Source: Hyphomonadaceae bacterium (GTDB lineage Bacteria > Pseudomonadota > Alphaproteobacteria > Caulobacterales > Hyphomonadaceae). Taken from it: a stretch of DNA of 64,000 nt. The stretch covers positions 372,001 through 436,000 of the forward strand of contig JANSWU010000001.1 of NCBI GenBank assembly GCA_024743315.1, read 5' to 3'. The translations under genes and the position numbers were made by a program. Numbering within the stretch: the first letter of the stretch is position 1; each line of letters begins with the position of its first letter. A model generated the notes under the pieces. The model saw only the letters and a program-made list of their open reading frames with translations, did no database searches and had not been told where the DNA came from. Of the stretch, positions 1 to 64,000 are shown piece by piece.

Positions 1-117
1 CTGGCAAGCCTTGGTCTTCATATCCGCTACCTGCGGATGCTTGCGGCAATTCGATGCTGTACCTTGTGCTCACTGTATCACCCTGTGAATAGATATTTGT
101 TTTTGTTTTTTGAGGAC

Positions 118-140
118 CCGGCCGAGCATTTCTCGGCCGG
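118..140. other. 9-bp perfect hairpin just beyond the barrel gene
   Basis: CCGGCCGAG at 118-126 pairs perfectly with CTCGGCCGG at 132-140 across a 5-nt loop. It lies 15 nt past the stop of the minus-strand barrel gene, where a terminator would be expected. On the minus strand the hairpin is followed by an A-rich stretch, not by Ts, so it is not a canonical intrinsic terminator for that gene. The T-rich run lies at 97-111 on the plus strand. No gene can be supported in 1-155. Confidence 0.5.
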
Positions 141-155
141 ATCTAGACGTGTATC

Positions 156-1469
156 TTACGGGAAGATTGAAAGAGCGATGCCGATCTCATTGGTTGAGAA
201 GCTCGGATCAAAGGCATTGCCTGTAATCGACGCATCGCGTTCGATGTTCTGCACATATCCGGTCACATGCGCGCGCTTGTTCAGCTTGTAAGTCAAACCA
301 GCGCCGAAGCGTGTATAATCGTCTTTACGATCGATCTCCTGATAATCGTCCTCGACAATGCTACCAAACAGACTGCCAATCACTTGTCGTGAGAATTCAT
401 GGTCGATATTTGCACCGAAGCTGGTTTGCAGCGTGCTCGGCGACTCAATCAGTCCATTGTCTGTGACCCGGCGACCGGCGGTCAGCGTGACCGTCGTCAA
501 ACGGCTCGGAAACCATTCCACATTGCCATCAACAGATAGGCCATCGACATCCTCGAAGGCATTGTCCTTTTTGTCTTCAGAGAAGAAGCCAATGGCAATA
601 TCGCCGCGCAGCAAATTGGTGGTTTCGAAATTCACACCACCAGCGACGACATAACCGTCTGAGTCACGCACGCGTGGTGTTGCGACAAGCGTGGTTGGGT
701 CGATGACCGTGCGGGCGCTGTCATATTCGGTTTGCGTGACGGTCCCTTGACCAAAGACGGCGATGTTTGGGGAAACGGCATATGACAGTCGAGAGGTGAA
801 GTTCACATCATCATTGTCGCGGAAATCCTGCTCAAACACGGTGTTGGTGTTGCGGAAAAACCCATCGTCAAAGTCTGACTGGGTCAGACGCAAGGCATTG
901 GTCCAACGAATACGCTCACTTTGATAGTTACCAGCGACGCGGACCGTGGTTCGCGTGAATTCGATCGGGCTGTCGAGCTGCGCCCCATTGGCATAGTTCG
1001 AGCGTGGCTGCACCGTATCACGGATAGATGCTTCGGCAGAGACGTTGAATGCGCGAGAGACATCAAGCCGTCCGGATGCGCCGACATCAACTTCGGTGAA
1101 CGACTCATCCGAGAAATCGGAGAACTCTGTACGACCGAGACGCCCGCGCAAGCCGACTTCGTGGACGCTCCAATCGGTTCGAGCGTCGGCCGAGACCGCC
1201 GCGCTGAGAAGCGTGTCAGACTCTTCAGGATTGCCGGTATTACCGCTGGCCGCAAATACATTGTCTGTGGTTGCGACGCCGACGGTCAGGTCTGAAGCCA
1301 CCACGAATGCGCCGAGGCGAACGGGTTCTGGGTCAAAATCGGGTTGGGCTCGATCTTTGACAGCTTCATATTTGTCGCGATCATAAAAATTGTCTTGGGC
1401 ATTGGCTTGAACAGACATCAGGCCAAGGGTTGCGATCGCGATGAGCGATGAGTTTCGTAGATACTTCAT
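156..1469 (-). CDS. Outer-membrane beta-barrel protein (BBP2_2-like)
   Basis: Probable outer-membrane beta-barrel of the putative beta-barrel porin 2 type often found in exopolysaccharide loci; about 437 aa. An N-terminal signal peptide (MKYLRNSS, hydrophobic core, then VQANA before QD) is visible. The rest is a run of alternating amphipathic strands with Gly/Asn/Asp turns, ending in an aromatic-rich strand (ALSIFP). The ATG at 1469 is preferred over a start 16 codons upstream because it begins the signal peptide directly and has a G-rich ribosome site (GTGGGG) about 10 nt before it. It is transcribed divergently from the nucleotide-sugar genes. A role in polymer export or as an outer-membrane scaffold is inferred from context only. 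Confidence 0.8.
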   Translation of the reverse strand: MKYLRNSSLIAIATLGLMSVQANAQDNFYDRDKYEAVKDRAQPDFDPEPVRLGAFVVASDLTVGVATTDNVFAASGNTGNPEESDTLLSAAVSADARTDWSVHEVGLRGRLGRTEFSDFSDESFTEVDVGASGRLDVSRAFNVSAEASIRDTVQPRSNYANGAQLDSPIEFTRTTVRVAGNYQSERIRWTNALRLTQSDFDDGFFRNTNTVFEQDFRDNDDVNFTSRLSYAVSPNIAVFGQGTVTQTEYDSARTVIDPTTLVATPRVRDSDGYVVAGGVNFETTNLLRGDIAIGFFSEDKKDNAFEDVDGLSVDGNVEWFPSRLTTVTLTAGRRVTDNGLIESPSTLQTSFGANIDHEFSRQVIGSLFGSIVEDDYQEIDRKDDYTRFGAGLTYKLNKRAHVTGYVQNIERDASITGNAFDPSFSTNEIGIALSIFP

Positions 1470-1944
1470 GGATTTAACAATCCCCACTTTACTGGATCCG
1501 GGCGCGCCCCGGATCATTGGACGTGATGAAGCAATGCACGTGCCAAGTTACAATTCGTATAACCATAAACTACCAAATGCTTACTGCATTCTCGGCGTCC
1601 CCTTGCCGTCAGCGTTTCGCTGGGTTGATGCGAACCTTCAGTCATCTGATTGAACGCGTCCCACACACTTAGCTTCTTAAGTGCTCCTGCGACCGCTTGG
1701 GGTCACGGATTTGATATGGCACAATAAAATTCGATTGTCAGTGATTTCCTCTGTTTTTTTTGCCTTCGTCAGACCTGGTTCGACAACTGGCATAGGCCTG
1801 TAAATACGTACGATTCCGCGTCTACCTGTCTCAACGCAAAAATGTATTATTGTGCCCGCGCATTCAGCTTGATAACTGGCGTCGGGATTGCACGCGCGAA
1901 CAGCAAGGCTTGAACCATCGGTTCAGAATGGGACGTGACTGAAA
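1470..1944. other. 475-bp divergent intergenic region with short dyad
   Basis: This is the longest non-coding stretch of the window. It lies between the barrel gene and the first nucleotide-sugar gene and must carry both divergent promoters. It has AT-rich stretches near 1720-1760 and 1840-1855. A perfect 6-3-6 dyad TGAACC-ATC-GGTTCA lies at 1911-1925, 20 nt before the downstream start. A short open frame at 1441-1653 overlaps the barrel gene's start and resembles nothing known to me. Confidence 0.5.
1911..1925. promoter_or_regulatory. Candidate operator dyad TGAACC-N3-GGTTCA
   Basis: A perfect 6-bp inverted repeat with a 3-nt spacer sits just upstream of the first gene of the polysaccharide operon (start at 1945). 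Its size and position suit a regulator binding site, but no regulator gene is adjacent, so this is inference from symmetry and location. Confidence 0.35.
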
Positions 1945-3246
1945 ATGATTATCGTAGACACCGCGCTGGCCAAGCGCGCTGAACAACAGCGACCTCTGCA
2001 AGTTGGCTTGTTCGGGGCTGGGTTTATGGCCAAGGGGATCGTCAATCAGGTCGCTCGATACATGCCGGGGATGCGCATCGCAGTCATCTGCAATCGCACG
2101 CTCTCTGCCGCGCGTGAAGCATTTTTAAATGCTGGCGTTGAGGCCAGCGACATCATTGAATGCGACAGTCCGGATCAGGTGGACGATGCCATTCGCGCCG
2201 GCAAATTTGCGATCACCAGCGATGTCGCGGCTGTCAATGCAGCGACCGGCGTCGAGATTGTAATCGAATCCACAGGACACGTCGAATATGGCGCACAAGT
2301 TACCTTGTCTGCGATCGAGCACGGCAAGGACATGGTCTCGATGAATGTCGAACTCGATGCCACCGTGGGGCCCATATTGAAGCACAAGGCGGACAAGGCC
2401 GGTGTGATTTTGTCGGGATGCGACGGCGATCAGCCGGGTGTCCAGATGAACCTGTTTCGCTATGTCCAGACGCTGGGTCTGAAACCTCTTCTCTGTGGCA
2501 ATATTAAAGGCCTGCAGGATCGCTATCGAAATCCAACGACACAGGCCGAGTTCGCCAAGACCTGGGGACAGACCCCGCATATGGTCACTTCATTCGCCGA
2601 CGGAACCAAGATTTCAATGGAGCAGGCGATCACGGCCAATGCGACGGGTATGAGGGTTGCGCAGCGCGGAATGATCGGGATCGAATATCGCGGTCATGTC
2701 GACGAAATGGTCGAGATGTACGATTTGGATCAAATGCGCGCGCTGGGCGGCATTGTTGATTATGTTGTCGGCGCCGCACCAAGCCCTGGTGTTTATGTCT
2801 TCGCCGAAGCCCAGGACGCCACTCAAGCGCACTATTTGAATTATGGAAAACTCGGAAAAGGCCCGGTCTATAGCTTCTATGTCCCGTGGCACCTGACCGC
2901 TTTGGAAGTGCATATTTCAGCAGCCCGAGTGGCGTTGTGCCGCGACACCGTGATTGCGCCGACCCTGACCCCCACCGTCGAATGTGTCGCCACCGCGAAG
3001 ATTGATTGCAAGGCCGGTGAGACCTTGGACGGCCTCGGCTATTATATGACGTACGGCCAGTGCGAAAATTACGACATTGCCGAAATGGAGAACCTGTTGC
3101 CAATGGGACTCGCCGAAGGCTGCAGGCTCAAAAATGACCTCAAGCGCGATCAGGTCCTGACTTGGGATGATGTGATCCCACCGACCGATAGTTTGGCCCA
3201 CAAATTGCGTCGAGAGCAAGACGAATTGCTCAAAACTGCGCCCTGA
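1945..3246 (+). CDS. NAD(P)-dependent oxidoreductase with C-terminal SAF domain
   Basis: A 433-aa protein of the homoserine-dehydrogenase-like/SAF-domain group. A Rossmann nucleotide-binding motif GAGFMAKG is at residues 24-31, followed by a dehydrogenase-like domain with a central CDGDQPG segment. The C-terminal ~80 residues (from about 345) match a SAF domain. Homologues I recognise sit in surface-sugar clusters next to cytidylyltransferases and epimerases, as here, which suggests a nucleotide-sugar or branched-sugar substrate rather than homoserine. The true substrate cannot be read from the sequence. It is the first gene of a plus-strand run, 31 nt before the epimerase gene. GGGAC at 1930-1934 precedes the ATG. 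Confidence 0.75.
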   Translation: MIIVDTALAKRAEQQRPLQVGLFGAGFMAKGIVNQVARYMPGMRIAVICNRTLSAAREAFLNAGVEASDIIECDSPDQVDDAIRAGKFAITSDVAAVNAATGVEIVIESTGHVEYGAQVTLSAIEHGKDMVSMNVELDATVGPILKHKADKAGVILSGCDGDQPGVQMNLFRYVQTLGLKPLLCGNIKGLQDRYRNPTTQAEFAKTWGQTPHMVTSFADGTKISMEQAITANATGMRVAQRGMIGIEYRGHVDEMVEMYDLDQMRALGGIVDYVVGAAPSPGVYVFAEAQDATQAHYLNYGKLGKGPVYSFYVPWHLTALEVHISAARVALCRDTVIAPTLTPTVECVATAKIDCKAGETLDGLGYYMTYGQCENYDIAEMENLLPMGLAEGCRLKNDLKRDQVLTWDDVIPPTDSLAHKLRREQDELLKTAP

Positions 3247-3277
3247 TCCAAAAATTCGAATTGCACGGACCGTTTCG

Positions 3278-4387
3278 ATGAAAACCGCTGATGAAATCGT
3301 ACAAGAAGACCTTGCCAATATTGGCCAGCGCCTGGAGGCTGAATTCTCCAAGATGGCTGGCAAGAAACTGTTGATCGTCGGTGGTGCCGGCTTTCTTGGC
3401 TATTATCTCGTGCAAGCGCCGTTGGCCTGGAACAAAGTCTCTGGCCAAGCCCCGATTGATGTCACAGTTTATGACAATTGGATGCGGGGCAAACCCGATT
3501 GGGTCGCGGCCCTGGAAGGGGATGAGAACCTCACACTTGCAACCCATGATGTGACGGACCCGATGCCAGCTGATGCTGGCGACTTCGATTACATCATTCA
3601 CGCGGCCTCAATCGCCTCACCGATTTATTATCGCATTCACCCAATCCAGACCATGGACGCGAATGTGAACGGCCTCCGCCATTTGTTGGATTATGTGCTG
3701 ACGCAAAAAGATGCCGGCAAACCCATTTCCGGGTTCCTGTTCTATTCAACCAGCGAAATCTATGGCGATCCCACGCCAGAGAATATCCCGACTCCAGAAA
3801 CCTATCGCGGCAATGTTTCCTGCACGGGCCCTCGCGCCTGTTACGATGAGTCCAAGCGGTATGGTGAAACCCTTTGCGTGAACTTCGCCCAGCAATATGA
3901 CTTGCCGATTACGATTGCGCGTCCCTTTAACAATTATGGCCCCGGCTTGAAAATCACGGATCGTCGTGTGCTGCCGGACTTTGCGCGGGACGTCTTCGAG
4001 GGGCGGGACATCGTCATGCTATCAGATGGCTCTCCAACTCGTACCTTCTGCTACATCGCCGATGCGATTGTCGGATATTTCAAAGTCCTGACCCGCGGTC
4101 GCCCAGGCGAGAGCTATAATGTTGGCACCGATGCGGCCGAAGTCTCGATGGCACAGCTTGCTGATGACGTGGTCGCAATTGCGCGAAAGAATTGGGGCTT
4201 TGACGGCCAAGTCGTACGCAAGACCTCAAGCGATAAGGATTACCTTACCGACAATCCCAATCGTCGCTGTCCGGTCATCGACAAAGCCCGTACTGAGTTG
4301 GGTTATGAGCCGCAGGTTCACTATGAGGAGGGTCTGGAGCGCGCCATGCTCTGGTACGCCGGAAACCGTATTGCGGAGGATGCGTAA
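3278..4387 (+). CDS. NAD-dependent epimerase/dehydratase, UDP-glucuronate decarboxylase-like
   Basis: Extended SDR of 369 aa. The NAD-binding motif GGAGFLG is at residues 35-41, the Ser/Thr of the catalytic triad lies in STSEIYG near residue 156, and Tyr189 and Lys193 form YDESK. SEIYGDP and NNYGPG are typical of UDP-glucuronate decarboxylases, which convert UDP-glucuronate to UDP-xylose. The stop codon abuts the start of the UDP-glucose dehydrogenase gene, whose product would be the substrate. An extra ~30-residue N-terminal stretch precedes the Rossmann fold. Other activities on UDP-glucuronate, such as a 4-keto-pentose or apiose route, cannot be excluded. Confidence 0.85.
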   Translation: MKTADEIVQEDLANIGQRLEAEFSKMAGKKLLIVGGAGFLGYYLVQAPLAWNKVSGQAPIDVTVYDNWMRGKPDWVAALEGDENLTLATHDVTDPMPADAGDFDYIIHAASIASPIYYRIHPIQTMDANVNGLRHLLDYVLTQKDAGKPISGFLFYSTSEIYGDPTPENIPTPETYRGNVSCTGPRACYDESKRYGETLCVNFAQQYDLPITIARPFNNYGPGLKITDRRVLPDFARDVFEGRDIVMLSDGSPTRTFCYIADAIVGYFKVLTRGRPGESYNVGTDAAEVSMAQLADDVVAIARKNWGFDGQVVRKTSSDKDYLTDNPNRRCPVIDKARTELGYEPQVHYEEGLERAMLWYAGNRIAEDA

Positions 4388-5719
4388 ATGAAAGTTTCTA
4401 TTGTTGGAACCGGTTACGTTGGCCTTGTTTCGGGGGCCTGCCTGGCGCATCTTGGCCATCAAGTTACTTGCGTGGATATTGACCCGGCCAAGGTCGAAAT
4501 GATTGCCCGTAAGGACCCGCCAATCTATGAAAAGGGCCTGCAGGAATTGCTCGACGCAAACGTGCCGGAACGCCTGACGGCGACGACGGATTTACGCGCC
4601 GCTGTGCTCGACTCAGACCTGTCTCTGATTGCGGTCGGCACGCCTTTTGATGGCCAGATCATTGATCTGAAATTTATCAAACAAGTCGCCCAGGAAATTG
4701 GTGAGGCGCTGGCGGAGAAAGACAGCTGGCACATGGTTGTGGTCAAAAGCACAGTCGTGCCTGGCACGACGACTGACGTGGTGCTGCCAATTCTGGAACA
4801 GGCTTCCGGCAAGAAAGCCGGGATTGATTTCGGCGTTGGGATGAACCCGGAATTCCTCCGCGAGGGCGAAGCGATTGAGGATTTCATGGAGCCCGATCGG
4901 ATCGTGTTTGGCGGCATAGACGAACGCTCCATCGACGCGCTCGCGGAGCTATATGAAGTGTTCGAAACAGCCGACAAAGTCCGTACCGACCCCAGCACGG
5001 CTGAGATGATCAAATATACTGCAAACTCTTTGCTCGCGACCCTGATTTCCTTCTCCAACGAGATTGCCAATCTGTGCGCGGTTCAGAGAGTTGATGTCGC
5101 CGAGGCGATGCAGGGTGTGCACCTTGATCGCCGCTTTTCACCGATCCTCGAAACTGGCGAACGGGTTCGCCCCGGATTTGTCTCTTATGTCTGGCCGGGG
5201 GCCGGATTCGGGGGCTCTTGTTTTCCGAAAGATGTCAAAGCCTTGGTGGCACATGGTGAGAATTCAGGCATTCCGATGCAACTCCTGCGCTCCGTGATTG
5301 AGGTTAATAATCGCCAGCCGCAGAAAATGATCGACATGCTCGAAAAAGAGCTCGGGAATATCGCCGGCTCTGACATCACAGTCCTCGGCGTGGCCTTCAA
5401 GCCTGGCACCGACGACATTCGCGAAAGTCCGTCTTTGCCCGTGATCGAGGCCCTGGCGGCCAAAGGCGCCAAAGTCACAGCTTTCGATCCGATCGCACGC
5501 CATGAGGCTGAACATGTGCTTGGCGACCGCGTGATATTTAGGGACACATTGGAAGACGCGCTGAATGGTGCAAAGGCGATTCTTCTAATGACAGCTTGGC
5601 CTGAATTTCGAGACCTGCCCGAGATGCTGGCCAAAGGCGAAAGCGCGCCGTTGCTGATTGATGGCCGCCGCATGCTCAACAAAAACAGCGTCGATCGCTA
5701 TGCTGGGATCGGCCTTTAA
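4388..5719 (+). CDS. ugd: UDP-glucose 6-dehydrogenase
   Basis: Nucleotide-sugar dehydrogenase of the UDP-glucose/GDP-mannose family, 443 aa. It oxidises UDP-glucose to UDP-glucuronate with two NAD. The N-terminal Rossmann motif GTGYVGLVSG is at residues 7-16, NPEFLREGEA lies in the middle, and the catalytic thiol is Cys278 in GGSCFPKD. The C-terminal domain carries VLGVAFKPGTDDIRESP. The ATG follows the upstream TAA with no gap, so the two genes are translationally coupled. With the preceding decarboxylase-like gene it forms a two-step route from UDP-glucose to a UDP-pentose. GDP-mannose dehydrogenase is a less likely alternative. Confidence 0.93.
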   Translation: MKVSIVGTGYVGLVSGACLAHLGHQVTCVDIDPAKVEMIARKDPPIYEKGLQELLDANVPERLTATTDLRAAVLDSDLSLIAVGTPFDGQIIDLKFIKQVAQEIGEALAEKDSWHMVVVKSTVVPGTTTDVVLPILEQASGKKAGIDFGVGMNPEFLREGEAIEDFMEPDRIVFGGIDERSIDALAELYEVFETADKVRTDPSTAEMIKYTANSLLATLISFSNEIANLCAVQRVDVAEAMQGVHLDRRFSPILETGERVRPGFVSYVWPGAGFGGSCFPKDVKALVAHGENSGIPMQLLRSVIEVNNRQPQKMIDMLEKELGNIAGSDITVLGVAFKPGTDDIRESPSLPVIEALAAKGAKVTAFDPIARHEAEHVLGDRVIFRDTLEDALNGAKAILLMTAWPEFRDLPEMLAKGESAPLLIDGRRMLNKNSVDRYAGIGL

Positions 5720-5733
5720 GACCAATTCATTTC

Positions 5734-5740
5734 GGGGACA
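5734..5740 (+). promoter_or_regulatory. GGGGACA ribosome-site variant of rfbF
   Basis: GGGGACA lies six nt before the ATG at 5747. It decides the start: the GTG at 5744 would be only 3 nt from it. The same heptamer with identical 6-nt spacing occurs before the sulfotransferase gene (8716-8722) and the family 2 glycosyltransferase gene (9744-9750). Confidence 0.55.
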
Positions 5741-5746
5741 TAAGTG

Positions 5747-6511
5747 ATGAAAGCAGTGATATTCGCCGGTGGATTCGGCACGCGCCTCTCAGAAGAAACC
5801 GCATTGCGCCCGAAGCCCATGGTCGAGATTGGTGGTCGCCCCATCCTGCATCACATTATGGAAATCTACGCCGCTCACGGGATCACAGATTTCGTCGTGC
5901 TTGGCGGGTACAAGGTCGAGTTCATCAAGGATTATTTCTTGAACTATTTCCACCGCTCCGGAGATTTTACGATCAACCTGGCCAGTGGCGACATCACCTG
6001 GTCGCGCGCCAAGGCACCGCAATGGAATGTCACCATTCTGGATACTGGTCTGAACACAATGACCGGCGGTCGTCTTAAACGCGCACGCGACATTATTGGC
6101 GACGAGCCTTTCTGCCTGACCTATGGTGACGGTGTCTCGGATGTGAACGTTACCGAATTGATCGAATATCACCGCGCCAGCGGTGCCATGGCGACGGTCA
6201 CTGCCGTTTCGCCACCCGGACGATTTGGCGTGCTGGGCCTGGAAACTGAGAACCCGATCGTACAGAGCTTTCGTGAGAAAGACTCCGCCGATGTCGGACT
6301 GATCAATGGCGGCTATTTTGTCTGTAATAGCGGCGTGTTTGAATTGATTGAAGGCGATGACACGGTCTGGGAACAAGCGCCGATGCGCCATTTGGTCGAA
6401 ACCGGCAACCTCGCCGCGTTCCGCCATGATGGCTTCTGGCAGCCTATGGACACGATCCGTGACCGCGAATTTCTCGAAGCCACTTATGCCAAAGGCGCGC
6501 CCTGGCTCTAA
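5747..6511 (+). CDS. rfbF: Glucose-1-phosphate cytidylyltransferase
   Basis: A 254-aa nucleotidyltransferase of the RfbF family that makes CDP-glucose from CTP and glucose-1-phosphate. The sequence opens with MKAVIFAGGFGTRLSEET, the nucleotide-binding signature, followed by RPKPMVEIGGRPILHH. LTYGDGVSDV, the PGRFGVLG segment and GFWQPMDTIRDRE are diagnostic. The ATG is preferred over the GTG one codon upstream because of spacing to GGGGACA. CDP-glucose normally goes to a CDP-glucose 4,6-dehydratase (RfbG), which is not in the window. Its 3' end faces the RmlC-like gene with a 2-nt gap. Confidence 0.95.
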   Translation: MKAVIFAGGFGTRLSEETALRPKPMVEIGGRPILHHIMEIYAAHGITDFVVLGGYKVEFIKDYFLNYFHRSGDFTINLASGDITWSRAKAPQWNVTILDTGLNTMTGGRLKRARDIIGDEPFCLTYGDGVSDVNVTELIEYHRASGAMATVTAVSPPGRFGVLGLETENPIVQSFREKDSADVGLINGGYFVCNSGVFELIEGDDTVWEQAPMRHLVETGNLAAFRHDGFWQPMDTIRDREFLEATYAKGAPWL

Positions 6512-6513
6512 GC

Positions 6514-7065
6514 CTAATCGGCGTAAAGCTTATCAACCTGGGCGATGTCCGGCCAGGATCGGTCTTTGTCTGAAACTTCGGTTGGCGCCAGCGGCCATTC
6601 AATCCCGATTTTTGGATCATCCCAACGCAAACCGGCTTCAGCCTCAGGTGTGTAAGCTTGGCTGACCAGATAACTGACCTCGACATTCGGCGTCAGGGTT
6701 TGAAACCCATGCGCAAAGCCTTTCGGGATCAATACTTGATGCTTGTTCTCAGCGGATAGTTCAAACCCCTGCCACCGAAGAAAGCTCGGAGAGGCGGGCC
6801 GCAAATCCACCAGGACGTCAAAAATGGCGCCGTGCGTGCAACGGATCAGCTTGTCCTCACCATGCGGCGCGCGCTGCCAATGCATCCCCCGAAGTGTGCC
6901 CTTCAAGGCTGAGAAGGACATGTTCTGCTGGACGAATTTCGTTGGCAGACCCGCGGCGGCGAACTCATCGGCGCAGAAGGTCCTTGCAAAAAAACCTCGT
7001 TCATCTCCCCGCCGCTGCAGTTCGATCAGTTTTGCGTCTTGTAGATTCGTCTCATGAATAATCAT
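6514..7065 (-). CDS. dTDP-4-dehydrorhamnose 3,5-epimerase family protein
   Basis: RmlC/RfbC-family cupin epimerase, 183 aa, the usual family length. Visible are DERGFFARTF near residue 21, the catalytic His62 in LRGMHWQ, PKGFAHGFQTL with His119, and the tyrosines around 132-138 that supply the catalytic acid. In classic pathways it epimerises dTDP-4-keto-6-deoxyglucose. No RmlA, RmlB or RmlD is present here, and the neighbour is a CDP-glucose synthase, so the substrate may be a CDP-linked keto sugar (inference). Convergent with rfbF; divergent from the Wzy-like gene, with a long inverted repeat between them. Confidence 0.9.
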   Translation of the reverse strand: MIIHETNLQDAKLIELQRRGDERGFFARTFCADEFAAAGLPTKFVQQNMSFSALKGTLRGMHWQRAPHGEDKLIRCTHGAIFDVLVDLRPASPSFLRWQGFELSAENKHQVLIPKGFAHGFQTLTPNVEVSYLVSQAYTPEAEAGLRWDDPKIGIEWPLAPTEVSDKDRSWPDIAQVDKLYAD

Positions 7066-7105
7066 CAGCAGGTCCTCATGCCTGTTGGAGCGCTCAAAAT
7101 CAAAA

Positions 7106-7165
7106 TTTCATCTAATCTTGATAGATTGAGAGTGGAATAAGATTTGCTTTTCAAGTTAGATGAAA
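7106..7165. promoter_or_regulatory. Inverted repeat in divergent promoter region
   Basis: TTTCATCTAA at 7106-7115 and TTAGATGAAA at 7156-7165 form a perfect 10-bp inverted repeat with 40 bp between arms. Allowing one inserted base, the match extends inward over CTTGA/TCAAG to 15 bp. It lies between the divergent rmlC-like gene (start 7065) and the Wzy-like gene (start 7259). It could be a paired operator or a cruciform, and it is AT-rich compared with its surroundings. Confidence 0.5.
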
Positions 7166-7258
7166 CCGGATTTCTCCTGTGCCCGAACGGCGCAGGGCGT
7201 TGATTTGTGGCATTTGCGGCAGCGCCCGCAGGCAGAGTAAGTGGGACAGACACAGAGC

Positions 7259-8572
7259 ATGGCCAATATTGCGACCGCGTCAGACCCGGTGCAGATCAGA
7301 GCGATTATGCGTGACACCACAGAGGGACCAATCTGGTTCCAAGCGGTGACGTTCCTTTGGTTCATCTCAACATTTGCGGTTTTCCCGGGCAATGCGTTTT
7401 TCTTGTACCCGCTAAGCGCGGCCTTCATCGTCACACTTTATTTCGAGCGCGACCGAATAATGCCGCTGCTGATCCGGTGCTGGTGGATCTTTCTTATTCC
7501 GATGCTCGCGCTGCTATCCGTGACGTGGAGTGACTATCCGAGCTCGACCATTCGCTACGGCATGTTCTTCATGCTGTCAGCGCTATCGCTCGTCATCATT
7601 GGCGCCATGCTCACGGAACGGCAGATCCTGAGGGCCTTTTTCTTCTGCGCGCTTGGCGGGACGGTTCTGGCGATTAGCGAACTCGGCGCAATCATGTCGA
7701 CACAAACCAGTGAATATCTTGGACAGAAGAATTTCTACGCAATGAAGATGATGATCGGCATGATCGCCGGCTTTGCCATTGCGATGAACAAAAACGAGAA
7801 CCCGGTCCTGAGGATTCTCGGATTAATCCTGATCCCAATCGACCTGTTTCTCGTCCTGGCCGCCAGTTCGGCGACCTCAATGGTCCTCTCATTTGCCGCG
7901 ATTTTCCTATTGATCATTGCGCAAATATTCTGGGTCAGCACGCGCGGCGTTCGGGGGCTCCGATCGTTTGTGGCCGGCTTCGCTATCTTTCTTGTCAGCC
8001 TGGGAGCGCTGGTCGCCTTGGGCGCGGTCAACAGTTCAATCGTCAATGAAGCCCTGTCTGCCGTAGGAAAGGATGCGACATTTACGGGGCGAACGGCATT
8101 GTGGGAACAAGCCGGGCGAACCAGCGCAGAACACCCTATCCTTGGCGTTGGAGTCGGCGGTTTTTGGCAATACGATGTCGGTGCAGCCCAAACGCTCGCG
8201 CTCAACGACAATCGCGACGCAGGTACTAAGCTCGGCTTTCACAGCGCTTACTGGGAAGCGCGCGTTCATCTCGGTTGGGTCGGGTTGTGCTGTTTGATTT
8301 TCGCCATGGCGACGGTGCTGTGGAAGTCCGTGCAGTCCTTTCTCGTTGAAGCTACTTTTGAGCGGGCGTGTTTTCTCGTCGCCGCGCTGATCATGTTCGC
8401 AATGAGTTTCACTGAATCATTTCTCTTCGGCTATTTCCAACCCGCCGTTTACATCTTCAATATTGCCGGAGTGACGGCGATTGCATCCGCGATCCGACAA
8501 AAGGAAGTCGTTTTGAATTTGATTCCGGAGGACGCGGATGACGAGGACAATTTGGTTCCATCTCCGGCCTGA
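7259..8572 (+). CDS. O-antigen ligase/Wzy-type polymerase family membrane protein
   Basis: Integral inner-membrane protein of about 437 aa with roughly ten to twelve hydrophobic segments. It has the layout of the Wzy_C/O-antigen ligase family: many short helices, then a large periplasmic loop (about residues 265-325) with GRTALWEQAGRT and PILGVGVGGFW, then further helices and HSAYWEARVHLGW. That loop carries the family's characteristic Arg and His residues. It would polymerise or ligate undecaprenyl-linked repeat units. The ATG at 7259 is preferred; an in-frame GTG at 7241 would add six residues but has no ribosome site. No flippase (Wzx) is seen nearby. Confidence 0.85.
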   Translation: MANIATASDPVQIRAIMRDTTEGPIWFQAVTFLWFISTFAVFPGNAFFLYPLSAAFIVTLYFERDRIMPLLIRCWWIFLIPMLALLSVTWSDYPSSTIRYGMFFMLSALSLVIIGAMLTERQILRAFFFCALGGTVLAISELGAIMSTQTSEYLGQKNFYAMKMMIGMIAGFAIAMNKNENPVLRILGLILIPIDLFLVLAASSATSMVLSFAAIFLLIIAQIFWVSTRGVRGLRSFVAGFAIFLVSLGALVALGAVNSSIVNEALSAVGKDATFTGRTALWEQAGRTSAEHPILGVGVGGFWQYDVGAAQTLALNDNRDAGTKLGFHSAYWEARVHLGWVGLCCLIFAMATVLWKSVQSFLVEATFERACFLVAALIMFAMSFTESFLFGYFQPAVYIFNIAGVTAIASAIRQKEVVLNLIPEDADDEDNLVPSPA

Positions 8573-8728
8573 CCTGGCTCCGACTTGCACCTATTAAGCA
8601 GATCGAGATCGGGCCAGTGACGCTACTCTCAGGCCCGTTGGCAAGCTTTTTGAATTGGTAATTGTTAATCTTGCGGCCGCTTTTCTGAAAGCGAGTCGTG
8701 CTGCAAACATTGCTCGGGGACAGTCTCA

Positions 8729-9592
8729 ATGTCGGAACACACAACTCGTCCTAACAATGATAACCTGCCACCGCCTGACTTTGTGGTGATCGGAGCGATG
8801 CGCGCCGGTACCACGACCTTGTATGAAATGTTGCGAAAGACTGGTCTGGTTTCAGTGCCTCGCATGAAAGAGACCGACTTTTTCCTCGAGAAGAAATATA
8901 GTCGCGGCCTTGGATGGCTGGTCGAACAGTATGACGATTTGTCAAAACCCCTGTTTGATCTGTCGCCAAACTATACGCGATGCAGCATCTTTAAAGGTGT
9001 TCCGGAACGGATCTACGAGACCAATCCAGATGCAAAGCTGATCTACATCCTGCGGGATCCGATCAAGCGTGCCATTTCCGAATACCGGCATGGTCTTGCC
9101 ATGGGTCTGGATTTGCCACCTCCGGAAGAACTCTATCAGGATGGTGATCCTGGCTACGATTGCAGTCGTTACCATGAACAGCTGCAACCATATCTCGAAT
9201 ACTGGTCTCTGGATGATATCCACATCCTCGAATTCGAAGACTTGGTCGAAGATCAATGGGGCACGCTTTCGCAGCTATTTAAAGCGCTCGGTTTACCTGA
9301 GATCGCGCCAGATCAGGAAGACATTCATACCAATTCCGCAGACGATTTGCAGCGCGTTCCGTCCTGGTGGGGCGGTCTTCGCAACCGGCCCCTGGTGGAG
9401 TGGGTTCGCTCAAAGACGCCGCGCGACATGGTGACCTTTCTCAAATCGGTGTTTTTCCGCGGCAGCGCCACTGATTTGGAAACCATTGAATTTCCCCAAA
9501 CTACGATTGAAGCCATCCGTAAAAGCTTGGTGGAGGACGTTGACGCGCTGCGGCGCCTGACCGGTCGCAACTTTGCCCGCTGGGATATCTGA
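8729..9592 (+). CDS. Sulfotransferase family protein
   Basis: A 287-aa PAPS-dependent sulfotransferase. The 5'-phosphosulfate loop is seen in VVIGAMRAGTTTLYEML (about residues 17-33). The 3'-phosphate motif is in YILRDPIKRAISEYRHG (about 108-124). A predicted acceptor region follows, then LEFEDLVED. This is the NodH/heparan-type fold that transfers sulfate from PAPS to a sugar hydroxyl. Its place among glycosyltransferases suggests that the exported polymer is sulfated, typical of marine polysaccharides. GGGGACA lies 6 nt before the ATG. The acceptor cannot be determined. Confidence 0.9.
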   Translation: MSEHTTRPNNDNLPPPDFVVIGAMRAGTTTLYEMLRKTGLVSVPRMKETDFFLEKKYSRGLGWLVEQYDDLSKPLFDLSPNYTRCSIFKGVPERIYETNPDAKLIYILRDPIKRAISEYRHGLAMGLDLPPPEELYQDGDPGYDCSRYHEQLQPYLEYWSLDDIHILEFEDLVEDQWGTLSQLFKALGLPEIAPDQEDIHTNSADDLQRVPSWWGGLRNRPLVEWVRSKTPRDMVTFLKSVFFRGSATDLETIEFPQTTIEAIRKSLVEDVDALRRLTGRNFARWDI

Positions 9593-9615
9593 ACCTAGCT
9601 CAAACCTGGGCCTTC

Positions 9616-9651
9616 AAAATCGCAAAAAAGGATGATTTTTGAGTCGATTTT
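9616..9651 (+). terminator. Possible terminator after sulfotransferase
   Basis: AAAATCG (9616-9622) pairs with CGATTTT (9645-9651), and the right arm runs into more Ts (TTTTTT at 9648-9653). The loop is long (22 nt) and AT-rich, so the structure is weak. It sits 24 nt after the sulfotransferase stop and before the next gene's leader. Confidence 0.3.
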
Positions 9652-9756
9652 TTCGGCCAAACTTCTATTGTCGAAGGCACGAAGATTGCTGTGGGTGCAG
9701 TGTAGAGTGAAAGTATCTGGAGAATGTTTCCAGGTGGGACAGTGGGGACACACTTG

Positions 9757-10686
9757 ATGAAAGCGACGGTTATACTTCCGTGCTATAATGGCGAAGAGAC
9801 AATTGCTCAGCAAATGGATGCCCTCGCCCGTCAGAATTGGCAGGATGATTGGGAATTCATCATGGCAGACAATGGCTCGACCGATCGCTCTGTCGAGATT
9901 GTAAAATCCTATTCTGACCGCATTCCCAACTTACGGATCCTCAATGTCTATTCAGGCGTCGGACCTCGCAATCCGGTCGCGGTTTCATATACAAAAGCGT
10001 TTGGAGCGGCCAAGAGCGATATCTTCATAACCTGCGAAGCGGACGACGAAGCCGGTGATGGTTGGCTCGAGGCCATGGTCAAAGCTATGGAAGATGCGCA
10101 TTTCGTTGGCTCTGCGATTGACGATCACAAGCTCAATCCGGACGATATGATCCGCCCGAATGAAGGTATGCAATCCCCCAAGCAGGGATTCCCGAACTTT
10201 ATCGGTCCTATGAAGCTGCCTTTTGCGGTCGGGTGTACGATTGGCATCTCGCGTCACTTGTGGAAGACGATCGGGGACCCGGACGTTGATCTCGGTAATA
10301 CGTGGGACGTGGATTATTGCTGGCGCGCTCAATTGGCCGGGTTTGAACTAAAATTCGTGCCCGATGTTGTGATGTATTATCGTCAACGCACATCATTCCA
10401 AGGACGCTACAAACAAGGCAAGCAATATGGCGTGAGCGCAGCGAAACTCACCGCCAAATACGGCGTCAGGTCGCAGGCGCGTTACATTGCCTTCAATTTG
10501 TATCAATTGACAAAGGGGGCCGCTCTCTTGGCGTGGAGCATGCTACCCGGCACGCGGCCACCCCGACATCGTGTCTGGCGCTTTGCCAATGCTCTGGGAC
10601 AGCTTCAAGGCTTCAAATATGTCCGCAACGGTCGGTCGAAAACCATGCCAATCCCTGATCATCTCAAGCCGCTCACCGCGCAATGA
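9757..10686 (+). CDS. Glycosyltransferase family 2
   Basis: A 309-aa GT-A fold glycosyltransferase. ILPCYNGEETI at the N-terminus, ADNGSTDRS for nucleotide binding, CEADDEA as the acidic DXD-like motif, and DVDYCWRAQLAG as the acceptor-side motif are all visible. It probably adds one sugar to the lipid-linked repeat on the cytoplasmic face. A weakly hydrophobic stretch (ALLAWSML) near the C-terminus may associate with the membrane. The ATG at 9757 is chosen over one 11 codons upstream because GGGGACA (9744-9750) sits 6 nt before it and PCYNGEE starts at the expected distance. Confidence 0.88.
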   Translation: MKATVILPCYNGEETIAQQMDALARQNWQDDWEFIMADNGSTDRSVEIVKSYSDRIPNLRILNVYSGVGPRNPVAVSYTKAFGAAKSDIFITCEADDEAGDGWLEAMVKAMEDAHFVGSAIDDHKLNPDDMIRPNEGMQSPKQGFPNFIGPMKLPFAVGCTIGISRHLWKTIGDPDVDLGNTWDVDYCWRAQLAGFELKFVPDVVMYYRQRTSFQGRYKQGKQYGVSAAKLTAKYGVRSQARYIAFNLYQLTKGAALLAWSMLPGTRPPRHRVWRFANALGQLQGFKYVRNGRSKTMPIPDHLKPLTAQ

Positions 10687-10793
10687 AAGCGCATTAACAG
10701 CGAGGCGCATAGGTTGGCCTCTTGATTGCATCTTGAGCAATTCATAAACGCCCAGCGGGAACAATTTTCTAATTATTGATAGGGGACGGTCGT

Positions 10794-12032
10794 ATGCCAT
10801 CGCGCTCAGGCCATCGCGTAGATATCCTCGTCCAACGCCAATTGGACACCATCAGCACAGGCAACGGGGCCTACCTCGAAACCTTCTTACGTGTGATCAA
10901 GCGCGCAGAGCTAAGAACTCGGATCGTCTTTGCTCCGCGACATTCGTTCGGGAATCGACCCTGGGCTGGTATTCATCCGCGCATCGGGGCGCTGATCGAT
11001 GAAGTGGTCTGGCCCAAAACGCTCAAGATCGGACGCCTATACTGGTCCCTTTCTTTGCACGTATGGATGCGCTTCTTCATTCGGGCTCTTAAAGCCGTCT
11101 TGATCAAGCTTGGCTTCGATATTCTGATTCCGAGTTATCTCGGTCGGCCTTTGGACCGGTCGGACGAAAATGCCGTCGTCAAAGTCAGCAATGAGGATGC
11201 CGGGGACATTACCATTGCTGAGTACAGTTCCATGGGCCCGGTCTTGGATCGACTGACCACGGCGACGCGCCGCGGCGTCTTAATGCATGACCTGCTGTCT
11301 GATCGGGGCAAGATCTGGCGCGACAAAGGGACCTCGCCAGACTTGTATGAGATCTCATTTGAGGGCGAGGCGGAATGGTGTCGCTCCGCTGAGCTGATGA
11401 TTTATGCCTCAGCGAATGAGTTGGCAAAATTCGAGCCCGCCGTGCCCGGCAGCAAATCAGTATGGCTCCGCCCTGAGCCGCCAGTCTATGATGAGACCAA
11501 ATCAACCGGCACCCCACGCGTACTCTATCTTGGCACAACGCATGCGGGCAATACGGATGCCTTAGAGCATTTCCTCGCCGACATTTGGCCTTTGGTTTTG
11601 TCCAGGAAACCCGACCTTGAGTTTTGGATTGCGGGTTCGGTTGGCAAAACCTTGACGGATGAAGAACGGGCCCAACCTGGCGTTAAGGTGCTCGGTCGTG
11701 TCGAGCGCCTGGAAGACGTCGGCGGTGCCGATTCAATCGGAATTGCGCCGACCCGATTGGCCACGGGCATTAGCATCAAGGTGGCCGAATACTTGATGCT
11801 CGATATGACTTGCGTCGCCTATCCTCTCGCCGTTCAGGGCTTCAAATCAGCCTTGAATGAGCTTGTCCTTTTGCCGGAAACGCCGGAGGCCTTTGCCGAT
11901 GCGATCGTCACATTGGCCGAAGATCATTCGATGCGGAGCGAAAGTGCCGCCACGTCTCGCAAAGAAGCTGAGCGCGTTTTGGACAATCAGGAAGTCGTTG
12001 ATTTCCTGCACGCGGCTTTGCCAGATCGATAG
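10794..12032 (+). CDS. Glycosyltransferase, GT-B fold
   Basis: A 412-aa protein with GT-B layout: an N-terminal acceptor domain (VDILVQRQLDTISTGNGAY) and a C-terminal donor domain with RVLYLGTTHAGNTDALEHF, IAGSVGK, VKVLGRV, then TGISIKVAEYLM, the loop that contacts the donor nucleotide in GT4-type enzymes. The substrate cannot be read off. The ATG at 10794, preceded by GGGGAC at 10782-10787, is chosen over a start six codons upstream. Its stop is 29 nt from the convergent glycosyltransferase gene, with a 20-bp palindrome between them. Confidence 0.8.
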   Translation: MPSRSGHRVDILVQRQLDTISTGNGAYLETFLRVIKRAELRTRIVFAPRHSFGNRPWAGIHPRIGALIDEVVWPKTLKIGRLYWSLSLHVWMRFFIRALKAVLIKLGFDILIPSYLGRPLDRSDENAVVKVSNEDAGDITIAEYSSMGPVLDRLTTATRRGVLMHDLLSDRGKIWRDKGTSPDLYEISFEGEAEWCRSAELMIYASANELAKFEPAVPGSKSVWLRPEPPVYDETKSTGTPRVLYLGTTHAGNTDALEHFLADIWPLVLSRKPDLEFWIAGSVGKTLTDEERAQPGVKVLGRVERLEDVGGADSIGIAPTRLATGISIKVAEYLMLDMTCVAYPLAVQGFKSALNELVLLPETPEAFADAIVTLAEDHSMRSESAATSRKEAERVLDNQEVVDFLHAALPDR

Positions 12033-12035
12033 TCC

Positions 12036-12055
12036 CGATCCTGTCGACAGGATCG
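12036..12055. terminator. 20-bp palindrome between convergent genes
   Basis: CGATCCTG at 12036-12043 and CAGGATCG at 12048-12055 surround TCGA, giving an 8-bp perfect stem with a 4-nt loop. It occupies almost the whole gap between the convergent glycosyltransferase genes and would fold in either transcript. No T-run follows on either strand, so it is not a textbook intrinsic terminator. A bidirectional termination or RNA-end-stabilising role is inferred from position. Confidence 0.45.
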
Positions 12056-12061
12056 ATCTCG

Positions 12062-13060
12062 CTATGACTGAAGGCCCATCAGGGCCGCAACTTTATCTGC
12101 ATAGTCCGAAACTTCACAATGCGCGGTCACCCAGGCTCGATTCTTCGCACCGAGGTCCGCGCAGAGCTCTGGCGAGGCATGTAGATCCGTCATTGCGGCC
12201 GCCAGCGCCTGTGGATCTTTCGGCGGAACAACCCTGACGCCTTCTGCGCTGAAATAATCCTCAAGACCCGGGGATTGCATGGCGACGACAGCTTTGCCCA
12301 TCGCCATCGCTTCAAGAATACCGTTGACGCCAGCGGCATAGTCGACGCTATTCAGCGGCACCACCACGAACGCGCTTTGATGATACATTTCACGCAGGCG
12401 CTCAAATGAAACGCGCTGTTTGCGCACATCAACATTTGCCGGCCGATCCGTGCCGTCTGTGTCCTCAACGAAATACCCTGTCGCCTGAATAAGATAAGAA
12501 AGATCGGTCAATGCCGCGGCCTTGGACAAGGTGTGGTAATCGCGATTCTCCAGGCCGCACGCAAAGACATATCCACCCGCACTGGCTGGCATTGCGACAC
12601 GTGCCGGATCGAAAAAAACCGTATCCACGGGATTGAGGAGGGTGTGCACTTTGGCCGAGTTAATCCCAACCTCCTCAACAAGGACTTGGCGCTGGCGTTC
12701 ACAAAAAACGATGTAGGATTCAACAATCTTGCCGTCAGTCCATTTGAAAAAGCGGCGTCGCCGAGATCCCTGTCCGGCATGGACAATAATGTGCAGCCTG
12801 CCTTTCCAGCCGAAGCGCGCTAACAGTCCGGCCAAGATGAACCCCATGTCTTCACTCAAGACCAGCATTTGATCATATCGCTGGCGTTGCGAAAAAGCCT
12901 TTAAGGCGGCCGAGTATCTTTGTGGCAGCAGACCTTTTTCATCGCCCATACTGCGCTCCACCATCAAGTGGCGCGGACCGAGGCGACGGCGATACTCATC
13001 CAGATCTGCCCGACGAACCGGTTCGTTCTGAGACACGTGCTGCTCCCCGAGTATGGGCAT
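12062..13060 (-). CDS. Glycosyltransferase family 4-like (GT-B)
   Basis: GT-B glycosyltransferase of about 332 aa. The acceptor domain holds QMLVLSEDMGF. The donor domain begins near GGYVFACGLENRDYHTL and includes the nucleotide-sugar contact loop VNGILEAMAMGKAVVAM, the conserved E-x7-E region of GT4 enzymes, then GVRVVPPKDPQALA. The start is uncertain. The ATG at 13060 is used; an in-frame TTG at 13093 would add 11 residues, and neither has a strong ribosome site. The N-terminal half is shorter than in many GT4 enzymes. It is convergent with the preceding glycosyltransferase gene. Confidence 0.82.
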   Translation of the reverse strand: MPILGEQHVSQNEPVRRADLDEYRRRLGPRHLMVERSMGDEKGLLPQRYSAALKAFSQRQRYDQMLVLSEDMGFILAGLLARFGWKGRLHIIVHAGQGSRRRRFFKWTDGKIVESYIVFCERQRQVLVEEVGINSAKVHTLLNPVDTVFFDPARVAMPASAGGYVFACGLENRDYHTLSKAAALTDLSYLIQATGYFVEDTDGTDRPANVDVRKQRVSFERLREMYHQSAFVVVPLNSVDYAAGVNGILEAMAMGKAVVAMQSPGLEDYFSAEGVRVVPPKDPQALAAAMTDLHASPELCADLGAKNRAWVTAHCEVSDYADKVAALMGLQS

Positions 13061-13146
13061 TGACTGAGCCGGACTTTTGTCTCGGATCCCCAACCCCGTC
13101 GATTGCTTAGACTTCCAAATCTTATGCCAGAATTCAGCGCCTTTGA

Positions 13147-14505
13147 TTAGTGAAATACGGGCTCGCTCGGCACCAAGTATATCTGATCAATGGCAATACC
13201 GCCCGTCCACTCAATTTCAATCTCTTCAGCAACTTTCCCTTTGAACGCATGTTTTAAAACGAAGATCTGATCGAGATCGATCTTCGCCCAGGTCTTCAGG
13301 TGCTTTCCATTGGCGAAGAGTTTTAATTCACTGTCCGCATCCTCAGGATTGCTGACCCGGATTCCGATTTCTCGGGTTCGAACAGGGTCAGGCACTGACA
13401 CTTTAAGACGACCGGTGGAGTTCGATTTCACGAACACACCGCGACACCAGGTGCCCGCCGTCAATCGTTGAGCATTGACGCCTGGTGCGCGTTCGAGGGC
13501 TGGGTCTTCAGCTTCAAAAATGTAGGGATTGCCTTCCGCCAAGCGATCCGTCTGCCACACACGCACCCAATCGATGACAGTATCTGCTGGCAACAGGTCG
13601 GGATCGATCTGTCCGGACCAGGATGCGACCTCTGTTGACAGCTTTATGTATTTTGCGACCTGAGAGATTTGGTCGGGATTGTTGATTTCATAAACAGGCT
13701 GACCATCAATGTACCAGACATATTTATCAGGCGTCCAAAGCAAGCCGTATGTGTGAAAATTAGAGGCGTCGAAATGTGAGAAGGTTTGCCGCTGACGACC
13801 CTCCGGAAATGACTGAACCTGTTTCTTATGAAAGGCTCTGTAACCGTCATAATGGATGGCAAAATTGACTGACTTGTTGCGATTCTTGTTTGATCCCGGC
13901 GTGCGCGGATAGCCTTCAACAATATCGATTTCGGTGCCATCCCGGCCTGAAGAGTCTGCGCACCAAGTCGATCGGTGCGGCATCAGCCAGAACGCACCCC
14001 ATTGGCCCGGGGCCGTGTCGAGAATCATGCGAGCTTCGAAATAGCCATAACGCTGAGAAAAGCGCATTTCATCGTCGGGGCCGGTGTTTCGATAGTTTCG
14101 GGTTCGCACATAACCGGTCCGCATCGGATTCGAATAACCACCCTCGGGATCTTGATCCTGCGACGTGCGCAGAATCAAAACCGAGTCGGCACCGTCATCT
14201 AATCCGCCAACGAACACATTCTCTTCAACAGCATAGGCTTCTTTGTTCGGGCCTTGGCGAAACTCCCATTTGGCATTGTCAGAATTCGGCACAATTTGGT
14301 CATAGGACTCCAGCGCAAAACCATCGTCGGGAATTGCATCGAGCGGTTTTTCAAAGTCGCTCTCAAACGTGAGATACCACTCGCCCGCGATGTCTGGTGG
14401 ACCTTCGCGCGGGTCAAACTTCGGCGCCGCGCAGGCAGTCGCGATCATCACGAGCGGCATCGTCGCGGCGAAAAGCCCCAATCTGAATAATCCTGTCGAT
14501 CGCAT
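13147..14505 (-). CDS. Secreted glycoside hydrolase family 16 protein
   Basis: A 452-aa secreted or lipid-anchored beta-glycanase. A signal sequence is followed by a lipobox-like ATAC-AAP, with the Cys near residue 25. The GH16 catalytic motif ExDxxE is clear: Glu192 (nucleophile), Asp194 and Glu197 (acid/base) in DGTEIDIVEGY. Upstream is the family region YGYFEARMILD; downstream is WTPDKYVWYIDGQPVY. The last ~130 residues (from IFEAEDPAL) look like a carbohydrate-binding beta-sandwich. GH16 enzymes in polysaccharide loci usually trim or release the polymer. The ATG is preceded by GTGGGG at about 10 nt. Confidence 0.9.
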   Translation of the reverse strand: MRSTGLFRLGLFAATMPLVMIATACAAPKFDPREGPPDIAGEWYLTFESDFEKPLDAIPDDGFALESYDQIVPNSDNAKWEFRQGPNKEAYAVEENVFVGGLDDGADSVLILRTSQDQDPEGGYSNPMRTGYVRTRNYRNTGPDDEMRFSQRYGYFEARMILDTAPGQWGAFWLMPHRSTWCADSSGRDGTEIDIVEGYPRTPGSNKNRNKSVNFAIHYDGYRAFHKKQVQSFPEGRQRQTFSHFDASNFHTYGLLWTPDKYVWYIDGQPVYEINNPDQISQVAKYIKLSTEVASWSGQIDPDLLPADTVIDWVRVWQTDRLAEGNPYIFEAEDPALERAPGVNAQRLTAGTWCRGVFVKSNSTGRLKVSVPDPVRTREIGIRVSNPEDADSELKLFANGKHLKTWAKIDLDQIFVLKHAFKGKVAEEIEIEWTGGIAIDQIYLVPSEPVFH

Positions 14506-14744
14506 TTTGCTCGGCCCCACGCAAAATCAGCCCCTTCGAAACCATGCGCTCAAATCAGAGTCAAACACACTCGCCCCTGACGGGATGAAAAATTTGAAAC
14601 GTGCTTATTGAGGGGCTATTTTCGACCCGATCACCGCCGTGTCAGGTGCCGCCTGAAAACATTCGGAATCCAGTTCGACCGCGAAACAACCCTTCCGCTT
14701 TTTGTCGTCTTGTGCCACAAGGCCCGGCTCGGAGAGGGACAGTC

Positions 14745-15668
14745 ATGACGGCCACAATTGCGGCTATTGCCAATCTCAAAGGCGGCGTTGGAAAATCCAC
14801 AACCACGCTCATGCTGGCAGACGGTCTCGCTTATTTCTATGGCGCCAATGTGCTCGTCGTGGATCTCGATCCTCAAGCCAGTTCAAGCCAGATGCTGCTC
14901 ACTGATCGCGGTCTTCAAATGGCGTTTGATCAAGGCAAGGGCGTGCACCACTTAATCGAACAATTCATGGCCAATGAGACGCCGAATATTGGCAATCTCA
15001 TCCTGCCCAATGCGGTCACGCTCGAAGAGCTACGCAAAGCTGAGGAACGCGACGAACGGATGGGTTGGATTTCCATCCTGCCCTCCCACTCACAATTGCG
15101 CCTGACCGAAATGGAGCTGGAAGAGAAGATCTATTCCAAAGGCATGGCGCCAAGCCGGCTTGCCAATTACATTGCCGGTCACTTTGAGAAGGCGCTCGAA
15201 CCGCTCAAGTCGCTGTACGATATCATCCTGATCGATACACCGCCTTATATGTCGCCAGTGGCACGGGCGGGTCTCTCGATTGCGACCAATTACATCACCC
15301 CAACCCTAGCCGATTCGGTGTCGATCTGGGGTTCCAAACAATTTACCGAATGGGTCACAGCGCAAGTGACGCCGCACCTTGCGTCGCGAAACTTCATTGT
15401 CATCACGCGTTTCCGGAACACGAAATATGCGCGCAATGCCGAGAAGCAGCTCAAAGAGGTGCACCTGAAAGGTCGAACCTTCGGGCCGAATATTCCGGAA
15501 TCGGTACAGGCGCTGAATGCCATGGATCGCATGGATCTCGACAGCTATAGCACGCTGCGCGGCAAGTATGGCCGCTTGCGCAATGATGTGAAGAAACTAT
15601 CAGAAGCGTTTGCGGGCTTCCTCGCCAAGCGCGGCGGCAATGCGCCGCCAGCCATGGTTCGAGACTGA
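14745..15668 (+). CDS. ParA/MinD-family ATPase
   Basis: A 307-aa ATPase with the deviant Walker A motif K12-G-G-V-G-K17-S-T, switch I region VVDLDPQASSS and Walker B ILIDTPPY. No ParB gene or parS-like site is visible nearby, so a chromosome-partition role is not supported. Orphan ParA-like ATPases often position protein complexes. Next to a polysaccharide locus it could place the export machinery at a pole (inference). The ATG at 14745 is chosen because the Walker motif begins 11 residues later and AGGGACA lies just upstream; a longer frame from 14601 lacks family similarity. Its stop abuts that of rluD. Confidence 0.88.
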   Translation: MTATIAAIANLKGGVGKSTTTLMLADGLAYFYGANVLVVDLDPQASSSQMLLTDRGLQMAFDQGKGVHHLIEQFMANETPNIGNLILPNAVTLEELRKAEERDERMGWISILPSHSQLRLTEMELEEKIYSKGMAPSRLANYIAGHFEKALEPLKSLYDIILIDTPPYMSPVARAGLSIATNYITPTLADSVSIWGSKQFTEWVTAQVTPHLASRNFIVITRFRNTKYARNAEKQLKEVHLKGRTFGPNIPESVQALNAMDRMDLDSYSTLRGKYGRLRNDVKKLSEAFAGFLAKRGGNAPPAMVRD

Positions 15669-16679
15669 TTAAAGCCGCTGCAGGGCTGCCCGAACCCTTG
15701 CCATGTCATCGGGCAACGGCGTTTCAACGAAAATCGGTTGTTTTGAGATTGGATGCTCAAAGCCAAGACTCGCTGCATGCAAAGCTTGGCGGGTGAGTTT
15801 CCGCGCCAGGCTGGTGGCTTCGTCAAAGGCGGGGCCACGTCCGGATGCCTTGATTCCGCGATGTCGCCCATAAACGGGATCGCCGATCAAGGAACAACCG
15901 AGATGTGCCATATGTACCCGGATCTGATGCGTACGGCCGGTTTCGAGCTTGCACTCAATTAAGGCTGCAGCTGGCCGCGCCTCGGTCTTGCTGATCTCTC
16001 CATAGGTTTCTAGCGCCTTGTAATGGGTCACAGCCTGCCGCCCATCTCCGTCTGCGACCACGGCCATTTTCTTGCGATCCCGCGGACTGCGCGCAATGTC
16101 GGTTTTCACTGTTCCCACCGAGGGGCGCGGACTGCCGCGGGTGAGTGCAAGATAAGTCCGGTCAATATCGTGTGCTGCAAACAGATCGGACAGGCCTTTA
16201 TGGGCTGGCTCTGTCTTCGCCACCACGAGGACACCGGTCGTATCCTTATCAATCCGATGCACGATGCCCGGGCGCTCGACTCCGCCAATGCCGGGAAGCT
16301 GCCCTTTGCAATGATGCAGCAGCGCATTGACCAACGTGCCCTGCCAGCTTCCGGGCGCCGGATGCACTGCCATGCCAGCCGCCTTGTTGATCAGGATCAG
16401 ATGCTCATCTTCGAACAGGATATCGAGCGGGATGTCCTCTGGCTCCGTAATCGCGGGGACCGGATCCGGCATATCCAAAGCGTAAACGGTCCCGGGTATG
16501 ACGGGCGCGCGCGGGTCATTCTGAACCTGCCGCGCTGGGCCGGTCCCTTGATAGACCCGACCGTCTTTGATCAGGGCTTTTGCCCGCGACCGAGAAAGAG
16601 AGTCCAGCCGTTCACTTAAGAAACGGTCGAGCCGGGTTCCCTTATCGTCTTCGCCTGCTAAAGCTGATAATTCTGTCAT
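15669..16679 (-). CDS. rluD: 23S rRNA pseudouridine synthase, RluD family
   Basis: A 336-aa RluA/RluD-family pseudouridine synthase. An N-terminal S4 RNA-binding domain (TRLDRFLSERLDSLSRSRAKALIKDGRV) precedes the catalytic domain with HRIDKDTTGVLVVAKT, where Asp144 is the nucleophile. ECKLETGRTHQIRVHMAHLG and GDPVYG are family hallmarks. E. coli RluD modifies helix 69 of 23S rRNA. The ATG at 16679 starts close to the S4 domain; a longer in-frame extension to 16853 runs into the divergent gene and has no family similarity. Assignment to RluD rather than RluC rests on the S4 domain and length. Confidence 0.9.
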   Translation of the reverse strand: MTELSALAGEDDKGTRLDRFLSERLDSLSRSRAKALIKDGRVYQGTGPARQVQNDPRAPVIPGTVYALDMPDPVPAITEPEDIPLDILFEDEHLILINKAAGMAVHPAPGSWQGTLVNALLHHCKGQLPGIGGVERPGIVHRIDKDTTGVLVVAKTEPAHKGLSDLFAAHDIDRTYLALTRGSPRPSVGTVKTDIARSPRDRKKMAVVADGDGRQAVTHYKALETYGEISKTEARPAAALIECKLETGRTHQIRVHMAHLGCSLIGDPVYGRHRGIKASGRGPAFDEATSLARKLTRQALHAASLGFEHPISKQPIFVETPLPDDMARVRAALQRL

Positions 16680-16756
16680 ATGGGCGGTATAAACCAAGGC
16701 GGTGGGAAAGGTCATGCTGTAATCGCAATTGCAGCGACAAGAAGGAAGACTGAAAT

Positions 16757-18487
16757 ATGGGAAAGCTGACACGGCGTGGACTGCTTGGTGCAAGCAGCAG
16801 CATTCTTGGTCTGGCGGCGTGCAATCGCGATCCATTGCTCGAGCCAGAAGCACGGATCACTGTGAGTCCGGATGATCGAGCAGCCTATCCAGGGACGGCC
16901 AATTTCATCCATGGTGTGGCGTCAGGCGATCCTCTGCCGGACAGTGTCATCATCTGGACCCGCGTCACGCCTGATGCAGCTTATCCAGGCACGCCCATCC
17001 CCATCAGCTTCGGCGTATTTGAGGATGAAGCCCTCGAGAAGCCGGTCCGCTACGGTCAGTACTATGCCATGGCGGATCGCGATTATACGGTGAAGGTCAA
17101 CCTGACCGATCTGGAGCCAGATAAAGTCTACTATTTTCGTTTCGTCGCCAAAGTCACATCCGGCGATGTCAGTTCGCCGACGGGTCGCACCAAAACCGCT
17201 GCGGCTTCTGGTGACAAGCCAGTCAAGTTTGCCGTCATTTCCTGCTCAAACTTCCCGTTCGGTTATTTCCATGTTTATCGCGACATTGCTGAAACGCCGG
17301 ATCTCGATGCGGTCATCCATCTTGGTGATTATCTTTATGAGTATGGCATTGATGGCTATGGCGGCGATGTGGGTCAGACGATTGACCGCAATCACGAGCC
17401 GCCGCTGGAAATCATCACGCTGGATGATTATCGCACCCGGCACGCGCAGTATAAAACCGATCCCGACTTGCAAGCCGCCCACGCTGCAGCGCCTTGGCTG
17501 TGTACTTGGGATGATCATGAGAGCACCAATAATTCCTATCGGTCCGGTGCTGAAAACCACAATCCTGAAGCCGGCGAAGGCAATTGGACAGACCGCAAAC
17601 AAGCCGCAGTCCAGGCCTATCTGGAATGGATGCCAGTTCGCGATCCGGAAGTCGGCAAAGCGCGAGAAGCCTTATACCGACGGTTCGATTTTGGCGATGT
17701 TGCCTCGGTCATGTGCCTTGAAACCCGCCTGACTGGGCGCTCGGACGAGATTAGCTGGTTCACCGAGATTGGTGGATTAGAGGCATCACAGGTTCCGCTT
17801 GCGGCTGCCGGGACCATGGTCAAAGTCCAAAATCCGGAACGCACCATGCTGGGTGCGGCGCAAGAAACCTGGCTTGCGGAGCAATTGAAAGATTCCACCG
17901 AGAAAAACAAATCCTGGCAGGTGCTTGCCAATCAGATTGTGATGGCACGCGTGCGTCCGCCAAACTTCACGCAAACCCTGACAGATGCGCAAAAGGCCGC
18001 CCAAGATATCGGTTATATCCAGCAGCTGATCCCGTTCAGTCAGCTTGGTTTGCCCTTCAACCTCGATGCCTGGGATGGGTTTCCAGCGGCGCGAGACCGG
18101 CTCTATGCCAGTGCGGAAGAGGCCGGGGCACGGTTGGTGACCCTGACCGGCGATACGCATACGGCCTGGGCCAATACGCTGGTGGATGCGACCGGCGAGC
18201 GTCGCGGCGTCGAGTTTGGTTGTACGTCGGTCACGTCGCCGGGCTTGGGTCTTTATATCAAAGAGGTCCCCGACCTCGGCCAGCAATTCGTTGACGCAAA
18301 TCCTGAAGTCGATTTTTACGACCCGTTCGGCAATGGTTGGACGCTGGTGACTTTGACCAAGGATGAAGCCCGCGCGGACTATCGCAAAATCACGGATGTG
18401 ACGCAGGAGACTTACACGGTCAGCGACGTCGCAGCCTTTGCTAGCCAGCGCGATGGTGACAGCCTGACGGCCCTCTCCCCAGCTTAG
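16757..18487 (+). CDS. phoD: PhoD-family alkaline phosphatase/phosphodiesterase
   Basis: A 576-aa exported metallophosphatase. The N-terminus has a twin-arginine signal (TRRGLLGAS) followed by a lipobox LAAC with Cys22, suggesting Tat export and lipid anchoring. An N-terminal PhoD_N beta domain (FIHGVASGDPLPDSVIIWTRVTP) precedes the metallophosphoesterase domain with SCSNFPFGYF, AVIHLGDYLYEYG, CTWDDHES and TLTGDTHTAW, which supply the metal ligands. PhoD enzymes release phosphate from phosphodiesters such as teichoic acid or phospholipid. Divergent from rluD across 77 bp. Confidence 0.93.
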   Translation: MGKLTRRGLLGASSSILGLAACNRDPLLEPEARITVSPDDRAAYPGTANFIHGVASGDPLPDSVIIWTRVTPDAAYPGTPIPISFGVFEDEALEKPVRYGQYYAMADRDYTVKVNLTDLEPDKVYYFRFVAKVTSGDVSSPTGRTKTAAASGDKPVKFAVISCSNFPFGYFHVYRDIAETPDLDAVIHLGDYLYEYGIDGYGGDVGQTIDRNHEPPLEIITLDDYRTRHAQYKTDPDLQAAHAAAPWLCTWDDHESTNNSYRSGAENHNPEAGEGNWTDRKQAAVQAYLEWMPVRDPEVGKAREALYRRFDFGDVASVMCLETRLTGRSDEISWFTEIGGLEASQVPLAAAGTMVKVQNPERTMLGAAQETWLAEQLKDSTEKNKSWQVLANQIVMARVRPPNFTQTLTDAQKAAQDIGYIQQLIPFSQLGLPFNLDAWDGFPAARDRLYASAEEAGARLVTLTGDTHTAWANTLVDATGERRGVEFGCTSVTSPGLGLYIKEVPDLGQQFVDANPEVDFYDPFGNGWTLVTLTKDEARADYRKITDVTQETYTVSDVAAFASQRDGDSLTALSPA

Positions 18488-18569
18488 TCCGAACCGTCCC
18501 TGCGGCACCCTTGCCGACCTTGAAAATCCGTGCTGTCTCGCCCGCAAATCAGACAGATAGGAGGGCGCG

Positions 18570-19493
18570 ATGGGCGTGTTGGACGGAAAAGTCATTCTGG
18601 TCACCGGGGGCGGCAATGGAATTGGCAAGGAGTGTGCGCTTCTCGCCGCCCGCGAAGGGGCCAAGATCGTCGTCAATGATTTGGGTGGCGCGCTGACCGA
18701 TGATGGCTCAGCCTCTGGCGATGCCGGCTTGGCAGAACAAGTCGCCCAGCAAATCCGTGAAGCCGGCGGCGAAGCGGTTTCAAACTCTGAAAGCGTGACA
18801 GACATGGCCGCCGTGCAAGGCATGGTCGAGCAAGCCAAGGACTCCTTTGGCGGCCTGCACGGCATCATCAACCCGGCCGGCATCCTGCGCGATGGCATGT
18901 TTCACAAGATGAGCGAAGATGACTGGAAAGCCGTGATCGATGTCCATTTGCACGGCTCGTTTAATGTCACCCGTGCGGCGGTCGAGCATTTTCGCGAACA
19001 GGAGGATGGCAGCTTCGTCCTGTTCACCTCAACTTCGGGTCTGATCGGCAATATCGGCCAGGCCAATTACGCTGCCGCCAAGATGGGCATTGCCGGCCTG
19101 TCCCGGATCATCGCCATGGAAGGGGCGCGCAAGAATGTCCGCTCCAACATTATCGCGCCGTTCGCCTGGACCCGGATGATCGCCTCGATCCCGGTCAAGG
19201 ATGAAGAAGGCGCCAAACGGGTTGAGCGGATGCGCACGGGCATGCGCGCCGATCAAGTCGCGCAGCTGGCTGTGACGCTGTGCGCCGATGGTGCCAAGCA
19301 CGTGAATGGCCAGATTTTCAGTGTGCGCGGCAATGAAGTTGTCCTGTTCAATCAGCCGCGCCCGGTGAAATCGGTGTCACGTTTGGAAGGCTGGACACCA
19401 GAAACCCTGATCGAACAGGGCTTTAGCGCTATGGAAGGCAGCTTCACCGATCTCGGCGCGACAACCTCAGTGTTCCCTTATCCGCCTGTCTGA
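18570..19493 (+). CDS. SDR family oxidoreductase, 3-hydroxyacyl-CoA dehydrogenase-like
   Basis: Classical SDR of 307 aa with TGGGNGIG (residues 12-19), NDLGG, NPAGILRDGMF and the catalytic Tyr167/Lys171 in NYAAAKMG. The acidic residue after beta-2 (VVNDLGG) and the overall pattern resemble the dehydrogenase part of peroxisomal multifunctional enzyme 2, which acts on (3R)-hydroxyacyl-CoA. It is longer than a minimal SDR, with an extra C-terminal ~50 residues (KSVSRLEGWTPETLIEQGF). AGGAGG precedes the ATG. A role in fatty-acid or alkane-derived acyl-CoA metabolism is inferred. Confidence 0.85.
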   Translation: MGVLDGKVILVTGGGNGIGKECALLAAREGAKIVVNDLGGALTDDGSASGDAGLAEQVAQQIREAGGEAVSNSESVTDMAAVQGMVEQAKDSFGGLHGIINPAGILRDGMFHKMSEDDWKAVIDVHLHGSFNVTRAAVEHFREQEDGSFVLFTSTSGLIGNIGQANYAAAKMGIAGLSRIIAMEGARKNVRSNIIAPFAWTRMIASIPVKDEEGAKRVERMRTGMRADQVAQLAVTLCADGAKHVNGQIFSVRGNEVVLFNQPRPVKSVSRLEGWTPETLIEQGFSAMEGSFTDLGATTSVFPYPPV

Positions 19494-19553
19494 GCTAATC
19501 CCCTCGGCGTAAGTCTTGCATCGGCCAAGGCTTGATGAAAAGGGCGATCGTCG

Positions 19554-21029
19554 ATGGAAAATGACAGCGAAGTCCAGGTCGAGGGCTGCGTGACGATTGA
19601 GGGCCAGCGGGTCTGTGGCGACAATCTGTCTGTGACCACAGTCGAGGCCTCCATGCAATCCGCTGAAACATCAACCGAGCCATCTGTTTCCGAACCGGGC
19701 TCCGGGCTGTTTTCCTGGGCCGATCCGCTCCTGGCGGATCCTCTGTCTTGGGCGCAGGCAAATTTGTTGAACCCCGATATCCTGATGCCAATTCTTTGGC
19801 AGCTCGCGGCGATTATTGGAGCGCTTCTGATTGGCGCCATGTTTGCGCCGCGCGCGCGGGATTTGGTCAATGCTGGCGTCGCGCGTTTGCCAGAGAATAT
19901 CCAAAATCTCGTCAAAGAGACCCTGCCCCGCCTGGTCCGACCGGGCCTTTGGGCCGCCTTGCTCTATGCCGCGCAGGCCGCGATGGCTGGGGCCGAGATG
20001 GACAGCGCCTTAGTGCGTATCGCGTCATCGCTTTCCCTCGCTTGGCTGCTGATCCGGCTGGTTACCGCCTTCCTGCCAGAAGGCTTCCGGAAGCCTGCCG
20101 GCTGGGTGATCTGGATCTTCGCCGCCCTCTATGCCTTTGGCGTGCTCGACGAAGTAATGACGTGGTTGAACAGTATTGGTCCCCCTTTTGGCGACCGTAT
20201 CATCAGCCCCGTCTTTGTTGTTCAGGCGATCGCGACCGTCGCCTTGTTCATGTTCGCGGCAAACTGGCTGGCAAAAAAGCTCAAAACCCGCGTCGACGAA
20301 TTACCACAAGTCGAGCCCTCCTTGCGCATACTCATGGGCAATGCGGTTCAGGTCGGCCTGTTTTTTGGCGCGGCCCTGCTTGCGATGGCAGGATTGGGCA
20401 TCCCTTTGTCCGGTCTCGCCGTGCTGGGGGGCGCGATCGGGGTCGGTCTCGGCTTTGGCATGCAGCAAATCGTCGCCAATTTCATCTCCGGCGTGATCCT
20501 GCTTACAGACCGCTCGATCAAACCGGACGATGTGATCGAAGTGGACGAGACCTATGGCGTCGTGAAATCACTCGGTCTGCGTTATGCCTCGGTGATCACA
20601 CGGGATGGCAAAGAACACCTGATCCCGAACGAAATGCTGATCACAGACAAGGTGGTGAACTGGTCGTACTCAAACAAGGAAGTGCGCGTCAAACGCCGTC
20701 TGCGCGTCGAATACGAGACCGATCTGCGCGAAGCGGTTGCCCTGGTTGAACAAGGCGCGATGCAGACCGATCGGGTGCTGGCCCGCCCGGCGCCAAAATG
20801 TCTGGTCATGGAATTTGGCGATGAAGCGATCGAAATCGAAGTGCGGTTCTGGATCAATGACCCGGAAAATGGGGTCTCGAACGTCTCCTCGGCCGTCATG
20901 CTGAATATCTGGGACCGGTTCCGCGAAGCCGGCATCGACATTCCACTGCGCCATGAGGACGTGCTGATCACACCGGGATCGACGCTCAAGGTCGAGATGG
21001 TCAAAGCGAAAAAGTCCGAAGAGGCCTAG
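19554..21029 (+). CDS. Mechanosensitive ion channel, MscS family
   Basis: A 491-aa MscS-type channel. An unusual ~75-residue polar N-terminus with two Cys (GCVTIEGQRVCG) comes first, then several hydrophobic helices. The pore helix and beta domain are seen in LAVLGGAIGVGLGFGMQQIVANFISGVILLTDRSIKPDDVIEV, followed by GLRYASVITRDGKEHLIPNE and the C-terminal alpha/beta cytoplasmic domain. It would open under membrane tension to release solutes on hypo-osmotic shock. The GLGFGMQQ pore stretch is well conserved. Its stop overlaps the stop of the convergent PepSY gene by 4 nt. Confidence 0.93.
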   Translation: MENDSEVQVEGCVTIEGQRVCGDNLSVTTVEASMQSAETSTEPSVSEPGSGLFSWADPLLADPLSWAQANLLNPDILMPILWQLAAIIGALLIGAMFAPRARDLVNAGVARLPENIQNLVKETLPRLVRPGLWAALLYAAQAAMAGAEMDSALVRIASSLSLAWLLIRLVTAFLPEGFRKPAGWVIWIFAALYAFGVLDEVMTWLNSIGPPFGDRIISPVFVVQAIATVALFMFAANWLAKKLKTRVDELPQVEPSLRILMGNAVQVGLFFGAALLAMAGLGIPLSGLAVLGGAIGVGLGFGMQQIVANFISGVILLTDRSIKPDDVIEVDETYGVVKSLGLRYASVITRDGKEHLIPNEMLITDKVVNWSYSNKEVRVKRRLRVEYETDLREAVALVEQGAMQTDRVLARPAPKCLVMEFGDEAIEIEVRFWINDPENGVSNVSSAVMLNIWDRFREAGIDIPLRHEDVLITPGSTLKVEMVKAKKSEEA

Positions 21030-21736
21030 CCGAGCAGGCGCCCTTTTCGGGCGCGGTCAATGATCAGCACAAGCCCGCTCAACACCATGGTCAGCCCTAA
21101 AAAGGCGAACAGTTTCAGCCACCAGCTGTCAAACCGATCCTCGCCAGTGATATCCATGATGTGAAAACGCCACAGGACATCGAAGATTCGCCAGCGTGTG
21201 GTGCGCACAGTGTGCACCTCGCCTGATGTGGCATCGATGTAGATGCGTTGTTTGCGAGGTTCATACTCAACCACCCAGGCCGGCAGCGGGCCGCCATATT
21301 CGCGCAAGGGGTTCTCAGAGATCATATAGACCACGGTCAGCTCACCCAATCCGTTTGGTCGGTCGCCAAACCGCTCGATGAGCCTATCAATCTCTGTTCG
21401 GGCCAGGGGCGAGCGAACCTCGGCGGTTCGCGCGTCAATCATTTGCCGCCCGGCTTCGGTGGTGACCATCCAGAATGGTTGATCCAAAAAAGCTTTGAGC
21501 TCCAAATGCTCAACAGGATGCTCTGTCGCCGCAATCACATCGCTCGCTGAAACGCTGAATTCCATTTGTTCCAGTGCGCCATGCTCAACCGTCGGACGCC
21601 ACGGGTCACCGCGAATGGTTTCAATCGGGAACAGCGTGAAAAACACGCCGCTAATGGTCCAGAACAGGAGTTGAGCCCCGACCACAAGCCCGACAATCTT
21701 GTGCACCCGGGAGAGCCGGCGAACGGTAAGTGACAT
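21026..21736 (-). CDS. PepSY domain membrane protein
   Basis: A 236-aa membrane protein. An N-terminal helix (IVGLVVGAQLLFWTISGVFFTLFP) is typical of the PepSY-associated TM family. The ~150-residue periplasmic part includes two PepSY-like segments (around residues 50-100 and 130-180; YIDATSGEVHTVRT is characteristic). A C-terminal helix (LKLFAFLGLTMVLSGLVLIID) follows. Such proteins are often linked to iron-siderophore reduction or protease inhibition. Here there is no such neighbour and the function is unknown. Overlaps mscS by 4 nt, tail to tail. Confidence 0.8.
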   Translation of the reverse strand: MSLTVRRLSRVHKIVGLVVGAQLLFWTISGVFFTLFPIETIRGDPWRPTVEHGALEQMEFSVSASDVIAATEHPVEHLELKAFLDQPFWMVTTEAGRQMIDARTAEVRSPLARTEIDRLIERFGDRPNGLGELTVVYMISENPLREYGGPLPAWVVEYEPRKQRIYIDATSGEVHTVRTTRWRIFDVLWRFHIMDITGEDRFDSWWLKLFAFLGLTMVLSGLVLIIDRARKGRLLG

Positions 21737-21856
21737 TCAGAACTCCTGGATTTCAGCCGTGATTGGCTGTCCCTAAACTGCCGGTCCGCTCGCGCCAACA
21801 AGGCTTTAGCAACTTCTCTGCCTTAAGAGTGCTGTTATGTTTCCAGGAGTTTGGCT

Positions 21857-22828
21857 GTGACCACGCTTTCCATCGTCGTTCCGATGTATAATGAAGAGGC
21901 CGCGTTGGATGGCTTTTTCGGGCGGTTGCAGCGTGTCCTCCAAACCGTCACGCCGTCTTATGAAATTGTCTGCGTCAATGATGGCAGCCAGGATTTCACG
22001 CTAGCCCGATTGCGCACGGCCGCCAGCGCCGATCCACGCATCAAGATCGTCAACTTGTCGCGAAATTTCGGCAAAGAGATCGCCCTTTCAGCCGGGCTCG
22101 ATCATGCTTCCGGCGATGCCATCATTCCGATTGATGCAGACCTGCAGGATCCCCCGGAAGTCATTCCGATGATGATCGCTAAGTGGCGCGCCGGCGCCAA
22201 GGTCGTGTTAGCCAAGCGCAAAGACCGCTCGTCGGATGGCTGGCTCAAGCGTGTCACCGCGAATGGCGCCTATTGGCTGTTTTCAAAGCTGACAGATCCC
22301 AAGATCCCTCAGAATGTCGGCGATTTTCGCTTAATGGATCGGGTCGTGGTCGACGCGATCAAACAACTGCCGGAGCGTTCGCGCTTCATGAAAGGCCTGT
22401 TTGCCTGGATCGGCTATGAGCCTGAATATGTCGAATATGATCGCGAAGCGCGCAGCGCCGGCGAGACCAAGTGGAATTATTGGAAGCTCTGGAATTTCGC
22501 ACTGGATGGGATCACGTCGTTTTCTTCATTGCCGCTGCGGATCTGGTCCTATCTCGGCTTTGGCGTATCGCTGTTTGCCATGGCCTATCTGGTCTGGACG
22601 GTCGCGAAGACGATGATTTTTGGCCTCGATGTGCCGGGCTATGCGTCCCTGATGAGTGTGATCCTGTTTTTCAACGGGATTTCCCTGATCGGGATTGGCG
22701 TTATCGGCGAATATCTCGGCCGGATATTCACCGAAGTGAAAGCGCGGCCGCTTTACATTGTTGCCGAAACCGTGGGCTTTGAGGCTGAGGCACAAGAATA
22801 TCCCTCATCCGACGCTCAACGCGCATAA
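21857..22828 (+). CDS. GtrB/DPM1-like glycosyltransferase family 2 with two TM helices
   Basis: A 323-aa GT2 enzyme of the bactoprenol-glucosyltransferase type. It has SIVVPMYNEEAAL at the start, VNDGSQDFT, IDADLQDPPEVIP (DXD region), and R-S-RFMKGLFAWIG followed by GETKWNYWKLWNFALDGITSF. Two C-terminal transmembrane helices are near residues 230-290. It would charge undecaprenyl phosphate with a sugar on the cytoplasmic face. The GTG start at 21857 is chosen because AGGAG lies 8 nt upstream; a TTG at 21851 would be only 2 nt from it. A GtrA-like flippase candidate lies separately at 30423. Confidence 0.9.
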   Translation: MTTLSIVVPMYNEEAALDGFFGRLQRVLQTVTPSYEIVCVNDGSQDFTLARLRTAASADPRIKIVNLSRNFGKEIALSAGLDHASGDAIIPIDADLQDPPEVIPMMIAKWRAGAKVVLAKRKDRSSDGWLKRVTANGAYWLFSKLTDPKIPQNVGDFRLMDRVVVDAIKQLPERSRFMKGLFAWIGYEPEYVEYDREARSAGETKWNYWKLWNFALDGITSFSSLPLRIWSYLGFGVSLFAMAYLVWTVAKTMIFGLDVPGYASLMSVILFFNGISLIGIGVIGEYLGRIFTEVKARPLYIVAETVGFEAEAQEYPSSDAQRA

Positions 22829-22870
22829 TTTGACCCTCAAAAAATAACAAAAGAGTCACAATTCCCCTAT

Positions 22871-22888
22871 TGACCACACTTGTAGTCA
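22871..22888. promoter_or_regulatory. BlaI-type operator, copy 1
   Basis: TGACCACACTTGTAGTCA is a near-perfect 18-bp dyad. It matches the sequence at 22896-22913 in 17 of 18 positions. Its ACA...TGT core with flanking TGAC/GTCA fits sites bound by BlaI/MecI winged-helix repressors, whose gene starts 35-38 nt downstream. Confidence 0.65.
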
Positions 22889-22895
22889 CCGTTAT

Positions 22896-22913
22896 TGACC
22901 ACAATTGTAGTCA
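22896..22913. promoter_or_regulatory. BlaI-type operator, copy 2
   Basis: TGACCACAATTGTAGTCA is the second 18-bp dyad, 25 bp from copy 1 start to start (about two and a half helical turns). It lies 10-13 nt before the start of the repressor gene, so bound repressor would block transcription or early elongation. Autoregulation is the expected behaviour of this family. Confidence 0.65.
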
Positions 22914-22922
22914 AAAGGTGAG

Positions 22923-23294
22923 ATGATGAGTCTGCAAATCACTCCTGCTGAGCTTGAAATCATGAAAGTGCTGTGGAAGCGGCCAGGCATTGGGTCGTCT
23001 GAAATTGTCGACGCACTCGATGGCGAACAGGACTGGAGCCCACGTACGGTCAAGACCCTGCTGTCTCGCCTGGTTGAGAAAGGGGCGCTTGATACGATTG
23101 CCGAAGGTCGGCGCTATCTTTACCGGCCACTGATCGCCAAGCGTGATTACCAAAAGAAAGAAGCTGGACAGTTGATTGATAAGCTGTTTGGCGGACGTGC
23201 TGCGCCTCTGGTGGCACAATTGGCTGATGCCCGCGGGCTCAGCGAAGATGATATCGAAGAACTCGAAGCTTTGTTGGGGAGACTGAAGCAATGA
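22923..23294 (+). CDS. BlaI/MecI/CopY family transcriptional repressor
   Basis: A 123-aa winged-helix repressor. The DNA-binding domain spans residues 5-80, with ELEIMKVLWKRPGIGSSEIVDAL and SPRTVKTLLSRLVEKGAL (recognition helix) and the wing GRRYLYRPLI. The C-terminal dimerisation part carries the site region usually cleaved by the partner protease. Two matching dyads lie directly upstream. The ATG at 22926 is equally possible and better spaced from AAGGTGAG. The last four nt overlap the start of the M56 peptidase gene (ATGA), as in classic blaI-blaR pairs. Confidence 0.93.
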   Translation: MMSLQITPAELEIMKVLWKRPGIGSSEIVDALDGEQDWSPRTVKTLLSRLVEKGALDTIAEGRRYLYRPLIAKRDYQKKEAGQLIDKLFGGRAAPLVAQLADARGLSEDDIEELEALLGRLKQ

Positions 23295-25543
23295 GCTGGA
23301 CTGAATTCCACCCACTGATCCAAGAAGCGACCCTGACAACGCTCGCCGTTGGCGTGTTGGTCTTGTTTGTCCTGGTCATCCGTAAGCCCTTCGCCAAACG
23401 CTATGGCGCGAAGGCCGCTTATTTGCTCTGGGCGTTGCCGCTGGCGCGCTTTGTCATGCCGCCGCTTCCTGGCAATTGGTCATTAGCGGGATTGCTCGGC
23501 TTTAACCGCCCAACCGCAACCGAGTTTGAACCGCTACCAACCGAATATGTACCGGCGGCTGAGATCGGAACCATCACGATGGTGCCACCTGCGGAATCGA
23601 CGCCAGCTGCGCTCGAGACGGTAACCCGAGAGTTCACAATGATGGCTGCACCGGGAACGGCTGCACCATCTGGCACAAGCTTGCTAGAGGCCACCCTGGC
23701 CCAGGCTCCCCTGATCCTGACGTGCGTCTGGCTCGTCGGGGTGGTCCTCTGGCTTGGACGCTCGGTCCATCAGCAGCGCCAGTTCCTGTCTTTGATCGAA
23801 GCGGACTCTGAGCCAGCCAATCCTGAAACCGTGGCTGAAACACATCGGATTGCAAAACAACTCGGCATCAAGCGGGTGCCAGACGTCCGGGCGAGCCTGC
23901 TCTGTAGCGGACCGCTCGTCACCGGACTGAAAAATCCGGTCATTCTTCTACCTATGTGGTTCGAAGAGGATTATGACGCCGCAGAGCGCCGCGATGCCCT
24001 GGTGCACGAACTGATGCACCTTAAGCGCCGCGATCTTTGGGCTTTCCAAGCCGCTCGCATCGTCGCCGCAACGCAATGGTTCAATCCAATGGCTTACACG
24101 GCCTTGCGCGCATTCCGCACGGATCAGGAAGCCGCTTGTGATGCCGACGTGATCGCACAGGCAAAACTCTCCCCGGCCGCTTATGGCCGAACCCTGGTCA
24201 AGGCTGCCCGCCTTGCCCGCCCCTCGGACCGTCGCATCGCTGCGGCGAGCCTCACCCTCGCTCATCCCATAAAAGAAAGACTAATAATGATGACGCACCC
24301 TACCCCTTCTCTCCGCAGCCGTTTGATGGGAGGCGCCCTCGCCGTCACCCTTGGTGCTGGCGCAATCTTTGCCACGGCATCTTGCACCAGCTCCGTTGCG
24401 CAGGAACTCGATGGCGCCCCGCAAGCGGAAGCCGAAACGGACAATGAGAATGTCTTTGTCTTTGACGGCGACCAGGATTTTGCCTTTGCCGTGACCGTTG
24501 ACGGCGAAACCTTCGCATTCGAGATGGCAGACCTGCCCCCCATGCCGCCAATGCCCGCTATGCCTGGCTTTGAAGGCATGAAGTTCGAGCAGAATGGCAA
24601 CAGTTTCCACATGGAGTTCGACACGGAGAAACTCCAAGCCATGGAAGACAGCCCTGAGTTCGCCGAGTGGGAAGCCAAAATGGAAGCCTGGGGCGAAGAA
24701 ATGGAAGCCTGGGGCGAAATGGTCGAAGAGCGCGCAGAAGCCTGGAGCGAACAGATGGAGCCGCGGATCGAAGCCTGGGCGGATGCACAGTCTGAGCGCT
24801 GGGAAAGCCAGATCGAGCTGATGGTCGAACGTGCCGAGGCCGAAGCCGAGCGCGCTGAAGCCATGGCGGAGCGTGCAGAAGCCCGCGCTGAACGCGATAT
24901 GGAACGTGCGGAACGCCGCGCCGAAGCGCAGAACCGGTGGGTTGAGAAGCGCGGCGAGTATACAGGCGTCACCGAGCCTGAAACCCGCGACTTCGGCACT
25001 AAGAACTTCAACAAAGTCGAAGTCGGCAGCGGTATCGCCATGGTCTACACTCAGGACCCGAATGCGGCGGTTACAGCCACCCTAAAGCGCGGGAGCTGGG
25101 ATCAGATCGACATCAAAGTCTCTGGAGACACGCTGATCGCGAAAAAGAAGAAGAACAGCCGATGGGGCCGCTATGGACCACAGATCACGGTTTACGCGTC
25201 TTCGCCAAACCTGACCTCGGTCGACGCGTCATCTGGCTCTTCATTCCAAGGCAATGTTGTCGCCGGTAATCTCAGCGTCGATGCTTCGAGCGGGTCGTCC
25301 TTGTCCATGGAAGGCGCTTGCAGCACGCTGACCTTGGACGCGTCCTCCGGTTCAAGCATCTCCCTCGATAAGCTTGAGTGCGAAAACGCCAACGTTGATG
25401 CTTCAAGTGGCTCTTCAATTCGCGTCTTTGCGTCCAAGAAAGTCGACGTTGACGCATCGAGTGGCTCTTCGATCTCGGTCAGTGGTAATCCCAGCGATGT
25501 CACCACTGACAAATCCAGCGGTGCCTCCGTTCGCATTCGCTAG
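23291..25543 (+). CDS. BlaR1-like M56 peptidase fused to DUF2807 (head-GIN) domain
   Basis: A 750-aa membrane protein. Helices lie near residues 14-36, 43-60 and 137-157. The M56 zinc protease domain follows with H239-E240-L-M-H243 and the likely third ligand Glu280 (DQEAACDADV). A fourth hydrophobic helix at about 341-362 ends at a Cys. Beyond it, where BlaR1 carries a penicillin-binding sensor, this protein has a Glu/Ala-rich helical stretch (about 390-555) with repeated AEAW, ERAEA units. The last ~190 residues are a beta-helical DUF2807 domain with six repeats of DASSGSS type every 18-20 residues. It should sense something outside the membrane and cleave the repressor. The ligand is unknown. 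Confidence 0.88.
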   Translation: MSWTEFHPLIQEATLTTLAVGVLVLFVLVIRKPFAKRYGAKAAYLLWALPLARFVMPPLPGNWSLAGLLGFNRPTATEFEPLPTEYVPAAEIGTITMVPPAESTPAALETVTREFTMMAAPGTAAPSGTSLLEATLAQAPLILTCVWLVGVVLWLGRSVHQQRQFLSLIEADSEPANPETVAETHRIAKQLGIKRVPDVRASLLCSGPLVTGLKNPVILLPMWFEEDYDAAERRDALVHELMHLKRRDLWAFQAARIVAATQWFNPMAYTALRAFRTDQEAACDADVIAQAKLSPAAYGRTLVKAARLARPSDRRIAAASLTLAHPIKERLIMMTHPTPSLRSRLMGGALAVTLGAGAIFATASCTSSVAQELDGAPQAEAETDNENVFVFDGDQDFAFAVTVDGETFAFEMADLPPMPPMPAMPGFEGMKFEQNGNSFHMEFDTEKLQAMEDSPEFAEWEAKMEAWGEEMEAWGEMVEERAEAWSEQMEPRIEAWADAQSERWESQIELMVERAEAEAERAEAMAERAEARAERDMERAERRAEAQNRWVEKRGEYTGVTEPETRDFGTKNFNKVEVGSGIAMVYTQDPNAAVTATLKRGSWDQIDIKVSGDTLIAKKKKNSRWGRYGPQITVYASSPNLTSVDASSGSSFQGNVVAGNLSVDASSGSSLSMEGACSTLTLDASSGSSISLDKLECENANVDASSGSSIRVFASKKVDVDASSGSSISVSGNPSDVTTDKSSGASVRIR

Positions 25544-25600
25544 GACAAGACCAAATCTCTCCTCCCTGGGACCCAACGCACAGGTCTCCCCTTGAGAGTG

Positions 25601-25630
25601 AAAACCCCGCCTTCGTGGCGGGGTTTTTTA
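25601..25630 (+). terminator. Rho-independent terminator
   Basis: ACCCCGCC (25604-25611) pairs with GGCGGGGT (25617-25624) around a TTCGT loop, flanked by AAA on the left and a run of seven Ts starting at 25624. It lies 60 nt after the M56 gene and ends the repressor-peptidase operon. Confidence 0.93.
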
Positions 25631-25740
25631 TTTGCGGCTTGATCCATTCAGGAATTGCATAATTGAATTCATTCGCCCGGCTCTACCGATTTCACGGCGA
25701 CATGCCATTTTGGGAGCAACGCAACTCATAGGAGGTGATC

Positions 25741-26436
25741 ATGATTGAGATCAGACGCTTTTCCGACCTCGGAGCTTTTCAAAATGAATGGCTGAATGCC
25801 CATTATCATTTCTCTTTCTCGCATTATTACGACCCGGCCCGCATGGGCCATGGCAAGCTGCGGGTCTGGAATGATGATACAATCCAGCCGCAAACCGGCT
25901 TCCCGCCACATGGTCACCGCGACATGGAAATCATTACCTATGTCCGATCCGGGGCAATCACGCACCAAGATTCCATGGGCAATAAAGGCCGCACACAAGC
26001 CGGTGACGTCCAGGTCATGAGCGCCGGCAATGGCGTACAGCACTCGGAGTGGAACGCAGAAGATGAGAATACGACCATCTTCCAGCTCTGGATCGAGCCC
26101 GCTCAAACTGGCGGCAATCCAGATTGGGGCGCGAAAGCCTTCCCAAAGGCAGACCGGTCTGGGGAATGGGCGACTTTGGCCAGCGGTCGCGGTGATGCAG
26201 ACGCGCTGCCGATCCGTCAGGATGCCGCCGTCCTCGGCGCGACGCTGAAAGCTGGCGAGCAGCTCGACTATGAAGTCAAAGCCGGGCGCTATGGCTATCT
26301 GGTCCTGGCTGCAGGCTCGGTTGAGCTGAATGGCGAGGTGCTTCATGCCCGCGACGGGGCCGCGATTACCGGTGCGGCGACGCTCACATTGAAAGGGCTC
26401 GAAGACGCCGAAATCGTGTTTGTGGACACGATTTAA
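25741..26436 (+). CDS. Pirin family protein
   Basis: A 231-aa bicupin of the pirin/YhhW type. The N-terminal cupin shows PPHGHRDMEIITYVRSG, which holds two metal-binding His and the Glu, then GDVQVMSAGNGVQHSEWN with a further His. YhhW-like pirins can have quercetinase activity; the physiological substrate is unknown. The start ATG is fixed by a strong AGGAGG at 25730-25735; the GTG at 25735 lies inside it. A stand-alone gene between a strong terminator and a tandem hairpin. Confidence 0.93.
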   Translation: MIEIRRFSDLGAFQNEWLNAHYHFSFSHYYDPARMGHGKLRVWNDDTIQPQTGFPPHGHRDMEIITYVRSGAITHQDSMGNKGRTQAGDVQVMSAGNGVQHSEWNAEDENTTIFQLWIEPAQTGGNPDWGAKAFPKADRSGEWATLASGRGDADALPIRQDAAVLGATLKAGEQLDYEVKAGRYGYLVLAAGSVELNGEVLHARDGAAITGAATLTLKGLEDAEIVFVDTI

Positions 26437-26439
26437 TCT

Positions 26440-26499
26440 ACGGCTCCCGGAGCCGTGATTGGAACAGGACGGAATATTGATCTATATTCCGTCCTGTTC
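26440..26499 (+). other. Tandem hairpins after the pirin gene
   Basis: Hairpin A is ACGGCTC-CCG-GAGCCGT at 26440-26456, starting 3 nt after the pirin stop. Hairpin B is a perfect 16-bp inverted repeat, GAACAGGACGGAATAT (26462-26477) with its complement at 26484-26499, around a 6-nt loop. It is followed by TGTTTAG rather than a clear T-run. They could terminate pirin transcription or shape the leader of the next gene, whose ATG is 26 nt beyond. Confidence 0.6.
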
Positions 26500-26525
26500 T
26501 GTTTAGAAAAAGGAGCTTGACGTCT

Positions 26526-27002
26526 ATGAAAACAACATTTGCCGCACTTGGGGCCTTGGCCCTTTTACCGATCGCCTCGGCAACTGAAGTCGCTGTTTCC
26601 TTTAGTGATGACTTCGCCGAAGAGCTGGCGGACAATTATGGCGAACGTGAAGGCGAAGCCCTGACGGAAGACATTGTCGACGATCTGACAAAGGCATTTG
26701 AACGTGCTGGTGTTGATCCTGCCCGGGTCGACATCATGATCGTGGACGCCAAACCAAATCGACCAACCTTGCAACAGCTGTCCGACCGACCTGGTCTCGA
26801 TCCACTGCGCTCGATCTCGCTCGGCGGGATGAAGCTGACCGGAACCGCCTATGACATAGATGGCAATGTCATCGCGACGCAAGAATATGGCTGGTTTGAA
26901 AACAATATTCGGGACGTCTTCGGCAACGCCACATGGAGCGACGCCAATCGGGCCTCGCGTCGTTTTGCCAAGAAACTGGCCAATCAGCTCAGCGAAACCT
27001 AG
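26526..27002 (+). CDS. Small secreted protein of unknown function
   Basis: A 158-aa protein with a clear signal peptide (MKTTFAALGALALLPIASA, cleavage before TEVAV). The mature part is mixed alpha/beta: FSDDFAEELADNYG, LTKAFERAGVDPARVDIMIVDAKPNRPTLQQL, and a beta section SLGGMKLTGTAYDIDGNVIATQEYGWFE. The pattern resembles DUF3313- or YajG-like periplasmic proteins, but I cannot place it firmly. AGGAG at 26511-26515 supports the ATG at 26526; a TTG at 26517 is only 1 nt from it. Its stop overlaps the stop of the convergent nitrilase gene. Confidence 0.75.
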   Translation: MKTTFAALGALALLPIASATEVAVSFSDDFAEELADNYGEREGEALTEDIVDDLTKAFERAGVDPARVDIMIVDAKPNRPTLQQLSDRPGLDPLRSISLGGMKLTGTAYDIDGNVIATQEYGWFENNIRDVFGNATWSDANRASRRFAKKLANQLSET

Positions 27003-27937
27003 CCGCGATCGCCGGGATAGACTTCCCGGCCATCGACTTCCAGCTTGAACAGATCTGGCCGCGAATAATGACCGGCCGGATCACTCGCCACCTTGCAGGC
27101 GCGAGCCAAAGCAAGGTCGGCATCAGCGATGAGAATTCCTTCCTCATCCGATAGAAGGCCGGCAACAAGCTCGCCGCGCGGATCAATGATCGCCGACCCG
27201 CCATTATGGTCGAACTCGTACAAGGATTGAAAGCGCTCCGGCACATGCGCTTGCAGGCGCAGCCCTGCCGAGCAAATGACCCAAGCCCCTGCCTGGCTGG
27301 CAAAGGCGCGACTCAACAGAAGTTGGCGGGCCCAAACCGGTTGGCTGGGGGCCTGTTCGGGTTCACGCCCCGGCCAGGCCGCAACATGGACATCGACACC
27401 TTGCGCCATCAATGCATAGCCTGGCAGCACGGCATTGTGCTCCCAGCAATTCAACGTTGATAATCGGCCCCAGTCACGCGCCACAGGGTTTAGTCCTTTG
27501 GCATCGCCGTCGCCCCACACCGAGCGCTCATGATGGGTTGGTTTCAGCTTGCGATGGCGATTGAGCAAGGTGCCGTCCCGACCTATTGTCAACATGGTGC
27601 AATAGAGCGTTGCTTCGGTTTGCGGATCGAGCTCGTTCACTCCAATAACAATATCTGCCTTGGCGCGTTTGGCAGCTTTGCCCAACGCCTCGACTTCTGG
27701 TCCATCCAGACGCACGCCATTTTTGAGCAGCTCGCCCGCAGCCTGCCACCAGGTGTCCGACAAAGGGCTGTCGATGAAAAAAGGATAGCCTGGCAACCAG
27801 GCCTCGCCGAACGCGATTATGTCTGGTTTTTCCTTGGCGGCGTCCTCAATCCAGTTGAGGGCGATGTCGAGGCTGGCTTGCTTGTCAAAAAGCGCAGGCG
27901 CGGCCTGAACGGCGCAAAGGCGTACAGTATCAGTCAT
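26999..27937 (-). CDS. Carbon-nitrogen hydrolase (nitrilase family)
   Basis: A 312-aa nitrilase-superfamily enzyme. The Glu-Lys-Cys triad is visible: Glu45 in IAFGEAWLPGYP, Lys132 in HRKLKPTHHER, and Cys164 in TLNCWEHN. The NCWEH cysteine context and KLKPTHHER are the pattern of true nitrilases and cyanide hydratases rather than amidases or ureidopropionases. It would hydrolyse an organic nitrile to the acid and ammonia. It follows the Tyr phosphatase gene on the same strand after 69 nt and overlaps the preceding small gene's stop by 4 nt. Confidence 0.92.
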   Translation of the reverse strand: MTDTVRLCAVQAAPALFDKQASLDIALNWIEDAAKEKPDIIAFGEAWLPGYPFFIDSPLSDTWWQAAGELLKNGVRLDGPEVEALGKAAKRAKADIVIGVNELDPQTEATLYCTMLTIGRDGTLLNRHRKLKPTHHERSVWGDGDAKGLNPVARDWGRLSTLNCWEHNAVLPGYALMAQGVDVHVAAWPGREPEQAPSQPVWARQLLLSRAFASQAGAWVICSAGLRLQAHVPERFQSLYEFDHNGGSAIIDPRGELVAGLLSDEEGILIADADLALARACKVASDPAGHYSRPDLFKLEVDGREVYPGDRG

Positions 27938-28006
27938 GCGCCCCGATACGCCGGAAAGACACGCAAAAACAAGTGCCTCACGAAAAGTTTGATGAGGCGG
28001 CTTGGC

Positions 28007-28789
28007 CTAATCCAACAAGGCGGCGCGTAACTGATCGCGTTCTGTCGCGCCGACGCCAAGGGTATCGCTCAAATAGGTGTCGAGCGACCCTGATTGCGCA
28101 ACAATGCTGTCCATTGCCGCTTCCAGGAAACTTGCATCCACCCCAACAAAAGGGTGGTAGACGTCGTCATCATAGTCTTTGCCAATATGCTGATTGAACA
28201 TACGTGCCATTTCCGGCAGGCGTTCAGCGACATTCGCGGCGCTATTGGTCAGCTCATAATCGGCGAAAATGGCCTCTCGTTCGACGCCGAGGACATGATG
28301 GGTCAGGGCGCACAGGATGCCGGTCCGATCCTTCCCCGCAGCGCAATTGACGACCGCAGCTGCGCCCTCTTCAAGCTGCCCAAGCGCTTTAAACCAGGCG
28401 GAAAATGTTTCGACATGCTGGACCTTAAACGGGGCATCGCGATAATATTCGACCATCCAGCCATGCGCTTTTGGCGCGTCCACGGCGACTTCGGACAAAA
28501 AGCGCACATGCGGCGCCTGGGTCGCAGAGCCTTTGTCGCTGGACAGAACCTGGACGCCTTGGACCGGCCAGCGATGGCCGTGACGTTCGCGCTCATCCGG
28601 GCGACGCAGGTCCGCCTGAACCTTGATCCGATAGGTTTCCAGGGCGTCCAGATCCGCCCTACTGGCTTCGCCAAATTGGGCGGACCGAAACAGAATACCG
28701 CTCCGCACCTTTCGCCCCCCGGCGCCATCATAAGCGCCAAAATCACGAAAATTCCGGATATTGTCGAAGGATTTAACTCGGTCTTGCAT
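28007..28789 (-). CDS. Tyrosine-protein phosphatase (Tyr_phosphatase3 type)
   Basis: A 260-aa dual-specificity-like phosphatase of the PtpB/IphP type. The N-terminal NIRNFRDFGAYDG and GILFRSAQF are typical. The catalytic P-loop is VVNCAAGKDRTG with Cys149 and Arg155; the usual His before the Cys is Asn here. GKDRTG suits lipid- or protein-phosphate substrates. The start lies 8 nt after the amn stop on the same strand, so the two are probably co-transcribed. The substrate is not predictable. Confidence 0.88.
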   Translation of the reverse strand: MQDRVKSFDNIRNFRDFGAYDGAGGRKVRSGILFRSAQFGEASRADLDALETYRIKVQADLRRPDERERHGHRWPVQGVQVLSSDKGSATQAPHVRFLSEVAVDAPKAHGWMVEYYRDAPFKVQHVETFSAWFKALGQLEEGAAAVVNCAAGKDRTGILCALTHHVLGVEREAIFADYELTNSAANVAERLPEMARMFNQHIGKDYDDDVYHPFVGVDASFLEAAMDSIVAQSGSLDTYLSDTLGVGATERDQLRAALLD

Positions 28790-28797
28790 CAGAACCT

Positions 28798-30246
28798 CTA
28801 TCGGAACGGCGGTTCGTCGAACGCGCGCAGCTTCCGGCTATGTAGCTTGGCGTCGCCGCTTGCCAATTTTTCGAGGGTCGCGACACCGATTTGCAAATGC
28901 TGGCCGATCGACTTTTCGTAAAACTTATTGGCCGCGCCGGGTAGTTTGATTTCCCCGTGCAGCGGTTTGTCAGAGACACACAGCAAGACGCCATAAGGCA
29001 CCCGCAAACGGAACCCATTCGCCGCAATCGTCGCACTTTCCATATCAATCGCAATCGCCCGCGACTGGTTGAAGCGCCGAGCGCTGTCGGAAAAGCGCAG
29101 CTCCCAATTACGATCATCCGTGGTGACCACCGTGCCGGTCCGAAGGCGACGCTTCAAGGCTTCTCCGGTTTCACCGGTGACTTCGGCGGATGCCTCCTGC
29201 AAAGCGACCTGAACTTCGGCGATCGGCGGGATAGGAATATCCGGCGACAGCACCTCATCGAGCACATGATCATCGCGCAAATAGGCATGCGCCAAAACGT
29301 AATCCCCAATCGACTGACTGTGGCGCAAGCCGCCGCAATGCCCGACCATGATCCAGCATTCGGGTCTGAGCACCGCCAAATGGTCCGTAATGGTTTTTGC
29401 ATTGGACGGGCCGACGCCAATATTCACCAACGTAATGCCCGCACCATCCTCGGCCGTGAGATGATAGGCTGGCATCTGAAACCGCCGCCACGGCGCGTTG
29501 CTGATCAGATCGCGCGCATCCTTGGTGTCCTTGTCGACCACCAGGCCGCCAGCAACCGAGAGCTTCTTGTAGCGTCCGCCCTGGCTGAGCTGATCCAGCC
29601 CCCAATCGACAAAGGCATCGACATAACGGTGATAATTGGTGAACAGCAAATAGCGTTGAAAATGCGCCGCTGGAGTGCCGGTATAATGGGCGAGACGCTT
29701 CAGAGAAAAGTCCGTGCGCGGCGCATCAAACAGCGCCAATGGGCGATCCGAATAGGGTTCGAACAGCTCGCCATCGGCGATCTCATCGCCAATGTCGGCG
29801 AGTTGTGGGGCGGGGAACCACTTGGCCAGTTCAGCCGGGTTGATTTCATCAAGTCCATCCGCCTGTCCCTGGTCCCAGACATAGGCATATGGGATCTCCA
29901 TAGCGGATCGCCGAACGGTGACTTGGACATCATAGTCGCGCATCAAAGGAACCAACTGTTCCTTCAGATAGTGCCGGAAGAAATGCGGCTGGGTGATGGT
30001 CGTTGAATAGGTCCCGGCTTCCGACATTTTGCCAAACGCCCGGGAGATCGGCGGTGGAGGGCCGTCCGGATTGTAATGGATGACCAATTCCGGATAACAA
30101 AACGCGCCTTTGGCGCGGATCTCGGGATCTGGTGTTTTGCCCTCGCGCAAATAGTCTTGCAGGGCGCTCGATAAGGCTTCGACCGACTGCGCATACAGCC
30201 GATCCAATTCGTCTATTATGTTTTTTGGATTATCAAGTTTCGTCAT
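28798..30246 (-). CDS. amn: AMP nucleosidase
   Basis: A 482-aa enzyme that splits AMP into adenine and ribose-5-phosphate. The N-terminal AMP nucleosidase domain (about 1-180) includes RAKGAFCYPELVIHYNPDGP, SRAFGKM and the YSTTITQPHFFRHYL segment. The C-terminal nucleoside-phosphorylase-like domain has VNIGVGPSNAKTITDHLAVL, MVGHCGGLRHSQ and AIDMESATIAANGFR, where the acidic pair contacts ribose. Length fits the family. A GGAGG site precedes the ATG. It heads a likely amn-phosphatase operon and is divergent from the GtrA-like gene. Confidence 0.95.
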   Translation of the reverse strand: MTKLDNPKNIIDELDRLYAQSVEALSSALQDYLREGKTPDPEIRAKGAFCYPELVIHYNPDGPPPPISRAFGKMSEAGTYSTTITQPHFFRHYLKEQLVPLMRDYDVQVTVRRSAMEIPYAYVWDQGQADGLDEINPAELAKWFPAPQLADIGDEIADGELFEPYSDRPLALFDAPRTDFSLKRLAHYTGTPAAHFQRYLLFTNYHRYVDAFVDWGLDQLSQGGRYKKLSVAGGLVVDKDTKDARDLISNAPWRRFQMPAYHLTAEDGAGITLVNIGVGPSNAKTITDHLAVLRPECWIMVGHCGGLRHSQSIGDYVLAHAYLRDDHVLDEVLSPDIPIPPIAEVQVALQEASAEVTGETGEALKRRLRTGTVVTTDDRNWELRFSDSARRFNQSRAIAIDMESATIAANGFRLRVPYGVLLCVSDKPLHGEIKLPGAANKFYEKSIGQHLQIGVATLEKLASGDAKLHSRKLRAFDEPPFR

Positions 30247-30422
30247 GGCCTCCTTTGGCGCAAACCGGTTTGCCGGTCAACGTGGTGCGCGGTTCTGTCT
30301 CGCGGAACTGACAGCGCAAGTCACAATCGTAAAAGCGCCATTAGGGGTTTGCGACCGAATCCTCACCGCCTCTTAAGCTTCGTAGCGATAATCATGACTG
30401 AGAACCGAGAAAGGCGACCCGC

Positions 30423-30815
30423 ATGCGTTCGTTCGCGCTCTCACAATTCGGCCGTTTCGCCCTTGTGGGCACCCTCGGCTTCGTGGTCGATTCCGGTTTT
30501 ACGCTGACCCTGATCCATCGCGGCATTGACCCGTTTACCGCACGGGCCTTTGCAATTGCCCTGGCAATGATGGTGACCTGGCGGCTCAACCGCGCTTTGA
30601 CGTTCGGCGCAAGTGGAACCAGCGAGGCCGAAGAGGGTTTTCGCTATTTCACAGTGGCCGTGATTGCTGCGATCCTGAATTACGCCATTTATGTTGGGCT
30701 GTTGCTCGCGATCCCAACGCTATCACCCTTGATCGCTCTGGTGCTCGCGATTGGTGCCGTCACCCTGTTATCGTTTCTTGGATATCGCCGGCTTGTGTTT
30801 AAGGCCGCCGCCTGA
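30423..30815 (+). CDS. GtrA-like membrane protein
   Basis: A 130-aa protein with four hydrophobic helices ([88 protein letters not shown]). QFGRFALVGTLG and TWRLNRALTFG are the GtrA family signature. GtrA proteins are thought to flip polyprenyl-linked sugars made by GtrB. A GtrB-like gene is 7.6 kb upstream at 21857 rather than adjacent. It overlaps the purK 3' end by 17 nt, tail to tail. Confidence 0.92.
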   Translation: MRSFALSQFGRFALVGTLGFVVDSGFTLTLIHRGIDPFTARAFAIALAMMVTWRLNRALTFGASGTSEAEEGFRYFTVAVIAAILNYAIYVGLLLAIPTLSPLIALVLAIGAVTLLSFLGYRRLVFKAAA

Positions 30816-31866
30816 CCAGATGCCCCATTTTCCGACCCGGTTTTGCATCGCGCTTCCCGTACAGCGTGAGCACGCCATCAGCGGCCAGAACCTCGGGCGG
30901 CACTAAGGCTTCCTCGCCGAGCAAATTCAGCATTTCGACATCATGAAAGCGCGTCACCGGGCCAAGCGGCCAGCCGGCAACGGCGCGCATGTGCTGCTCG
31001 AATTGCCCGGTGGCGCAGGCTTCAGGGGTCCAATGCCCGGAATTATGTACGCGCGGGGCAAACTCGTTAGCGAGCAAGGTCCCATCTTCCAAAACGAAGA
31101 ATTCCAGCGCCAAGACGCCGACATAATCCAATGCCGCCGCCAGCGATTTCGCAGACTCAGCCGCACGCAACGCAACCTCATCCGATAACCCACTTGGGAC
31201 CACGGAGCGTTTGAGAATGCCATTCACATGTTCATTGCGCGGCACGTCGAAACAGATGGCTTCGCCATTGCGATCGCGGGCGATGATGATGGACACCTCG
31301 CGCTCAAAAGGGACCATCGCTTCCAGGATGCAAGGCGCGTGTTTCAGGGCTTTGTGCGCGGCCTCGTAATCGTCGCCGGCTTCAAGTCGGGCCTGACCTT
31401 TGCCGTCATAGCCATCGCGGCGAGTCTTCAAGATCCCCTGCCCGCCAAACGCTTTGATCGGCTCGGCAATATCCATCGCCACGTTCACTTCGGCAAAATC
31501 CGCAGTGGCAATGCCGCACGCGCGCAAGAAAGACTTCTCAACCAGGCGATCTTGCGACACTTCAAGCGGTTTCGCACCCGGTCGCACCAAATGGCCCGCT
31601 TCGATCAAGGCCCGCGCGGCTTCGACCGGAACATTCTCAAACTCATAGGTGATTGCGTCACAAGTGGCAGCCCAGCCCAACAAGGCGTCGATATCGGTGT
31701 ACTCCGCAATGCAATGCTGGGACGCGACGCGCGAGGCCGGGCAATCCTTTTCGGGGCAATAGATCGAGACGTCAAAGCCGAGTGTCGCTGCGGCGCCGCC
31801 GAGCATTCGCCCAAGCTGACCGCCGCCTAGAATACCAATCGTCGCGCCGGCTTTCAGCGCGCTCAT
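30799..31866 (-). CDS. purK: 5-(carboxyamino)imidazole ribonucleotide synthase
   Basis: A 355-aa ATP-grasp enzyme of purine synthesis that makes N5-CAIR from AIR, bicarbonate and ATP. It starts with [32 protein letters not shown], the ATP-grasp segment [34 protein letters not shown], and [28 protein letters not shown] are all family features. Its ATG overlaps the purE stop (ATGA), so translation is coupled with the mutase that uses its product. Confidence 0.96.
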
Positions 31867-32366
31867 GCTGTCGGAGTCTCTTGCACCGAGGCGGTCTGAG
31901 CGGCGCGGTAGGCCTCCAGTTTCTGGGCCACATCGGCATTTTCAAGGGCAATGATCGAGGCCGCGAGGAGGCCAGCATTGGCGGCGCCGGCTTCGCCGAT
32001 GGCAAGCGTGCCGACCGGCACTCCTTTTGGCATTTGAGCGATTGAAAGCAGGCTATCGATGCCATTCAAGGCGCGTGATTGGACCGGAACCCCGAGCACA
32101 GGTAGCGGCGTCATCGAGGCGGCCATGCCGGGCAAATGCGCCGCTCCGCCCGCCCCTGCGATGATCACTTTCAGGCCGCGCGCCTTGGCACCTTTTGCAT
32201 AATCCACCAATCGTTCCGGTGTACGATGCGCAGAGACAATCCGCGCTTCGAAGGCCACGCCAAGCTGGTCCAGGAGCTCGCAAGCTTTTCCCATGATCGG
32301 CCAATCAGATTGGCTGCCCATGATGACGCCGACAACCGGCGTATCACTGTTCGAGGTCAGGGCCAT
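31863..32366 (-). CDS. purE: N5-carboxyaminoimidazole ribonucleotide mutase
   Basis: A 167-aa class I PurE that converts N5-CAIR to CAIR. Active-site segments are visible: [12 protein letters not shown] near the N-terminus, [13 protein letters not shown] with the catalytic His, [12 protein letters not shown], and [39 protein letters not shown] closes the site. It is the first gene of a purE-purK operon, divergent from a diguanylate cyclase gene. Confidence 0.96.
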
Positions 32367-32466
32367 TGGCTCCCCCGTTTCAAAGCGCGCAACATAAAAA
32401 TCTTGCTTGCCGCGTCAACTCCTTGTGCTCTGGGCAATACAGCCAGGTTCAAGTAAACTCCGAAGC

Positions 32467-33165
32467 ATGGCTGAGTCGCTGGATCACTTGTCCGAACAGG
32501 AACTCTATGCGGCGCGCTCCGCCGCCCGACGAGACTTGATTTCGGCGATCGGAATCGACACAGCGACCCTGCCCAATCACATTCGCGCCGCCATAGAAGC
32601 CTTGGCTGGCGAAGTGCTGAACTTAAGGGAACACCTGGCACGTTCGCAGGATGAGCTTGAAAAGGCGGCAGCGCTGGCGGATCGCGACACGCTTTGTCCA
32701 ATCTTCAATCGCCGGGCCTTCGAACGTGAGCTGTCGCGCGAGATTGCATTGGCGGAACGCTATGGCATGCCCTTATGCCTGATTTTCATCGACTTGGACC
32801 GGTTCAAGCTGATCAATGACCGTTTTGGGCATGCCACCGGGGATAAAGTCATCCAGCATGTGGCGCAAACTCTGCTCGATAATGTCCGCCAGAGCGACAT
32901 TGTCGGGCGTTTGGGCGGCGATGAGTTCGGTATTGCTCTGACACATGCCGATTACGAAATCGGCCAGACCAAGGCATCAAATCTGGAATCGATCATTGGC
33001 GCCCTGACGGTTCGCGACGCCGAAGACGACCAGCTAGAACCGGTTCAACTCGGCGCGTCTTGTGGAACCGTTTTGTGGCGCCGCGGTCGGGATGCCGCCA
33101 GTCTGATCGCAGAGGCAGATGAAACCATGTTTCGCCGGAAAAGCGAAAAAAAGCGGGCGCGCTGA
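32467..33165 (+). CDS. GGDEF diguanylate cyclase
   Basis: A 232-aa protein making cyclic di-GMP. An N-terminal helical part of about 70 residues (LSEQELYAARSAARRDL, ALAGEVLNLREHLARSQDELEKAA) is coiled-coil-like and may mediate dimerisation. The GGDEF domain follows with DRDTLCPIFNRRAF, FIDLDRFKLINDRFGHATGD, and the intact active site GGDEF at 150-154. An inhibitory-site RxxD (Arg141-Asp144) lies five residues before it, so product inhibition is likely. There is no sensor or membrane segment. The ATG at 32467 starts the helical region; an upstream in-frame extension lacks support. Confidence 0.93.
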   Translation: MAESLDHLSEQELYAARSAARRDLISAIGIDTATLPNHIRAAIEALAGEVLNLREHLARSQDELEKAAALADRDTLCPIFNRRAFERELSREIALAERYGMPLCLIFIDLDRFKLINDRFGHATGDKVIQHVAQTLLDNVRQSDIVGRLGGDEFGIALTHADYEIGQTKASNLESIIGALTVRDAEDDQLEPVQLGASCGTVLWRRGRDAASLIAEADETMFRRKSEKKRAR

Positions 33166-33242
33166 TTTCCCCGGACGCAAGAATTTTTCAAATTTTCGAT
33201 TCCGCGGGTCCGATACGTGACTCAACCCTCAACCTATGGTTA

Positions 33243-33264
33243 TCTGTGTCCATAAAGACACAGA
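33243..33264 (+). other. Hairpin between GGDEF gene and ydcH-like gene
   Basis: TCTGTGTC (33243-33250) pairs with GACACAGA (33257-33264) around CATAAA. It lies 28 nt before the next start and has no T-run. It could be a leader structure or a weak terminator. Confidence 0.4.
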
Positions 33265-33292
33265 GATCATTTCAGCAAGAAGGAGTGTGCCT

Positions 33293-33460
33293 ATGTCACT
33301 GCAAGGTCGGATCGAAGAGCTCACCAAACGCCACGCCCAAATCGATCAGAAAATTCACGAAGAACAAAAACGACCGGCCAGCGATGATATTACACTCAAA
33401 GATCTCAAACGACAGAAACTTAGGCTTAAAGAAGAAATTGGTATGCTGCGCGCCAGTTAG
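33293..33460 (+). CDS. YdcH family protein (DUF465)
   Basis: A 55-aa helical protein of the DUF465/YdcH family: LQGRIEELTKRHAQIDQKIHEEQKRPASDDITLKDLKRQKLRLKEEI forms two amphipathic helices with an LKRQKLRLKEEI ending typical of the family. Function is unknown; these small proteins are widespread in alphaproteobacteria. AAGGAG lies 8 nt before the ATG at 33293, and a longer frame from 33236 has no ribosome site. Confidence 0.92.
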   Translation: MSLQGRIEELTKRHAQIDQKIHEEQKRPASDDITLKDLKRQKLRLKEEIGMLRAS

Positions 33461-33521
33461 GCGCTGATCGGCCCGGCCAAGGCCCCGTCAGCCACAATTT
33501 GAGCGGGCGGGAGCCAAGGCC

Positions 33522-34292
33522 ATGGATAAACCAGTCACCCTTATTATCGGGCTCGGACAAACCGTGGGCGACGCTGTCGCACGGCGATTTCTTGAGGCGG
33601 GTCATGCGGTCCTCGTCGTCGACCCTGATCGCAAGCTCCTGGACGAACTTGAAAAAACGACCGGAGACAAGATCGCCTATCATCATGGGGCCGTGCACAC
33701 CAAGCTGGGCTTGCGAAATGCCATGGCTGCGGCTTTGGAAACCTACAATTTTGTCGACAATGTTGTGTGCATCCCGCCTCTGCCAGACGCGGATCGGTTG
33801 ATGGACCTCGATATGGAAGATTTTGAAGGTGTCTTGATGAAAACCGCACGCGGCGCCGTGCAGGCCTTGCGTGTGTTTACCCCGGAATTGATTGCCGAAC
33901 GCCCGGAGACAGAGAACGCCGCTGATCGCTCCCGCCAGACGGGAACATTTACTTTTGTTCTCTCGCTTGGAGCGAGTATGGCGCAACCTGGCTGGTTCAG
34001 TGAGAGCGTGTCTCAGCATGCCATCATGGGAATCGTCAAAGCCGCCGCGATTGAACTTGCGCCTGAAGCGGTGCGCGTCAATGCGATTATCGCCTTGCGC
34101 CCGCGCGCCGAGGGCCGCGAACCCTGGCTGAAGGACCGAACGCCCATGGGCCGCCCATCATTGGCGGAAGAAATTGCAGAAACAGCCTCTTTCCTGGCAA
34201 GCCCAAACAGCGCGATTATCACCGGCGAAGCAATTACGCTCGATGGCGGTCGTCGGTTCTTGTCCGGACTTGTTGAGCCGGACGAGGATTAG
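33522..34292 (+). CDS. SDR-fold protein lacking catalytic residues
   Basis: A 256-aa protein with SDR-like secondary structure: TLIIGLGQTVGDAVARRFLEAGHAVLVVD at the start and ITGEAITLDGGRRFLSG at the end, where SDRs have TGQ-x-DGG. The catalytic Tyr-x-x-x-Lys is absent; the aligned positions read ESVSQ in SESVSQHAIMG. The dinucleotide loop GLGQTVG is also atypical. It may bind a nucleotide or act as a scaffold rather than an oxidoreductase. It lies 61 nt after the ydcH-like gene, possibly in one operon. Confidence 0.82.
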   Translation: MDKPVTLIIGLGQTVGDAVARRFLEAGHAVLVVDPDRKLLDELEKTTGDKIAYHHGAVHTKLGLRNAMAAALETYNFVDNVVCIPPLPDADRLMDLDMEDFEGVLMKTARGAVQALRVFTPELIAERPETENAADRSRQTGTFTFVLSLGASMAQPGWFSESVSQHAIMGIVKAAAIELAPEAVRVNAIIALRPRAEGREPWLKDRTPMGRPSLAEEIAETASFLASPNSAIITGEAITLDGGRRFLSGLVEPDED

Positions 34293-34308
34293 CGCTCTCT
34301 GTTCTTGT

Positions 34309-34385
34309 TCATCCCCGCGCAGGCGGGGATCTGGTGCGGTGAGGGCGATCAAACTAAAAAGGGATCCCCGCCTGCGCGGGGATGA
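34309..34385. repeat. REP-like inverted repeat pair
   Basis: A 23-nt sequence starting TCATCCCCGCG at 34309-34331 is repeated in perfect inverted orientation at 34363-34385. Each arm can itself fold through CCCCGC/GCGGGG. The spacer is 31 nt. It lies between the SDR-like gene and the 3' end of the P450 gene. Such paired G/C-rich palindromes are typical of dispersed extragenic (REP/BIME) elements. No transposase is adjacent. It may also act as a bidirectional terminator. Confidence 0.85.
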
Positions 34386-34462
34386 GCGACGCAAGATTGT
34401 ATACGCCTTTGCCTTGAAGCTGGCCCCCATGTTTCAACCGGGGGCCACGCACAAGTCACCCC

Positions 34463-35791
34463 TTATTTCGGGTGGCAGATCACTGGCATCCAGGTGTAGC
34501 CTTTGACGAAGGCGCCTGAGGTCAAGCTTGGTTCGTCCAAGACTTCGACATGGCTGAATCGCTCCATAATCTCTTCCCAGAGAATGCGCAGTTGAAGTTC
34601 GCCGAGACGGTTGCCAACACAGCGGTGGATTCCGAACCCGAAGGACAGGTGATTGCGCGCCTGTTTGCGGTCGATGATCAGTTGGTTGGGGTCTTCTTCC
34701 CAGAATCGCTCATCACGGTTGCCAGAAACATACCACATCGCGATCTGATCGCCTTTCTTGATCGTCTTGCCGTGCATTTCGACATCTTCCAGCGCCGTGC
34801 GGCGCATGAAGGCGAGCGGCGTCTGCCAGCGGATGACTTCGGACACCATGTTCGGGATCAAAGACGGGTCGGCTTTCAGCTTGGCATATTCTTCCGGGAA
34901 CTTGTTCAACGCATAGACCGAGGCCGTCATCGAGTTCCGCGTCGTGTCATTGCCACCAACGATGAGCAGAATGACATTGCCGAGCAGTTCCATTGGCGCC
35001 AAATTCTTGGTCTTTTCGCCATGCGCAAGGAGACTAATCAGGTCGTTTTTGAGCGGCTCTTGCTTACGCTGTTCGTACATGCCCATGAAAGCGGTGAGGC
35101 ATTCGAGAAGCTCTTGTTTCCACTGCTCTTCGCCGCCGGGGCAGATATCGGGATTTTCACGGTTCGTAGTGACGTCGGACCAGCGCGTGAGTTTGCGGCG
35201 CTGCTCGAATGGGAAGTCGAACAAAGTGGCCAGCATCATCGTGGTCAGCTCAATTGAGACCGTGTCGACCCAATCAAACGGTTCACCGACGGGCACTTGG
35301 TCGAGGATCTGCTTGGTGCGCTGGCGGATGAGAGGCTCAAACTCTTTCAGCATATTCGGGGCAACCGCAGGCTGAACCGTCTTACGCTGTTCCGAATGGC
35401 GGGGCTCATCCATAGCAATGAACATTGGAAGTTCGAAATCTTCCATCGGCTCACCCAGGACAATGCCACCATGCTCCCAGCTGGATGAGAAGCGCTTATG
35501 ATCAATGTCGATCTTCATCACGTCTTCATAGCGCGTCACCGACCAGAAACCGCCGACGAAACTATCTTCGGTCCAATGCAATGGATCTTCGTCCCGCATG
35601 CGCTTGAACAGCTCCCAATATGCGCCTCTGCGCCAAATCTCTGGATCCACCAGATTCATTTCGTCGAGCGGGATGGTCGACATGTCCGGCAGCGGGGCCC
35701 CAAATTCCAAATATCCAGGGTGAAGTGGCGCGCGCGGCGTGATTTTCGGGCGCTCGAGATTGTGTGGAATTTTCGTCAGCGTGTCTGCCAT
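34463..35791 (-). CDS. Cytochrome P450, CYP153-like alkane hydroxylase
   Basis: A 442-aa soluble bacterial P450. The heme loop FGFGIHRCVGNRL has Cys391 as iron ligand. The I-helix reads LIVGGNDTTRNSMT, with the GGNDTTRNSM pattern I associate with CYP153 terminal alkane hydroxylases. ExxR is in SEVIRWQTP, and FMRRTALED follows. It would need ferredoxin and ferredoxin reductase partners, which are not adjacent. The ATG at 35791 is preferred because GGAGG lies about 6 nt upstream; a start 13 codons earlier (35830) overlaps a likely operator. Two TGACG-N4-CGTCA dyads lie upstream. Confidence 0.92.
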   Translation of the reverse strand: MADTLTKIPHNLERPKITPRAPLHPGYLEFGAPLPDMSTIPLDEMNLVDPEIWRRGAYWELFKRMRDEDPLHWTEDSFVGGFWSVTRYEDVMKIDIDHKRFSSSWEHGGIVLGEPMEDFELPMFIAMDEPRHSEQRKTVQPAVAPNMLKEFEPLIRQRTKQILDQVPVGEPFDWVDTVSIELTTMMLATLFDFPFEQRRKLTRWSDVTTNRENPDICPGGEEQWKQELLECLTAFMGMYEQRKQEPLKNDLISLLAHGEKTKNLAPMELLGNVILLIVGGNDTTRNSMTASVYALNKFPEEYAKLKADPSLIPNMVSEVIRWQTPLAFMRRTALEDVEMHGKTIKKGDQIAMWYVSGNRDERFWEEDPNQLIIDRKQARNHLSFGFGIHRCVGNRLGELQLRILWEEIMERFSHVEVLDEPSLTSGAFVKGYTWMPVICHPK

Positions 35792-35829
35792 CTGTGCCTC
35801 CGTAAATGCGGTCTTGTCCGCCGCAATCA

Positions 35830-35843
35830 TGACGTTCGCGTCA
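35830..35843. promoter_or_regulatory. Dyad TGACG-N4-CGTCA, proximal copy
   Basis: TGACGTTCGCGTCA has perfect 5-bp arms around four bases. It is 39 nt upstream of the preferred P450 start. The same arms recur at 35872-35885, center to center 42 bp, or four helical turns. The AT-rich stretch between them could hold the promoter. Confidence 0.55.
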
Positions 35844-35871
35844 GCGTAACATATTTAAAATGAAAAAACCA

Positions 35872-35885
35872 TGACGCATGCGTCA
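35872..35885. promoter_or_regulatory. Dyad TGACG-N4-CGTCA, distal copy
   Basis: TGACGCATGCGTCA is a perfect 14-bp palindrome, 81 nt upstream of the P450 start and 14 nt beyond the stop of the upstream DUF2244 gene. It pairs with the proximal copy as a likely two-site operator. The cognate regulator is not in the window. Confidence 0.55.
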
Positions 35886-35898
35886 CTTTTTTCATTTT

Positions 35899-36387
35899 TT
35901 AGGCGGGATAGCGTTCATTCTGCGCCTTCCAGATCGCCGTTTCGAGCGCCTGTTTCAGGCTTTTGCGCTCACCCGGTGTGAGAAAGCGCCCAATCACCCA
36001 GGCCTTGTCGGCATGAGACAGTTTCAACTCGCTGGGCCGGCGTTCTGGGAATTCGAGACTGACACGCGTGAAGGCCGTTGGCATTTGTGCCAGCTTCGGC
36101 GCTTTGCCGGGTAAGGAATGCATGAGCTCAATTTGTTCAGCCGTGACCCGCACACGCGTTTCCTGTTTCAACTTTCGAAAACTCCATCGAAAAGCAAGCC
36201 AGATTGCCAAGGCGTCGAGTCCGAAAAATCCAATCACCGGAAATGCCCCCATAGACACAAAGGCCAGGCCCGCAACAAAGCTCATCCCTGCCACGATAGC
36301 CATGACAATGGTAAAAGCGCGCGGACTGAGCGATCGGTTTGGCGTCAGGGTCGCATCAAAATAAATGGTCTCTGTCGTCGGCTGCAT
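35899..36387 (-). CDS. DUF2244 membrane protein
   Basis: A 162-aa protein of the DUF2244 family. Two hydrophobic helices (about residues 24-45 and 47-66; FTIVMAIVAGMSFVAGLAFV and PVIGFFGLDALAIWLAFRW) are followed by a cytoplasmic beta-rich domain starting RKLKQETRVRVTAEQIELMH. SLSPRAFTIVMA is the family's usual N-terminal pattern. Function is unknown; in alphaproteobacteria it often lies next to nth, as here, where nth is divergent. Confidence 0.9.
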   Translation of the reverse strand: MQPTTETIYFDATLTPNRSLSPRAFTIVMAIVAGMSFVAGLAFVSMGAFPVIGFFGLDALAIWLAFRWSFRKLKQETRVRVTAEQIELMHSLPGKAPKLAQMPTAFTRVSLEFPERRPSELKLSHADKAWVIGRFLTPGERKSLKQALETAIWKAQNERYPA

Positions 36388-36487
36388 GATTAGAAGTATA
36401 GGTCAAAAATTCGCGGCGTCGGCAAGCGCGGCAGTGCGCCGCAAGATTCAGATTTCCAGTCGGCCAAGTCTGCACTAGGTAATCCGC

Positions 36488-37231
36488 ATGCCCACGACCT
36501 CAACCAAGCCCAAACGCAAACGCGCCCCTCGGACGTTCGGCAAGGAAAAAGCCGCTGAGCTTTATGCCGAGCTGGCCAAGGAGCGCCCAAATCCGCGCAC
36601 CGAGCTGGAATTCGTCAATCCATACACTTTGGTGGTGGCTGTGGCTCTGTCCGCTCAAGCCACCGATGTCGGCGTCAACAAAGCCACCAAAGGCTTGTTC
36701 AAAGTCGCCGACACGCCTGAAAAAATGCTCGCCCTCGGCCTCAAGGGCGTCGAAGAGCATATCAAGACGATCGGGCTCTGGCGCAACAAGGCCAAGAACG
36801 TCATCGCGCTGAGCCAGATGATCCTTGACGAGTTTGGCGGTGAAGTCCCGCAAACTCGGGATGAGCTGGTCAAACTGCCGGGCGTCGGTCGCAAGACCGC
36901 AAATGTCGTTCTCAATGAAGCTTTTGGGCAGCCAACCATTGCCGTCGACACACACATTTTCCGCGTTTCCAACCGCACCGGTCTCGCGCCAGGCAAGGAC
37001 CCGGACCAGGTTGAAGCCAGTCTCGAGCGGACCACGCCGGACGAATACAAGCTCGGTGCGCATCACTGGCTGATCCTGCATGGTCGATACACATGCGTGG
37101 CCCGCAAGCCGAAATGCTGGCTCTGCTCGATCGACCACTTGTGCAAGTTCAAGGACAAGACGCCCGATCCGGCCACGGTATCCTCGCTTGGCCCGAAAAA
37201 GCCGCGCAGCCGGGCCAAGACGAAGAAATGA
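36488..37231 (+). CDS. nth: Endonuclease III
   Basis: A 247-aa bifunctional DNA glycosylase/AP lyase for oxidised pyrimidines. The helix-hairpin-helix [15 protein letters not shown] contains catalytic Lys136; Asp154 in AVDTHIFRV is the second catalytic residue. The iron-sulfur loop [17 protein letters not shown] has the Cys-x6-Cys-x2-Cys-x5-Cys spacing. A basic N-terminus ([11 protein letters not shown]) and a basic tail extend beyond the E. coli enzyme. It is divergent from DUF2244 and 37 nt before hisF. Confidence 0.96.
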
Positions 37232-37268
37232 GCTTGCGCCGCCGCCGCATCCGCTCTTAAACGCCGCC

Positions 37269-38027
37269 ATGTTGAAAACCCGCATCATTCCCTGCCTCGA
37301 TGTCAAAGATGGCCGCACGGTCAAAGGCGTGAACTTTGTCGACTTGCGCGATGCCGGCGACCCGGTGGCGCTGGCCAAAGCCTATGATGCCCAAGGCGCC
37401 GACGAGCTGTGTTTCCTCGATATCACCGCCAGCCATGAAGGCCGTGGCACCTTGCTCGACATTGTCAGCGCGACCGCTGAGCAATGCTTCATGCCGCTGA
37501 CCGTCGGCGGCGGCGTGCGCAGCGCCGAGAATATGGTTCAGCTGCTGCGTGCCGGGGCAGACAAAGTCGGCATCAATTCCGCCGCTGTCGCTGACCCGGA
37601 CGTGATTTCACGCTGCGCGGCCAAAGCCGGAAGCCAATGCGTCGTCGTCGCCATTGATGCGCGCAAGTCCGGGGATCACTGGGAGATTTTTACCCATGGC
37701 GGGCGCAAGCCGACTGGCATTGACGCGGTTGAATTTGCCAAACTTGCGGAAAGCAAAGGCGCGGGCGAGATTCTGCTGACCAGCATGGATAAAGATGGAA
37801 CCAAATCTGGCTTCGACTTGCCGCTCACCAAGGCGGTGACCGATGCAGTCTCGATCCCGGTGATTGCGAGTGGCGGCGCGGGCCGTGCCGAAGACCTTGC
37901 GCCGGCAATTCTGGAAGGCGGCGCCAATGCCGTGCTCGCGGCCTCGATTTTCCATTTTGGCGAGGTCAGTCTAGAACAAGCGCGCGCCGCGTTGAATGCT
38001 GCGGGTGCGCCAGTTCGCCCGTTTTAG
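37269..38027 (+). CDS. hisF: Imidazole glycerol phosphate synthase, cyclase subunit
   Basis: A 252-aa TIM-barrel subunit of histidine biosynthesis that closes the imidazole ring with ammonia from His[24 protein letters not shown] carries the catalytic Asp of strand 1; [33 protein letters not shown] and [15 protein letters not shown] with the second catalytic Asp are all visible. The ATG at 37269 gives the standard N-terminus; an upstream frame extension overlaps nth and is a shadow. HisE follows after 9 nt. The other his genes (hisH, hisA) are outside the window. Confidence 0.96.
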
Positions 38028-38036
38028 GAGGCTTTG

Positions 38037-38390
38037 ATGTCCAACACACCTTTGGGAAATGCGCACGGCCTGATGGATATGCTCGGCTATCTCGCGATGA
38101 CGATTGACGCCCGTGCGACCGGCGACGGCGAGCGGTCTTACACGATGTCACTGCTCGAAAAAGGGCCGCTTCATTGCGGCAAGAAGATTGCTGAAGAAGG
38201 CGCGGAACTGGCGCTCGCTTTGGCGGCACAGGGCAAAGCTGAAAGCGCGGCCGAGGCGGCCGATCTGCTTTACCATATTCTGGTCGGTTTGCGCGCCAAA
38301 GGCGTTAGTCTCGATGAGGTCAGCGAGGCCTTACGCGCCCGTCAGGGCATTTCCGGTCTGGACGAGAAAGCCGGCCGCACCGCAGGCTGA
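38037..38390 (+). CDS. hisE: Phosphoribosyl-ATP pyrophosphatase
   Basis: A 117-aa all-alpha pyrophosphohydrolase, the second step of histidine synthesis. KKIAEEGAELALALAA and AAEAADLLYHILVGL carry the metal-binding Glu/Asp residues of the MazG-like fold. AGGAGG at 38026-38031 overlaps the hisF stop and fixes the ATG at 38037 (a TTG at 38034 is too close). Co-transcribed with hisF. Confidence 0.95.
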   Translation: MSNTPLGNAHGLMDMLGYLAMTIDARATGDGERSYTMSLLEKGPLHCGKKIAEEGAELALALAAQGKAESAAEAADLLYHILVGLRAKGVSLDEVSEALRARQGISGLDEKAGRTAG

Positions 38391-38427
38391 GCTTGCCGGC
38401 GGCCGATCTATCCCCTATTTACAGACC

Positions 38428-38781
38428 ATGCTGCGCGCTATCACTTCATGTCTCTGGCTCATTGCCGCGCTTGCGCTTGGCTTTGAAGCGGCGGCCCAGC
38501 CATGCGCTTTGGTCAGTGAAATGACGACCGAAATGCAGCACGCGGCTGACTCGGAGATGCCGTGCCACGATGATATGATGAAGATGCATCATACGCCCGA
38601 GAACGCCCCGGATCATGACACGCAGGCTTGCTGCTGTGCCGCCTTGCTCGGCAATGGCGTGACCGCGCAGGCCCCGCTATTAACCCAGCCCGTTCCTGGT
38701 CTCATCCTTTGGGCGGCGCCGATGCCGGACTCCGCTGCCAGCATCCTACTTGAGTTTGAGCCGCCACCTCCGCGCGCCTGA
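38428..38781 (+). CDS. Small exported Cys/His/Met-rich protein
   Basis: A 117-aa protein with a signal peptide (MLRAITSCLWLIAALALGFEAAAQ). The mature part has clustered metal-type residues: MTTEMQHAADSEMPCHDDMMKMHH, then HDTQACCCAALL. A proline-rich tail follows a weak hydrophobic stretch. It resembles the small DUF2946/CopL-like proteins of copper loci, though I cannot confirm the family. It begins a plus-strand run with an envelope protein, a heavy-metal domain protein and a MerT-like transporter, so metal binding in the periplasm is inferred. Confidence 0.7.
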   Translation: MLRAITSCLWLIAALALGFEAAAQPCALVSEMTTEMQHAADSEMPCHDDMMKMHHTPENAPDHDTQACCCAALLGNGVTAQAPLLTQPVPGLILWAAPMPDSAASILLEFEPPPPRA

Positions 38782-38819
38782 TCTTCCAACAAGAAGATCA
38801 ACTCAACTAGGACACTTAC

Positions 38820-39467
38820 ATGATACGCATCCAAACAGCAGGCCTCGTGCTTGCTATGGGCGCTGCCTTAACCAGCCAAATGGCAGAGGCGAGACCGGTT
38901 TCTTATCCCAGCGGTTGGACGGTGATGCAGATGAATAATGGCGATATGTCATCGCTGCACGTGCATTATTCCCCGACTTTCAAGGATTCGATTGGGCTTT
39001 ATTCAGAGCGCAATTGGGCCAATGATTGGCACTTTACCGGCCTGCAATACAATCGCCTGGTGCAACGCTGGAACACGCCCAACTCGCAAGCCAATCTCTA
39101 TTTCAAAGCCGGCGCCGGTCAGGCCGATCCGTTCGGCGATGGCGCGGATGTCGACTTAGCCGGCTTTGTCGGCGTCGCAGCCGATTGGGAGACGCGCCGC
39201 TGGTTCGTCTCATATGAAGGCCGCGCGTATGATCTTGGGTTTACCCAGGATGCAAGACAGGCTGCACGGGTCGGCGTTGCGCCTTATATTGGCGACTATG
39301 GCGACTTGCATACCTGGCTCATGCTCCAGGTTGAAAACCAACCCGAGGCGGACACCCCAACCACGGTGACGCCTCTGGTCCGCTTTTTTTATGACGTTCA
39401 GCTGCTCGAAATCGGATATACTCCGGAGACTGAAGAGCTGATGCTGAACTGGATCGTCCGCTTTTAG
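38820..39467 (+). CDS. Exported envelope protein, probable outer-membrane beta-barrel
   Basis: A 215-aa protein with a signal peptide (MIRIQTAGLVLAMGAALTSQMAEA). The mature part alternates short beta strands rich in aromatic residues (IGLYSERNWANDWHFTGLQY, ANLYFKAGAGQ, ETRRWFVSYEGRAYDLG) and ends with LMLNWIVRF, a terminal strand with the final Phe typical of outer-membrane barrels. I do not know a named family. It lies between the small Cys/His-rich protein and the periplasmic heavy-metal domain protein, so it may serve metal passage at the outer membrane (inference). Confidence 0.72.
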   Translation: MIRIQTAGLVLAMGAALTSQMAEARPVSYPSGWTVMQMNNGDMSSLHVHYSPTFKDSIGLYSERNWANDWHFTGLQYNRLVQRWNTPNSQANLYFKAGAGQADPFGDGADVDLAGFVGVAADWETRRWFVSYEGRAYDLGFTQDARQAARVGVAPYIGDYGDLHTWLMLQVENQPEADTPTTVTPLVRFFYDVQLLEIGYTPETEELMLNWIVRF

Positions 39468-39482
39468 AAAGGAACAGGACAG

Positions 39483-39815
39483 ATGAAACTGATGTCAATC
39501 GCGGCGCTGGCCGCCACTTTCGCCTTCGCCGCACCAAACGCACTTGCGGAAGACACCGCAGCCTCAGAAACCGCAATGTCGGCTCAAACAATGGTCACCG
39601 CCAAAGTGAATGGCATGGTCTGCGATTTCTGTGCCCGCGCCGTGACCAAAGTGTTCGGCAAGGAAGCCGCCGTGGAGAACGTGCATGTCGATCTCGACAA
39701 TGGCGAAATCCATGTGACGCTGAAAACCGGCGCTGAGCTTTCGGATGATCGCGTCGCCGAATTGGTCAAGAAATCCGGTTATGATCTGGTCTCGATTGGG
39801 CGCGAAACGGCATGA
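39483..39815 (+). CDS. Periplasmic heavy-metal-associated (HMA) domain protein, MerP-like
   Basis: A 110-aa protein: a signal peptide (KLMSIAALAATFAFAAPNALA) followed by an HMA ferredoxin-like fold of about 70 residues. The metal site is GMVCDFC with Cys47 and Cys50; VENVHVDLDNGEIHVTL and LVKKSGYDLVSI complete the fold. MerP has the same layout and delivers Hg(II) to MerT. Its stop overlaps the MerT-like start by 4 nt (ATGA). No merA or merR is nearby, so the metal could also be copper or another soft metal. Confidence 0.88.
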   Translation: MKLMSIAALAATFAFAAPNALAEDTAASETAMSAQTMVTAKVNGMVCDFCARAVTKVFGKEAAVENVHVDLDNGEIHVTLKTGAELSDDRVAELVKKSGYDLVSIGRETA

Positions 39816-40216
39816 CGCCAGCTCAGGACGAGATCAAAAACCCAAGCGTATTGCCAGCGACGCTGGCACTGTTCACCTCGGCGACCACGCTGATTTGCTG
39901 CGCGCTGCCAGCCATGCTGGTCATGGTCGGGATGGGCGCGGTCTGGTCGGGCGTCATTGGCGCAGTGCCGGGGATTACCTGGTTCGGCGCCAACAAAGCC
40001 CTGGTCTTCGGTGTGACCGGGGCGGTGCTACTCGCTTCAGGAGCCTGGCAATGGCACGCTCGCAATCTGCCCTGCCCGATTGATCCGGTCAAAGCTCGCG
40101 CTTGCACACGGCTGAGACGGATTAGTTGGTCCTTATGGGGGATTAGCGTCGGCGCCTTTCTGATTGGCGGGTTTTTCGCGTTTTTCCCCGACGCCGCCGC
40201 CGCGCTCTTCCTCTAA
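39812..40216 (+). CDS. MerT-like metal transporter
   Basis: A 134-aa inner-membrane protein with three helices. Paired cysteines Cys29-Cys30 lie in the first helix (TTLICCALPAMLVMVGMGAV), and another pair, Cys88 and Cys98, lies in the loop before the last helix (LPCPIDPVKARACTR). This is the cysteine arrangement of MerT, which takes Hg(II) from MerP into the cytoplasm. Translation is coupled to the HMA gene. No reductase is seen here, so import for detoxification is not assured. Confidence 0.8.
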   Translation: MTPAQDEIKNPSVLPATLALFTSATTLICCALPAMLVMVGMGAVWSGVIGAVPGITWFGANKALVFGVTGAVLLASGAWQWHARNLPCPIDPVKARACTRLRRISWSLWGISVGAFLIGGFFAFFPDAAAALFL

Positions 40217-40236
40217 GGGAGGCTAGACAAAACAAG

Positions 40237-40281
40237 TTTGGGCCTTCACCGTTTGCAAAAGACAAGCGGAGGAGGCCCAAA
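40237..40281 (+). promoter_or_regulatory. Inverted repeat that could mask the NTF2-like gene's ribosome site
   Basis: TTTGGGCC at 40237-40244 is perfectly complementary to GGCCCAAA at 40274-40281. The right arm starts inside the AGGAGG ribosome site (40270-40275) and ends on the A of the start codon. If the mRNA folds this way, initiation would be hindered. Confidence 0.45.
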
Positions 40282-40712
40282 TGGCAAACCAGCATGATGT
40301 TCCATTGACCGGATATCAGCCCAATCTGCAAACCTGGTTCGACTATATGACCGGTGGTCATGATCGCGGTCTGTTGCTCGAAATGCTCCACGATGATGTG
40401 GTCTTTCGGAGCCCGGTTGTGCACACCCCGCAAGAGGGCAAGGCGATTACATTTGCTTATCTCTCTGCGGCCGGGAACACGCTTGGCAATGGCAGTTTCA
40501 AATATACCAAAGTGTTTGATTGCGGCGACAAGGCCGTGCTCGAATTTGAGAGCGAGATGGATGGCATTCACATCAATGGCATCGACATGATCGAATGGGA
40601 CGAAAACGGGAAGATCACCGATTTCAAGGTGATGGTGCGCCCCTTGAAAGCGATCCAGACCGTCCATGCGGCGATGGGCAAAATGCTCGAGCAAATGAAA
40701 GCCGAGGCTTGA
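40281..40712 (+). CDS. Nuclear transport factor 2-like (SnoaL) family protein
   Basis: A 143-aa cone-shaped alpha+beta protein of the NTF2/SnoaL type: YQPNLQTWFDYMTGGHDRGLLLEMLHDDVVFRSPVVHTPQEGK, then beta strands ending WDENGKITDFKVMVRPLKAIQTV. This fold serves enzymes such as ketosteroid isomerase and also non-catalytic proteins; the substrate is unknown. AGGAGG lies 5 nt before the ATG. The GNAT gene starts within its stop codon. Confidence 0.88.
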   Translation: MANQHDVPLTGYQPNLQTWFDYMTGGHDRGLLLEMLHDDVVFRSPVVHTPQEGKAITFAYLSAAGNTLGNGSFKYTKVFDCGDKAVLEFESEMDGIHINGIDMIEWDENGKITDFKVMVRPLKAIQTVHAAMGKMLEQMKAEA

Positions 40713-41245
40713 GCGCGCCGACCCTTTTGACCGCCCGGCTGAGCTTGAAGCCGAGCACATATGAAGACTATCAAGGCATGGCTGCCATGTGGGCCGACCC
40801 GGAGGTTGTGACCTATATTGGCGGTCAAACCCGCGACCCGCAGGACGCCTGGTTCGCGCATTTGCGCAATCGCGGGCTCTGGGACATGCTTGGCTATGGC
40901 TATTGGATCGTGCGCGAAAGTCGGACCGATAAATTTGTCGGCGAGGTGGGCTTTGCAGATTTCAAGCGCGGGCTTGAACCTGACATTTCCGGGCGCCCGG
41001 AAGCCGGTTGGGTTTTGGCCAAATCCGCTTGGGGGAAAGGCTATGCCAGCGAAGCGACCAAGGCCGCACATGATTGGCTGGATGAGGTCCTGCCCGGCCG
41101 CTCCACCTGTATCATCGACCCGGATAATGGGGGTTCCATAAAGGTGGCTGAGCGACTTGGTTATCAGGAAATCGGCCCGTCGGACTATCGGGGTGACCCG
41201 ATCCTGCTATTTGAGCGCTTCAGCCCCGGCACAGGAAAAGGCTAG
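40709..41245 (+). CDS. GNAT family N-acetyltransferase (RimJ/RimL type)
   Basis: A 178-aa acetyltransferase. LTARLSLKPSTYEDYQGMAAMWADPEVVTYIGG is the RimJ-type start, EVGFADFKRG and AGWVLAKSAWGKGYASEATKAAHDW carry the acetyl-CoA loop, and NGGSIKVAERLGYQEIG is motif B. It would transfer acetyl to a protein N-terminus or a small amine. The start is taken as TTG at 40709, overlapping the previous TGA (TTGA); there is no ATG in the right place, and the in-frame extension to 40595 lies inside the previous gene. The start is uncertain. Confidence 0.85.
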   Translation: MSAPTLLTARLSLKPSTYEDYQGMAAMWADPEVVTYIGGQTRDPQDAWFAHLRNRGLWDMLGYGYWIVRESRTDKFVGEVGFADFKRGLEPDISGRPEAGWVLAKSAWGKGYASEATKAAHDWLDEVLPGRSTCIIDPDNGGSIKVAERLGYQEIGPSDYRGDPILLFERFSPGTGKG

Positions 41246-41277
41246 CGATTTGAGCGAAGCACGGCTATTTAGCAGGC

Positions 41278-42240
41278 ATGGTTACGACATATCTCGACTT
41301 CGAAAAGCCGCTCGCCGAGCTTGAGACCAAGATCGCCGAGCTGGAAGCGGTCGCCGCCCAGGAAGGTGGCCCGCAGATTAATGATGAGCTGAAAAAGCTC
41401 AAGGATAAGGCCGCGAAGCAGCTGAAAGACACTTATGCCTCGCTTAATCCATGGCGCAAAACGCAGGTTGCGCGCCACCCGGAACGGCCACATTTCACCG
41501 ATTATCTTGAAGCCCTGTTCGATGATTTTCAAGAGCTCGCGGGCGACCGCGTATTTGGCAATGATGAGGCCGTGATTGGCGGTCTGGCCAGCTTTAATGG
41601 CCAGTCTGTCGTGGTCATGGGACATGAAAAAGGGCGCACCACGGAAAGCCGCCTGAAGCATAATTTCGGCATGGCGCATCCGGAAGGCTATCGCAAAGCG
41701 GTCCGACTGATGGACCTGGCCGAACGGTTCAAACTCCCGGTCATCACCTTTGTCGACACGTCTGGAGCATTTCCCGGCAAAGCGGGGGAAGAACGCGGCC
41801 AAGCTGAAGCGATTGCCCGATCGACCGAGCGCTGCCTGACCCTGAGCGTGCCGATGATCTCGCTGATCATTGGCGAGGGCGGCTCTGGCGGTGCGATTGC
41901 CATCGCTGCGGCCAATCATGTCATGATGATGGAACACTCGATCTATTCCGTGATCTCGCCGGAAGGCTGTGCCTCAATCCTGTATCGCGACGCGGCCAAG
42001 GCCAAGGACGCGGCTGAGGCGATGAAGATCACCGCCAATGACCTGAAGAAAATGAAAGTCATTGATACGATTGTGAAAGAGCCGGTCGGCGGTGCCCATC
42101 GCGCCCCGGAAAAAGCGATCCGCGCGGCTGGCAAAGCGATTGACAAAGCGCTGCAATCCTTGCTCGAGCTGAGCGAACAGGAATTGAAAGTCCAACGCCG
42201 GGAACGTTTCTATGCGATCGGCCGCGAAGGCCTGAACTAA
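41278..42240 (+). CDS. accA: Acetyl-CoA carboxylase carboxyltransferase subunit alpha
   Basis: A 320-aa subunit that, with AccD, transfers the carboxyl group from biotin to acetyl-CoA in fatty-acid synthesis. YLDFEKPLAELETKIAELE at the start is the usual helical N-terminus. NPWRKTQVARHPERPHFTDYL, GDRVFGNDEAVIGGLA, FVDTSGAFPGKAGEERGQAEAIA, and GEGGSGGAIAI are conserved. SVISPEGCASILYRDAAKAKDAAEAMKITA completes the oxyanion region. Length is typical. Confidence 0.97.
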   Translation: MVTTYLDFEKPLAELETKIAELEAVAAQEGGPQINDELKKLKDKAAKQLKDTYASLNPWRKTQVARHPERPHFTDYLEALFDDFQELAGDRVFGNDEAVIGGLASFNGQSVVVMGHEKGRTTESRLKHNFGMAHPEGYRKAVRLMDLAERFKLPVITFVDTSGAFPGKAGEERGQAEAIARSTERCLTLSVPMISLIIGEGGSGGAIAIAAANHVMMMEHSIYSVISPEGCASILYRDAAKAKDAAEAMKITANDLKKMKVIDTIVKEPVGGAHRAPEKAIRAAGKAIDKALQSLLELSEQELKVQRRERFYAIGREGLN

Positions 42241-42290
42241 GGGCGACGCACGGGCAATTTCGCGTTCGTTTCTTTAATAGACTCGAAAAG

Positions 42291-42318
42291 AAAAGGGCGG
42301 CCCTAAAGCCGCCCTTTG
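42291..42318. terminator. Bidirectional Rho-independent terminator
   Basis: AAAGGGCGGC (42292-42301) pairs with GCCGCCCTTT (42308-42317) around a 6-nt loop. It has A-rich sequence on the left and Ts on the right, so it works in both directions between the convergent accA and TonB receptor genes. Confidence 0.85.
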
Positions 42319-42339
42319 TGTTTGCCTTATTGAGTCGGC

Positions 42340-45261
42340 TTATCCGCCGGCACCAAACCGCTTGGTCACACTGATTTTGAATGTGCGTCCAAATGGGTTG
42401 TGCGTGTATGGGTCATAGTTGAGGTCGAAGGCCGCGAATGGCGGATCTTCGTCTGTCACATTGACCACAGACAGACCGACATCAAGATCATACTGCGACT
42501 GCCATGTGTAGAACAGATCGAATGTCGTTTGGCTATCAATCTCTTCTCCAACATTGCCGCGGTCTCCAGCTGGGCGCTCGTCTTCATAAGAGTCGACATG
42601 ACGCATGACGCCGCGAAGGTTGTGATCGCCCATGGCATAGTTCGCAGTGACATTCGCGTTCCACTGTGGCAGCGAGCGCGAGAAGTTCGAACGGTTGAAC
42701 TGACCAACCCGATCACCGCCAGCAATGGTGACCCCTTCAACGTCGAAATCACCGACATCATATTCGATGATATACGTGGAATCGAGGGCCAGCTCGAATT
42801 CACCGCCGCCGATGTCCCAGGCCTGCGCAACCCGCAGGTCAACCCCGGAGGTTTTGATGTCTGGTCCGTTGACGACATTGGCGCGGATTCGTTCGATGCC
42901 GGATGCCGCAGGGGCGGTTGGGTTGGCGAACGTGATGCGGTTCAGGATGCCGCCACTGGTTTGGCCAGCGCCGAGAGCCGCAATCGCTGCGTTCACAATC
43001 TCGTTCTGATCCTCAACGATGATCGGATCGGAGAAGTCGAAATTGTAATAGTCAACCGATGCTAGGAAGCCATTGTTCTCAAAGATCGCACCGACATTGA
43101 AGCTGGTCGCGCTTTCCGGATCAAGGTTCGGGTTACCGAACTGATCGACCGCTTTAAACGCGCTGGTTGGAGCGATGAATTGAAGCGTGGTTCCCACACC
43201 GCCCAACTGGTTCAGTGTCGGCCCGCGGAACGATGTCTGAGCCGAGCCGCGCAGCGCCAGCACGTCGCTGACTTGCCACTTCACGGCGACTTTCGGGTCA
43301 TAGGTCGAACCAACTTCGCCGCCATAATTCTCATAGCGGACGGCCGCCTGAATATCGACATTGTCGCGAAGCGGGATCTGCAATTCGCCGAACAGAGCGT
43401 AAATGGTTTGCTCCTCGTCACGGGCGCTGCCGCCCGCCAGGAAGCTGAATGGTCCTGTGCCGGTTGGTCCCGGTGTGATCGCCAGATCACTCACAGCATT
43501 CGGCTCAACGATGAACGTCTCCTTACGGATCTGGAAGCCTGTCGCATAGCTGACAAACCCGCCACCCAGTTCGATATTGGTCTGGTTCGAAATCACACCG
43601 TCAAAGACGAGCAAGCTGGTCTCACGGTCATCGCCGACTTCGTCGGTCAGCCAATCTGCCAGTGTTGCAGAGTTTGCCAGGGTTGGATCAAATTGTGGGT
43701 TCGGGGTCCCATCGATCGCATTCGCGGCAATCGCGTTAGAGAACGGGTTGTAATATTCACACCCGCCCTGACCAGCGACAGCTCCTACTGGGATTTCGCC
43801 GGTGATCGGGTTGGAACATACACCAAACCCAGCAAGCGCGTTGATGAAGCCCAATGTATAGCTGTCATTGGTATAACGTGCGCCCTCGGTCAGAGAGTAG
43901 GTCAGGCCCAATTCCCAGTTTGCGCCGCTATCAAGTTGTCCGGAGAAGTCACCCGACACGCGATAATGGTCGTATTGACGTGTGCCTTCCTGGGCGCCGC
44001 CAGTGCCAGGGAACCCGCCCCAACCAAAGCTACGACCGAAGAACACCAATGGTGTGATGCCGAGTCCGCCAGTTCCGGTCACTGGATCGTAAAGATCTGG
44101 CGCACCGCCGGCGAGCAATGGCGAATAGTCCGCGAAAGTCGCGGCCGCCCAGGCTGGATTGTCCGCAATATATTGCTGCAGACCTGGATGGTCTGGTAGG
44201 ACAATGTTTCCGAACAGCGCTTGTGGTGGGTAAGACGGAGATGTCTTCCACTCTGGAACATCCGTGAAGCCATAAAGCGCCTCAAGGTGGAATTCCATGC
44301 CATTGTCGAAGGTCCGATTATACTCGGAGAAGATCTGGTAGCGCTCTTCTTCTTCAACCAGGTTGTCGAACTGCGTGAACTGGAAGCGACACAGCACGCC
44401 GCCATCTTCGCCGCCAAGAACCGAACACTGATCATCAGAGTTCGCGAACGCGAGCGGCGTACTTGCGGCCGCCAGACCTGGTCCGATGTTCGGGGTGGCG
44501 ACGAACGACCCTGGATTACCGATCGTTGACCAACCGCCGACTGGATTGTCAGCAAATGGCAGGATCGCCCAGTCTTGTTCGAGCAACGAGGCTTCATTGC
44601 GGAATTGATAGCCAACTGAGGTTACCCAGTTCCAGTTATCACCCTGCAATCCATAGGCGGCAGAAATGTCATATTCGCCATCGGTTCCATCAAAGGTCTG
44701 ATAGCTACCGGACACTTCAAATCCGTCGAGATCAGTGCGCGTGATGAAGTTCACAACGCCGGCAATGGCGTCAGAGCCATACAGTGCGGCCGCACCGTCT
44801 TTCAGGACTTCGACACGTCCGATTGCCGCCGATGGAATCATGTTTGTGTCAACGAAGAGCTGCGCCTGCTCGCCGATCGCGTATGGCGCTGGCGCTTCCC
44901 GACGACCATTGAGCAGCACCAATGTCCGCGCCGGTCCAAGACCGCGCAGGTTGACGTTTGATGTGCCTTCCAGGCCGTTGGAGGCAAACTGGTTGGTCTG
45001 ACCGTCAACACCTGACGAGACACCTAGATTGCGAATGAGTTCAGTAATCGATGGATTGCCCTCAAGCTTGAGGTCTTGGGCGGTCAGAACATCCACCGGC
45101 AGGGCCGCATCTTCCGGCGTCCCCTGAATGAATGAACCGGTGACGGTCACCGTGGTCTGGCGCAGCTCATCGCCATCACCATCATCTTGAGCGATCGCCG
45201 TACCCCCAGCCATCATGGCTGCGAGCGACGCGCTAAATACTAACTTTCTTCCAAGCGTCAT
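42340..45261 (-). CDS. TonB-dependent receptor
   Basis: A 973-aa outer-membrane receptor. The signal peptide MTLGRKLVFSASLAAMMAGGTAIAQ is followed by a TonB-box region (QTTVTVTGSFIQG), the plug domain (LPVDVLTAQDLKLEGNPSITELIRNLGV, NLRGLGPARTLVLLNGRR, VEVLKDGAAALYGSDAIAGVVNFITR) and a long barrel ending in KISVTKRFGAGG. The large size and the plug style are like the many receptors of Hyphomonadaceae and sphingomonads that take up glycans, peptides or other large nutrients; the ligand is unknown. GGAGGA precedes the ATG at 45261, and an upstream in-frame extension is not needed. Confidence 0.95.
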   Translation of the reverse strand: MTLGRKLVFSASLAAMMAGGTAIAQDDGDGDELRQTTVTVTGSFIQGTPEDAALPVDVLTAQDLKLEGNPSITELIRNLGVSSGVDGQTNQFASNGLEGTSNVNLRGLGPARTLVLLNGRREAPAPYAIGEQAQLFVDTNMIPSAAIGRVEVLKDGAAALYGSDAIAGVVNFITRTDLDGFEVSGSYQTFDGTDGEYDISAAYGLQGDNWNWVTSVGYQFRNEASLLEQDWAILPFADNPVGGWSTIGNPGSFVATPNIGPGLAAASTPLAFANSDDQCSVLGGEDGGVLCRFQFTQFDNLVEEEERYQIFSEYNRTFDNGMEFHLEALYGFTDVPEWKTSPSYPPQALFGNIVLPDHPGLQQYIADNPAWAAATFADYSPLLAGGAPDLYDPVTGTGGLGITPLVFFGRSFGWGGFPGTGGAQEGTRQYDHYRVSGDFSGQLDSGANWELGLTYSLTEGARYTNDSYTLGFINALAGFGVCSNPITGEIPVGAVAGQGGCEYYNPFSNAIAANAIDGTPNPQFDPTLANSATLADWLTDEVGDDRETSLLVFDGVISNQTNIELGGGFVSYATGFQIRKETFIVEPNAVSDLAITPGPTGTGPFSFLAGGSARDEEQTIYALFGELQIPLRDNVDIQAAVRYENYGGEVGSTYDPKVAVKWQVSDVLALRGSAQTSFRGPTLNQLGGVGTTLQFIAPTSAFKAVDQFGNPNLDPESATSFNVGAIFENNGFLASVDYYNFDFSDPIIVEDQNEIVNAAIAALGAGQTSGGILNRITFANPTAPAASGIERIRANVVNGPDIKTSGVDLRVAQAWDIGGGEFELALDSTYIIEYDVGDFDVEGVTIAGGDRVGQFNRSNFSRSLPQWNANVTANYAMGDHNLRGVMRHVDSYEDERPAGDRGNVGEEIDSQTTFDLFYTWQSQYDLDVGLSVVNVTDEDPPFAAFDLNYDPYTHNPFGRTFKISVTKRFGAGG

Positions 45262-45482
45262 ATATTCCTCCGTGAAAACTTTATGCAGCCGAATCTCTTG
45301 TATTGGCTCGGCTTCGCGTCCCACCCTATGGGTAAGATTCGTGGGGAAAAGAGGGGAAGTATGCTGCACCGCAACAAAGAATTTCTGACAGCGCTCGACA
45401 TTAAACCGTCACACTTGGTATCGAAGAACGATATTAAGCATTTTCTCTGTGCAAACGGTCCAAAACACGCTTAGACGCAGGC

Positions 45483-46883
45483 ATGACGGCCCCAATCGAG
45501 CAAATTTCTTCCTTCTTCGCAGATGCAGCAATGCCTGCGAATTTTCCAAAATCGGTGTTGCGCTTTCGCAACACACGCTGGGCCGGACGCTTGGGTCTGG
45601 GCGGCCTCAGCGAGTCCGATTGGATTAAGCATTTCGCAAGGTTTGAACCGCTCGCCGGCAATCTCAAGGCGCCGCTGGCGCTGCGCTATCACGGCCATCA
45701 GTTCCACGTTTATAACCCAGAGCTTGGCGATGGTCGCGGCTTTCTGTTTGCGCAGGTCCGAGATGATTCTGGCCGGCTGCTCGATCTCGGCACCAAAGGG
45801 TCAGGTCAAACGCGCTGGTCACGGCAAGGCGATGGCCGTCTGACTTTGAAAGGGGGCGTACGCGAAATCCTCGCGGCCAATTATCTCGAAGCGCTCGGGG
45901 TCAACACGTCAAAAGCCTTCAGCCTAATCGAAACCGGCGAGGAATTGCATCGCAATGACGAGCCTTCGCCAACACGATCGGCCGTTTTGGTGCGATTAAG
46001 CCATAGCCATTTGCGGTTCGGCACATTTCAGCGCGCCGCCTATCATGATGACGCTGAAGCCATGGCGGCCCTGATCCGGCACGTAATCGAATACTATTAT
46101 CCTGATTGCGCCGACGAAGCCCTGGCGGTCGCTGCCCCGGCGCTGTTCGAGCGGATGGCGGAGACGACGGGCAAAATGATCGGTCAATGGATGGCGACCG
46201 GATTTGTGCACGGCGTTATGAACACAGATAATTTCAATATTACCGGCGAGACATTCGATTTCGGACCTTGGCGCTTTCTGCCGGTCAGCGATCCAAATTT
46301 CACCGCGGCCTATTTTGACCAGCAAGGCCTGTATCGATTTGGGCGCCAACCAGGGCAAGGATTATGGGCCTTGCAGCAATTAGGCGGCGCAATTTCCCTG
46401 GTCGCAGACGTCGATGAACTGAGCAAATCCATGACCGCGTATGAGCCAGCTTACCAGGAGAGTTTTGCGGCGCATACGCTCGCTTTGTTGGGCCTCGAAC
46501 GCCAATCCAGCTTGCGCGATGATCTGCTGTTTCTGCAGGACTTTTATGGCTGGTTGACAGAGAGCGGCGCCAACTGGCCGCAAACTTTCTTTGATTGGTT
46601 CGGCGGTGAGGCCAGTCTGAAACGCGCCGCAAACAGCCCACAAGCCGCGCTTTATGAGAGGCCAGACTTTGAGAAGATCCGAAAGCAGATCACCACGCGC
46701 ACACCCGTCCGTGTGGATCGCTTAGAGCATTCCTATTTTCAAGCGGCGCGGCCTGTGGACTTGCTGATCGAGACGGTCGAGGCTCTCTGGAGCCCAATCG
46801 CAGATCAGGATGATTGGGGGCCTCTTCACGCGCATCTGGACAAGATCGATCAAGCGCGTTGTGCGTATCAATGGCCGCGTTGA
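45483..46883 (+). CDS. selO: Protein adenylyltransferase SelO (YdiU)
   Basis: A 466-aa pseudokinase that AMPylates proteins. YHGHQFHVYNPELGDGRGFLFAQV, DLGTKGSGQTRWSRQGDGRLTLKGGVREIL, and GETGEELHRNDEPSPTRSAVLVRL-like segments are diagnostic, and GFVHGVMNTDNFNITGETFDFGPWRFL holds the metal-binding Asn/Asp pair. The N-terminus is slightly short relative to E. coli (about 480 aa). It is divergent from the TonB receptor and overlaps the MerC-like gene by 16 nt tail to tail. Confidence 0.95.
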   Translation: MTAPIEQISSFFADAAMPANFPKSVLRFRNTRWAGRLGLGGLSESDWIKHFARFEPLAGNLKAPLALRYHGHQFHVYNPELGDGRGFLFAQVRDDSGRLLDLGTKGSGQTRWSRQGDGRLTLKGGVREILAANYLEALGVNTSKAFSLIETGEELHRNDEPSPTRSAVLVRLSHSHLRFGTFQRAAYHDDAEAMAALIRHVIEYYYPDCADEALAVAAPALFERMAETTGKMIGQWMATGFVHGVMNTDNFNITGETFDFGPWRFLPVSDPNFTAAYFDQQGLYRFGRQPGQGLWALQQLGGAISLVADVDELSKSMTAYEPAYQESFAAHTLALLGLERQSSLRDDLLFLQDFYGWLTESGANWPQTFFDWFGGEASLKRAANSPQAALYERPDFEKIRKQITTRTPVRVDRLEHSYFQAARPVDLLIETVEALWSPIADQDDWGPLHAHLDKIDQARCAYQWPR

Positions 46884-47242
46884 TTGACCTGAACAAAGCG
46901 CCAGGCATGACCGGCGGCCAAGATCAGCCCGCCAGCCACTATCAGAGCGGTCTCGTAATCATGCCAGGCTTCAACAAAGGCGCCACAGGCCAAGAGGGCA
47001 AAACCGATCATGATCATGGTCGCGGCACCAACCTCGATTTTCCGCGTCATCAGCGCCGTTAGCGAAAAGGGAAGAGCGGCGGCGACAAAGGCTTTGTGCA
47101 GCCATTCTGCTTCTGCCCACGCACCGGCGATTGGGAGCGCCGCCGATATAAGGGGCAGAAACAGACAGTGAATGAGACATAGGCTGGACAGCGTAATCGC
47201 TGAACCATCAATCACCGCCGCTCCTGAGGTACGTCCCGCCAT
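46868..47242 (-). CDS. MerC domain protein
   Basis: A 124-aa membrane protein with four hydrophobic helices. The first carries a Cys pair, Cys22 and Cys26, in LSSLCLIHCLFLPLI, as in MerC. MerC proteins carry Hg(II), but distant members with this CLIHC motif sit in zinc or other metal loci. Its ATG overlaps the stop of the ZnuD-like receptor gene by one base, so it is translated with it. That context suggests zinc uptake or handling rather than mercury resistance (inference). Confidence 0.82.
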   Translation of the reverse strand: MAGRTSGAAVIDGSAITLSSLCLIHCLFLPLISAALPIAGAWAEAEWLHKAFVAAALPFSLTALMTRKIEVGAATMIMIGFALLACGAFVEAWHDYETALIVAGGLILAAGHAWRFVQVNQRGH

Positions 47243-49350
47243 CAAAATGCGAGCCGCAATCCAACACGAACATTCTGACCCGGTGCTGGCACCAGGTCTT
47301 TCAGAACTGAGGTGGCATAGCGCACCTCTTCATCCGTGACATTTCGAATTTCAAGGAAGGCTTCGGTGCCATCTGCACCAATGTTGAAATCGGACAGATC
47401 AACCTCACCGCGCAAATCCAGCGTCGTGTAGCCGTCAGTTGGCAATTGTCCGGCCCCAGGATCCTCTTGTTCATCCGCTGCGGTCAAGGCAGCACCAATT
47501 TCCCAAGCCCCCCATTCGGCACTGATATCAGCGTTCAGGGTTAAGGGCGGGATGAAGGGGACATTTCCGCCCGCATCGAGATCAGCGTCAACAAAGTCGA
47601 TGCTGCCGCCAAAGGCCCAGTCGGCACCCAAAAGGCCATCCTCGACGCTATAATCGGCATAGATCTCGCCGCCAAAGAAGCTCGCATCGTCCTGGACGAA
47701 CAGGAAGACGGGCAAGCCATCGCCTTCATCGGTGAGCACGCCATCGACCACCGCGCTTCCAGGCGACAGATAGATAAAGTCGCTGAACTCGGTCACAAAT
47801 AGGTTGATACCGACGCTGCCATGGTCGCCGGACAGGCGCGCCGTGCCTTCAAGATTGATCCCGCGTTCCTTATCGAGGGACGCGTCGCCGACTTCGAATT
47901 GATCGGTTGCGAGATGCGGCCCGAACGCAAACAGCTCGCTCTCATTTGGCGCCCGCTCGGTATATGAGATCTGTCCACCGATAAAGAGCCCGTGATCGAA
48001 GTGGCGGTGCACCCCAAACGACCCGCTGAACAAATCAAAGTCCGCAGATCCGAAATTGATATTGTCGAGCTCGACTTGCTCCAAGCGCAGCCCGCCTTCG
48101 ACGCCGACGCCGCTGCCCCATTCCTGAGTTTCGTAAAGAAACAGGCCGATTGACTGCGTATCTGTCGGCGAAATGAACGCCTCCTCGCCAAATGCGTTCA
48201 GCTCTTTATCGAGGAATTGCAGGCCAAAGGCGCCTTCGAAGCCATTGATTTCGTGACCAAACTCGACGCGACCTTCGACGCCTTCTGATTCATAGACGGT
48301 ACCCGCTTCGCCCGGCGCCTCGAATTCGGTGTGCTCATAATCGACAATCGCGACAGAACCCGTCACATCCGTCAAGAAGCCATTATTGACGCTAACGCCG
48401 CCGCGCAAATCAATCCGGGTCTGCTCGAGGTCGATGAACGCGTTCTCTTCTTCTTCCTCGCTATGTTCCTCGCCCTCTTCCTCTCCTTCTTCATGCTCAT
48501 GACCATGGCCGGGCAGTCCATATTCCGACGTTTGCTGTCGGACGGCGACTCCCAAAAAGGCATTGTCCCCCACCCAGCTCAGGCCTGCCGCGAGCGTTTG
48601 GGTTTCCACAAACGAATTCTCAACAGTACCGCGGGTTTCTTCTTCCTCTTCGTGCTCCTCGCCTGCGCCATGCTCCTCTTCGAGTTCTTCGAGCGCGCGC
48701 TGCAATGAGGATTCAGCGAAGTCTGGAATGTCATAGTCTTCAAAATCGCGCAGCGAACCAGACAAGGTGAACACCAATTGACCGGCTGTGAATTGACCGC
48801 GACCGGCGAGCTCGGTGCCTTCATTTACGCTATTATAAGACGAGAACAGATCCGCCGACATTGGTGCTTCTGGCAGCTCTTCAACGATCAACCCGTCAAT
48901 CACATTGACGACGCCGCCAATGGCTTGGCCACCATAAGCCAGTGCTGCGGGTCCACGCAGGATTTCGATTTTTTCCGCATCAATGCCATCACCTGTCACT
49001 TGGTGATCCGGTGAGGCCGCAGACGCATCGATGACCCCAATCCCATTGGTCAGGACCTGCACCCGTTCAGCTCCGAGACCGCGTAGAACTGGACGGCTGG
49101 CACCGGCGCCAAAAAATGTCGTCGCGACGCCAGGCTCGCGATCCAGCGTATCGCCGAGCGAACCGCGCAAGGTTTCCAGCAATTCTTCGCGATCAATCGC
49201 GCTGGCATTCCCGATCAATTCTTCCGCTGCTCGGTCTGGACCGGGCGTGGTGACAATGACCGTTTCTTCGCGCCGTTCGTCGCTTTGTGCGAGTGCGATT
49301 GGCGTCAGCGCTAGGGGTGAAATGGTGGCCAGGAGGAGAAAACGCGACAT
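47242..49350 (-). CDS. TonB-dependent receptor, ZnuD-like
   Basis: A 702-aa outer-membrane receptor. The signal peptide MSRFLLLATISPLALTPIALAQ precedes TonB box EETVIVTT, the plug (DTLDREPGVATTFFGAGASRPVLRGLG, IEILRGPAALAYGG, IGGVVNVID), and the barrel ending NVRVGLRLAF with terminal Phe. Two His/Glu-rich loops, about residues 225-245 (EEEHGAGEEHEEEE) and 280-305 (GHGHEHEEGEEEG), are the hallmark of ZnuD-type zinc receptors, where they capture metal outside the cell. A candidate Zur-like dyad lies just upstream, and a MerC-like gene is coupled downstream. Confidence 0.92.
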   Translation of the reverse strand: MSRFLLLATISPLALTPIALAQSDERREETVIVTTPGPDRAAEELIGNASAIDREELLETLRGSLGDTLDREPGVATTFFGAGASRPVLRGLGAERVQVLTNGIGVIDASAASPDHQVTGDGIDAEKIEILRGPAALAYGGQAIGGVVNVIDGLIVEELPEAPMSADLFSSYNSVNEGTELAGRGQFTAGQLVFTLSGSLRDFEDYDIPDFAESSLQRALEELEEEHGAGEEHEEEEETRGTVENSFVETQTLAAGLSWVGDNAFLGVAVRQQTSEYGLPGHGHEHEEGEEEGEEHSEEEEENAFIDLEQTRIDLRGGVSVNNGFLTDVTGSVAIVDYEHTEFEAPGEAGTVYESEGVEGRVEFGHEINGFEGAFGLQFLDKELNAFGEEAFISPTDTQSIGLFLYETQEWGSGVGVEGGLRLEQVELDNINFGSADFDLFSGSFGVHRHFDHGLFIGGQISYTERAPNESELFAFGPHLATDQFEVGDASLDKERGINLEGTARLSGDHGSVGINLFVTEFSDFIYLSPGSAVVDGVLTDEGDGLPVFLFVQDDASFFGGEIYADYSVEDGLLGADWAFGGSIDFVDADLDAGGNVPFIPPLTLNADISAEWGAWEIGAALTAADEQEDPGAGQLPTDGYTTLDLRGEVDLSDFNIGADGTEAFLEIRNVTDEEVRYATSVLKDLVPAPGQNVRVGLRLAF

Positions 49351-49360
49351 TCTTTTGCTC

Positions 49361-49375
49361 GTGTTATGTTATCAC
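49361..49375. promoter_or_regulatory. Candidate Zur-type dyad
   Basis: GTGTTATGTTATCAC has GTG...CAC ends and TA steps in dyad arrangement and is AT-rich inside, like Fur-family (Zur) boxes. It begins 11 nt upstream of the ZnuD-like start. Assignment rests on resemblance and on the target gene; no zur gene is in the window. Confidence 0.4.
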
Positions 49376-49546
49376 TTTGCATGGACGTTTAGCGGGCCGA
49401 TTGAACAATGCAAGCAAAAAAACACGTAGACCCGAGACAGGAAGAAAGCATTCACTTCACCTGCAACGCTCCGCCGCAGCTAAAATCCGTGACTCTCACC
49501 CGGCGCAGCCATACATTGCGCTCAGAAAGATTGCGGAGGCAGCAGC

Positions 49547-51232
49547 ATGGACGGAATGTCAGGCGTAAAGCCAGATCAGGTTTTGGATGGACTGACCGGC
49601 CTGCTCCAGGACGCCGTAACCGCCGCGGATGCATTCAAATCCGCCCTGCATGCCAAAGTCAGCGTCTTACTGGCGCCGGACGGTAAAATCGATCGAACAG
49701 CCTTCTCGGCGCACCAACATGTGGCGCATGGCTATGCCTGGATCGTCACCTATGTCGAGACGCTTCGCGAGACGGCGAATTGGGCCACCCGGCTGGAAGC
49801 CGACGGCAAGCTCGGGGAGATCGACGCGCTTCTGGCGCAAATCCTGTTCAGCAAATATCTCGCCGATTTGGTCGGCGGTGTGCCGATGAACCAGGGCGAG
49901 ATCATTCGCGCGCACGAATTTGACGCCCTGGCCGAGGTGGACGCTTTGTTCGAGCATGTCGCTGTCAGAACTCTGATTGAAAAGGGACTAACGCCGGACA
50001 CCATCGCCGCGGCCGCGACACACCTGCCTGACAGTCTCGGTCGCGCCACCGTCGAACATACCGGCGAAGACGAGACCATGGCGATGATCCGCGATCAATT
50101 TCGCCGATATAGCGACGATCGCATCGTCCCGCATGCGCATGAATGGCATCTCAAGAATGCGTACATTCCGATGGATGTCGTCAACGAGATGGCCGAGCTT
50201 GGTGTGTTTGGCCTGACCATACCTGAAGAGTTTGGTGGGCTCGGTATGGGCAAGACAGCCATGTGCGTGGTCTCTGAAGAGCTGTCGCGCGGCTATATCG
50301 GCACTGGCTCGCTCGGGACGCGGTCTGAAATTGCCGCCGAACTGATCCTGATTGGCGGCACGGAGGCGCAGAAACAAAAGTATTTGCCTGCCATTGCCAG
50401 CGGTGAAATCCTCCCCACCGCCGTGTTCACAGAACCGAATACAGGGTCCGATCTCGGGGCCTTGCGGACCCGCGCGGTCAAAGATAGCGACACATACAAG
50501 ATCACCGGTAATAAGACCTGGATCACTCATCCGGTGCGCGCCGATCTGATGACGCTATTGGCGCGCACAGACCCGCAAACCAGCAATTTTTCCGGCCTGT
50601 CCATGTTCCTCGCTGAGAAACCCCGCGGCACCGACGAAATCCCCTTCCCCGCAGATGGCATGACCGGTGGTGAGATCGAAGTGCTCGGCTATCGCGGTAT
50701 GAAAGAGTACGAAATCGGCTTTGACGAATTCAAAGTGCCGGCTGCCAATTTGCTCGGCGAAACCGAAGGTATGGGCTTCAAGCATTTGATGGCGACATTT
50801 GAATCTGCGCGCATTCAGACGGCCGCCCGCGCGGTCGGCGTGGCGCAGAATGCCTTCGAGCTCGGCCTACGCTATGCGCTTGATCGCAACCAGTTCGGCC
50901 AACCCATCTTTAATTTCCCGCGGGTGGCCAACAAGCTGGTTCTGATGGCGGCCGAGCTGGTCGGCATCCGCCAACTCACCTATTTCTCTGCCCGCCAGAA
51001 AGATCAGGACAAGCGCTGCGACCTCGAGGCCGGCATGGCCAAGCTGCTTGCCGCGCGCGCAGCCTGGGCGGCGGCAGACAATGCCTTACAAATCCATGGC
51101 GGCAATGGCTTCGCACTGGAATATCCAATCAGCCGTGTTCTGCAGGATGCCCGGATCTTGAACATTTTCGAGGGTGCCGGCGAGGTTCAGGCCATGGTGA
51201 TTGCGCGGCGTGTGATCTCAGAACCGAATTAG
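49547..51232 (+). CDS. mcd: (2S)-methylsuccinyl-CoA dehydrogenase
   Basis: A 561-aa acyl-CoA dehydrogenase with an extra N-terminal domain of about 170 residues, containing HAHGLAW-like HQHVAHGYAWIVTYVETL and LVGGVPMNQGEIIR. That extension and length are the feature of methylsuccinyl-CoA dehydrogenases, which oxidise (2S)-methylsuccinyl-CoA to mesaconyl-CoA in the ethylmalonyl-CoA pathway. The catalytic domain shows FTEPNTGSDLGALRTRA, GNKTWITHPVRAD, RNQFGQPIFNFPRV, and the C-terminal IFEGAGEVQAMVIARR. No other pathway gene (ccr, ecm, mch) is in the window. A generic acyl-CoA dehydrogenase is the alternative. Confidence 0.87.
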   Translation: MDGMSGVKPDQVLDGLTGLLQDAVTAADAFKSALHAKVSVLLAPDGKIDRTAFSAHQHVAHGYAWIVTYVETLRETANWATRLEADGKLGEIDALLAQILFSKYLADLVGGVPMNQGEIIRAHEFDALAEVDALFEHVAVRTLIEKGLTPDTIAAAATHLPDSLGRATVEHTGEDETMAMIRDQFRRYSDDRIVPHAHEWHLKNAYIPMDVVNEMAELGVFGLTIPEEFGGLGMGKTAMCVVSEELSRGYIGTGSLGTRSEIAAELILIGGTEAQKQKYLPAIASGEILPTAVFTEPNTGSDLGALRTRAVKDSDTYKITGNKTWITHPVRADLMTLLARTDPQTSNFSGLSMFLAEKPRGTDEIPFPADGMTGGEIEVLGYRGMKEYEIGFDEFKVPAANLLGETEGMGFKHLMATFESARIQTAARAVGVAQNAFELGLRYALDRNQFGQPIFNFPRVANKLVLMAAELVGIRQLTYFSARQKDQDKRCDLEAGMAKLLAARAAWAAADNALQIHGGNGFALEYPISRVLQDARILNIFEGAGEVQAMVIARRVISEPN

Positions 51233-51323
51233 CCGACCCTAGAGTGAACCCAGGCGCTCACACCTTATTAAGCTAGATCATGGCATAGTGTCGGGTGAAG
51301 ATCTGACAAAGTGAGCATTGAAC

Positions 51324-52412
51324 ATGCGAGTCTTGCCCCTCCTGCTGGCTGCGGCAGTGATGTCGAGCCCAGCCATCGCTGAAAAGCCAACGCCTGATAC
51401 CATCAAGATTGCGGTCGAGACCGACACATACAGATTTGGCGATTTGTATCGCTCTGAGCGCGGTACGACCGTCGAAGCCTGCGCCCAAATGTGTCAGCAG
51501 GATCAGGTCTGCGCCGCCTGGACGCTGACACCGGCAACGTTCCAAATCGGCCCGCGCTGCGAGCTCAAGCGGACACCGGGCGCCGCCAGTCATCGCCCGG
51601 GCGCTGTCTCTGGCATGAACGAATATCTGCAAATGACCCCCGACCGGCATGGCGAGATGCGCTATCTGGTTCCCGTCCCGGCGAGCCGTCAGCCGGCTGC
51701 GGTCCCGCTGGACCAGTTGCGCCCATCGCCAGTGCCACGCGTGTTTGGCGATCCTTTGCCGCCCACCGAACCAGAATTGCTCGGTGCACCCGAACCTAAG
51801 ATTTCGGCAGTGATGCGCCCAACCACGCCAATCGTTGAGCCTGCCCCAACCCTGGCAGCGGTGCCGGCCCCGGCCTCGGTGCCAGCGCCGGATCAGGTTG
51901 AAACGGTCGAAATCCTTCGCGCACCCGGTCAAGGCGACATGCCCAGATATGTGAAACAGCCAGCCCCAACGGAACCGCACCCCTTATACAAAGAGCCGAT
52001 CCGAACCGCAGCTCCAGCCGCGCCAACAGCGTCTGCGTCGCCTGCAACCGTATTCAAGGACCCCGCGCGCAAGATGTCGGCGCCGCAATCTGCTCCGGCT
52101 AGTTTTAACGCGGTCGAAAAGCGTCCAGTTCGGGAAGCTCCTGCTTCGCCGCCACCTCCGGTCAAAGTCGCCGCCCCGAGCGGTCAGGTGTCCCCTAAGC
52201 CCCCTTCTCCGTCTGCCAAACCATTGCGAGATCCAGAACAAGCCGTTCCGCCGGCCCCACCGGCACAGCCCTTGCCACAGCGCGTGCCATGGACTGAGCG
52301 TGATGGCATGACGCCAAACTATTCAGTCGGAAGTGGTTACGTCCCGGGTGACGAAGAGGCTACGGCTGGCTTTACGGACGGCGTGCCGGAAGTCGGCGAA
52401 GCTGGCAGCTAA
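51324..52412 (+). CDS. Secreted PAN/apple-domain protein with proline-rich tail
   Basis: A 362-aa exported protein. A signal peptide (RVLPLLLAAAVMSSPAIA) is followed by a PAN/apple-like domain of about 80 residues: VETDTYRFGDLYRSERGTTVEACAQMCQQDQVCAAWTLTP ... CELKR ... SGMNEYLQM, with four Cys able to form two disulfides. The remaining ~250 residues are low-complexity Pro/Ala-rich and probably disordered. PAN domains bind proteins or carbohydrates. The ATG at 51324 begins the signal peptide; a TTG at 51318 is an alternative. The stop overlaps the convergent pseudouridine synthase gene by 4 nt. Confidence 0.8.
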   Translation: MRVLPLLLAAAVMSSPAIAEKPTPDTIKIAVETDTYRFGDLYRSERGTTVEACAQMCQQDQVCAAWTLTPATFQIGPRCELKRTPGAASHRPGAVSGMNEYLQMTPDRHGEMRYLVPVPASRQPAAVPLDQLRPSPVPRVFGDPLPPTEPELLGAPEPKISAVMRPTTPIVEPAPTLAAVPAPASVPAPDQVETVEILRAPGQGDMPRYVKQPAPTEPHPLYKEPIRTAAPAAPTASASPATVFKDPARKMSAPQSAPASFNAVEKRPVREAPASPPPPVKVAAPSGQVSPKPPSPSAKPLRDPEQAVPPAPPAQPLPQRVPWTERDGMTPNYSVGSGYVPGDEEATAGFTDGVPEVGEAGS

Positions 52413-53341
52413 TCGAACCGTCGTTTTGGTTTAGCCCCGGATCGCCGTCCACTTGGTGGGCGGCGATCTTCATTTTTGGGCCGATCTCGATTGGGTTTCT
52501 TCCCGCCGCGCCCGATGAAGCTCCGGCCCTTGCGCACCGGGCGGCCTTCTTCATCAGTGACGCGTTTGGTTTTCGGCGGCAGCGAGGCGGCGATCAATGC
52601 GGCGCGCTCTTTTGCTTTCAAGCTGCGCCATTTGCCGGGCTCGAGCTGGCCAAGCTCGAGCGGCCCGATCCGGATACGCTGCAGGTCGACAACCCGAAGC
52701 CCCACCAGATCACACATGCGGCGGATTTGCCGTTTGCGCCCCTCTTTCAGGATGAAACGAAGCGTTTGCCCCTCAACCATGGTCACCTTGGCCGGCTTCA
52801 ATCGGCGTTCATCCAAGGATAGGCCATTGCGCAGCAAGGTCAGGCGGCCATCCGTAATCTTGCCATCGACCGTCACCAAATATTCTTTCTCAAGACTGTG
52901 CTGCGGCCCGATAATCGCTTTGGCGAGGACACCATCATCTGACAGGAGCAGCAGGCCATGCGAATCCTGATCCAGGCGCCCGAGCGGGGCCAGGCTGGCA
53001 TCCTTGGCCGGGCCGCGCGACCCGTCTGTGGCGTTTGCTGTCTTAAGCAAACGCACCGCTGGGATCTGATCTTCTTCGGGTTGCGCCGAGACATAATCGA
53101 CGGGCTTGTTGAGCACGGCTGTGAATTTACTGGCAATCGCGCGCTGGGCTCGCTCATCCAATTTCAAGGTTTGACCAGGTTCGATCTTGTGGCCGGGTTG
53201 CTCAACCTTCACTTCATCCACGAAGACGCCACCGCCCGCGATCAGGGCCTCGGCTTCGCGCCGTGAACACAGGCCAAGCTCGGCCATCCATTTGTTCAAT
53301 CGAACCGGCGCATTGCCGCGATAAAGGTGTTCGTCTGCCAT
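52409..53341 (-). CDS. 23S rRNA pseudouridine synthase, RluB/RluF type
   Basis: A 310-aa RsuA-family pseudouridine synthase. The S4 domain ([34 protein letters not shown]) is followed by the catalytic domain with [31 protein letters not shown] (catalytic Asp in GRLD), [11 protein letters not shown] and [15 protein letters not shown]. The C-terminal ~50 residues are a strongly basic Arg/Lys/Pro tail ([18 protein letters not shown]), common in alphaproteobacterial versions. Which uridine it modifies cannot be told. The ATG at 53341 gives the usual N-terminus; an upstream start adds 12 residues. Confidence 0.92.
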
Positions 53342-53453
53342 GCGGCGCGGTGTGACCGGGCAAACCGCCGGCGTCAATCGAGAAATGCCAGATCAGCATA
53401 TTCCCTTTTGCCCCGACTCCCTGCTAAAGGCGGGGCGAGAAACAGGAGTGGCC

Positions 53454-54113
53454 ATGAAAACCGCCGTCATTGTCTTCCCCGGATCAAATTGTGACCGCGA
53501 TGCGCAAGTGGCGTTGCGCCACGCCACCGGGCAAGAACCGGCCATGGTCTGGCACAAGGATGGAACGATCCCGGACGGCACCGATCTCGTCATGGTGCCC
53601 GGCGGTTTCTCCTATGGCGATTATCTCCGCTGCGGCGCGATGGCAGCGAATAGCCCGGTCATTTCCCAGCTGCACGCTCATGCCGAACGCGGCGGCTATA
53701 TCCTTGGCGTCTGCAATGGCTTTCAGATCCTGTGTGAAACGGGCCTGCTTCCTGGTGCCCTGATGCGCAATACCGGGCTTGAATTTGTCTGCCGCCCAGA
53801 GCGGCTGAAGATCGAGACCACCAATAGCGCCTTCACCAATGCCTATAGCGGCGGTGAGATCACCATTCCGATCGCGCATCATGACGGCAATTATGTCGCC
53901 GATGACGCAACCCTGGACCAGCTCGAAGGCGACGGACGAGTGGCGTTCCGCTATCTCGACAATCCAAATGGCTCAGCCCGTAACATTGCTGGCGTGATCA
54001 GTGAGAATGGCCGCGTGCTCGGGATGATGCCGCACCCTGAGCGGGCGATTGGCGGCCACGAAGGCGGTACGGACGGCCTCGGCATGTTTCAAAGCCTGAT
54101 GGCGGCCGCTTAG
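53454..54113 (+). CDS. purQ: Phosphoribosylformylglycinamidine synthase, glutaminase subunit
   Basis: A 219-aa class I glutamine amidotransferase that supplies ammonia to Pur[16 protein letters not shown] at the N-terminus, [27 protein letters not shown] with the nucleophile Cys87, and [11 protein letters not shown] with the catalytic His/Glu are visible. The ATG at 53454 follows CAGGAG; a longer in-frame reading to 53340 overlaps the divergent gene. PurL follows after an intervening DUF418 gene. PurS is not seen here. Confidence 0.96.
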
Positions 54114-54173
54114 CCAAACCCTCTTCCCAAATCAGCGAAATTGACCCTAGGATAGGCCAAGGGAGGAACGGGC

Positions 54174-55367
54174 ATGTCTTATTTGCAGGAAACCCAGGAT
54201 GCAGATCGCGAGATTTTTCCGGACCTGGCGCGGGCCTGGGCTTTGTTCGGGATTGCGGTGGTCAATGTCGGGGTCATGTCCTGGCCAATGATGAGCGGCT
54301 ATGGCGATGCCGGCCTCGCAACATCCGTCGACCAGGCGGCCTTCTTCGGCGTCAACGCGCTCTTCCTGATGAAGTCCTACACCCTCTTCTCGTTCATGTT
54401 CGGGGTCGGCTTTGCCTATCAAATGCAATCGGCTGAGCGCAAAGGGGTCGGCTTTGCCGGACGCTATTGGCGACGCATCCTTGGCCTGCTCGCTTTTGGC
54501 CTGATCAATATCGCCTTCCTGTTCCAGGGCGACATCTTGGTCATGTACGCGATCCTCGGCAGCGTGCTCTTCCTGTTTCGCAATAGCAGTCCGCGCCTAC
54601 TCTCGGGATGGGCGATTGCCGTCTATGTTGTTCAGGCGCTGTTTGTTGCGATGATGGCGCTGAGCATGGTCGCCTTTGTCAATTTTGATCCAGATGGGTT
54701 TGCCAAGACATTGAGCGAAATGACCGAGCAAGGCGAAGCCGCCGCAGAGGCGTTCCGATCAGGTAGTTTTGCCGACACGGTGGCGCAGCGTTTTGCTGAT
54801 TGGAGCCAGGTCATCACGTTCGGCATGCTGATGCAGGGCATTGGCGCCTTTGCCTTCTTCTTGTTCGGCCTTTCGGCAGTGAAGCGCGGCACAATTGCCA
54901 ATCCGTCGGCCCCGTTCTGGAAACGCAGCCGCCGTATCTTCCTGCCAATCGGCCTCATCATCAGCGGCGCTGGCGCCTGGTTCACGCTGCAAGGACATGG
55001 CATGATGGATCCGGACATGATGATCGGCATGACGCTGATCTGTATTGGCAGCCCGTTCTCGACGGCTGGCTATCTCGGCCTGATCGCGAAATGGGCCGAA
55101 GGACCAGCGGGCCCGGTTAAGACTTTTTTTGCGCGTGGCGGCACGGCCTCGCTTACCGCTTATCTGATGCAGGGCCTGCTGCTGTCCTTGATCTTCAACC
55201 CTTATGGGCTCGGCCTGTTCGAGACCCTCGGGGCGGCCGCCTGTATCGGTATTGCGGCCCTGGTCGGAGTGTTTTCCATCGCCTTTGCCAGCCTGTGGCG
55301 CACACAGTTCAAGCGCGGTCCGCTCGAATTCATCCTGCGTAGCTGGACCTATCTCGGATCGCGTTGA
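54174..55367 (+). CDS. DUF418 family membrane protein
   Basis: A 397-aa integral membrane protein of the YeiB/DUF418 type with about ten helices. PDLARAWALFGIAVVNVGVMSWPM is the N-terminal signature; KSYTLFSFMFGVGFAYQMQSAERKG and RRILGLLAFGLINIAFLFQGDILVMYAILG are the family core; ASLTAYLMQGLLLSLIF and FKRGPLEFILRSWTYLG form the C-terminal DUF418 part. The fold is related to acyltransferase-3 membrane proteins. Function is unknown. It sits between purQ and purL on the same strand, 60 nt after purQ and 55 nt before purL. Confidence 0.93.
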   Translation: MSYLQETQDADREIFPDLARAWALFGIAVVNVGVMSWPMMSGYGDAGLATSVDQAAFFGVNALFLMKSYTLFSFMFGVGFAYQMQSAERKGVGFAGRYWRRILGLLAFGLINIAFLFQGDILVMYAILGSVLFLFRNSSPRLLSGWAIAVYVVQALFVAMMALSMVAFVNFDPDGFAKTLSEMTEQGEAAAEAFRSGSFADTVAQRFADWSQVITFGMLMQGIGAFAFFLFGLSAVKRGTIANPSAPFWKRSRRIFLPIGLIISGAGAWFTLQGHGMMDPDMMIGMTLICIGSPFSTAGYLGLIAKWAEGPAGPVKTFFARGGTASLTAYLMQGLLLSLIFNPYGLGLFETLGAAACIGIAALVGVFSIAFASLWRTQFKRGPLEFILRSWTYLGSR

Positions 55368-55422
55368 GAGGCCGCGCAGAAACGCTCTAGCGAATCCCTG
55401 TAACAAGCGTTAAAGCGCGCCC

Positions 55423-57696
55423 ATGACGGACACATCTGCGATCATCGCCGCGATGCAGGCGGAACAAGACGAAGCCTCAGCCAAAGAGCATGGCATCAAT
55501 GCCGAGGAATGGCACCGCCTGATCACGCGGCTCAATCGCAAGCCCAATCTGGTCGAGCTCGGCATCTATTCGGTAATGTGGTCAGAGCATTGCTCGTACA
55601 AATCCTCGCGCCGGCACCTGTCCAAATTCCCGACCAAGAATGAGCATGTGATTCAGGGCCCCGGCGAAAATGCCGGGGTCATCGACATCGGCGATGGCCA
55701 AGCGGCGATCTTCAAGATGGAGAGCCACAACCACCCGTCTTACATCGAGCCTTATCAGGGCGCGGCGACCGGTGTCGGTGGTATTTTACGGGACGTCTTC
55801 ACCATGGGCGCGCGGCCGATTGCACTGGTCAATGCCTTACGCTTTGGCGATCCGAGCCATCCCAAGACGCGCAGTCTGGTGGCGGGCGTGGTCGCCGGGA
55901 TTGGCGGCTATGGCAATTGCGTCGGCGTGCCGACCGTGGCCGGTGAGACCGAGTTCCATAAAGGCTATAATGGCAATATCCTGGTCAATGCGATGGCCGT
56001 CGGGCTCGCGGATCAGGACAAGATTTTCTATGCCCGCGGCGCGACGCCGGGCAATCCGATTTTCTATGTCGGCTCCAAGACGGGCCGCGATGGCATTCAT
56101 GGCGCGACCATGGCCTCGGCCGAATTCTCTGAAGGCGATGAGGACAATCGCCCCACAGTTCAGGTCGGTGATCCGTTCACCGAGAAACTGCTGATTGAAG
56201 CCTGTCTTGAGCTGATGGCGACCGATGCGATCCAGGCGATCCAGGATATGGGCGCGGCGGGCCTGACCTCCTCTTCGGTCGAGATGGCAGACAAAGGCGG
56301 CATCGGCGTGGAGATGGATCTCGACAAAGTCCCGCAGCGCGAGACCGGGATGACCGCCTATGAAATCATGCTGAGCGAGAGCCAGGAGCGCATGCTGATG
56401 GTGCTCAAGCCGGGCAAGGAAGCGCTCGCCAAGCAGATTTTCGACAAATATGACCTTGATGCCGAAGTCATCGGCATGACCACCGATACCGGCCATATGG
56501 TGCTGAAACAATTTGGCGAAGTGGTCTGCGATATTCCGGTGCCGCCGCTGGCTGAAGACGCGCCGAATTATGACCGGTCCTGGGTCGCGCCAAAGAAGCG
56601 CGCGCCGCTCGATCTTTCAAAACATCCCGAGCCTGAAGATTATGGCGAGGTCCTGCTCAAGCTCATGTCATCGCCGGATATGGCCAGCAAACGCTGGATC
56701 TGGGAACAATATGATCGCCACGTCATGGGTGACACGGTCGACAGCTCGCAATCACAAGGCAATGCCGCGATCGTGCGCATTCATGGCACCAAGAAAGCCC
56801 TGGCCATCACCTCTGATTGCACCCCGCGTTATGTCTCAGCTGACCCATATGAAGGTGGCAAGCAAGCGGTGGCCGAGGCCTATCGCAACCTGTCTGCAGT
56901 CGGTGCCAAGCCGATTGCGATCACCGATAATCTCAATTTCGGCAATCCCGAAAAACCAGAGACGATGGGCTATATCGTCAAGGCAATCGAAGGCATGGCG
57001 GAAGCGTGCAAAGAGCTCGATTTCCCGGTCGTGTCCGGCAATGTCAGCCTGTATAATGAGACCGACGGCATCGCCATTCCGCCCACGCCCGTGGTCGGCG
57101 GCGTCGGCCTGATCGAAGATCTCGATAAGATCGCGACGCTGAAAGGCGCGCAGGCGGGTGACGTGCTGATCCTGATCGGCGAGACCAAAGGTCATCTGGG
57201 CGCATCACTTTATGCGCGCGAGATCCTCGGGCTTGATGGCGAAGACGCGGGGCCGCCGCCGCCGGTCGATCTGGCGGTAGAGAAGCGCAATGCCGATTTT
57301 GTCCGCGAGCTGGTCGAGCAAGGCCTGGTCAACGCGGTGCATGATGTCAGCGATGGTGGCGTCGCCTGTGCTGCGGCTGAGATGGCGCTGGCCGGCAATG
57401 TTCACATGAAGCTCCAGGCAGGCGCGGCCAATACTTTGGAGGTGTGCTTTGACGAGAGCCAGGGCCGCGCCGTCTGCACCACGACGAGCGAAAATGTCAG
57501 CCAGATCATAGACCTTGCCGCCGCTGCCGGAGTGCCGGCTCGGCAAATTGGCGACTGCGTGCCCGAAACGTTTGAAGCTGGCCCTGGTATCTTCATCACG
57601 TTCGAAGATGTCGAGAAAGGCCACCTGCTGACACTGGCCCGCCTCCGCGAGGCGCATGAAGGCTGGTTGCCAAACTATATGAGCAAGGTGGACTAG
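55423..57696 (+). CDS. purL: Phosphoribosylformylglycinamidine synthase, large subunit
   Basis: A 757-aa small-type PurL that makes FGAM from FGAR, ATP and ammonia. [21 protein letters not shown] at about residue 46 is the N-terminal signature; [26 protein letters not shown] is the ATP-binding/catalytic His region; [17 protein letters not shown] and [26 protein letters not shown] belong to the two AIRS-like halves. [16 protein letters not shown] ends the second half. The length matches the subunit form that needs PurQ and PurS. Confidence 0.97.
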
Positions 57697-57718
57697 TTTA
57701 GCAGCTCGCCATCGTGCC

Positions 57719-57739
57719 TCTACCGGGGGGATCGGTAGA
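57719..57739 (+). terminator. Possible hairpin after purL
   Basis: TCTACCG (57719-57725) pairs with CGGTAGA (57733-57739) around GGGGGAT, 22 nt after the purL stop. No T-run follows. It is a possible weak terminator or mRNA 3' structure. Confidence 0.35.
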
Positions 57740-57760
57740 AGCGCCTTCACAATCTATCCC

Positions 57761-57855
57761 TGTCATCCCAGAATTTCGCATCGCGAAATATCCGGGACCA
57801 AGTAGTTTAGACGTCTATGTCCCGGATAAATGCTGACGCATTTTCCGGGATGACA
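57761..57855. repeat. 95-bp cloverleaf palindromic repeat, copy 1
   Basis: This 95-nt element folds, by eye, into a complete four-way junction. The outer stem is 57761-57772 with 57844-57855 (12 bp, one mismatch). Arm 1 is ATTTCGC-ATC-GCGAAAT at 57773-57789. Arm 2 is a 9-bp stem, ATCCGGGAC (57790-57798) with GTCCCGGAT (57819-57827), whose 20-nt loop holds the palindrome TAGACGTCTA. Arm 3 is AAATGC-TGAC-GCATTT at 57828-57843. The segments add up to 95 with no unpaired junction base. A same-length copy lies at 58203-58297 in the same orientation. Confidence 0.93.
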
Positions 57856-57884
57856 AAGCAACTATGTTCTTGTATTGTTCCGGC

Positions 57885-58184
57885 ATGAGGGATCACAATT
57901 ACTTCGTCTATATTCTCGCTTCAAAGCGAAACGGAGTGTTGTATACGGGCATGACTAATGACCTTGCCCGCCGAATGTGGGAACACAAAACCGTTTATAT
58001 CAAAGGGTTTACGCACAAGTATGGCGTCAAAAACCTCGTCTGGTTTGAACATCACACGGACGTCAATTTTGCCATCGCGCGGGAGAAAAGAATTAAGCGC
58101 TGGCGGCGCGCTTGGAAACTGCACCTTATCGAGAACGAGAATCCCGAATGGATTGATTTGTATCCGAATCTGCTCGCAGCTTAA
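57885..58184 (+). CDS. GIY-YIG nuclease family protein
   Basis: A 99-aa single-domain nuclease of the small UPF0213/COG2827 type. The motif pair reads YFVYIL (residues 6-11) and YTG (20-22). The catalytic Arg is in NDLARRMWEHK (Arg29/30, His34), and the metal-binding Glu67 lies in AIAREKRIKRWRRAWK, a family signature followed by ENPEWIDLYP. These enzymes cut DNA; their cellular role is mostly unknown. It is flanked on both sides by a 95-bp structured repeat. An ATG at 57864 would add seven residues; the family usually begins near the ATG chosen here. No clear ribosome site is visible. Confidence 0.92.
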   Translation: MRDHNYFVYILASKRNGVLYTGMTNDLARRMWEHKTVYIKGFTHKYGVKNLVWFEHHTDVNFAIAREKRIKRWRRAWKLHLIENENPEWIDLYPNLLAA

Positions 58185-58202
58185 CGTGATTTGCTGTTGA
58201 AA

Positions 58203-58297
58203 TGTCATCCCGGAATTTCGCATTGCGAAATATCCGGGACCCAGTAACTCAAAGCGCTAGGTTCAGGATAAATGCTGACGCATTTTCCGGGATGACA
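58203..58297. repeat. 95-bp cloverleaf palindromic repeat, copy 2
   Basis: Same length and orientation as the copy at 57761-57855. The first 39 nt differ at two positions and the last 32 nt are identical. Differences concentrate in the loop and distal right arm of arm 2. The outer stem (58203-58214 with 58286-58297) is a perfect 12 bp; arm 1 (58215-58231) is perfect, with its single change in the loop; arm 2 (58232-58269) carries two changes on the right side; arm 3 (58270-58285) is intact. The arm 2 loop holds a different small palindrome, AGCGCT. Confidence 0.93.
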
Positions 58298-58317
58298 GCT
58301 CGTTTCGTTAAGGCATC

Positions 58318-58986
58318 CTAAAACCGGTAACTCAGCCCGACCTGCACCACCGGCCAGAGCTCATAATCCTCGATCTCGCTTTCGATATCTTGGATTTCCT
58401 GCGCCAGGGCCGTTTGCACGACCGGGTCATTCGACAAAGTGCCGCCAACCGCCTCCAAGGTAACATCGCCCGAACCGAACAGGGCGGCGCCGGCCATTAG
58501 GTTGAAGCCCCAATTGCCGCTACCTTCAAAGGTCGTGTCAAAGCCGAGCCCGAGGAACGGCGCGACATCATCAAACGAGACATCGCCTTCCAACCGGCCA
58601 TATTCGGCAGGCGTAAAGGTGACCCCGCCAATATCAACCGCAACATCTGAGCTTGCGACGAGATCAATATCCTTGCCGCCGGCATAGGCCCCGCCGGTGA
58701 TGAAGAAGCTGCCGCCGAAGGGATGCACGTCAACAAACGCGCCAAGACCGGAAAAGTCGAGATCGCCATCATAGCTGATATCGTCGACATCAATGGATTC
58801 CTCAAAGGTGAGATAATTGGCGCCCGCGCGCAGCTGGACATAATCATTGACCTGGAACTGGCCTTCAATTGTGCCACCCATGGTGCCGATCCCGCCGGAT
58901 ATGGCAAAATCGCCATCGGCACTGGCCGCGCCGCTGCATCCGATTACGATGGCGGCCGCTAAGGCTGCCTTGAGCGTGTAGGTCAT
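58318..58986 (-). CDS. Small outer-membrane beta-barrel protein
   Basis: A 222-aa protein with signal peptide (TYTLKAALAAAIVIGCSGAASA) and a barrel of alternating strands: FAISGGIGTMGGTIEGQFQVNDYVQLRAGANYLTF, then GLGAFVDVHPFGGSFFITGGAYAGG, APFLGLGFDTTF and WGFNLMAGAALFG. It ends VVQVGLSYRF with the terminal Phe needed for outer-membrane assembly. The pattern GFNLMAGA...LSYRF resembles OmpW/OprF-type eight-stranded barrels. Function is unknown. The ATG at 58986 has GGGAGC 6-7 nt upstream; a GTG one codon earlier is possible. Confidence 0.82.
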   Translation of the reverse strand: MTYTLKAALAAAIVIGCSGAASADGDFAISGGIGTMGGTIEGQFQVNDYVQLRAGANYLTFEESIDVDDISYDGDLDFSGLGAFVDVHPFGGSFFITGGAYAGGKDIDLVASSDVAVDIGGVTFTPAEYGRLEGDVSFDDVAPFLGLGFDTTFEGSGNWGFNLMAGAALFGSGDVTLEAVGGTLSNDPVVQTALAQEIQDIESEIEDYELWPVVQVGLSYRF

Positions 58987-59044
58987 CACTTTGCTCCCGA
59001 TTTGGTCGCCCTAAGGTCGACCGAGGCGGTGAAACAAGTATGAA

Positions 59045-59069
59045 GAAATTCTCCTATTACGAGAATTTC
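59045..59069 (-). terminator. AT-rich hairpin after monooxygenase gene
   Basis: GAAATTCTC (59045-59053) pairs perfectly with GAGAATTTC (59061-59069) around a 7-nt loop. On the minus strand it follows the monooxygenase stop by 15 nt and is followed by TTCATAC, so it is a modest terminator candidate. Confidence 0.5.
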
Positions 59070-59084
59070 ACGCTTTCCGGTTGA

Positions 59085-60551
59085 TCAGATCAGCTCATAA
59101 TCCTCGAGCTTCACGGTCTCCACCGCAGCGGCATAATCGCGAGTGTGCGAGGACCAGTTCTGGGTGATCTTGCCATGCGCATTCTTGTACCAGCTATTGC
59201 AAGCCGGATCCGCCCAGACGGTGTTTTCCAGATCGGCCTGGACCTGCGCATTGAACCGGTCCTGCGCCGCTTTGGTCGGGACCATGGCCGCCTTACCGAC
59301 CTCTCCAAGCCCATCCAGCGCTTTGACCGCATACTCCACCTGCCGCTCGAGCATGAAGGTGATCGCATTGTGCCCGAGATTGGTGTTTGGGCCATACAGC
59401 ACGAACAGGTTTGGAAAGTCGGCCACGGTGATGCCGAGATACGCTTCGGGATAGTCTTTCCAGACTTCGTTTAAATACTGCCCACGGCGCCCCTGCACAT
59501 CGACTGACCAGCGCCAGCCCGTGGTCTCAAAGCCAGTCGCGAACGCGATCACATCCAGATCATGATGAGTACCGGAGACGGTTTGGATACCGGTCGCATC
59601 AATCGTCTCAATGCCATCGGTTTCAAGCGTGACATTGTCCTTCATCAAAGCCGGGAAATAATCGTCAGAAATCAGGATGCGGCGACAGCCAATCGGGTAA
59701 TCCGGCGTCAGCTTTTCCCGAAGCTCAGGATCCGGCACCTGCGATTCCAGCTGGTTCATCGCAATCCGATGATAGGCGGCCCGCCCTTCCGGGGTCCATT
59801 TGAAGGTTTGCCAGAAAAACTCGTCCGCCTGCTCATATATAATCTGACGATTCATTGCGCCGATCTTCATAGCGAGTTCCGGATTGGTGCCGAGCAGCGC
59901 GCCCTCTTCGGCGCTCATGGCAATATCACGGCGCGGAATGACCCAGTTCGGGCTGCGCTGGAAGACGACCAGTTCTTCGACGGTTTCGGCAAGCTCGGGG
60001 ATGATCTGCACGGCGCTCGCCGCACAACCAATGATCCCAACCCGCTTGCCTGCCATCTCGATCGAATGATCCCATTCCGCCGAATGCGTAATCGATCCCC
60101 CGAATGCCTCTTTCCCGGGGATCGCAGGCCAGTTCGGTCGGTTAAGCTGTCCGAGCGCACCAATAACGGCATCGCCCTCATAACGCGCGCCGCGCGCCGT
60201 GGTCACGGTCCATTTTTTGGCACCTTCATCCCAGACAGCGCTCACCGCTTCATCGTCAAGCTTGACGTTCGGGCGCAGCTGATATCGGTCCGTGATCTCT
60301 TCGGCATAGGCCTGGATTTCCCCGCCCTGCGGATAAGCGCGGCTCCAATTCACACTTTGGGCAAAGCTAAACTGATACAGCGCTACTGGCACGTCACAAG
60401 CGACCCCTGGATAGGTGTTCTGCGCCCAGGTGCCGCCGACTTTGTCCATTTTTTCAACAATGGTGAAACTGTGCCCAGCCTCTTGCAGTTTGATCGCTGC
60501 GCAGAGCCCGCCCAGTCCAGCCCCAATGATAATGACGTGCTTTCCCGCCAT
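59085..60551 (-). CDS. Flavin-containing Baeyer-Villiger-type monooxygenase
   Basis: A 488-aa FAD/NADPH monooxygenase. FAD-binding IIIGAGLGGLCAAIKLQEAG is at residues 7-26. The Baeyer-Villiger fingerprint F-x-G-x-x-x-H-x-x-x-W is present as FGGSITHSAEW. The NADPH-binding Rossmann motif is VGIIGCAASAVQIIPEL, and FATGFETTGW is a further family motif. Such enzymes turn ketones into esters or oxidise heteroatoms and are often paired with alkane or cyclic-ketone degradation. AGGAGG precedes the ATG at 60551; an upstream in-frame start is not needed. The substrate is unknown. Confidence 0.92.
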   Translation of the reverse strand: MAGKHVIIIGAGLGGLCAAIKLQEAGHSFTIVEKMDKVGGTWAQNTYPGVACDVPVALYQFSFAQSVNWSRAYPQGGEIQAYAEEITDRYQLRPNVKLDDEAVSAVWDEGAKKWTVTTARGARYEGDAVIGALGQLNRPNWPAIPGKEAFGGSITHSAEWDHSIEMAGKRVGIIGCAASAVQIIPELAETVEELVVFQRSPNWVIPRRDIAMSAEEGALLGTNPELAMKIGAMNRQIIYEQADEFFWQTFKWTPEGRAAYHRIAMNQLESQVPDPELREKLTPDYPIGCRRILISDDYFPALMKDNVTLETDGIETIDATGIQTVSGTHHDLDVIAFATGFETTGWRWSVDVQGRRGQYLNEVWKDYPEAYLGITVADFPNLFVLYGPNTNLGHNAITFMLERQVEYAVKALDGLGEVGKAAMVPTKAAQDRFNAQVQADLENTVWADPACNSWYKNAHGKITQNWSSHTRDYAAAVETVKLEDYELI

Positions 60552-60641
60552 GGCACGGTCCTCCTGACTGTTTTTATCTTTCAGACAGGATGACCGAACC
60601 CTGCGCCAAGGCAAGGGTCACGCGAGGGGAGCTGGGCCGGC

Positions 60642-61499
60642 TCAGCTGTGCGGCGCCTGGATCCCTTCGCGGGCCGGATGACGCGGATAGACACCGAGGA
60701 TTTTCAAGGAATTGGAAAAGAAGCCGAGCTCTTCGAGCGCCAATTGGACCGAACGCTCATCCGGATGGCCTTCAATTTCGGCATAGAATTGCGAGGCGCT
60801 AAAAGACCCCTCGATCTGATAGCTCTCCAATTTGGTCATGTTAACGCCATTCGTCGCAAACCCACCAAGCGCCTTGTATAGCGACGACGGAATGTTGCGC
60901 ACCTGGAACAGGAACGCCGTCATCGACGGTCCGTCCTCGGGGCCGATATCCAGCGGCTCAGGCGCCATGACGACAAAGCGGGTTGTGTTGTGTGTGGCGT
61001 CTTCAATGTCCCAGGCAAGGATCTCAAGCCCATATTCCTGCGCCGCGAGCGCCGGCGCAATCGCAGCGGCTTTCGGATCGCCCTTCTCGGCCACTTGCCG
61101 TGCAGCGCCGGCCGTATCGGCTGCCGTGCGCGCCTGAATGCCATGCTTGCGCAAGAAGTTCCGGCACTGTCCGAGCGCCATGACATGGCTATAAGCCCGT
61201 TCAATCTCCTCGATCTTGCTGCCTTTCAGCGCCATTAACTGGAATTTGATACGCATTAAGTGCTCTCCGATCATGTGCAGGCTGGTGGCGGGCAGCAAAT
61301 GGTGAATGTCGCCAACCCGGCCTGCAATCGTGTTTTCGACCGGGATCATGGCGAGTTTGGCCTCGCCGCCTTCAACCATGGCGATCACATCTTCAAAGGT
61401 CCGACAGGCAACCGCTTCGTATTCCGGATACACGTCGAGACAGGCAATGTGCGAGTTTGACCCTCGCTCGCCCTGATATGCGATCTTGCCACGTGTCAT
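60642..61499 (-). CDS. pheA: Prephenate dehydratase
   Basis: A 285-aa enzyme that converts prephenate to phenylpyruvate for phenylalanine. The catalytic domain starts KIAYQGERGSNSHIA; PVENTIAGRVGDIHHLL and NTTRFVVMA with the catalytic Thr-Arg-Phe motif follow. A C-terminal ACT domain (about residues 195-275) contains VRNIPSSLYKALGGFATNGVNMTKLESYQIEGSF, which gives phenylalanine feedback control. No chorismate mutase domain is fused. GGGAGG precedes the ATG. Divergent from the cytochrome c gene. Confidence 0.96.
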   Translation of the reverse strand: MTRGKIAYQGERGSNSHIACLDVYPEYEAVACRTFEDVIAMVEGGEAKLAMIPVENTIAGRVGDIHHLLPATSLHMIGEHLMRIKFQLMALKGSKIEEIERAYSHVMALGQCRNFLRKHGIQARTAADTAGAARQVAEKGDPKAAAIAPALAAQEYGLEILAWDIEDATHNTTRFVVMAPEPLDIGPEDGPSMTAFLFQVRNIPSSLYKALGGFATNGVNMTKLESYQIEGSFSASQFYAEIEGHPDERSVQLALEELGFFSNSLKILGVYPRHPAREGIQAPHS

Positions 61500-61687
61500 G
61501 AGTGACCTCCCATTTCCGGTCCAAACCCGTATCTGCCAACGCTGTGGAGATGAAGATCTGGCTAACAGCCCTGCGCGCTTTCGCCGCTGAATCAGTTAAC
61601 GCGCGATCTGCCACATCTGTATATGTTGATTGCGAACGCATAGCGTGCCAGAAGGCGCGCGCAAGATTGATTATTGAGGGATCACCC

Positions 61688-62539
61688 ATGGGCGAACTCG
61701 GTTTGAACAAGATTTTCGGGGCACTGCTGGCTGTAGGCCTCGTCATTCTGGGCCTGAAAGAAGTCTCGACGATCGTATTTGGCGGCGGACACCACCACCA
61801 TAAGGAATACGAATCGCTGAACGCTTGGGCCGAATCCAATTTCAAAGGCTTCCGGATCGATATTCCTGAAGTTGGCGGTGGCGCTGAAGTGGTCGAAGAA
61901 ATCTATGATCTCGGTGCCCTTCTGGTCAGCGCAGATATTTCCCGCGGCGAGCGCAGTTATCGCGCCAAGTGTGCGACCTGCCACACGATTGAAGAAGGCG
62001 GCGCCAACGGCACCGGCCCGAATCTTTACGGAATCCTGGGTGCTGAGAAACAGGCCAAGGCCGGCTTCAGCTATTCGGGGGCGCTTTCCAGCACAGAAGG
62101 CAACTGGTCTTGGGAGAACATGGACAACTGGCTGGCCAATCCCTCTTCTTATGCTCGCGGCACCAGCATGGCGTTTGCGGGCCTGAACCGCGATGATGAA
62201 CGCGCCGCCGTGCTCGCTTATCTGGCCTCCTACAGCCCGAGCGCTCCGGAAGCGCCAGCGCCGCTACCAGAAGCGCCGGTTGAAGGTGATGCGGAAGAGG
62301 CTGCTGGTGATCTGGCAGAGACAGATGAGACCGTGATCGAAGCGGTAGAACCCACTCCAACCGAAATCGTCGAAGACGCAGCCATAGAAGCCGAAGCCGC
62401 TGCAGACCAGGCGATTGAGGAAGCCGCCAATGACGGCGCGGCCGCTATCGCTGAAGCAACTGAAGCTGCGGAAACCGTTGTCGAGGACGTGACTGAGGCG
62501 GCTGAAGACCTGGCCGAAGACGCTACGCCTGAGGAGTAA
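61688..62539 (+). CDS. Membrane-anchored cytochrome c with acidic tail
   Basis: A 283-aa class I cytochrome c of the CycM/c552 type. An uncleaved N-terminal helix (IFGALLAVGLVILGLKEVSTIVF) is followed by GGGHHHHKEY. The heme site is Cys95-A-T-Cys98-His99 in YRAKCATCHTIEEGG, and the axial Met lies in GTSMAFAGL near residue 159. Such proteins pass electrons from complex III to cytochrome oxidase. The last ~95 residues are an unusual Ala/Glu-rich acidic stretch (EAVEPTPTEIVEDAAIEAEAA) without heme motifs. The ATG at 61688 begins the anchor; an in-frame extension to 61502 is not supported. It overlaps the convergent NlpC/P60 gene by 17 nt. Confidence 0.92.
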   Translation: MGELGLNKIFGALLAVGLVILGLKEVSTIVFGGGHHHHKEYESLNAWAESNFKGFRIDIPEVGGGAEVVEEIYDLGALLVSADISRGERSYRAKCATCHTIEEGGANGTGPNLYGILGAEKQAKAGFSYSGALSSTEGNWSWENMDNWLANPSSYARGTSMAFAGLNRDDERAAVLAYLASYSPSAPEAPAPLPEAPVEGDAEEAAGDLAETDETVIEAVEPTPTEIVEDAAIEAEAAADQAIEEAANDGAAAIAEATEAAETVVEDVTEAAEDLAEDATPEE

Positions 62540-63380
62540 GCCAGGCAGGCGTCACGCCTTTCAGTTCAGAAACATTGACACGGCGGGCCCCAAGCGGCTC
62601 GCCGTATTCATTTGCGATCCGCTCAATCGCAGGGCCGAGCGGTTCCTTCATGGTCGTCATGAACGTCCCATTCGCATGTAGCAGTGTCTCCGCATCCGCC
62701 AGCAGGCCAACATGGCCGTTCCAGAAGAGCAGGTCGCCGCGATGCAGAGCTCCCGGCGCCGGCCAATCCTCAATCGGATCGCCAAACCAATCACGCTGCA
62801 TATCGCTGTCGCGTGGACAGGCGATACCGCACGCCTCAAAAGCAATCTGGATCAGGCCGGAACAATCCAGGCCCAGACAATCGCGACCGCCCCATAAATA
62901 GGGCGTTCCGAGGAATCGCTCTGCCACCGAAACCGGGTCGGTCTCATTTGTTTCGATCGGCGCCACCAGATGATCCACTACCCAACCGGCACGCTCGAAC
63001 TTGATATAGCGCCCATTGCGTTCACCGGTTGCTGTCAGCTTGGCGCCGACGCCAAGGACAAAATGCGGGGCGGCCGTGATGCCCGGCTCGGCATAAGTGT
63101 GCAGTCGTCCGACCGTGACCCGGTGCGATGGTGCGAGGACGGGGGCAGACAGAGCTTCCATCAACACCCAACCGACATAGCGATCAATCTCGCTCTGGAC
63201 GAGGCCGAACTCTCCTTCTTCGTGATGAAGGATCACGGTCTCGCCGTGCAGGACCTGGCTGACTTGCGTGCCATCGGGCGCAGGCGTTTTGCGCATCGCA
63301 GCAACACCGGCAGTGACCTGCAGGCGTTCACCTTGCCCACCATCTGGCAAAGTCAGTCTTGGATCGTGATATGACAGCAT
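62523..63380 (-). CDS. NlpC/P60 family cell-wall peptidase
   Basis: A 285-aa C40-type peptidase. Two SH3-like domains come first (VTAGVAAMRKTPAPDGTQVSQVLHGETV, about 20-75; and VTVGRLHTYAEPG, about 90-150). The C-terminal peptidase has the catalytic Cys in GLDCSGLIQIAFEACG and the His in FWNGHVGLLADAETLLHANG. It would cleave gamma-D-glutamyl bonds in peptidoglycan. No signal peptide is visible, so it may act on recycled muropeptides in the cytoplasm. The ATG at 63380 has GGAG upstream; a TTG four codons earlier is less likely. Confidence 0.92.
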   Translation of the reverse strand: MLSYHDPRLTLPDGGQGERLQVTAGVAAMRKTPAPDGTQVSQVLHGETVILHHEEGEFGLVQSEIDRYVGWVLMEALSAPVLAPSHRVTVGRLHTYAEPGITAAPHFVLGVGAKLTATGERNGRYIKFERAGWVVDHLVAPIETNETDPVSVAERFLGTPYLWGGRDCLGLDCSGLIQIAFEACGIACPRDSDMQRDWFGDPIEDWPAPGALHRGDLLFWNGHVGLLADAETLLHANGTFMTTMKEPLGPAIERIANEYGEPLGARRVNVSELKGVTPAWLTPQA

Positions 63381-63435
63381 CGCGGGCTCCAACCTGGATC
63401 AGGTTAGAGATATAATCTGAAAACCAAGGAAAAGT

Positions 63436-63816
63436 TTAGGCGACCGCGCGGCCAAGCTCGGCTTGAATGTCGTCCGCTATGTCGCCAGCTTCCGCGGCCT
63501 GAATCTGCCCGCCAAAAGCGCGTAGCCAATCCATGCCTTGCGTGGTGCGTTCAATATGCACGCTGCGCAGATCATTTTCGTCTGGAATCCGCTTGATCAA
63601 GCCATTGCGCTCAAGCACGTCCAGCGCCCGCGTGACGGCGGGTTTTGCAATATTGAGATGACTGGACAGGCCGCGAACCGTATGAGGCCCCGGGGTCAGG
63701 GCAACCGTCATCAGAACCGCTTGCTGGCGGGCTGTCATATCGGATTCATCGGACCGGACATAAGCCGTCAATGCACAGCGCCAAAGGTCCAGTGCTTGCC
63801 TTTGAGTCATCGCCAT
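63436..63816 (-). CDS. MarR family transcriptional regulator
   Basis: A 126-aa winged-helix regulator. QAVLMTVALTPGPHTVRGLSSHLNIAKPAVTRALDVLERNGLIKRIPDENDLRSVHIERT covers the helix-turn-helix and the wing (DENDLRS, the MarR motif). The flanking helices would form the dimer interface, but the protein is short for the family, so the dimer part may be reduced. GAGGTG lies 6 nt before the ATG at 63816; a GTG at 63825 is possible. Its target is unknown; the nearest gene is the NlpC/P60 gene 55 nt downstream on the same strand. Confidence 0.9.
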   Translation of the reverse strand: MAMTQRQALDLWRCALTAYVRSDESDMTARQQAVLMTVALTPGPHTVRGLSSHLNIAKPAVTRALDVLERNGLIKRIPDENDLRSVHIERTTQGMDWLRAFGGQIQAAEAGDIADDIQAELGRAVA

Positions 63817-63906
63817 GTCGCACACCTCATTTCATTTGGTAAGCGAATCAGAATCCGATTTGCGACTCGCGTAAAGAGTCCAGTGAAATTTTGTTGGTGA
63901 TCGGTT

Positions 63907-64000
63907 TTAATCCTGAATCTTCGCGCGATGTTTACTGGCTCGGCCAGTGACGCGCTTGCGCCACATTCGAAAACTGCTTGGCTTCATCTCACGTCGCATG
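63907..64000 (-). CDS. Possible 3' end of a minus-strand gene cut by the window
   Basis: One minus-strand frame is open from the right edge down to a TAA at 63907-63909. It reads MRREMKPSSFRMWRKRVTGR and then ten more residues ending KIQD. It is very basic and could be the C-terminus of a gene continuing beyond the window or a small protein of about 30 residues starting at the edge. I recognise no family. A chance open frame of this length is quite possible. Confidence 0.25.
   Translation of the reverse strand, partial: MRREMKPSSFRMWRKRVTGRASKHRAKIQD

Follow-up and report, generated by a model that had tools for sequence, protein, structure and literature searches.

A small GIY-YIG nuclease gene between CGTC-like palindromic repeats: a candidate REP-associated nuclease system

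The window analysed here is a stretch of 64,000 nt from a Hyphomonadaceae genome. Two copies of a cloverleaf repeat bracket a gene for a small GIY-YIG protein, between a host gene that we take, from its sequence, to be purL and a minus-strand host gene (Table 1) whose predicted product looks like a secreted barrel protein. The 99-aa protein matches Pfam GIY-YIG (PF01541, E 1.1e-15) and no other Pfam family; an alternative in-frame ATG at 57864 would give 106 aa. The other listed ORFs between the repeats overlap the nuclease ORF in other frames, which agrees with the earlier note that this is the sole gene there. Two neighbouring genes on the minus strand share a near-identical 19-nt stretch at their 3' ends (58358-58376 and 59092-59110), and each encodes EDYEL near the C-terminus; this likeness is probably due to chance.

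Table 1. Genes, repeat units and repeat sub-parts at the locus (positions in the window).
Feature	Position	Strand	Basis
purL (presumed name), host gene upstream of the unit	55423..57696	+	orthologous loci
Upstream cloverleaf unit (unit 1), TGTC-tagged head-to-head REP dimer	57761..57855	+	sequence, folding, covariation over nine genomic copies
Unit 1 sub-parts	outer stem 57761-57772/57844-57855; arm 1 57773-57789; arm 2 57790-57827; arm 3 57828-57843		
Left REP half of unit 1 (inferred unit): TGTC tag, TCCCAGA-arm-TCCGGGA compound hairpin, CC tail	57761..57798	+	analogy with CGTC REP layout
Right REP half of unit 1, inverted (inferred unit)	57819..57855	-	sequence
GIY-YIG nuclease gene, 99 aa, ATG at 57885	57885..58184	+	ORF list, Pfam, alignment, structure model
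Downstream cloverleaf unit (unit 2), same orientation as and 86% identical to unit 1	58203..58297	+	sequence, folding
Unit 2 sub-parts	outer stem 58203-58214/58286-58297; arm 1 58215-58231; arm 2 58232-58269; arm 3 58270-58285		
Host gene downstream	58318..58989	-	79%-identical match in genome G014 ends 126 nt from the purL stop

In an alignment of 49 sequences including the window protein, Y9, Y20, E67 and N86 are invariant and R30 is at least 90% conserved; we take these five to be the catalytic residues of GIY-YIG nucleases. The structure model of the protein (pLDDT 92.5) has 1zg2 (UPF0213) as its nearest solved relative (Foldseek E 5e-4), with Slx1 next. Slx1 is a eukaryotic enzyme that cuts branched DNA with its partner Slx4, and its presence among the nearest structures was counted in favour of a structure-selective nuclease. 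The lack of a Y1 transposase (PF01797) match at 1e-5 in the source genome (G000) was likewise counted for the GIY-YIG reading. A defence gene was rejected because PADLOC returned no match for the nuclease, and a phage gene because 50,697 phage records held no match at 1e-5, the one weak PHROG match being of unknown function.

The earlier note described the repeats as two 95-nt copies in direct orientation, and this is borne out; the four-way partition that it proposed (12+17+38+16+12) was recovered by DNA folding of both copies. Unit 1 folds at -26.7 kcal/mol (shuffle mean -9.6, z -7.2) and unit 2 at -25.6 (shuffle mean -10.3, z -6.2), with 0 of 200 shuffles equally good. The stems had been said to stay complementary, which they mostly do, the exceptions being a single mismatch in the outer stem of unit 1 and, in arm 2 of unit 2, a single mismatch and a single wobble. 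Both units start with TGTCATCCC and carry the tag TGTC. Each half (TGTC tag, TCCCGGA, arm hairpin, TCCGGGA, CC tail) forms a hairpin and the halves face each other: the 95-nt unit is a head-to-head REP dimer (REPIN). That the copies differ at the arm 2 tip also stood: nowhere is the alignment more variable than there. The small palindromes of the tips are not conserved and were rejected as a family feature. An RNA family was set aside as well: over 57000-59000, Rfam gave no intron family and a single sub-threshold match, away from both repeats.

A DNA search of the 3.31-Mb source genome with the unit gave 15 matches which, with overlapping matches merged, read as ten full units (about 94-110 nt) and one partial unit; only the two in the window adjoin a GIY-YIG gene. 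Across nine genomic copies, the four helices pair in 96% of cells, and shifted versions of the structure in at most 50%. Double-sided changes occur in 5 of 34 pairs (equalled by 15/500 shuffles), and the covariation score is 0.120 vs. 0.060 for shuffled copies (0/500 as high); further pair types were no better than shuffled in these nine copies (272/500). The arms exist in several compensated versions (AAGCTC/GAGCTT, AAATGC/GCATTT, ATTTCGC/GCGAAAT). Stem covariation is present among the copies despite the uncompensated mismatch in each copy of the window. Another GIY-YIG gene of this genome (C4:63334) has a different palindromic repeat upstream, and its flanks (L166) do not match each other (alignment score S 8.0). 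A GATACCTGCGCAGGCAGGTATC-type palindromic repeat lies at the genome's other GIY-YIG gene and, free of a nuclease gene, after purL in G014 and G015 (places of this type: L003 1740-1850, L280, L276).

Di Nocera, De Gregorio and Rocco (2013; PMC3733652) define GTAG and CGTC superfamilies of REPs. According to the parts of that paper available to us, CGTC REPs often have the tag TGTC, are mostly alphaproteobacterial, mostly form head-to-head dimers, have a palindromic stem and a CCA-like tail, correspond to dRS3 in Neisseria (CGTC-1) and RPE-6/RPE-4 in Rickettsia conorii, and “apparently lack a dedicated transposase” (PMC3733652); the string ‘GIY’ is absent from its main text. The window units carry the tag, as do hairpins at many of the named loci described below, and they are dimers dispersed as about ten full units in the source genome, two of them at the nuclease gene. 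In place of a stem of 8-9 bp and a loop of 4-5 nt, the window unit has a 7-bp stem with an inner arm hairpin, and for this reason we call it CGTC-like rather than a full member; the 8-9 bp stem is found at many related loci. The repeat, likened loosely to REPs in the earlier note, is a REP dimer that resembles a known superfamily and not a novel free-standing element. In A. lipoferum and Novosphingobium, both named in the 2013 paper, a CGTC-REP lies on both sides of the nuclease gene. A Neisseria gonorrhoeae record has a GIY-YIG gene within an array of CGTCATTCCC repeats, and at the Sinorhizobium meliloti locus a related palindrome escapes our detector.

The association between gene and repeat was examined in flanks of 250 nt on each side of the gene, a local alignment score S ≥15 being counted as a shared repeat. 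The window protein was matched in 72 of 101 relative genomes, often by several paralogues, and two order sets (90 and 56 loci, the second from mostly more distant matches) were taken from the matches listed for these relatives. Both sides share a repeat at 70 of the 90 loci; the figure is 4/94 for other ORFs at these loci and 0/450 for shuffled flank pairs. With the cut-off unchanged, the held-out second set gave 25/56 loci vs. 0/83 control ORFs (L164 was dropped for its short flank, and L167 is without a match). Flanks paired across different loci reach the cut-off in 212/2000 and 100/2000 draws. In a phylum sample, 140 of 299 genomes match at 1e-3, with shared flanks at 19/27 loci vs. 1/10 control ORFs. 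At least 569 relatives of the nuclease were confirmed in named genomes, and the best 80 loci were analysed; their titles include Alpha-, Gamma- and Deltaproteobacteria, Thiobacillus, Massilia, Omnitrophota, Bacteroidetes, Nitrospirales, Chloroflexi and candidate phyla. S is ≥15 at 58 of these 80 (control ORFs, 9/176). A search of the plasmid collection gave 34 records that match the nuclease, several of them chromosome-sized. In one, a Planktothrix plasmid (L368), the family gene has a type IIL restriction gene on one side and a DISARM helicase gene on the other, and repeats of another type flank it.

A detector for CGTC-REPs, which requires [CT]GTC followed directly by a hairpin and is blind to the stem sequence, found them within 250 nt on any side at 63 of the best 80 named loci (of at least 569), compared with 40/176 control ORFs, a set in which the flanks may take in REPs that belong to the nuclease. 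CGTC hairpin density at these 80 loci is 3.91 per kb near the gene vs. 0.231 per kb further out, and their shuffled flanks gave a CGTC-REP in 1/80. Detection was 20/27 in the phylum sample, and 23/90 and 13/56 in the order sets, where the counts are low because the detector misses the interrupted-stem type of the window. There is slight overlap between sets: L191 and L065 are one place, as L249 and L040 appear to be. L227 and L243, both in the named set, come from one isolate.

REPs are common (R1, a model of one repeat type, matches 71/101 relatives, and 40/176 control ORFs of the named loci lie beside a CGTC hairpin), and passive hitchhiking would build on this: REPs would be recombination-prone or crowd intergenic space, and small mobile genes would land beside them. 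Other genes that are mobile or have the same fold do not show the pattern. Under one rule, a CGTC hairpin near the gene on any side, the counts are 16/23 for GIY, 1/19 for Y1_Tnp and 1/23 for ParE (contig-end loci, 4 GIY, 11 Y1_Tnp and 7 ParE, left out). Lower-scoring, YhbQ-like GIY-YIG loci have CGTC hairpins in 0/19 and matching flanks in 1/19. REPs on both sides are likewise found at 43 of the best 80 named loci (of at least 569) and only 6/176 control ORFs, and we regard hitchhiking as very improbable. A first same-fold control of weak GIY-YIG matches (15 usable of 16) gave CGTC hairpins in 0/15 and matching flanks of another kind in 6/15; one of its members, L377, is a disrupted gene of the first family and does have a CGTC palindrome, but the loop slightly exceeds what the detector accepts. 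Y1_Tnp loci have matching flanks of other kinds in 5/19. GTAG hairpins occur at 0/23 GIY and 1/19 Y1_Tnp loci, and the detector is thus not validated for GTAG REPs. R1 is also linked to GIY presence over the 101 relatives (odds ratio 4.1, p 0.0036), in a test that is weaker than the flank tests because R1 models only one repeat type. Enrichment of the repeat at small GIY-YIG genes, which the earlier note had put forward for checking, is strong and holds against other ORFs, ParE, Y1_Tnp and YhbQ-like loci, and these sequence comparisons make the nuclease-repeat association well established.

The link extends to whole genomes. A strong GIY match (best E <1e-15) is present in 23 of the 38 genomes with five or more copies of one CGTC-REP pattern, compared with 48 of the 261 others (299 genomes; odds ratio 6.8, p 1.8e-7, the p value being only a guide because the genomes are related and many are drafts). 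The remaining 15 of the 38 REP-rich genomes, among them G136, G261, G152 and G252, are without a strong match.

Repeat type follows nuclease type. Between non-syntenic loci, repeats are shared in about 2% of comparisons below 45% protein identity, 50% at 60-70% and 79-88% above 70%, and the matrix correlation between protein identity and repeat sharing is 0.406 (10,132 non-syntenic between-genome pairs; 0/1000 permutations as high). In 43 genomes with at least two loci, a locus's own flanks match in 81/122 cases, while flanks of paralogues match in only 18/256 comparisons. Because identity predicts sharing and paralogue flanks rarely match, each nuclease tends to have its own repeat, a correspondence that hitchhiking leaves unexplained.

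REPs were detected on both sides within 300 nt at 56 of 107 loci (the 80 named, best of at least 569, plus 27 of the phylum sample), and 24 of the 107 have no detected REP. The orientation is ‘+ gene -’ at 39 of the 56, with the tag outward and the tail facing the gene, and the median distance to the nearest REP is 14 nt upstream of the start and 11.5 nt downstream of the stop; where ‘+-’ pairs less than 120 nt apart hold no gene, the spacer measures 29.5 nt (median). From this orientation and these short distances, the nuclease gene usually occupies the place of the dimer's spacer. The earlier description of a gene between two whole repeats therefore fits the window, and a whole dimer on each side is also seen in A. 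lipoferum, but in the majority of related loci with REPs detected on both sides the gene lies between inverted REP halves.

The main rival to mobilisation of the repeats by the nuclease is homing: a homing endonuclease would have the REP dimer as its target and enter REPIN spacers through double-strand break repair, the REPs themselves having spread by other means. The whole dimers on each side in the window and A. lipoferum speak against it. So does the finding that paralogues of one genome each have a REP type of their own, a specificity for which homing by itself has no need. Empty sites bear on the same question. In A. lipoferum 4B, a REP-nuclease-REP segment lies between sufB and sufC (gap 617 nt), while the gap is 91 nt in A. 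ramasamyi, 87 in A. oryzae, 129 in B510 and 55 in A. thermophilum, with neither the gene nor such a repeat. As these four Azospirillum relatives lack both, the whole segment seems to have been gained or lost together, though the REP could have come first, and we consider homing unlikely. No short target-site duplication is visible at sufB-sufC, the one site examined. The sufB-sufC junction of Shinella sp. PSBB067 also holds a nuclease and a REP, both of other types (L391; Azospirillum L364), most simply an independent arrival.

At purL, a search of 31 genomes (28 with a match) found a GIY-YIG gene after purL in G000 and G012; G064 has a less similar one (47%) downstream, and G028 was found separately. 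G014 keeps the same two neighbours with no nuclease gene and no repeat of the window's family, and in G001 and G007 purL is followed by neither the gene nor a repeat. The gene is thus not universal at this place, and, together with the enrichment and the covariation, this supports the earlier note's view of nuclease and repeat as a linked element. Flank duplications across the unit (74-134 nt, about 90% identity) occur at 3 of 252 loci (L022 in G012, L067 in G013, L156 in G036), the other rows of the duplication listing being repeats. In two, the duplicated flank is a gene 3' end including the stop (purL in G012; a gene ending VDGGLTIKNA in G013). These duplications are much longer than usual target-site duplications. 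The insertion sites read closely (purL, sufB and a third gene) are gene 3' ends.

Another alternative is that the protein is a domesticated host factor that processes or clears REP cruciforms and moves nothing now, with the adjacent REPs as regulatory sites or relics. The motif residues are kept across diverse hosts and the REP-gene distance is short and operator-like, both as domestication would have it, and TnpA-REP is described, in the part of the source available to us, as a domesticated transposase (PMC8266576). Set against this, the patchy presence (72/101 relatives), the paralogues with their own repeats, the empty sites and the plasmid copies suggest mobility, and we hold domestication to be rather improbable.

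The other-kind matching flanks of the first same-fold control led to a second repeat family. In a second small GIY-YIG clade (loci of at least 98 bits, among L374, L384, L385 and L393-L403), 11/11 loci have a repeat of the CTCAGGATGA or TTCGACAAGCTCAGGATGA type no more than 250 nt from the gene on one or both sides, with up to three mismatches allowed in the long-form motif; such repeats occur at 0/19 lower-scoring loci, and neither group carries CGTC hairpins. This second pair is a lightly tested extension because the motif was picked after some of its loci had been seen.

On balance we think it probable that the locus is a REP-associated GIY-YIG nuclease system that moves its cognate CGTC/TGTC REPs, analogous to the RAYTs and unrelated to them. 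Such a system would be widespread and have two parts, the small nuclease gene and a cognate CGTC/TGTC-tagged REP; its autonomous form would be REP, nuclease gene and inverted REP, and the dispersed cloverleafs (REPINs) would be gene-less, non-autonomous copies. The association, with its specificity and breadth, the matching of repeat to nuclease type, the head-to-head layout and the empty sites are observed; that the nuclease cuts and mobilises the repeats is what we infer. It would recognise its own REP as a hairpin or cruciform, in single-stranded or extruded DNA, and nick or cut at or near the tag; the REP-bounded segment would then be copied or joined into a new site (the 3' end of a gene in the few cases looked at in detail), and host repair would complete the process. 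A GIY-YIG enzyme would thereby do for CGTC/TGTC REPs, by unrelated chemistry, what HUH-type RAYTs do for GTAG REPs.

We also lean, if only slightly, towards a broader proposal: small GIY-YIG nucleases may be dedicated mobilisers of a large class of palindromic repeats, REP-nuclease-REP, whose plain form is <400 bp, may be a class of minimal mobile elements that has not yet been named and that a structure-selective GIY-YIG nuclease drives, and independent clades may each steer their own repeat superfamily, including the second clade with CTCAGGATGA-type repeats. A literature search by titles and abstract openings, which left out most subscription journals and bioRxiv, gave no paper linking GIY-YIG genes to REPs. 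The nuclease may supply the missing mobilising enzyme of the CGTC REPs, reported as enzyme-less in the available parts of the 2013 paper (PMC3733652), and a specific candidate with a matched repeat makes that question testable. If the proposal is true, HUH and GIY-YIG nucleases, whose chemistries are unrelated, have converged on repeats of the REP type. It also suggests a role for many genes annotated only as ‘GIY-YIG nuclease family protein’ (at least 569 relatives).

Several known systems share features with the locus. MITEs and insertion sequences also have short, inverted-repeat, non-autonomous copies of a gene-bearing unit; they differ in that the present unit has no known transposase domain and, at the one site examined, no visible short target-site duplication. 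GIY-YIG homing endonucleases of the I-TevI type have the catalytic fold in common with the window protein, and selfish behaviour is likely in both, but the window nuclease is a single 99-aa domain with no room for a separate DNA-binding domain, and its locus has no intron match and is bounded by palindromic repeats dispersed elsewhere. UPF0213/YhbQ-like proteins and Slx1 have the same fold, whereas YhbQ-like loci lack the CGTC hairpins (0/19, as above). RAYT/TnpA-REP REPtrons and their REPINs are alike in having an enzyme gene between its own REPs, dispersed gene-less dimers, and coevolution of enzyme and repeat. Their enzyme is an HUH tyrosine transposase (PF01797) and their tag GTAG; in Pfam the window protein matches PF01541 only, and the tag of the window repeats is TGTC, GIY-YIG and CGTC/TGTC being the combination found here, and the Y1_Tnp loci compared carry a CGTC hairpin in just one case of 19. 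With the CGTC REPs, the window repeat shares the tag, the dimer form and the tail, and it differs by its longer, interrupted stem; the layout as described for them, e.g., CGTCATTCCCGCGAAAGCGGGAATCCA in L217, L229 and L266, flanks GIY-YIG genes here. In the parts of the 2013 account available to us no dedicated enzyme was found for these REPs (PMC3733652), and the present comparison gives them a candidate GIY-YIG partner.
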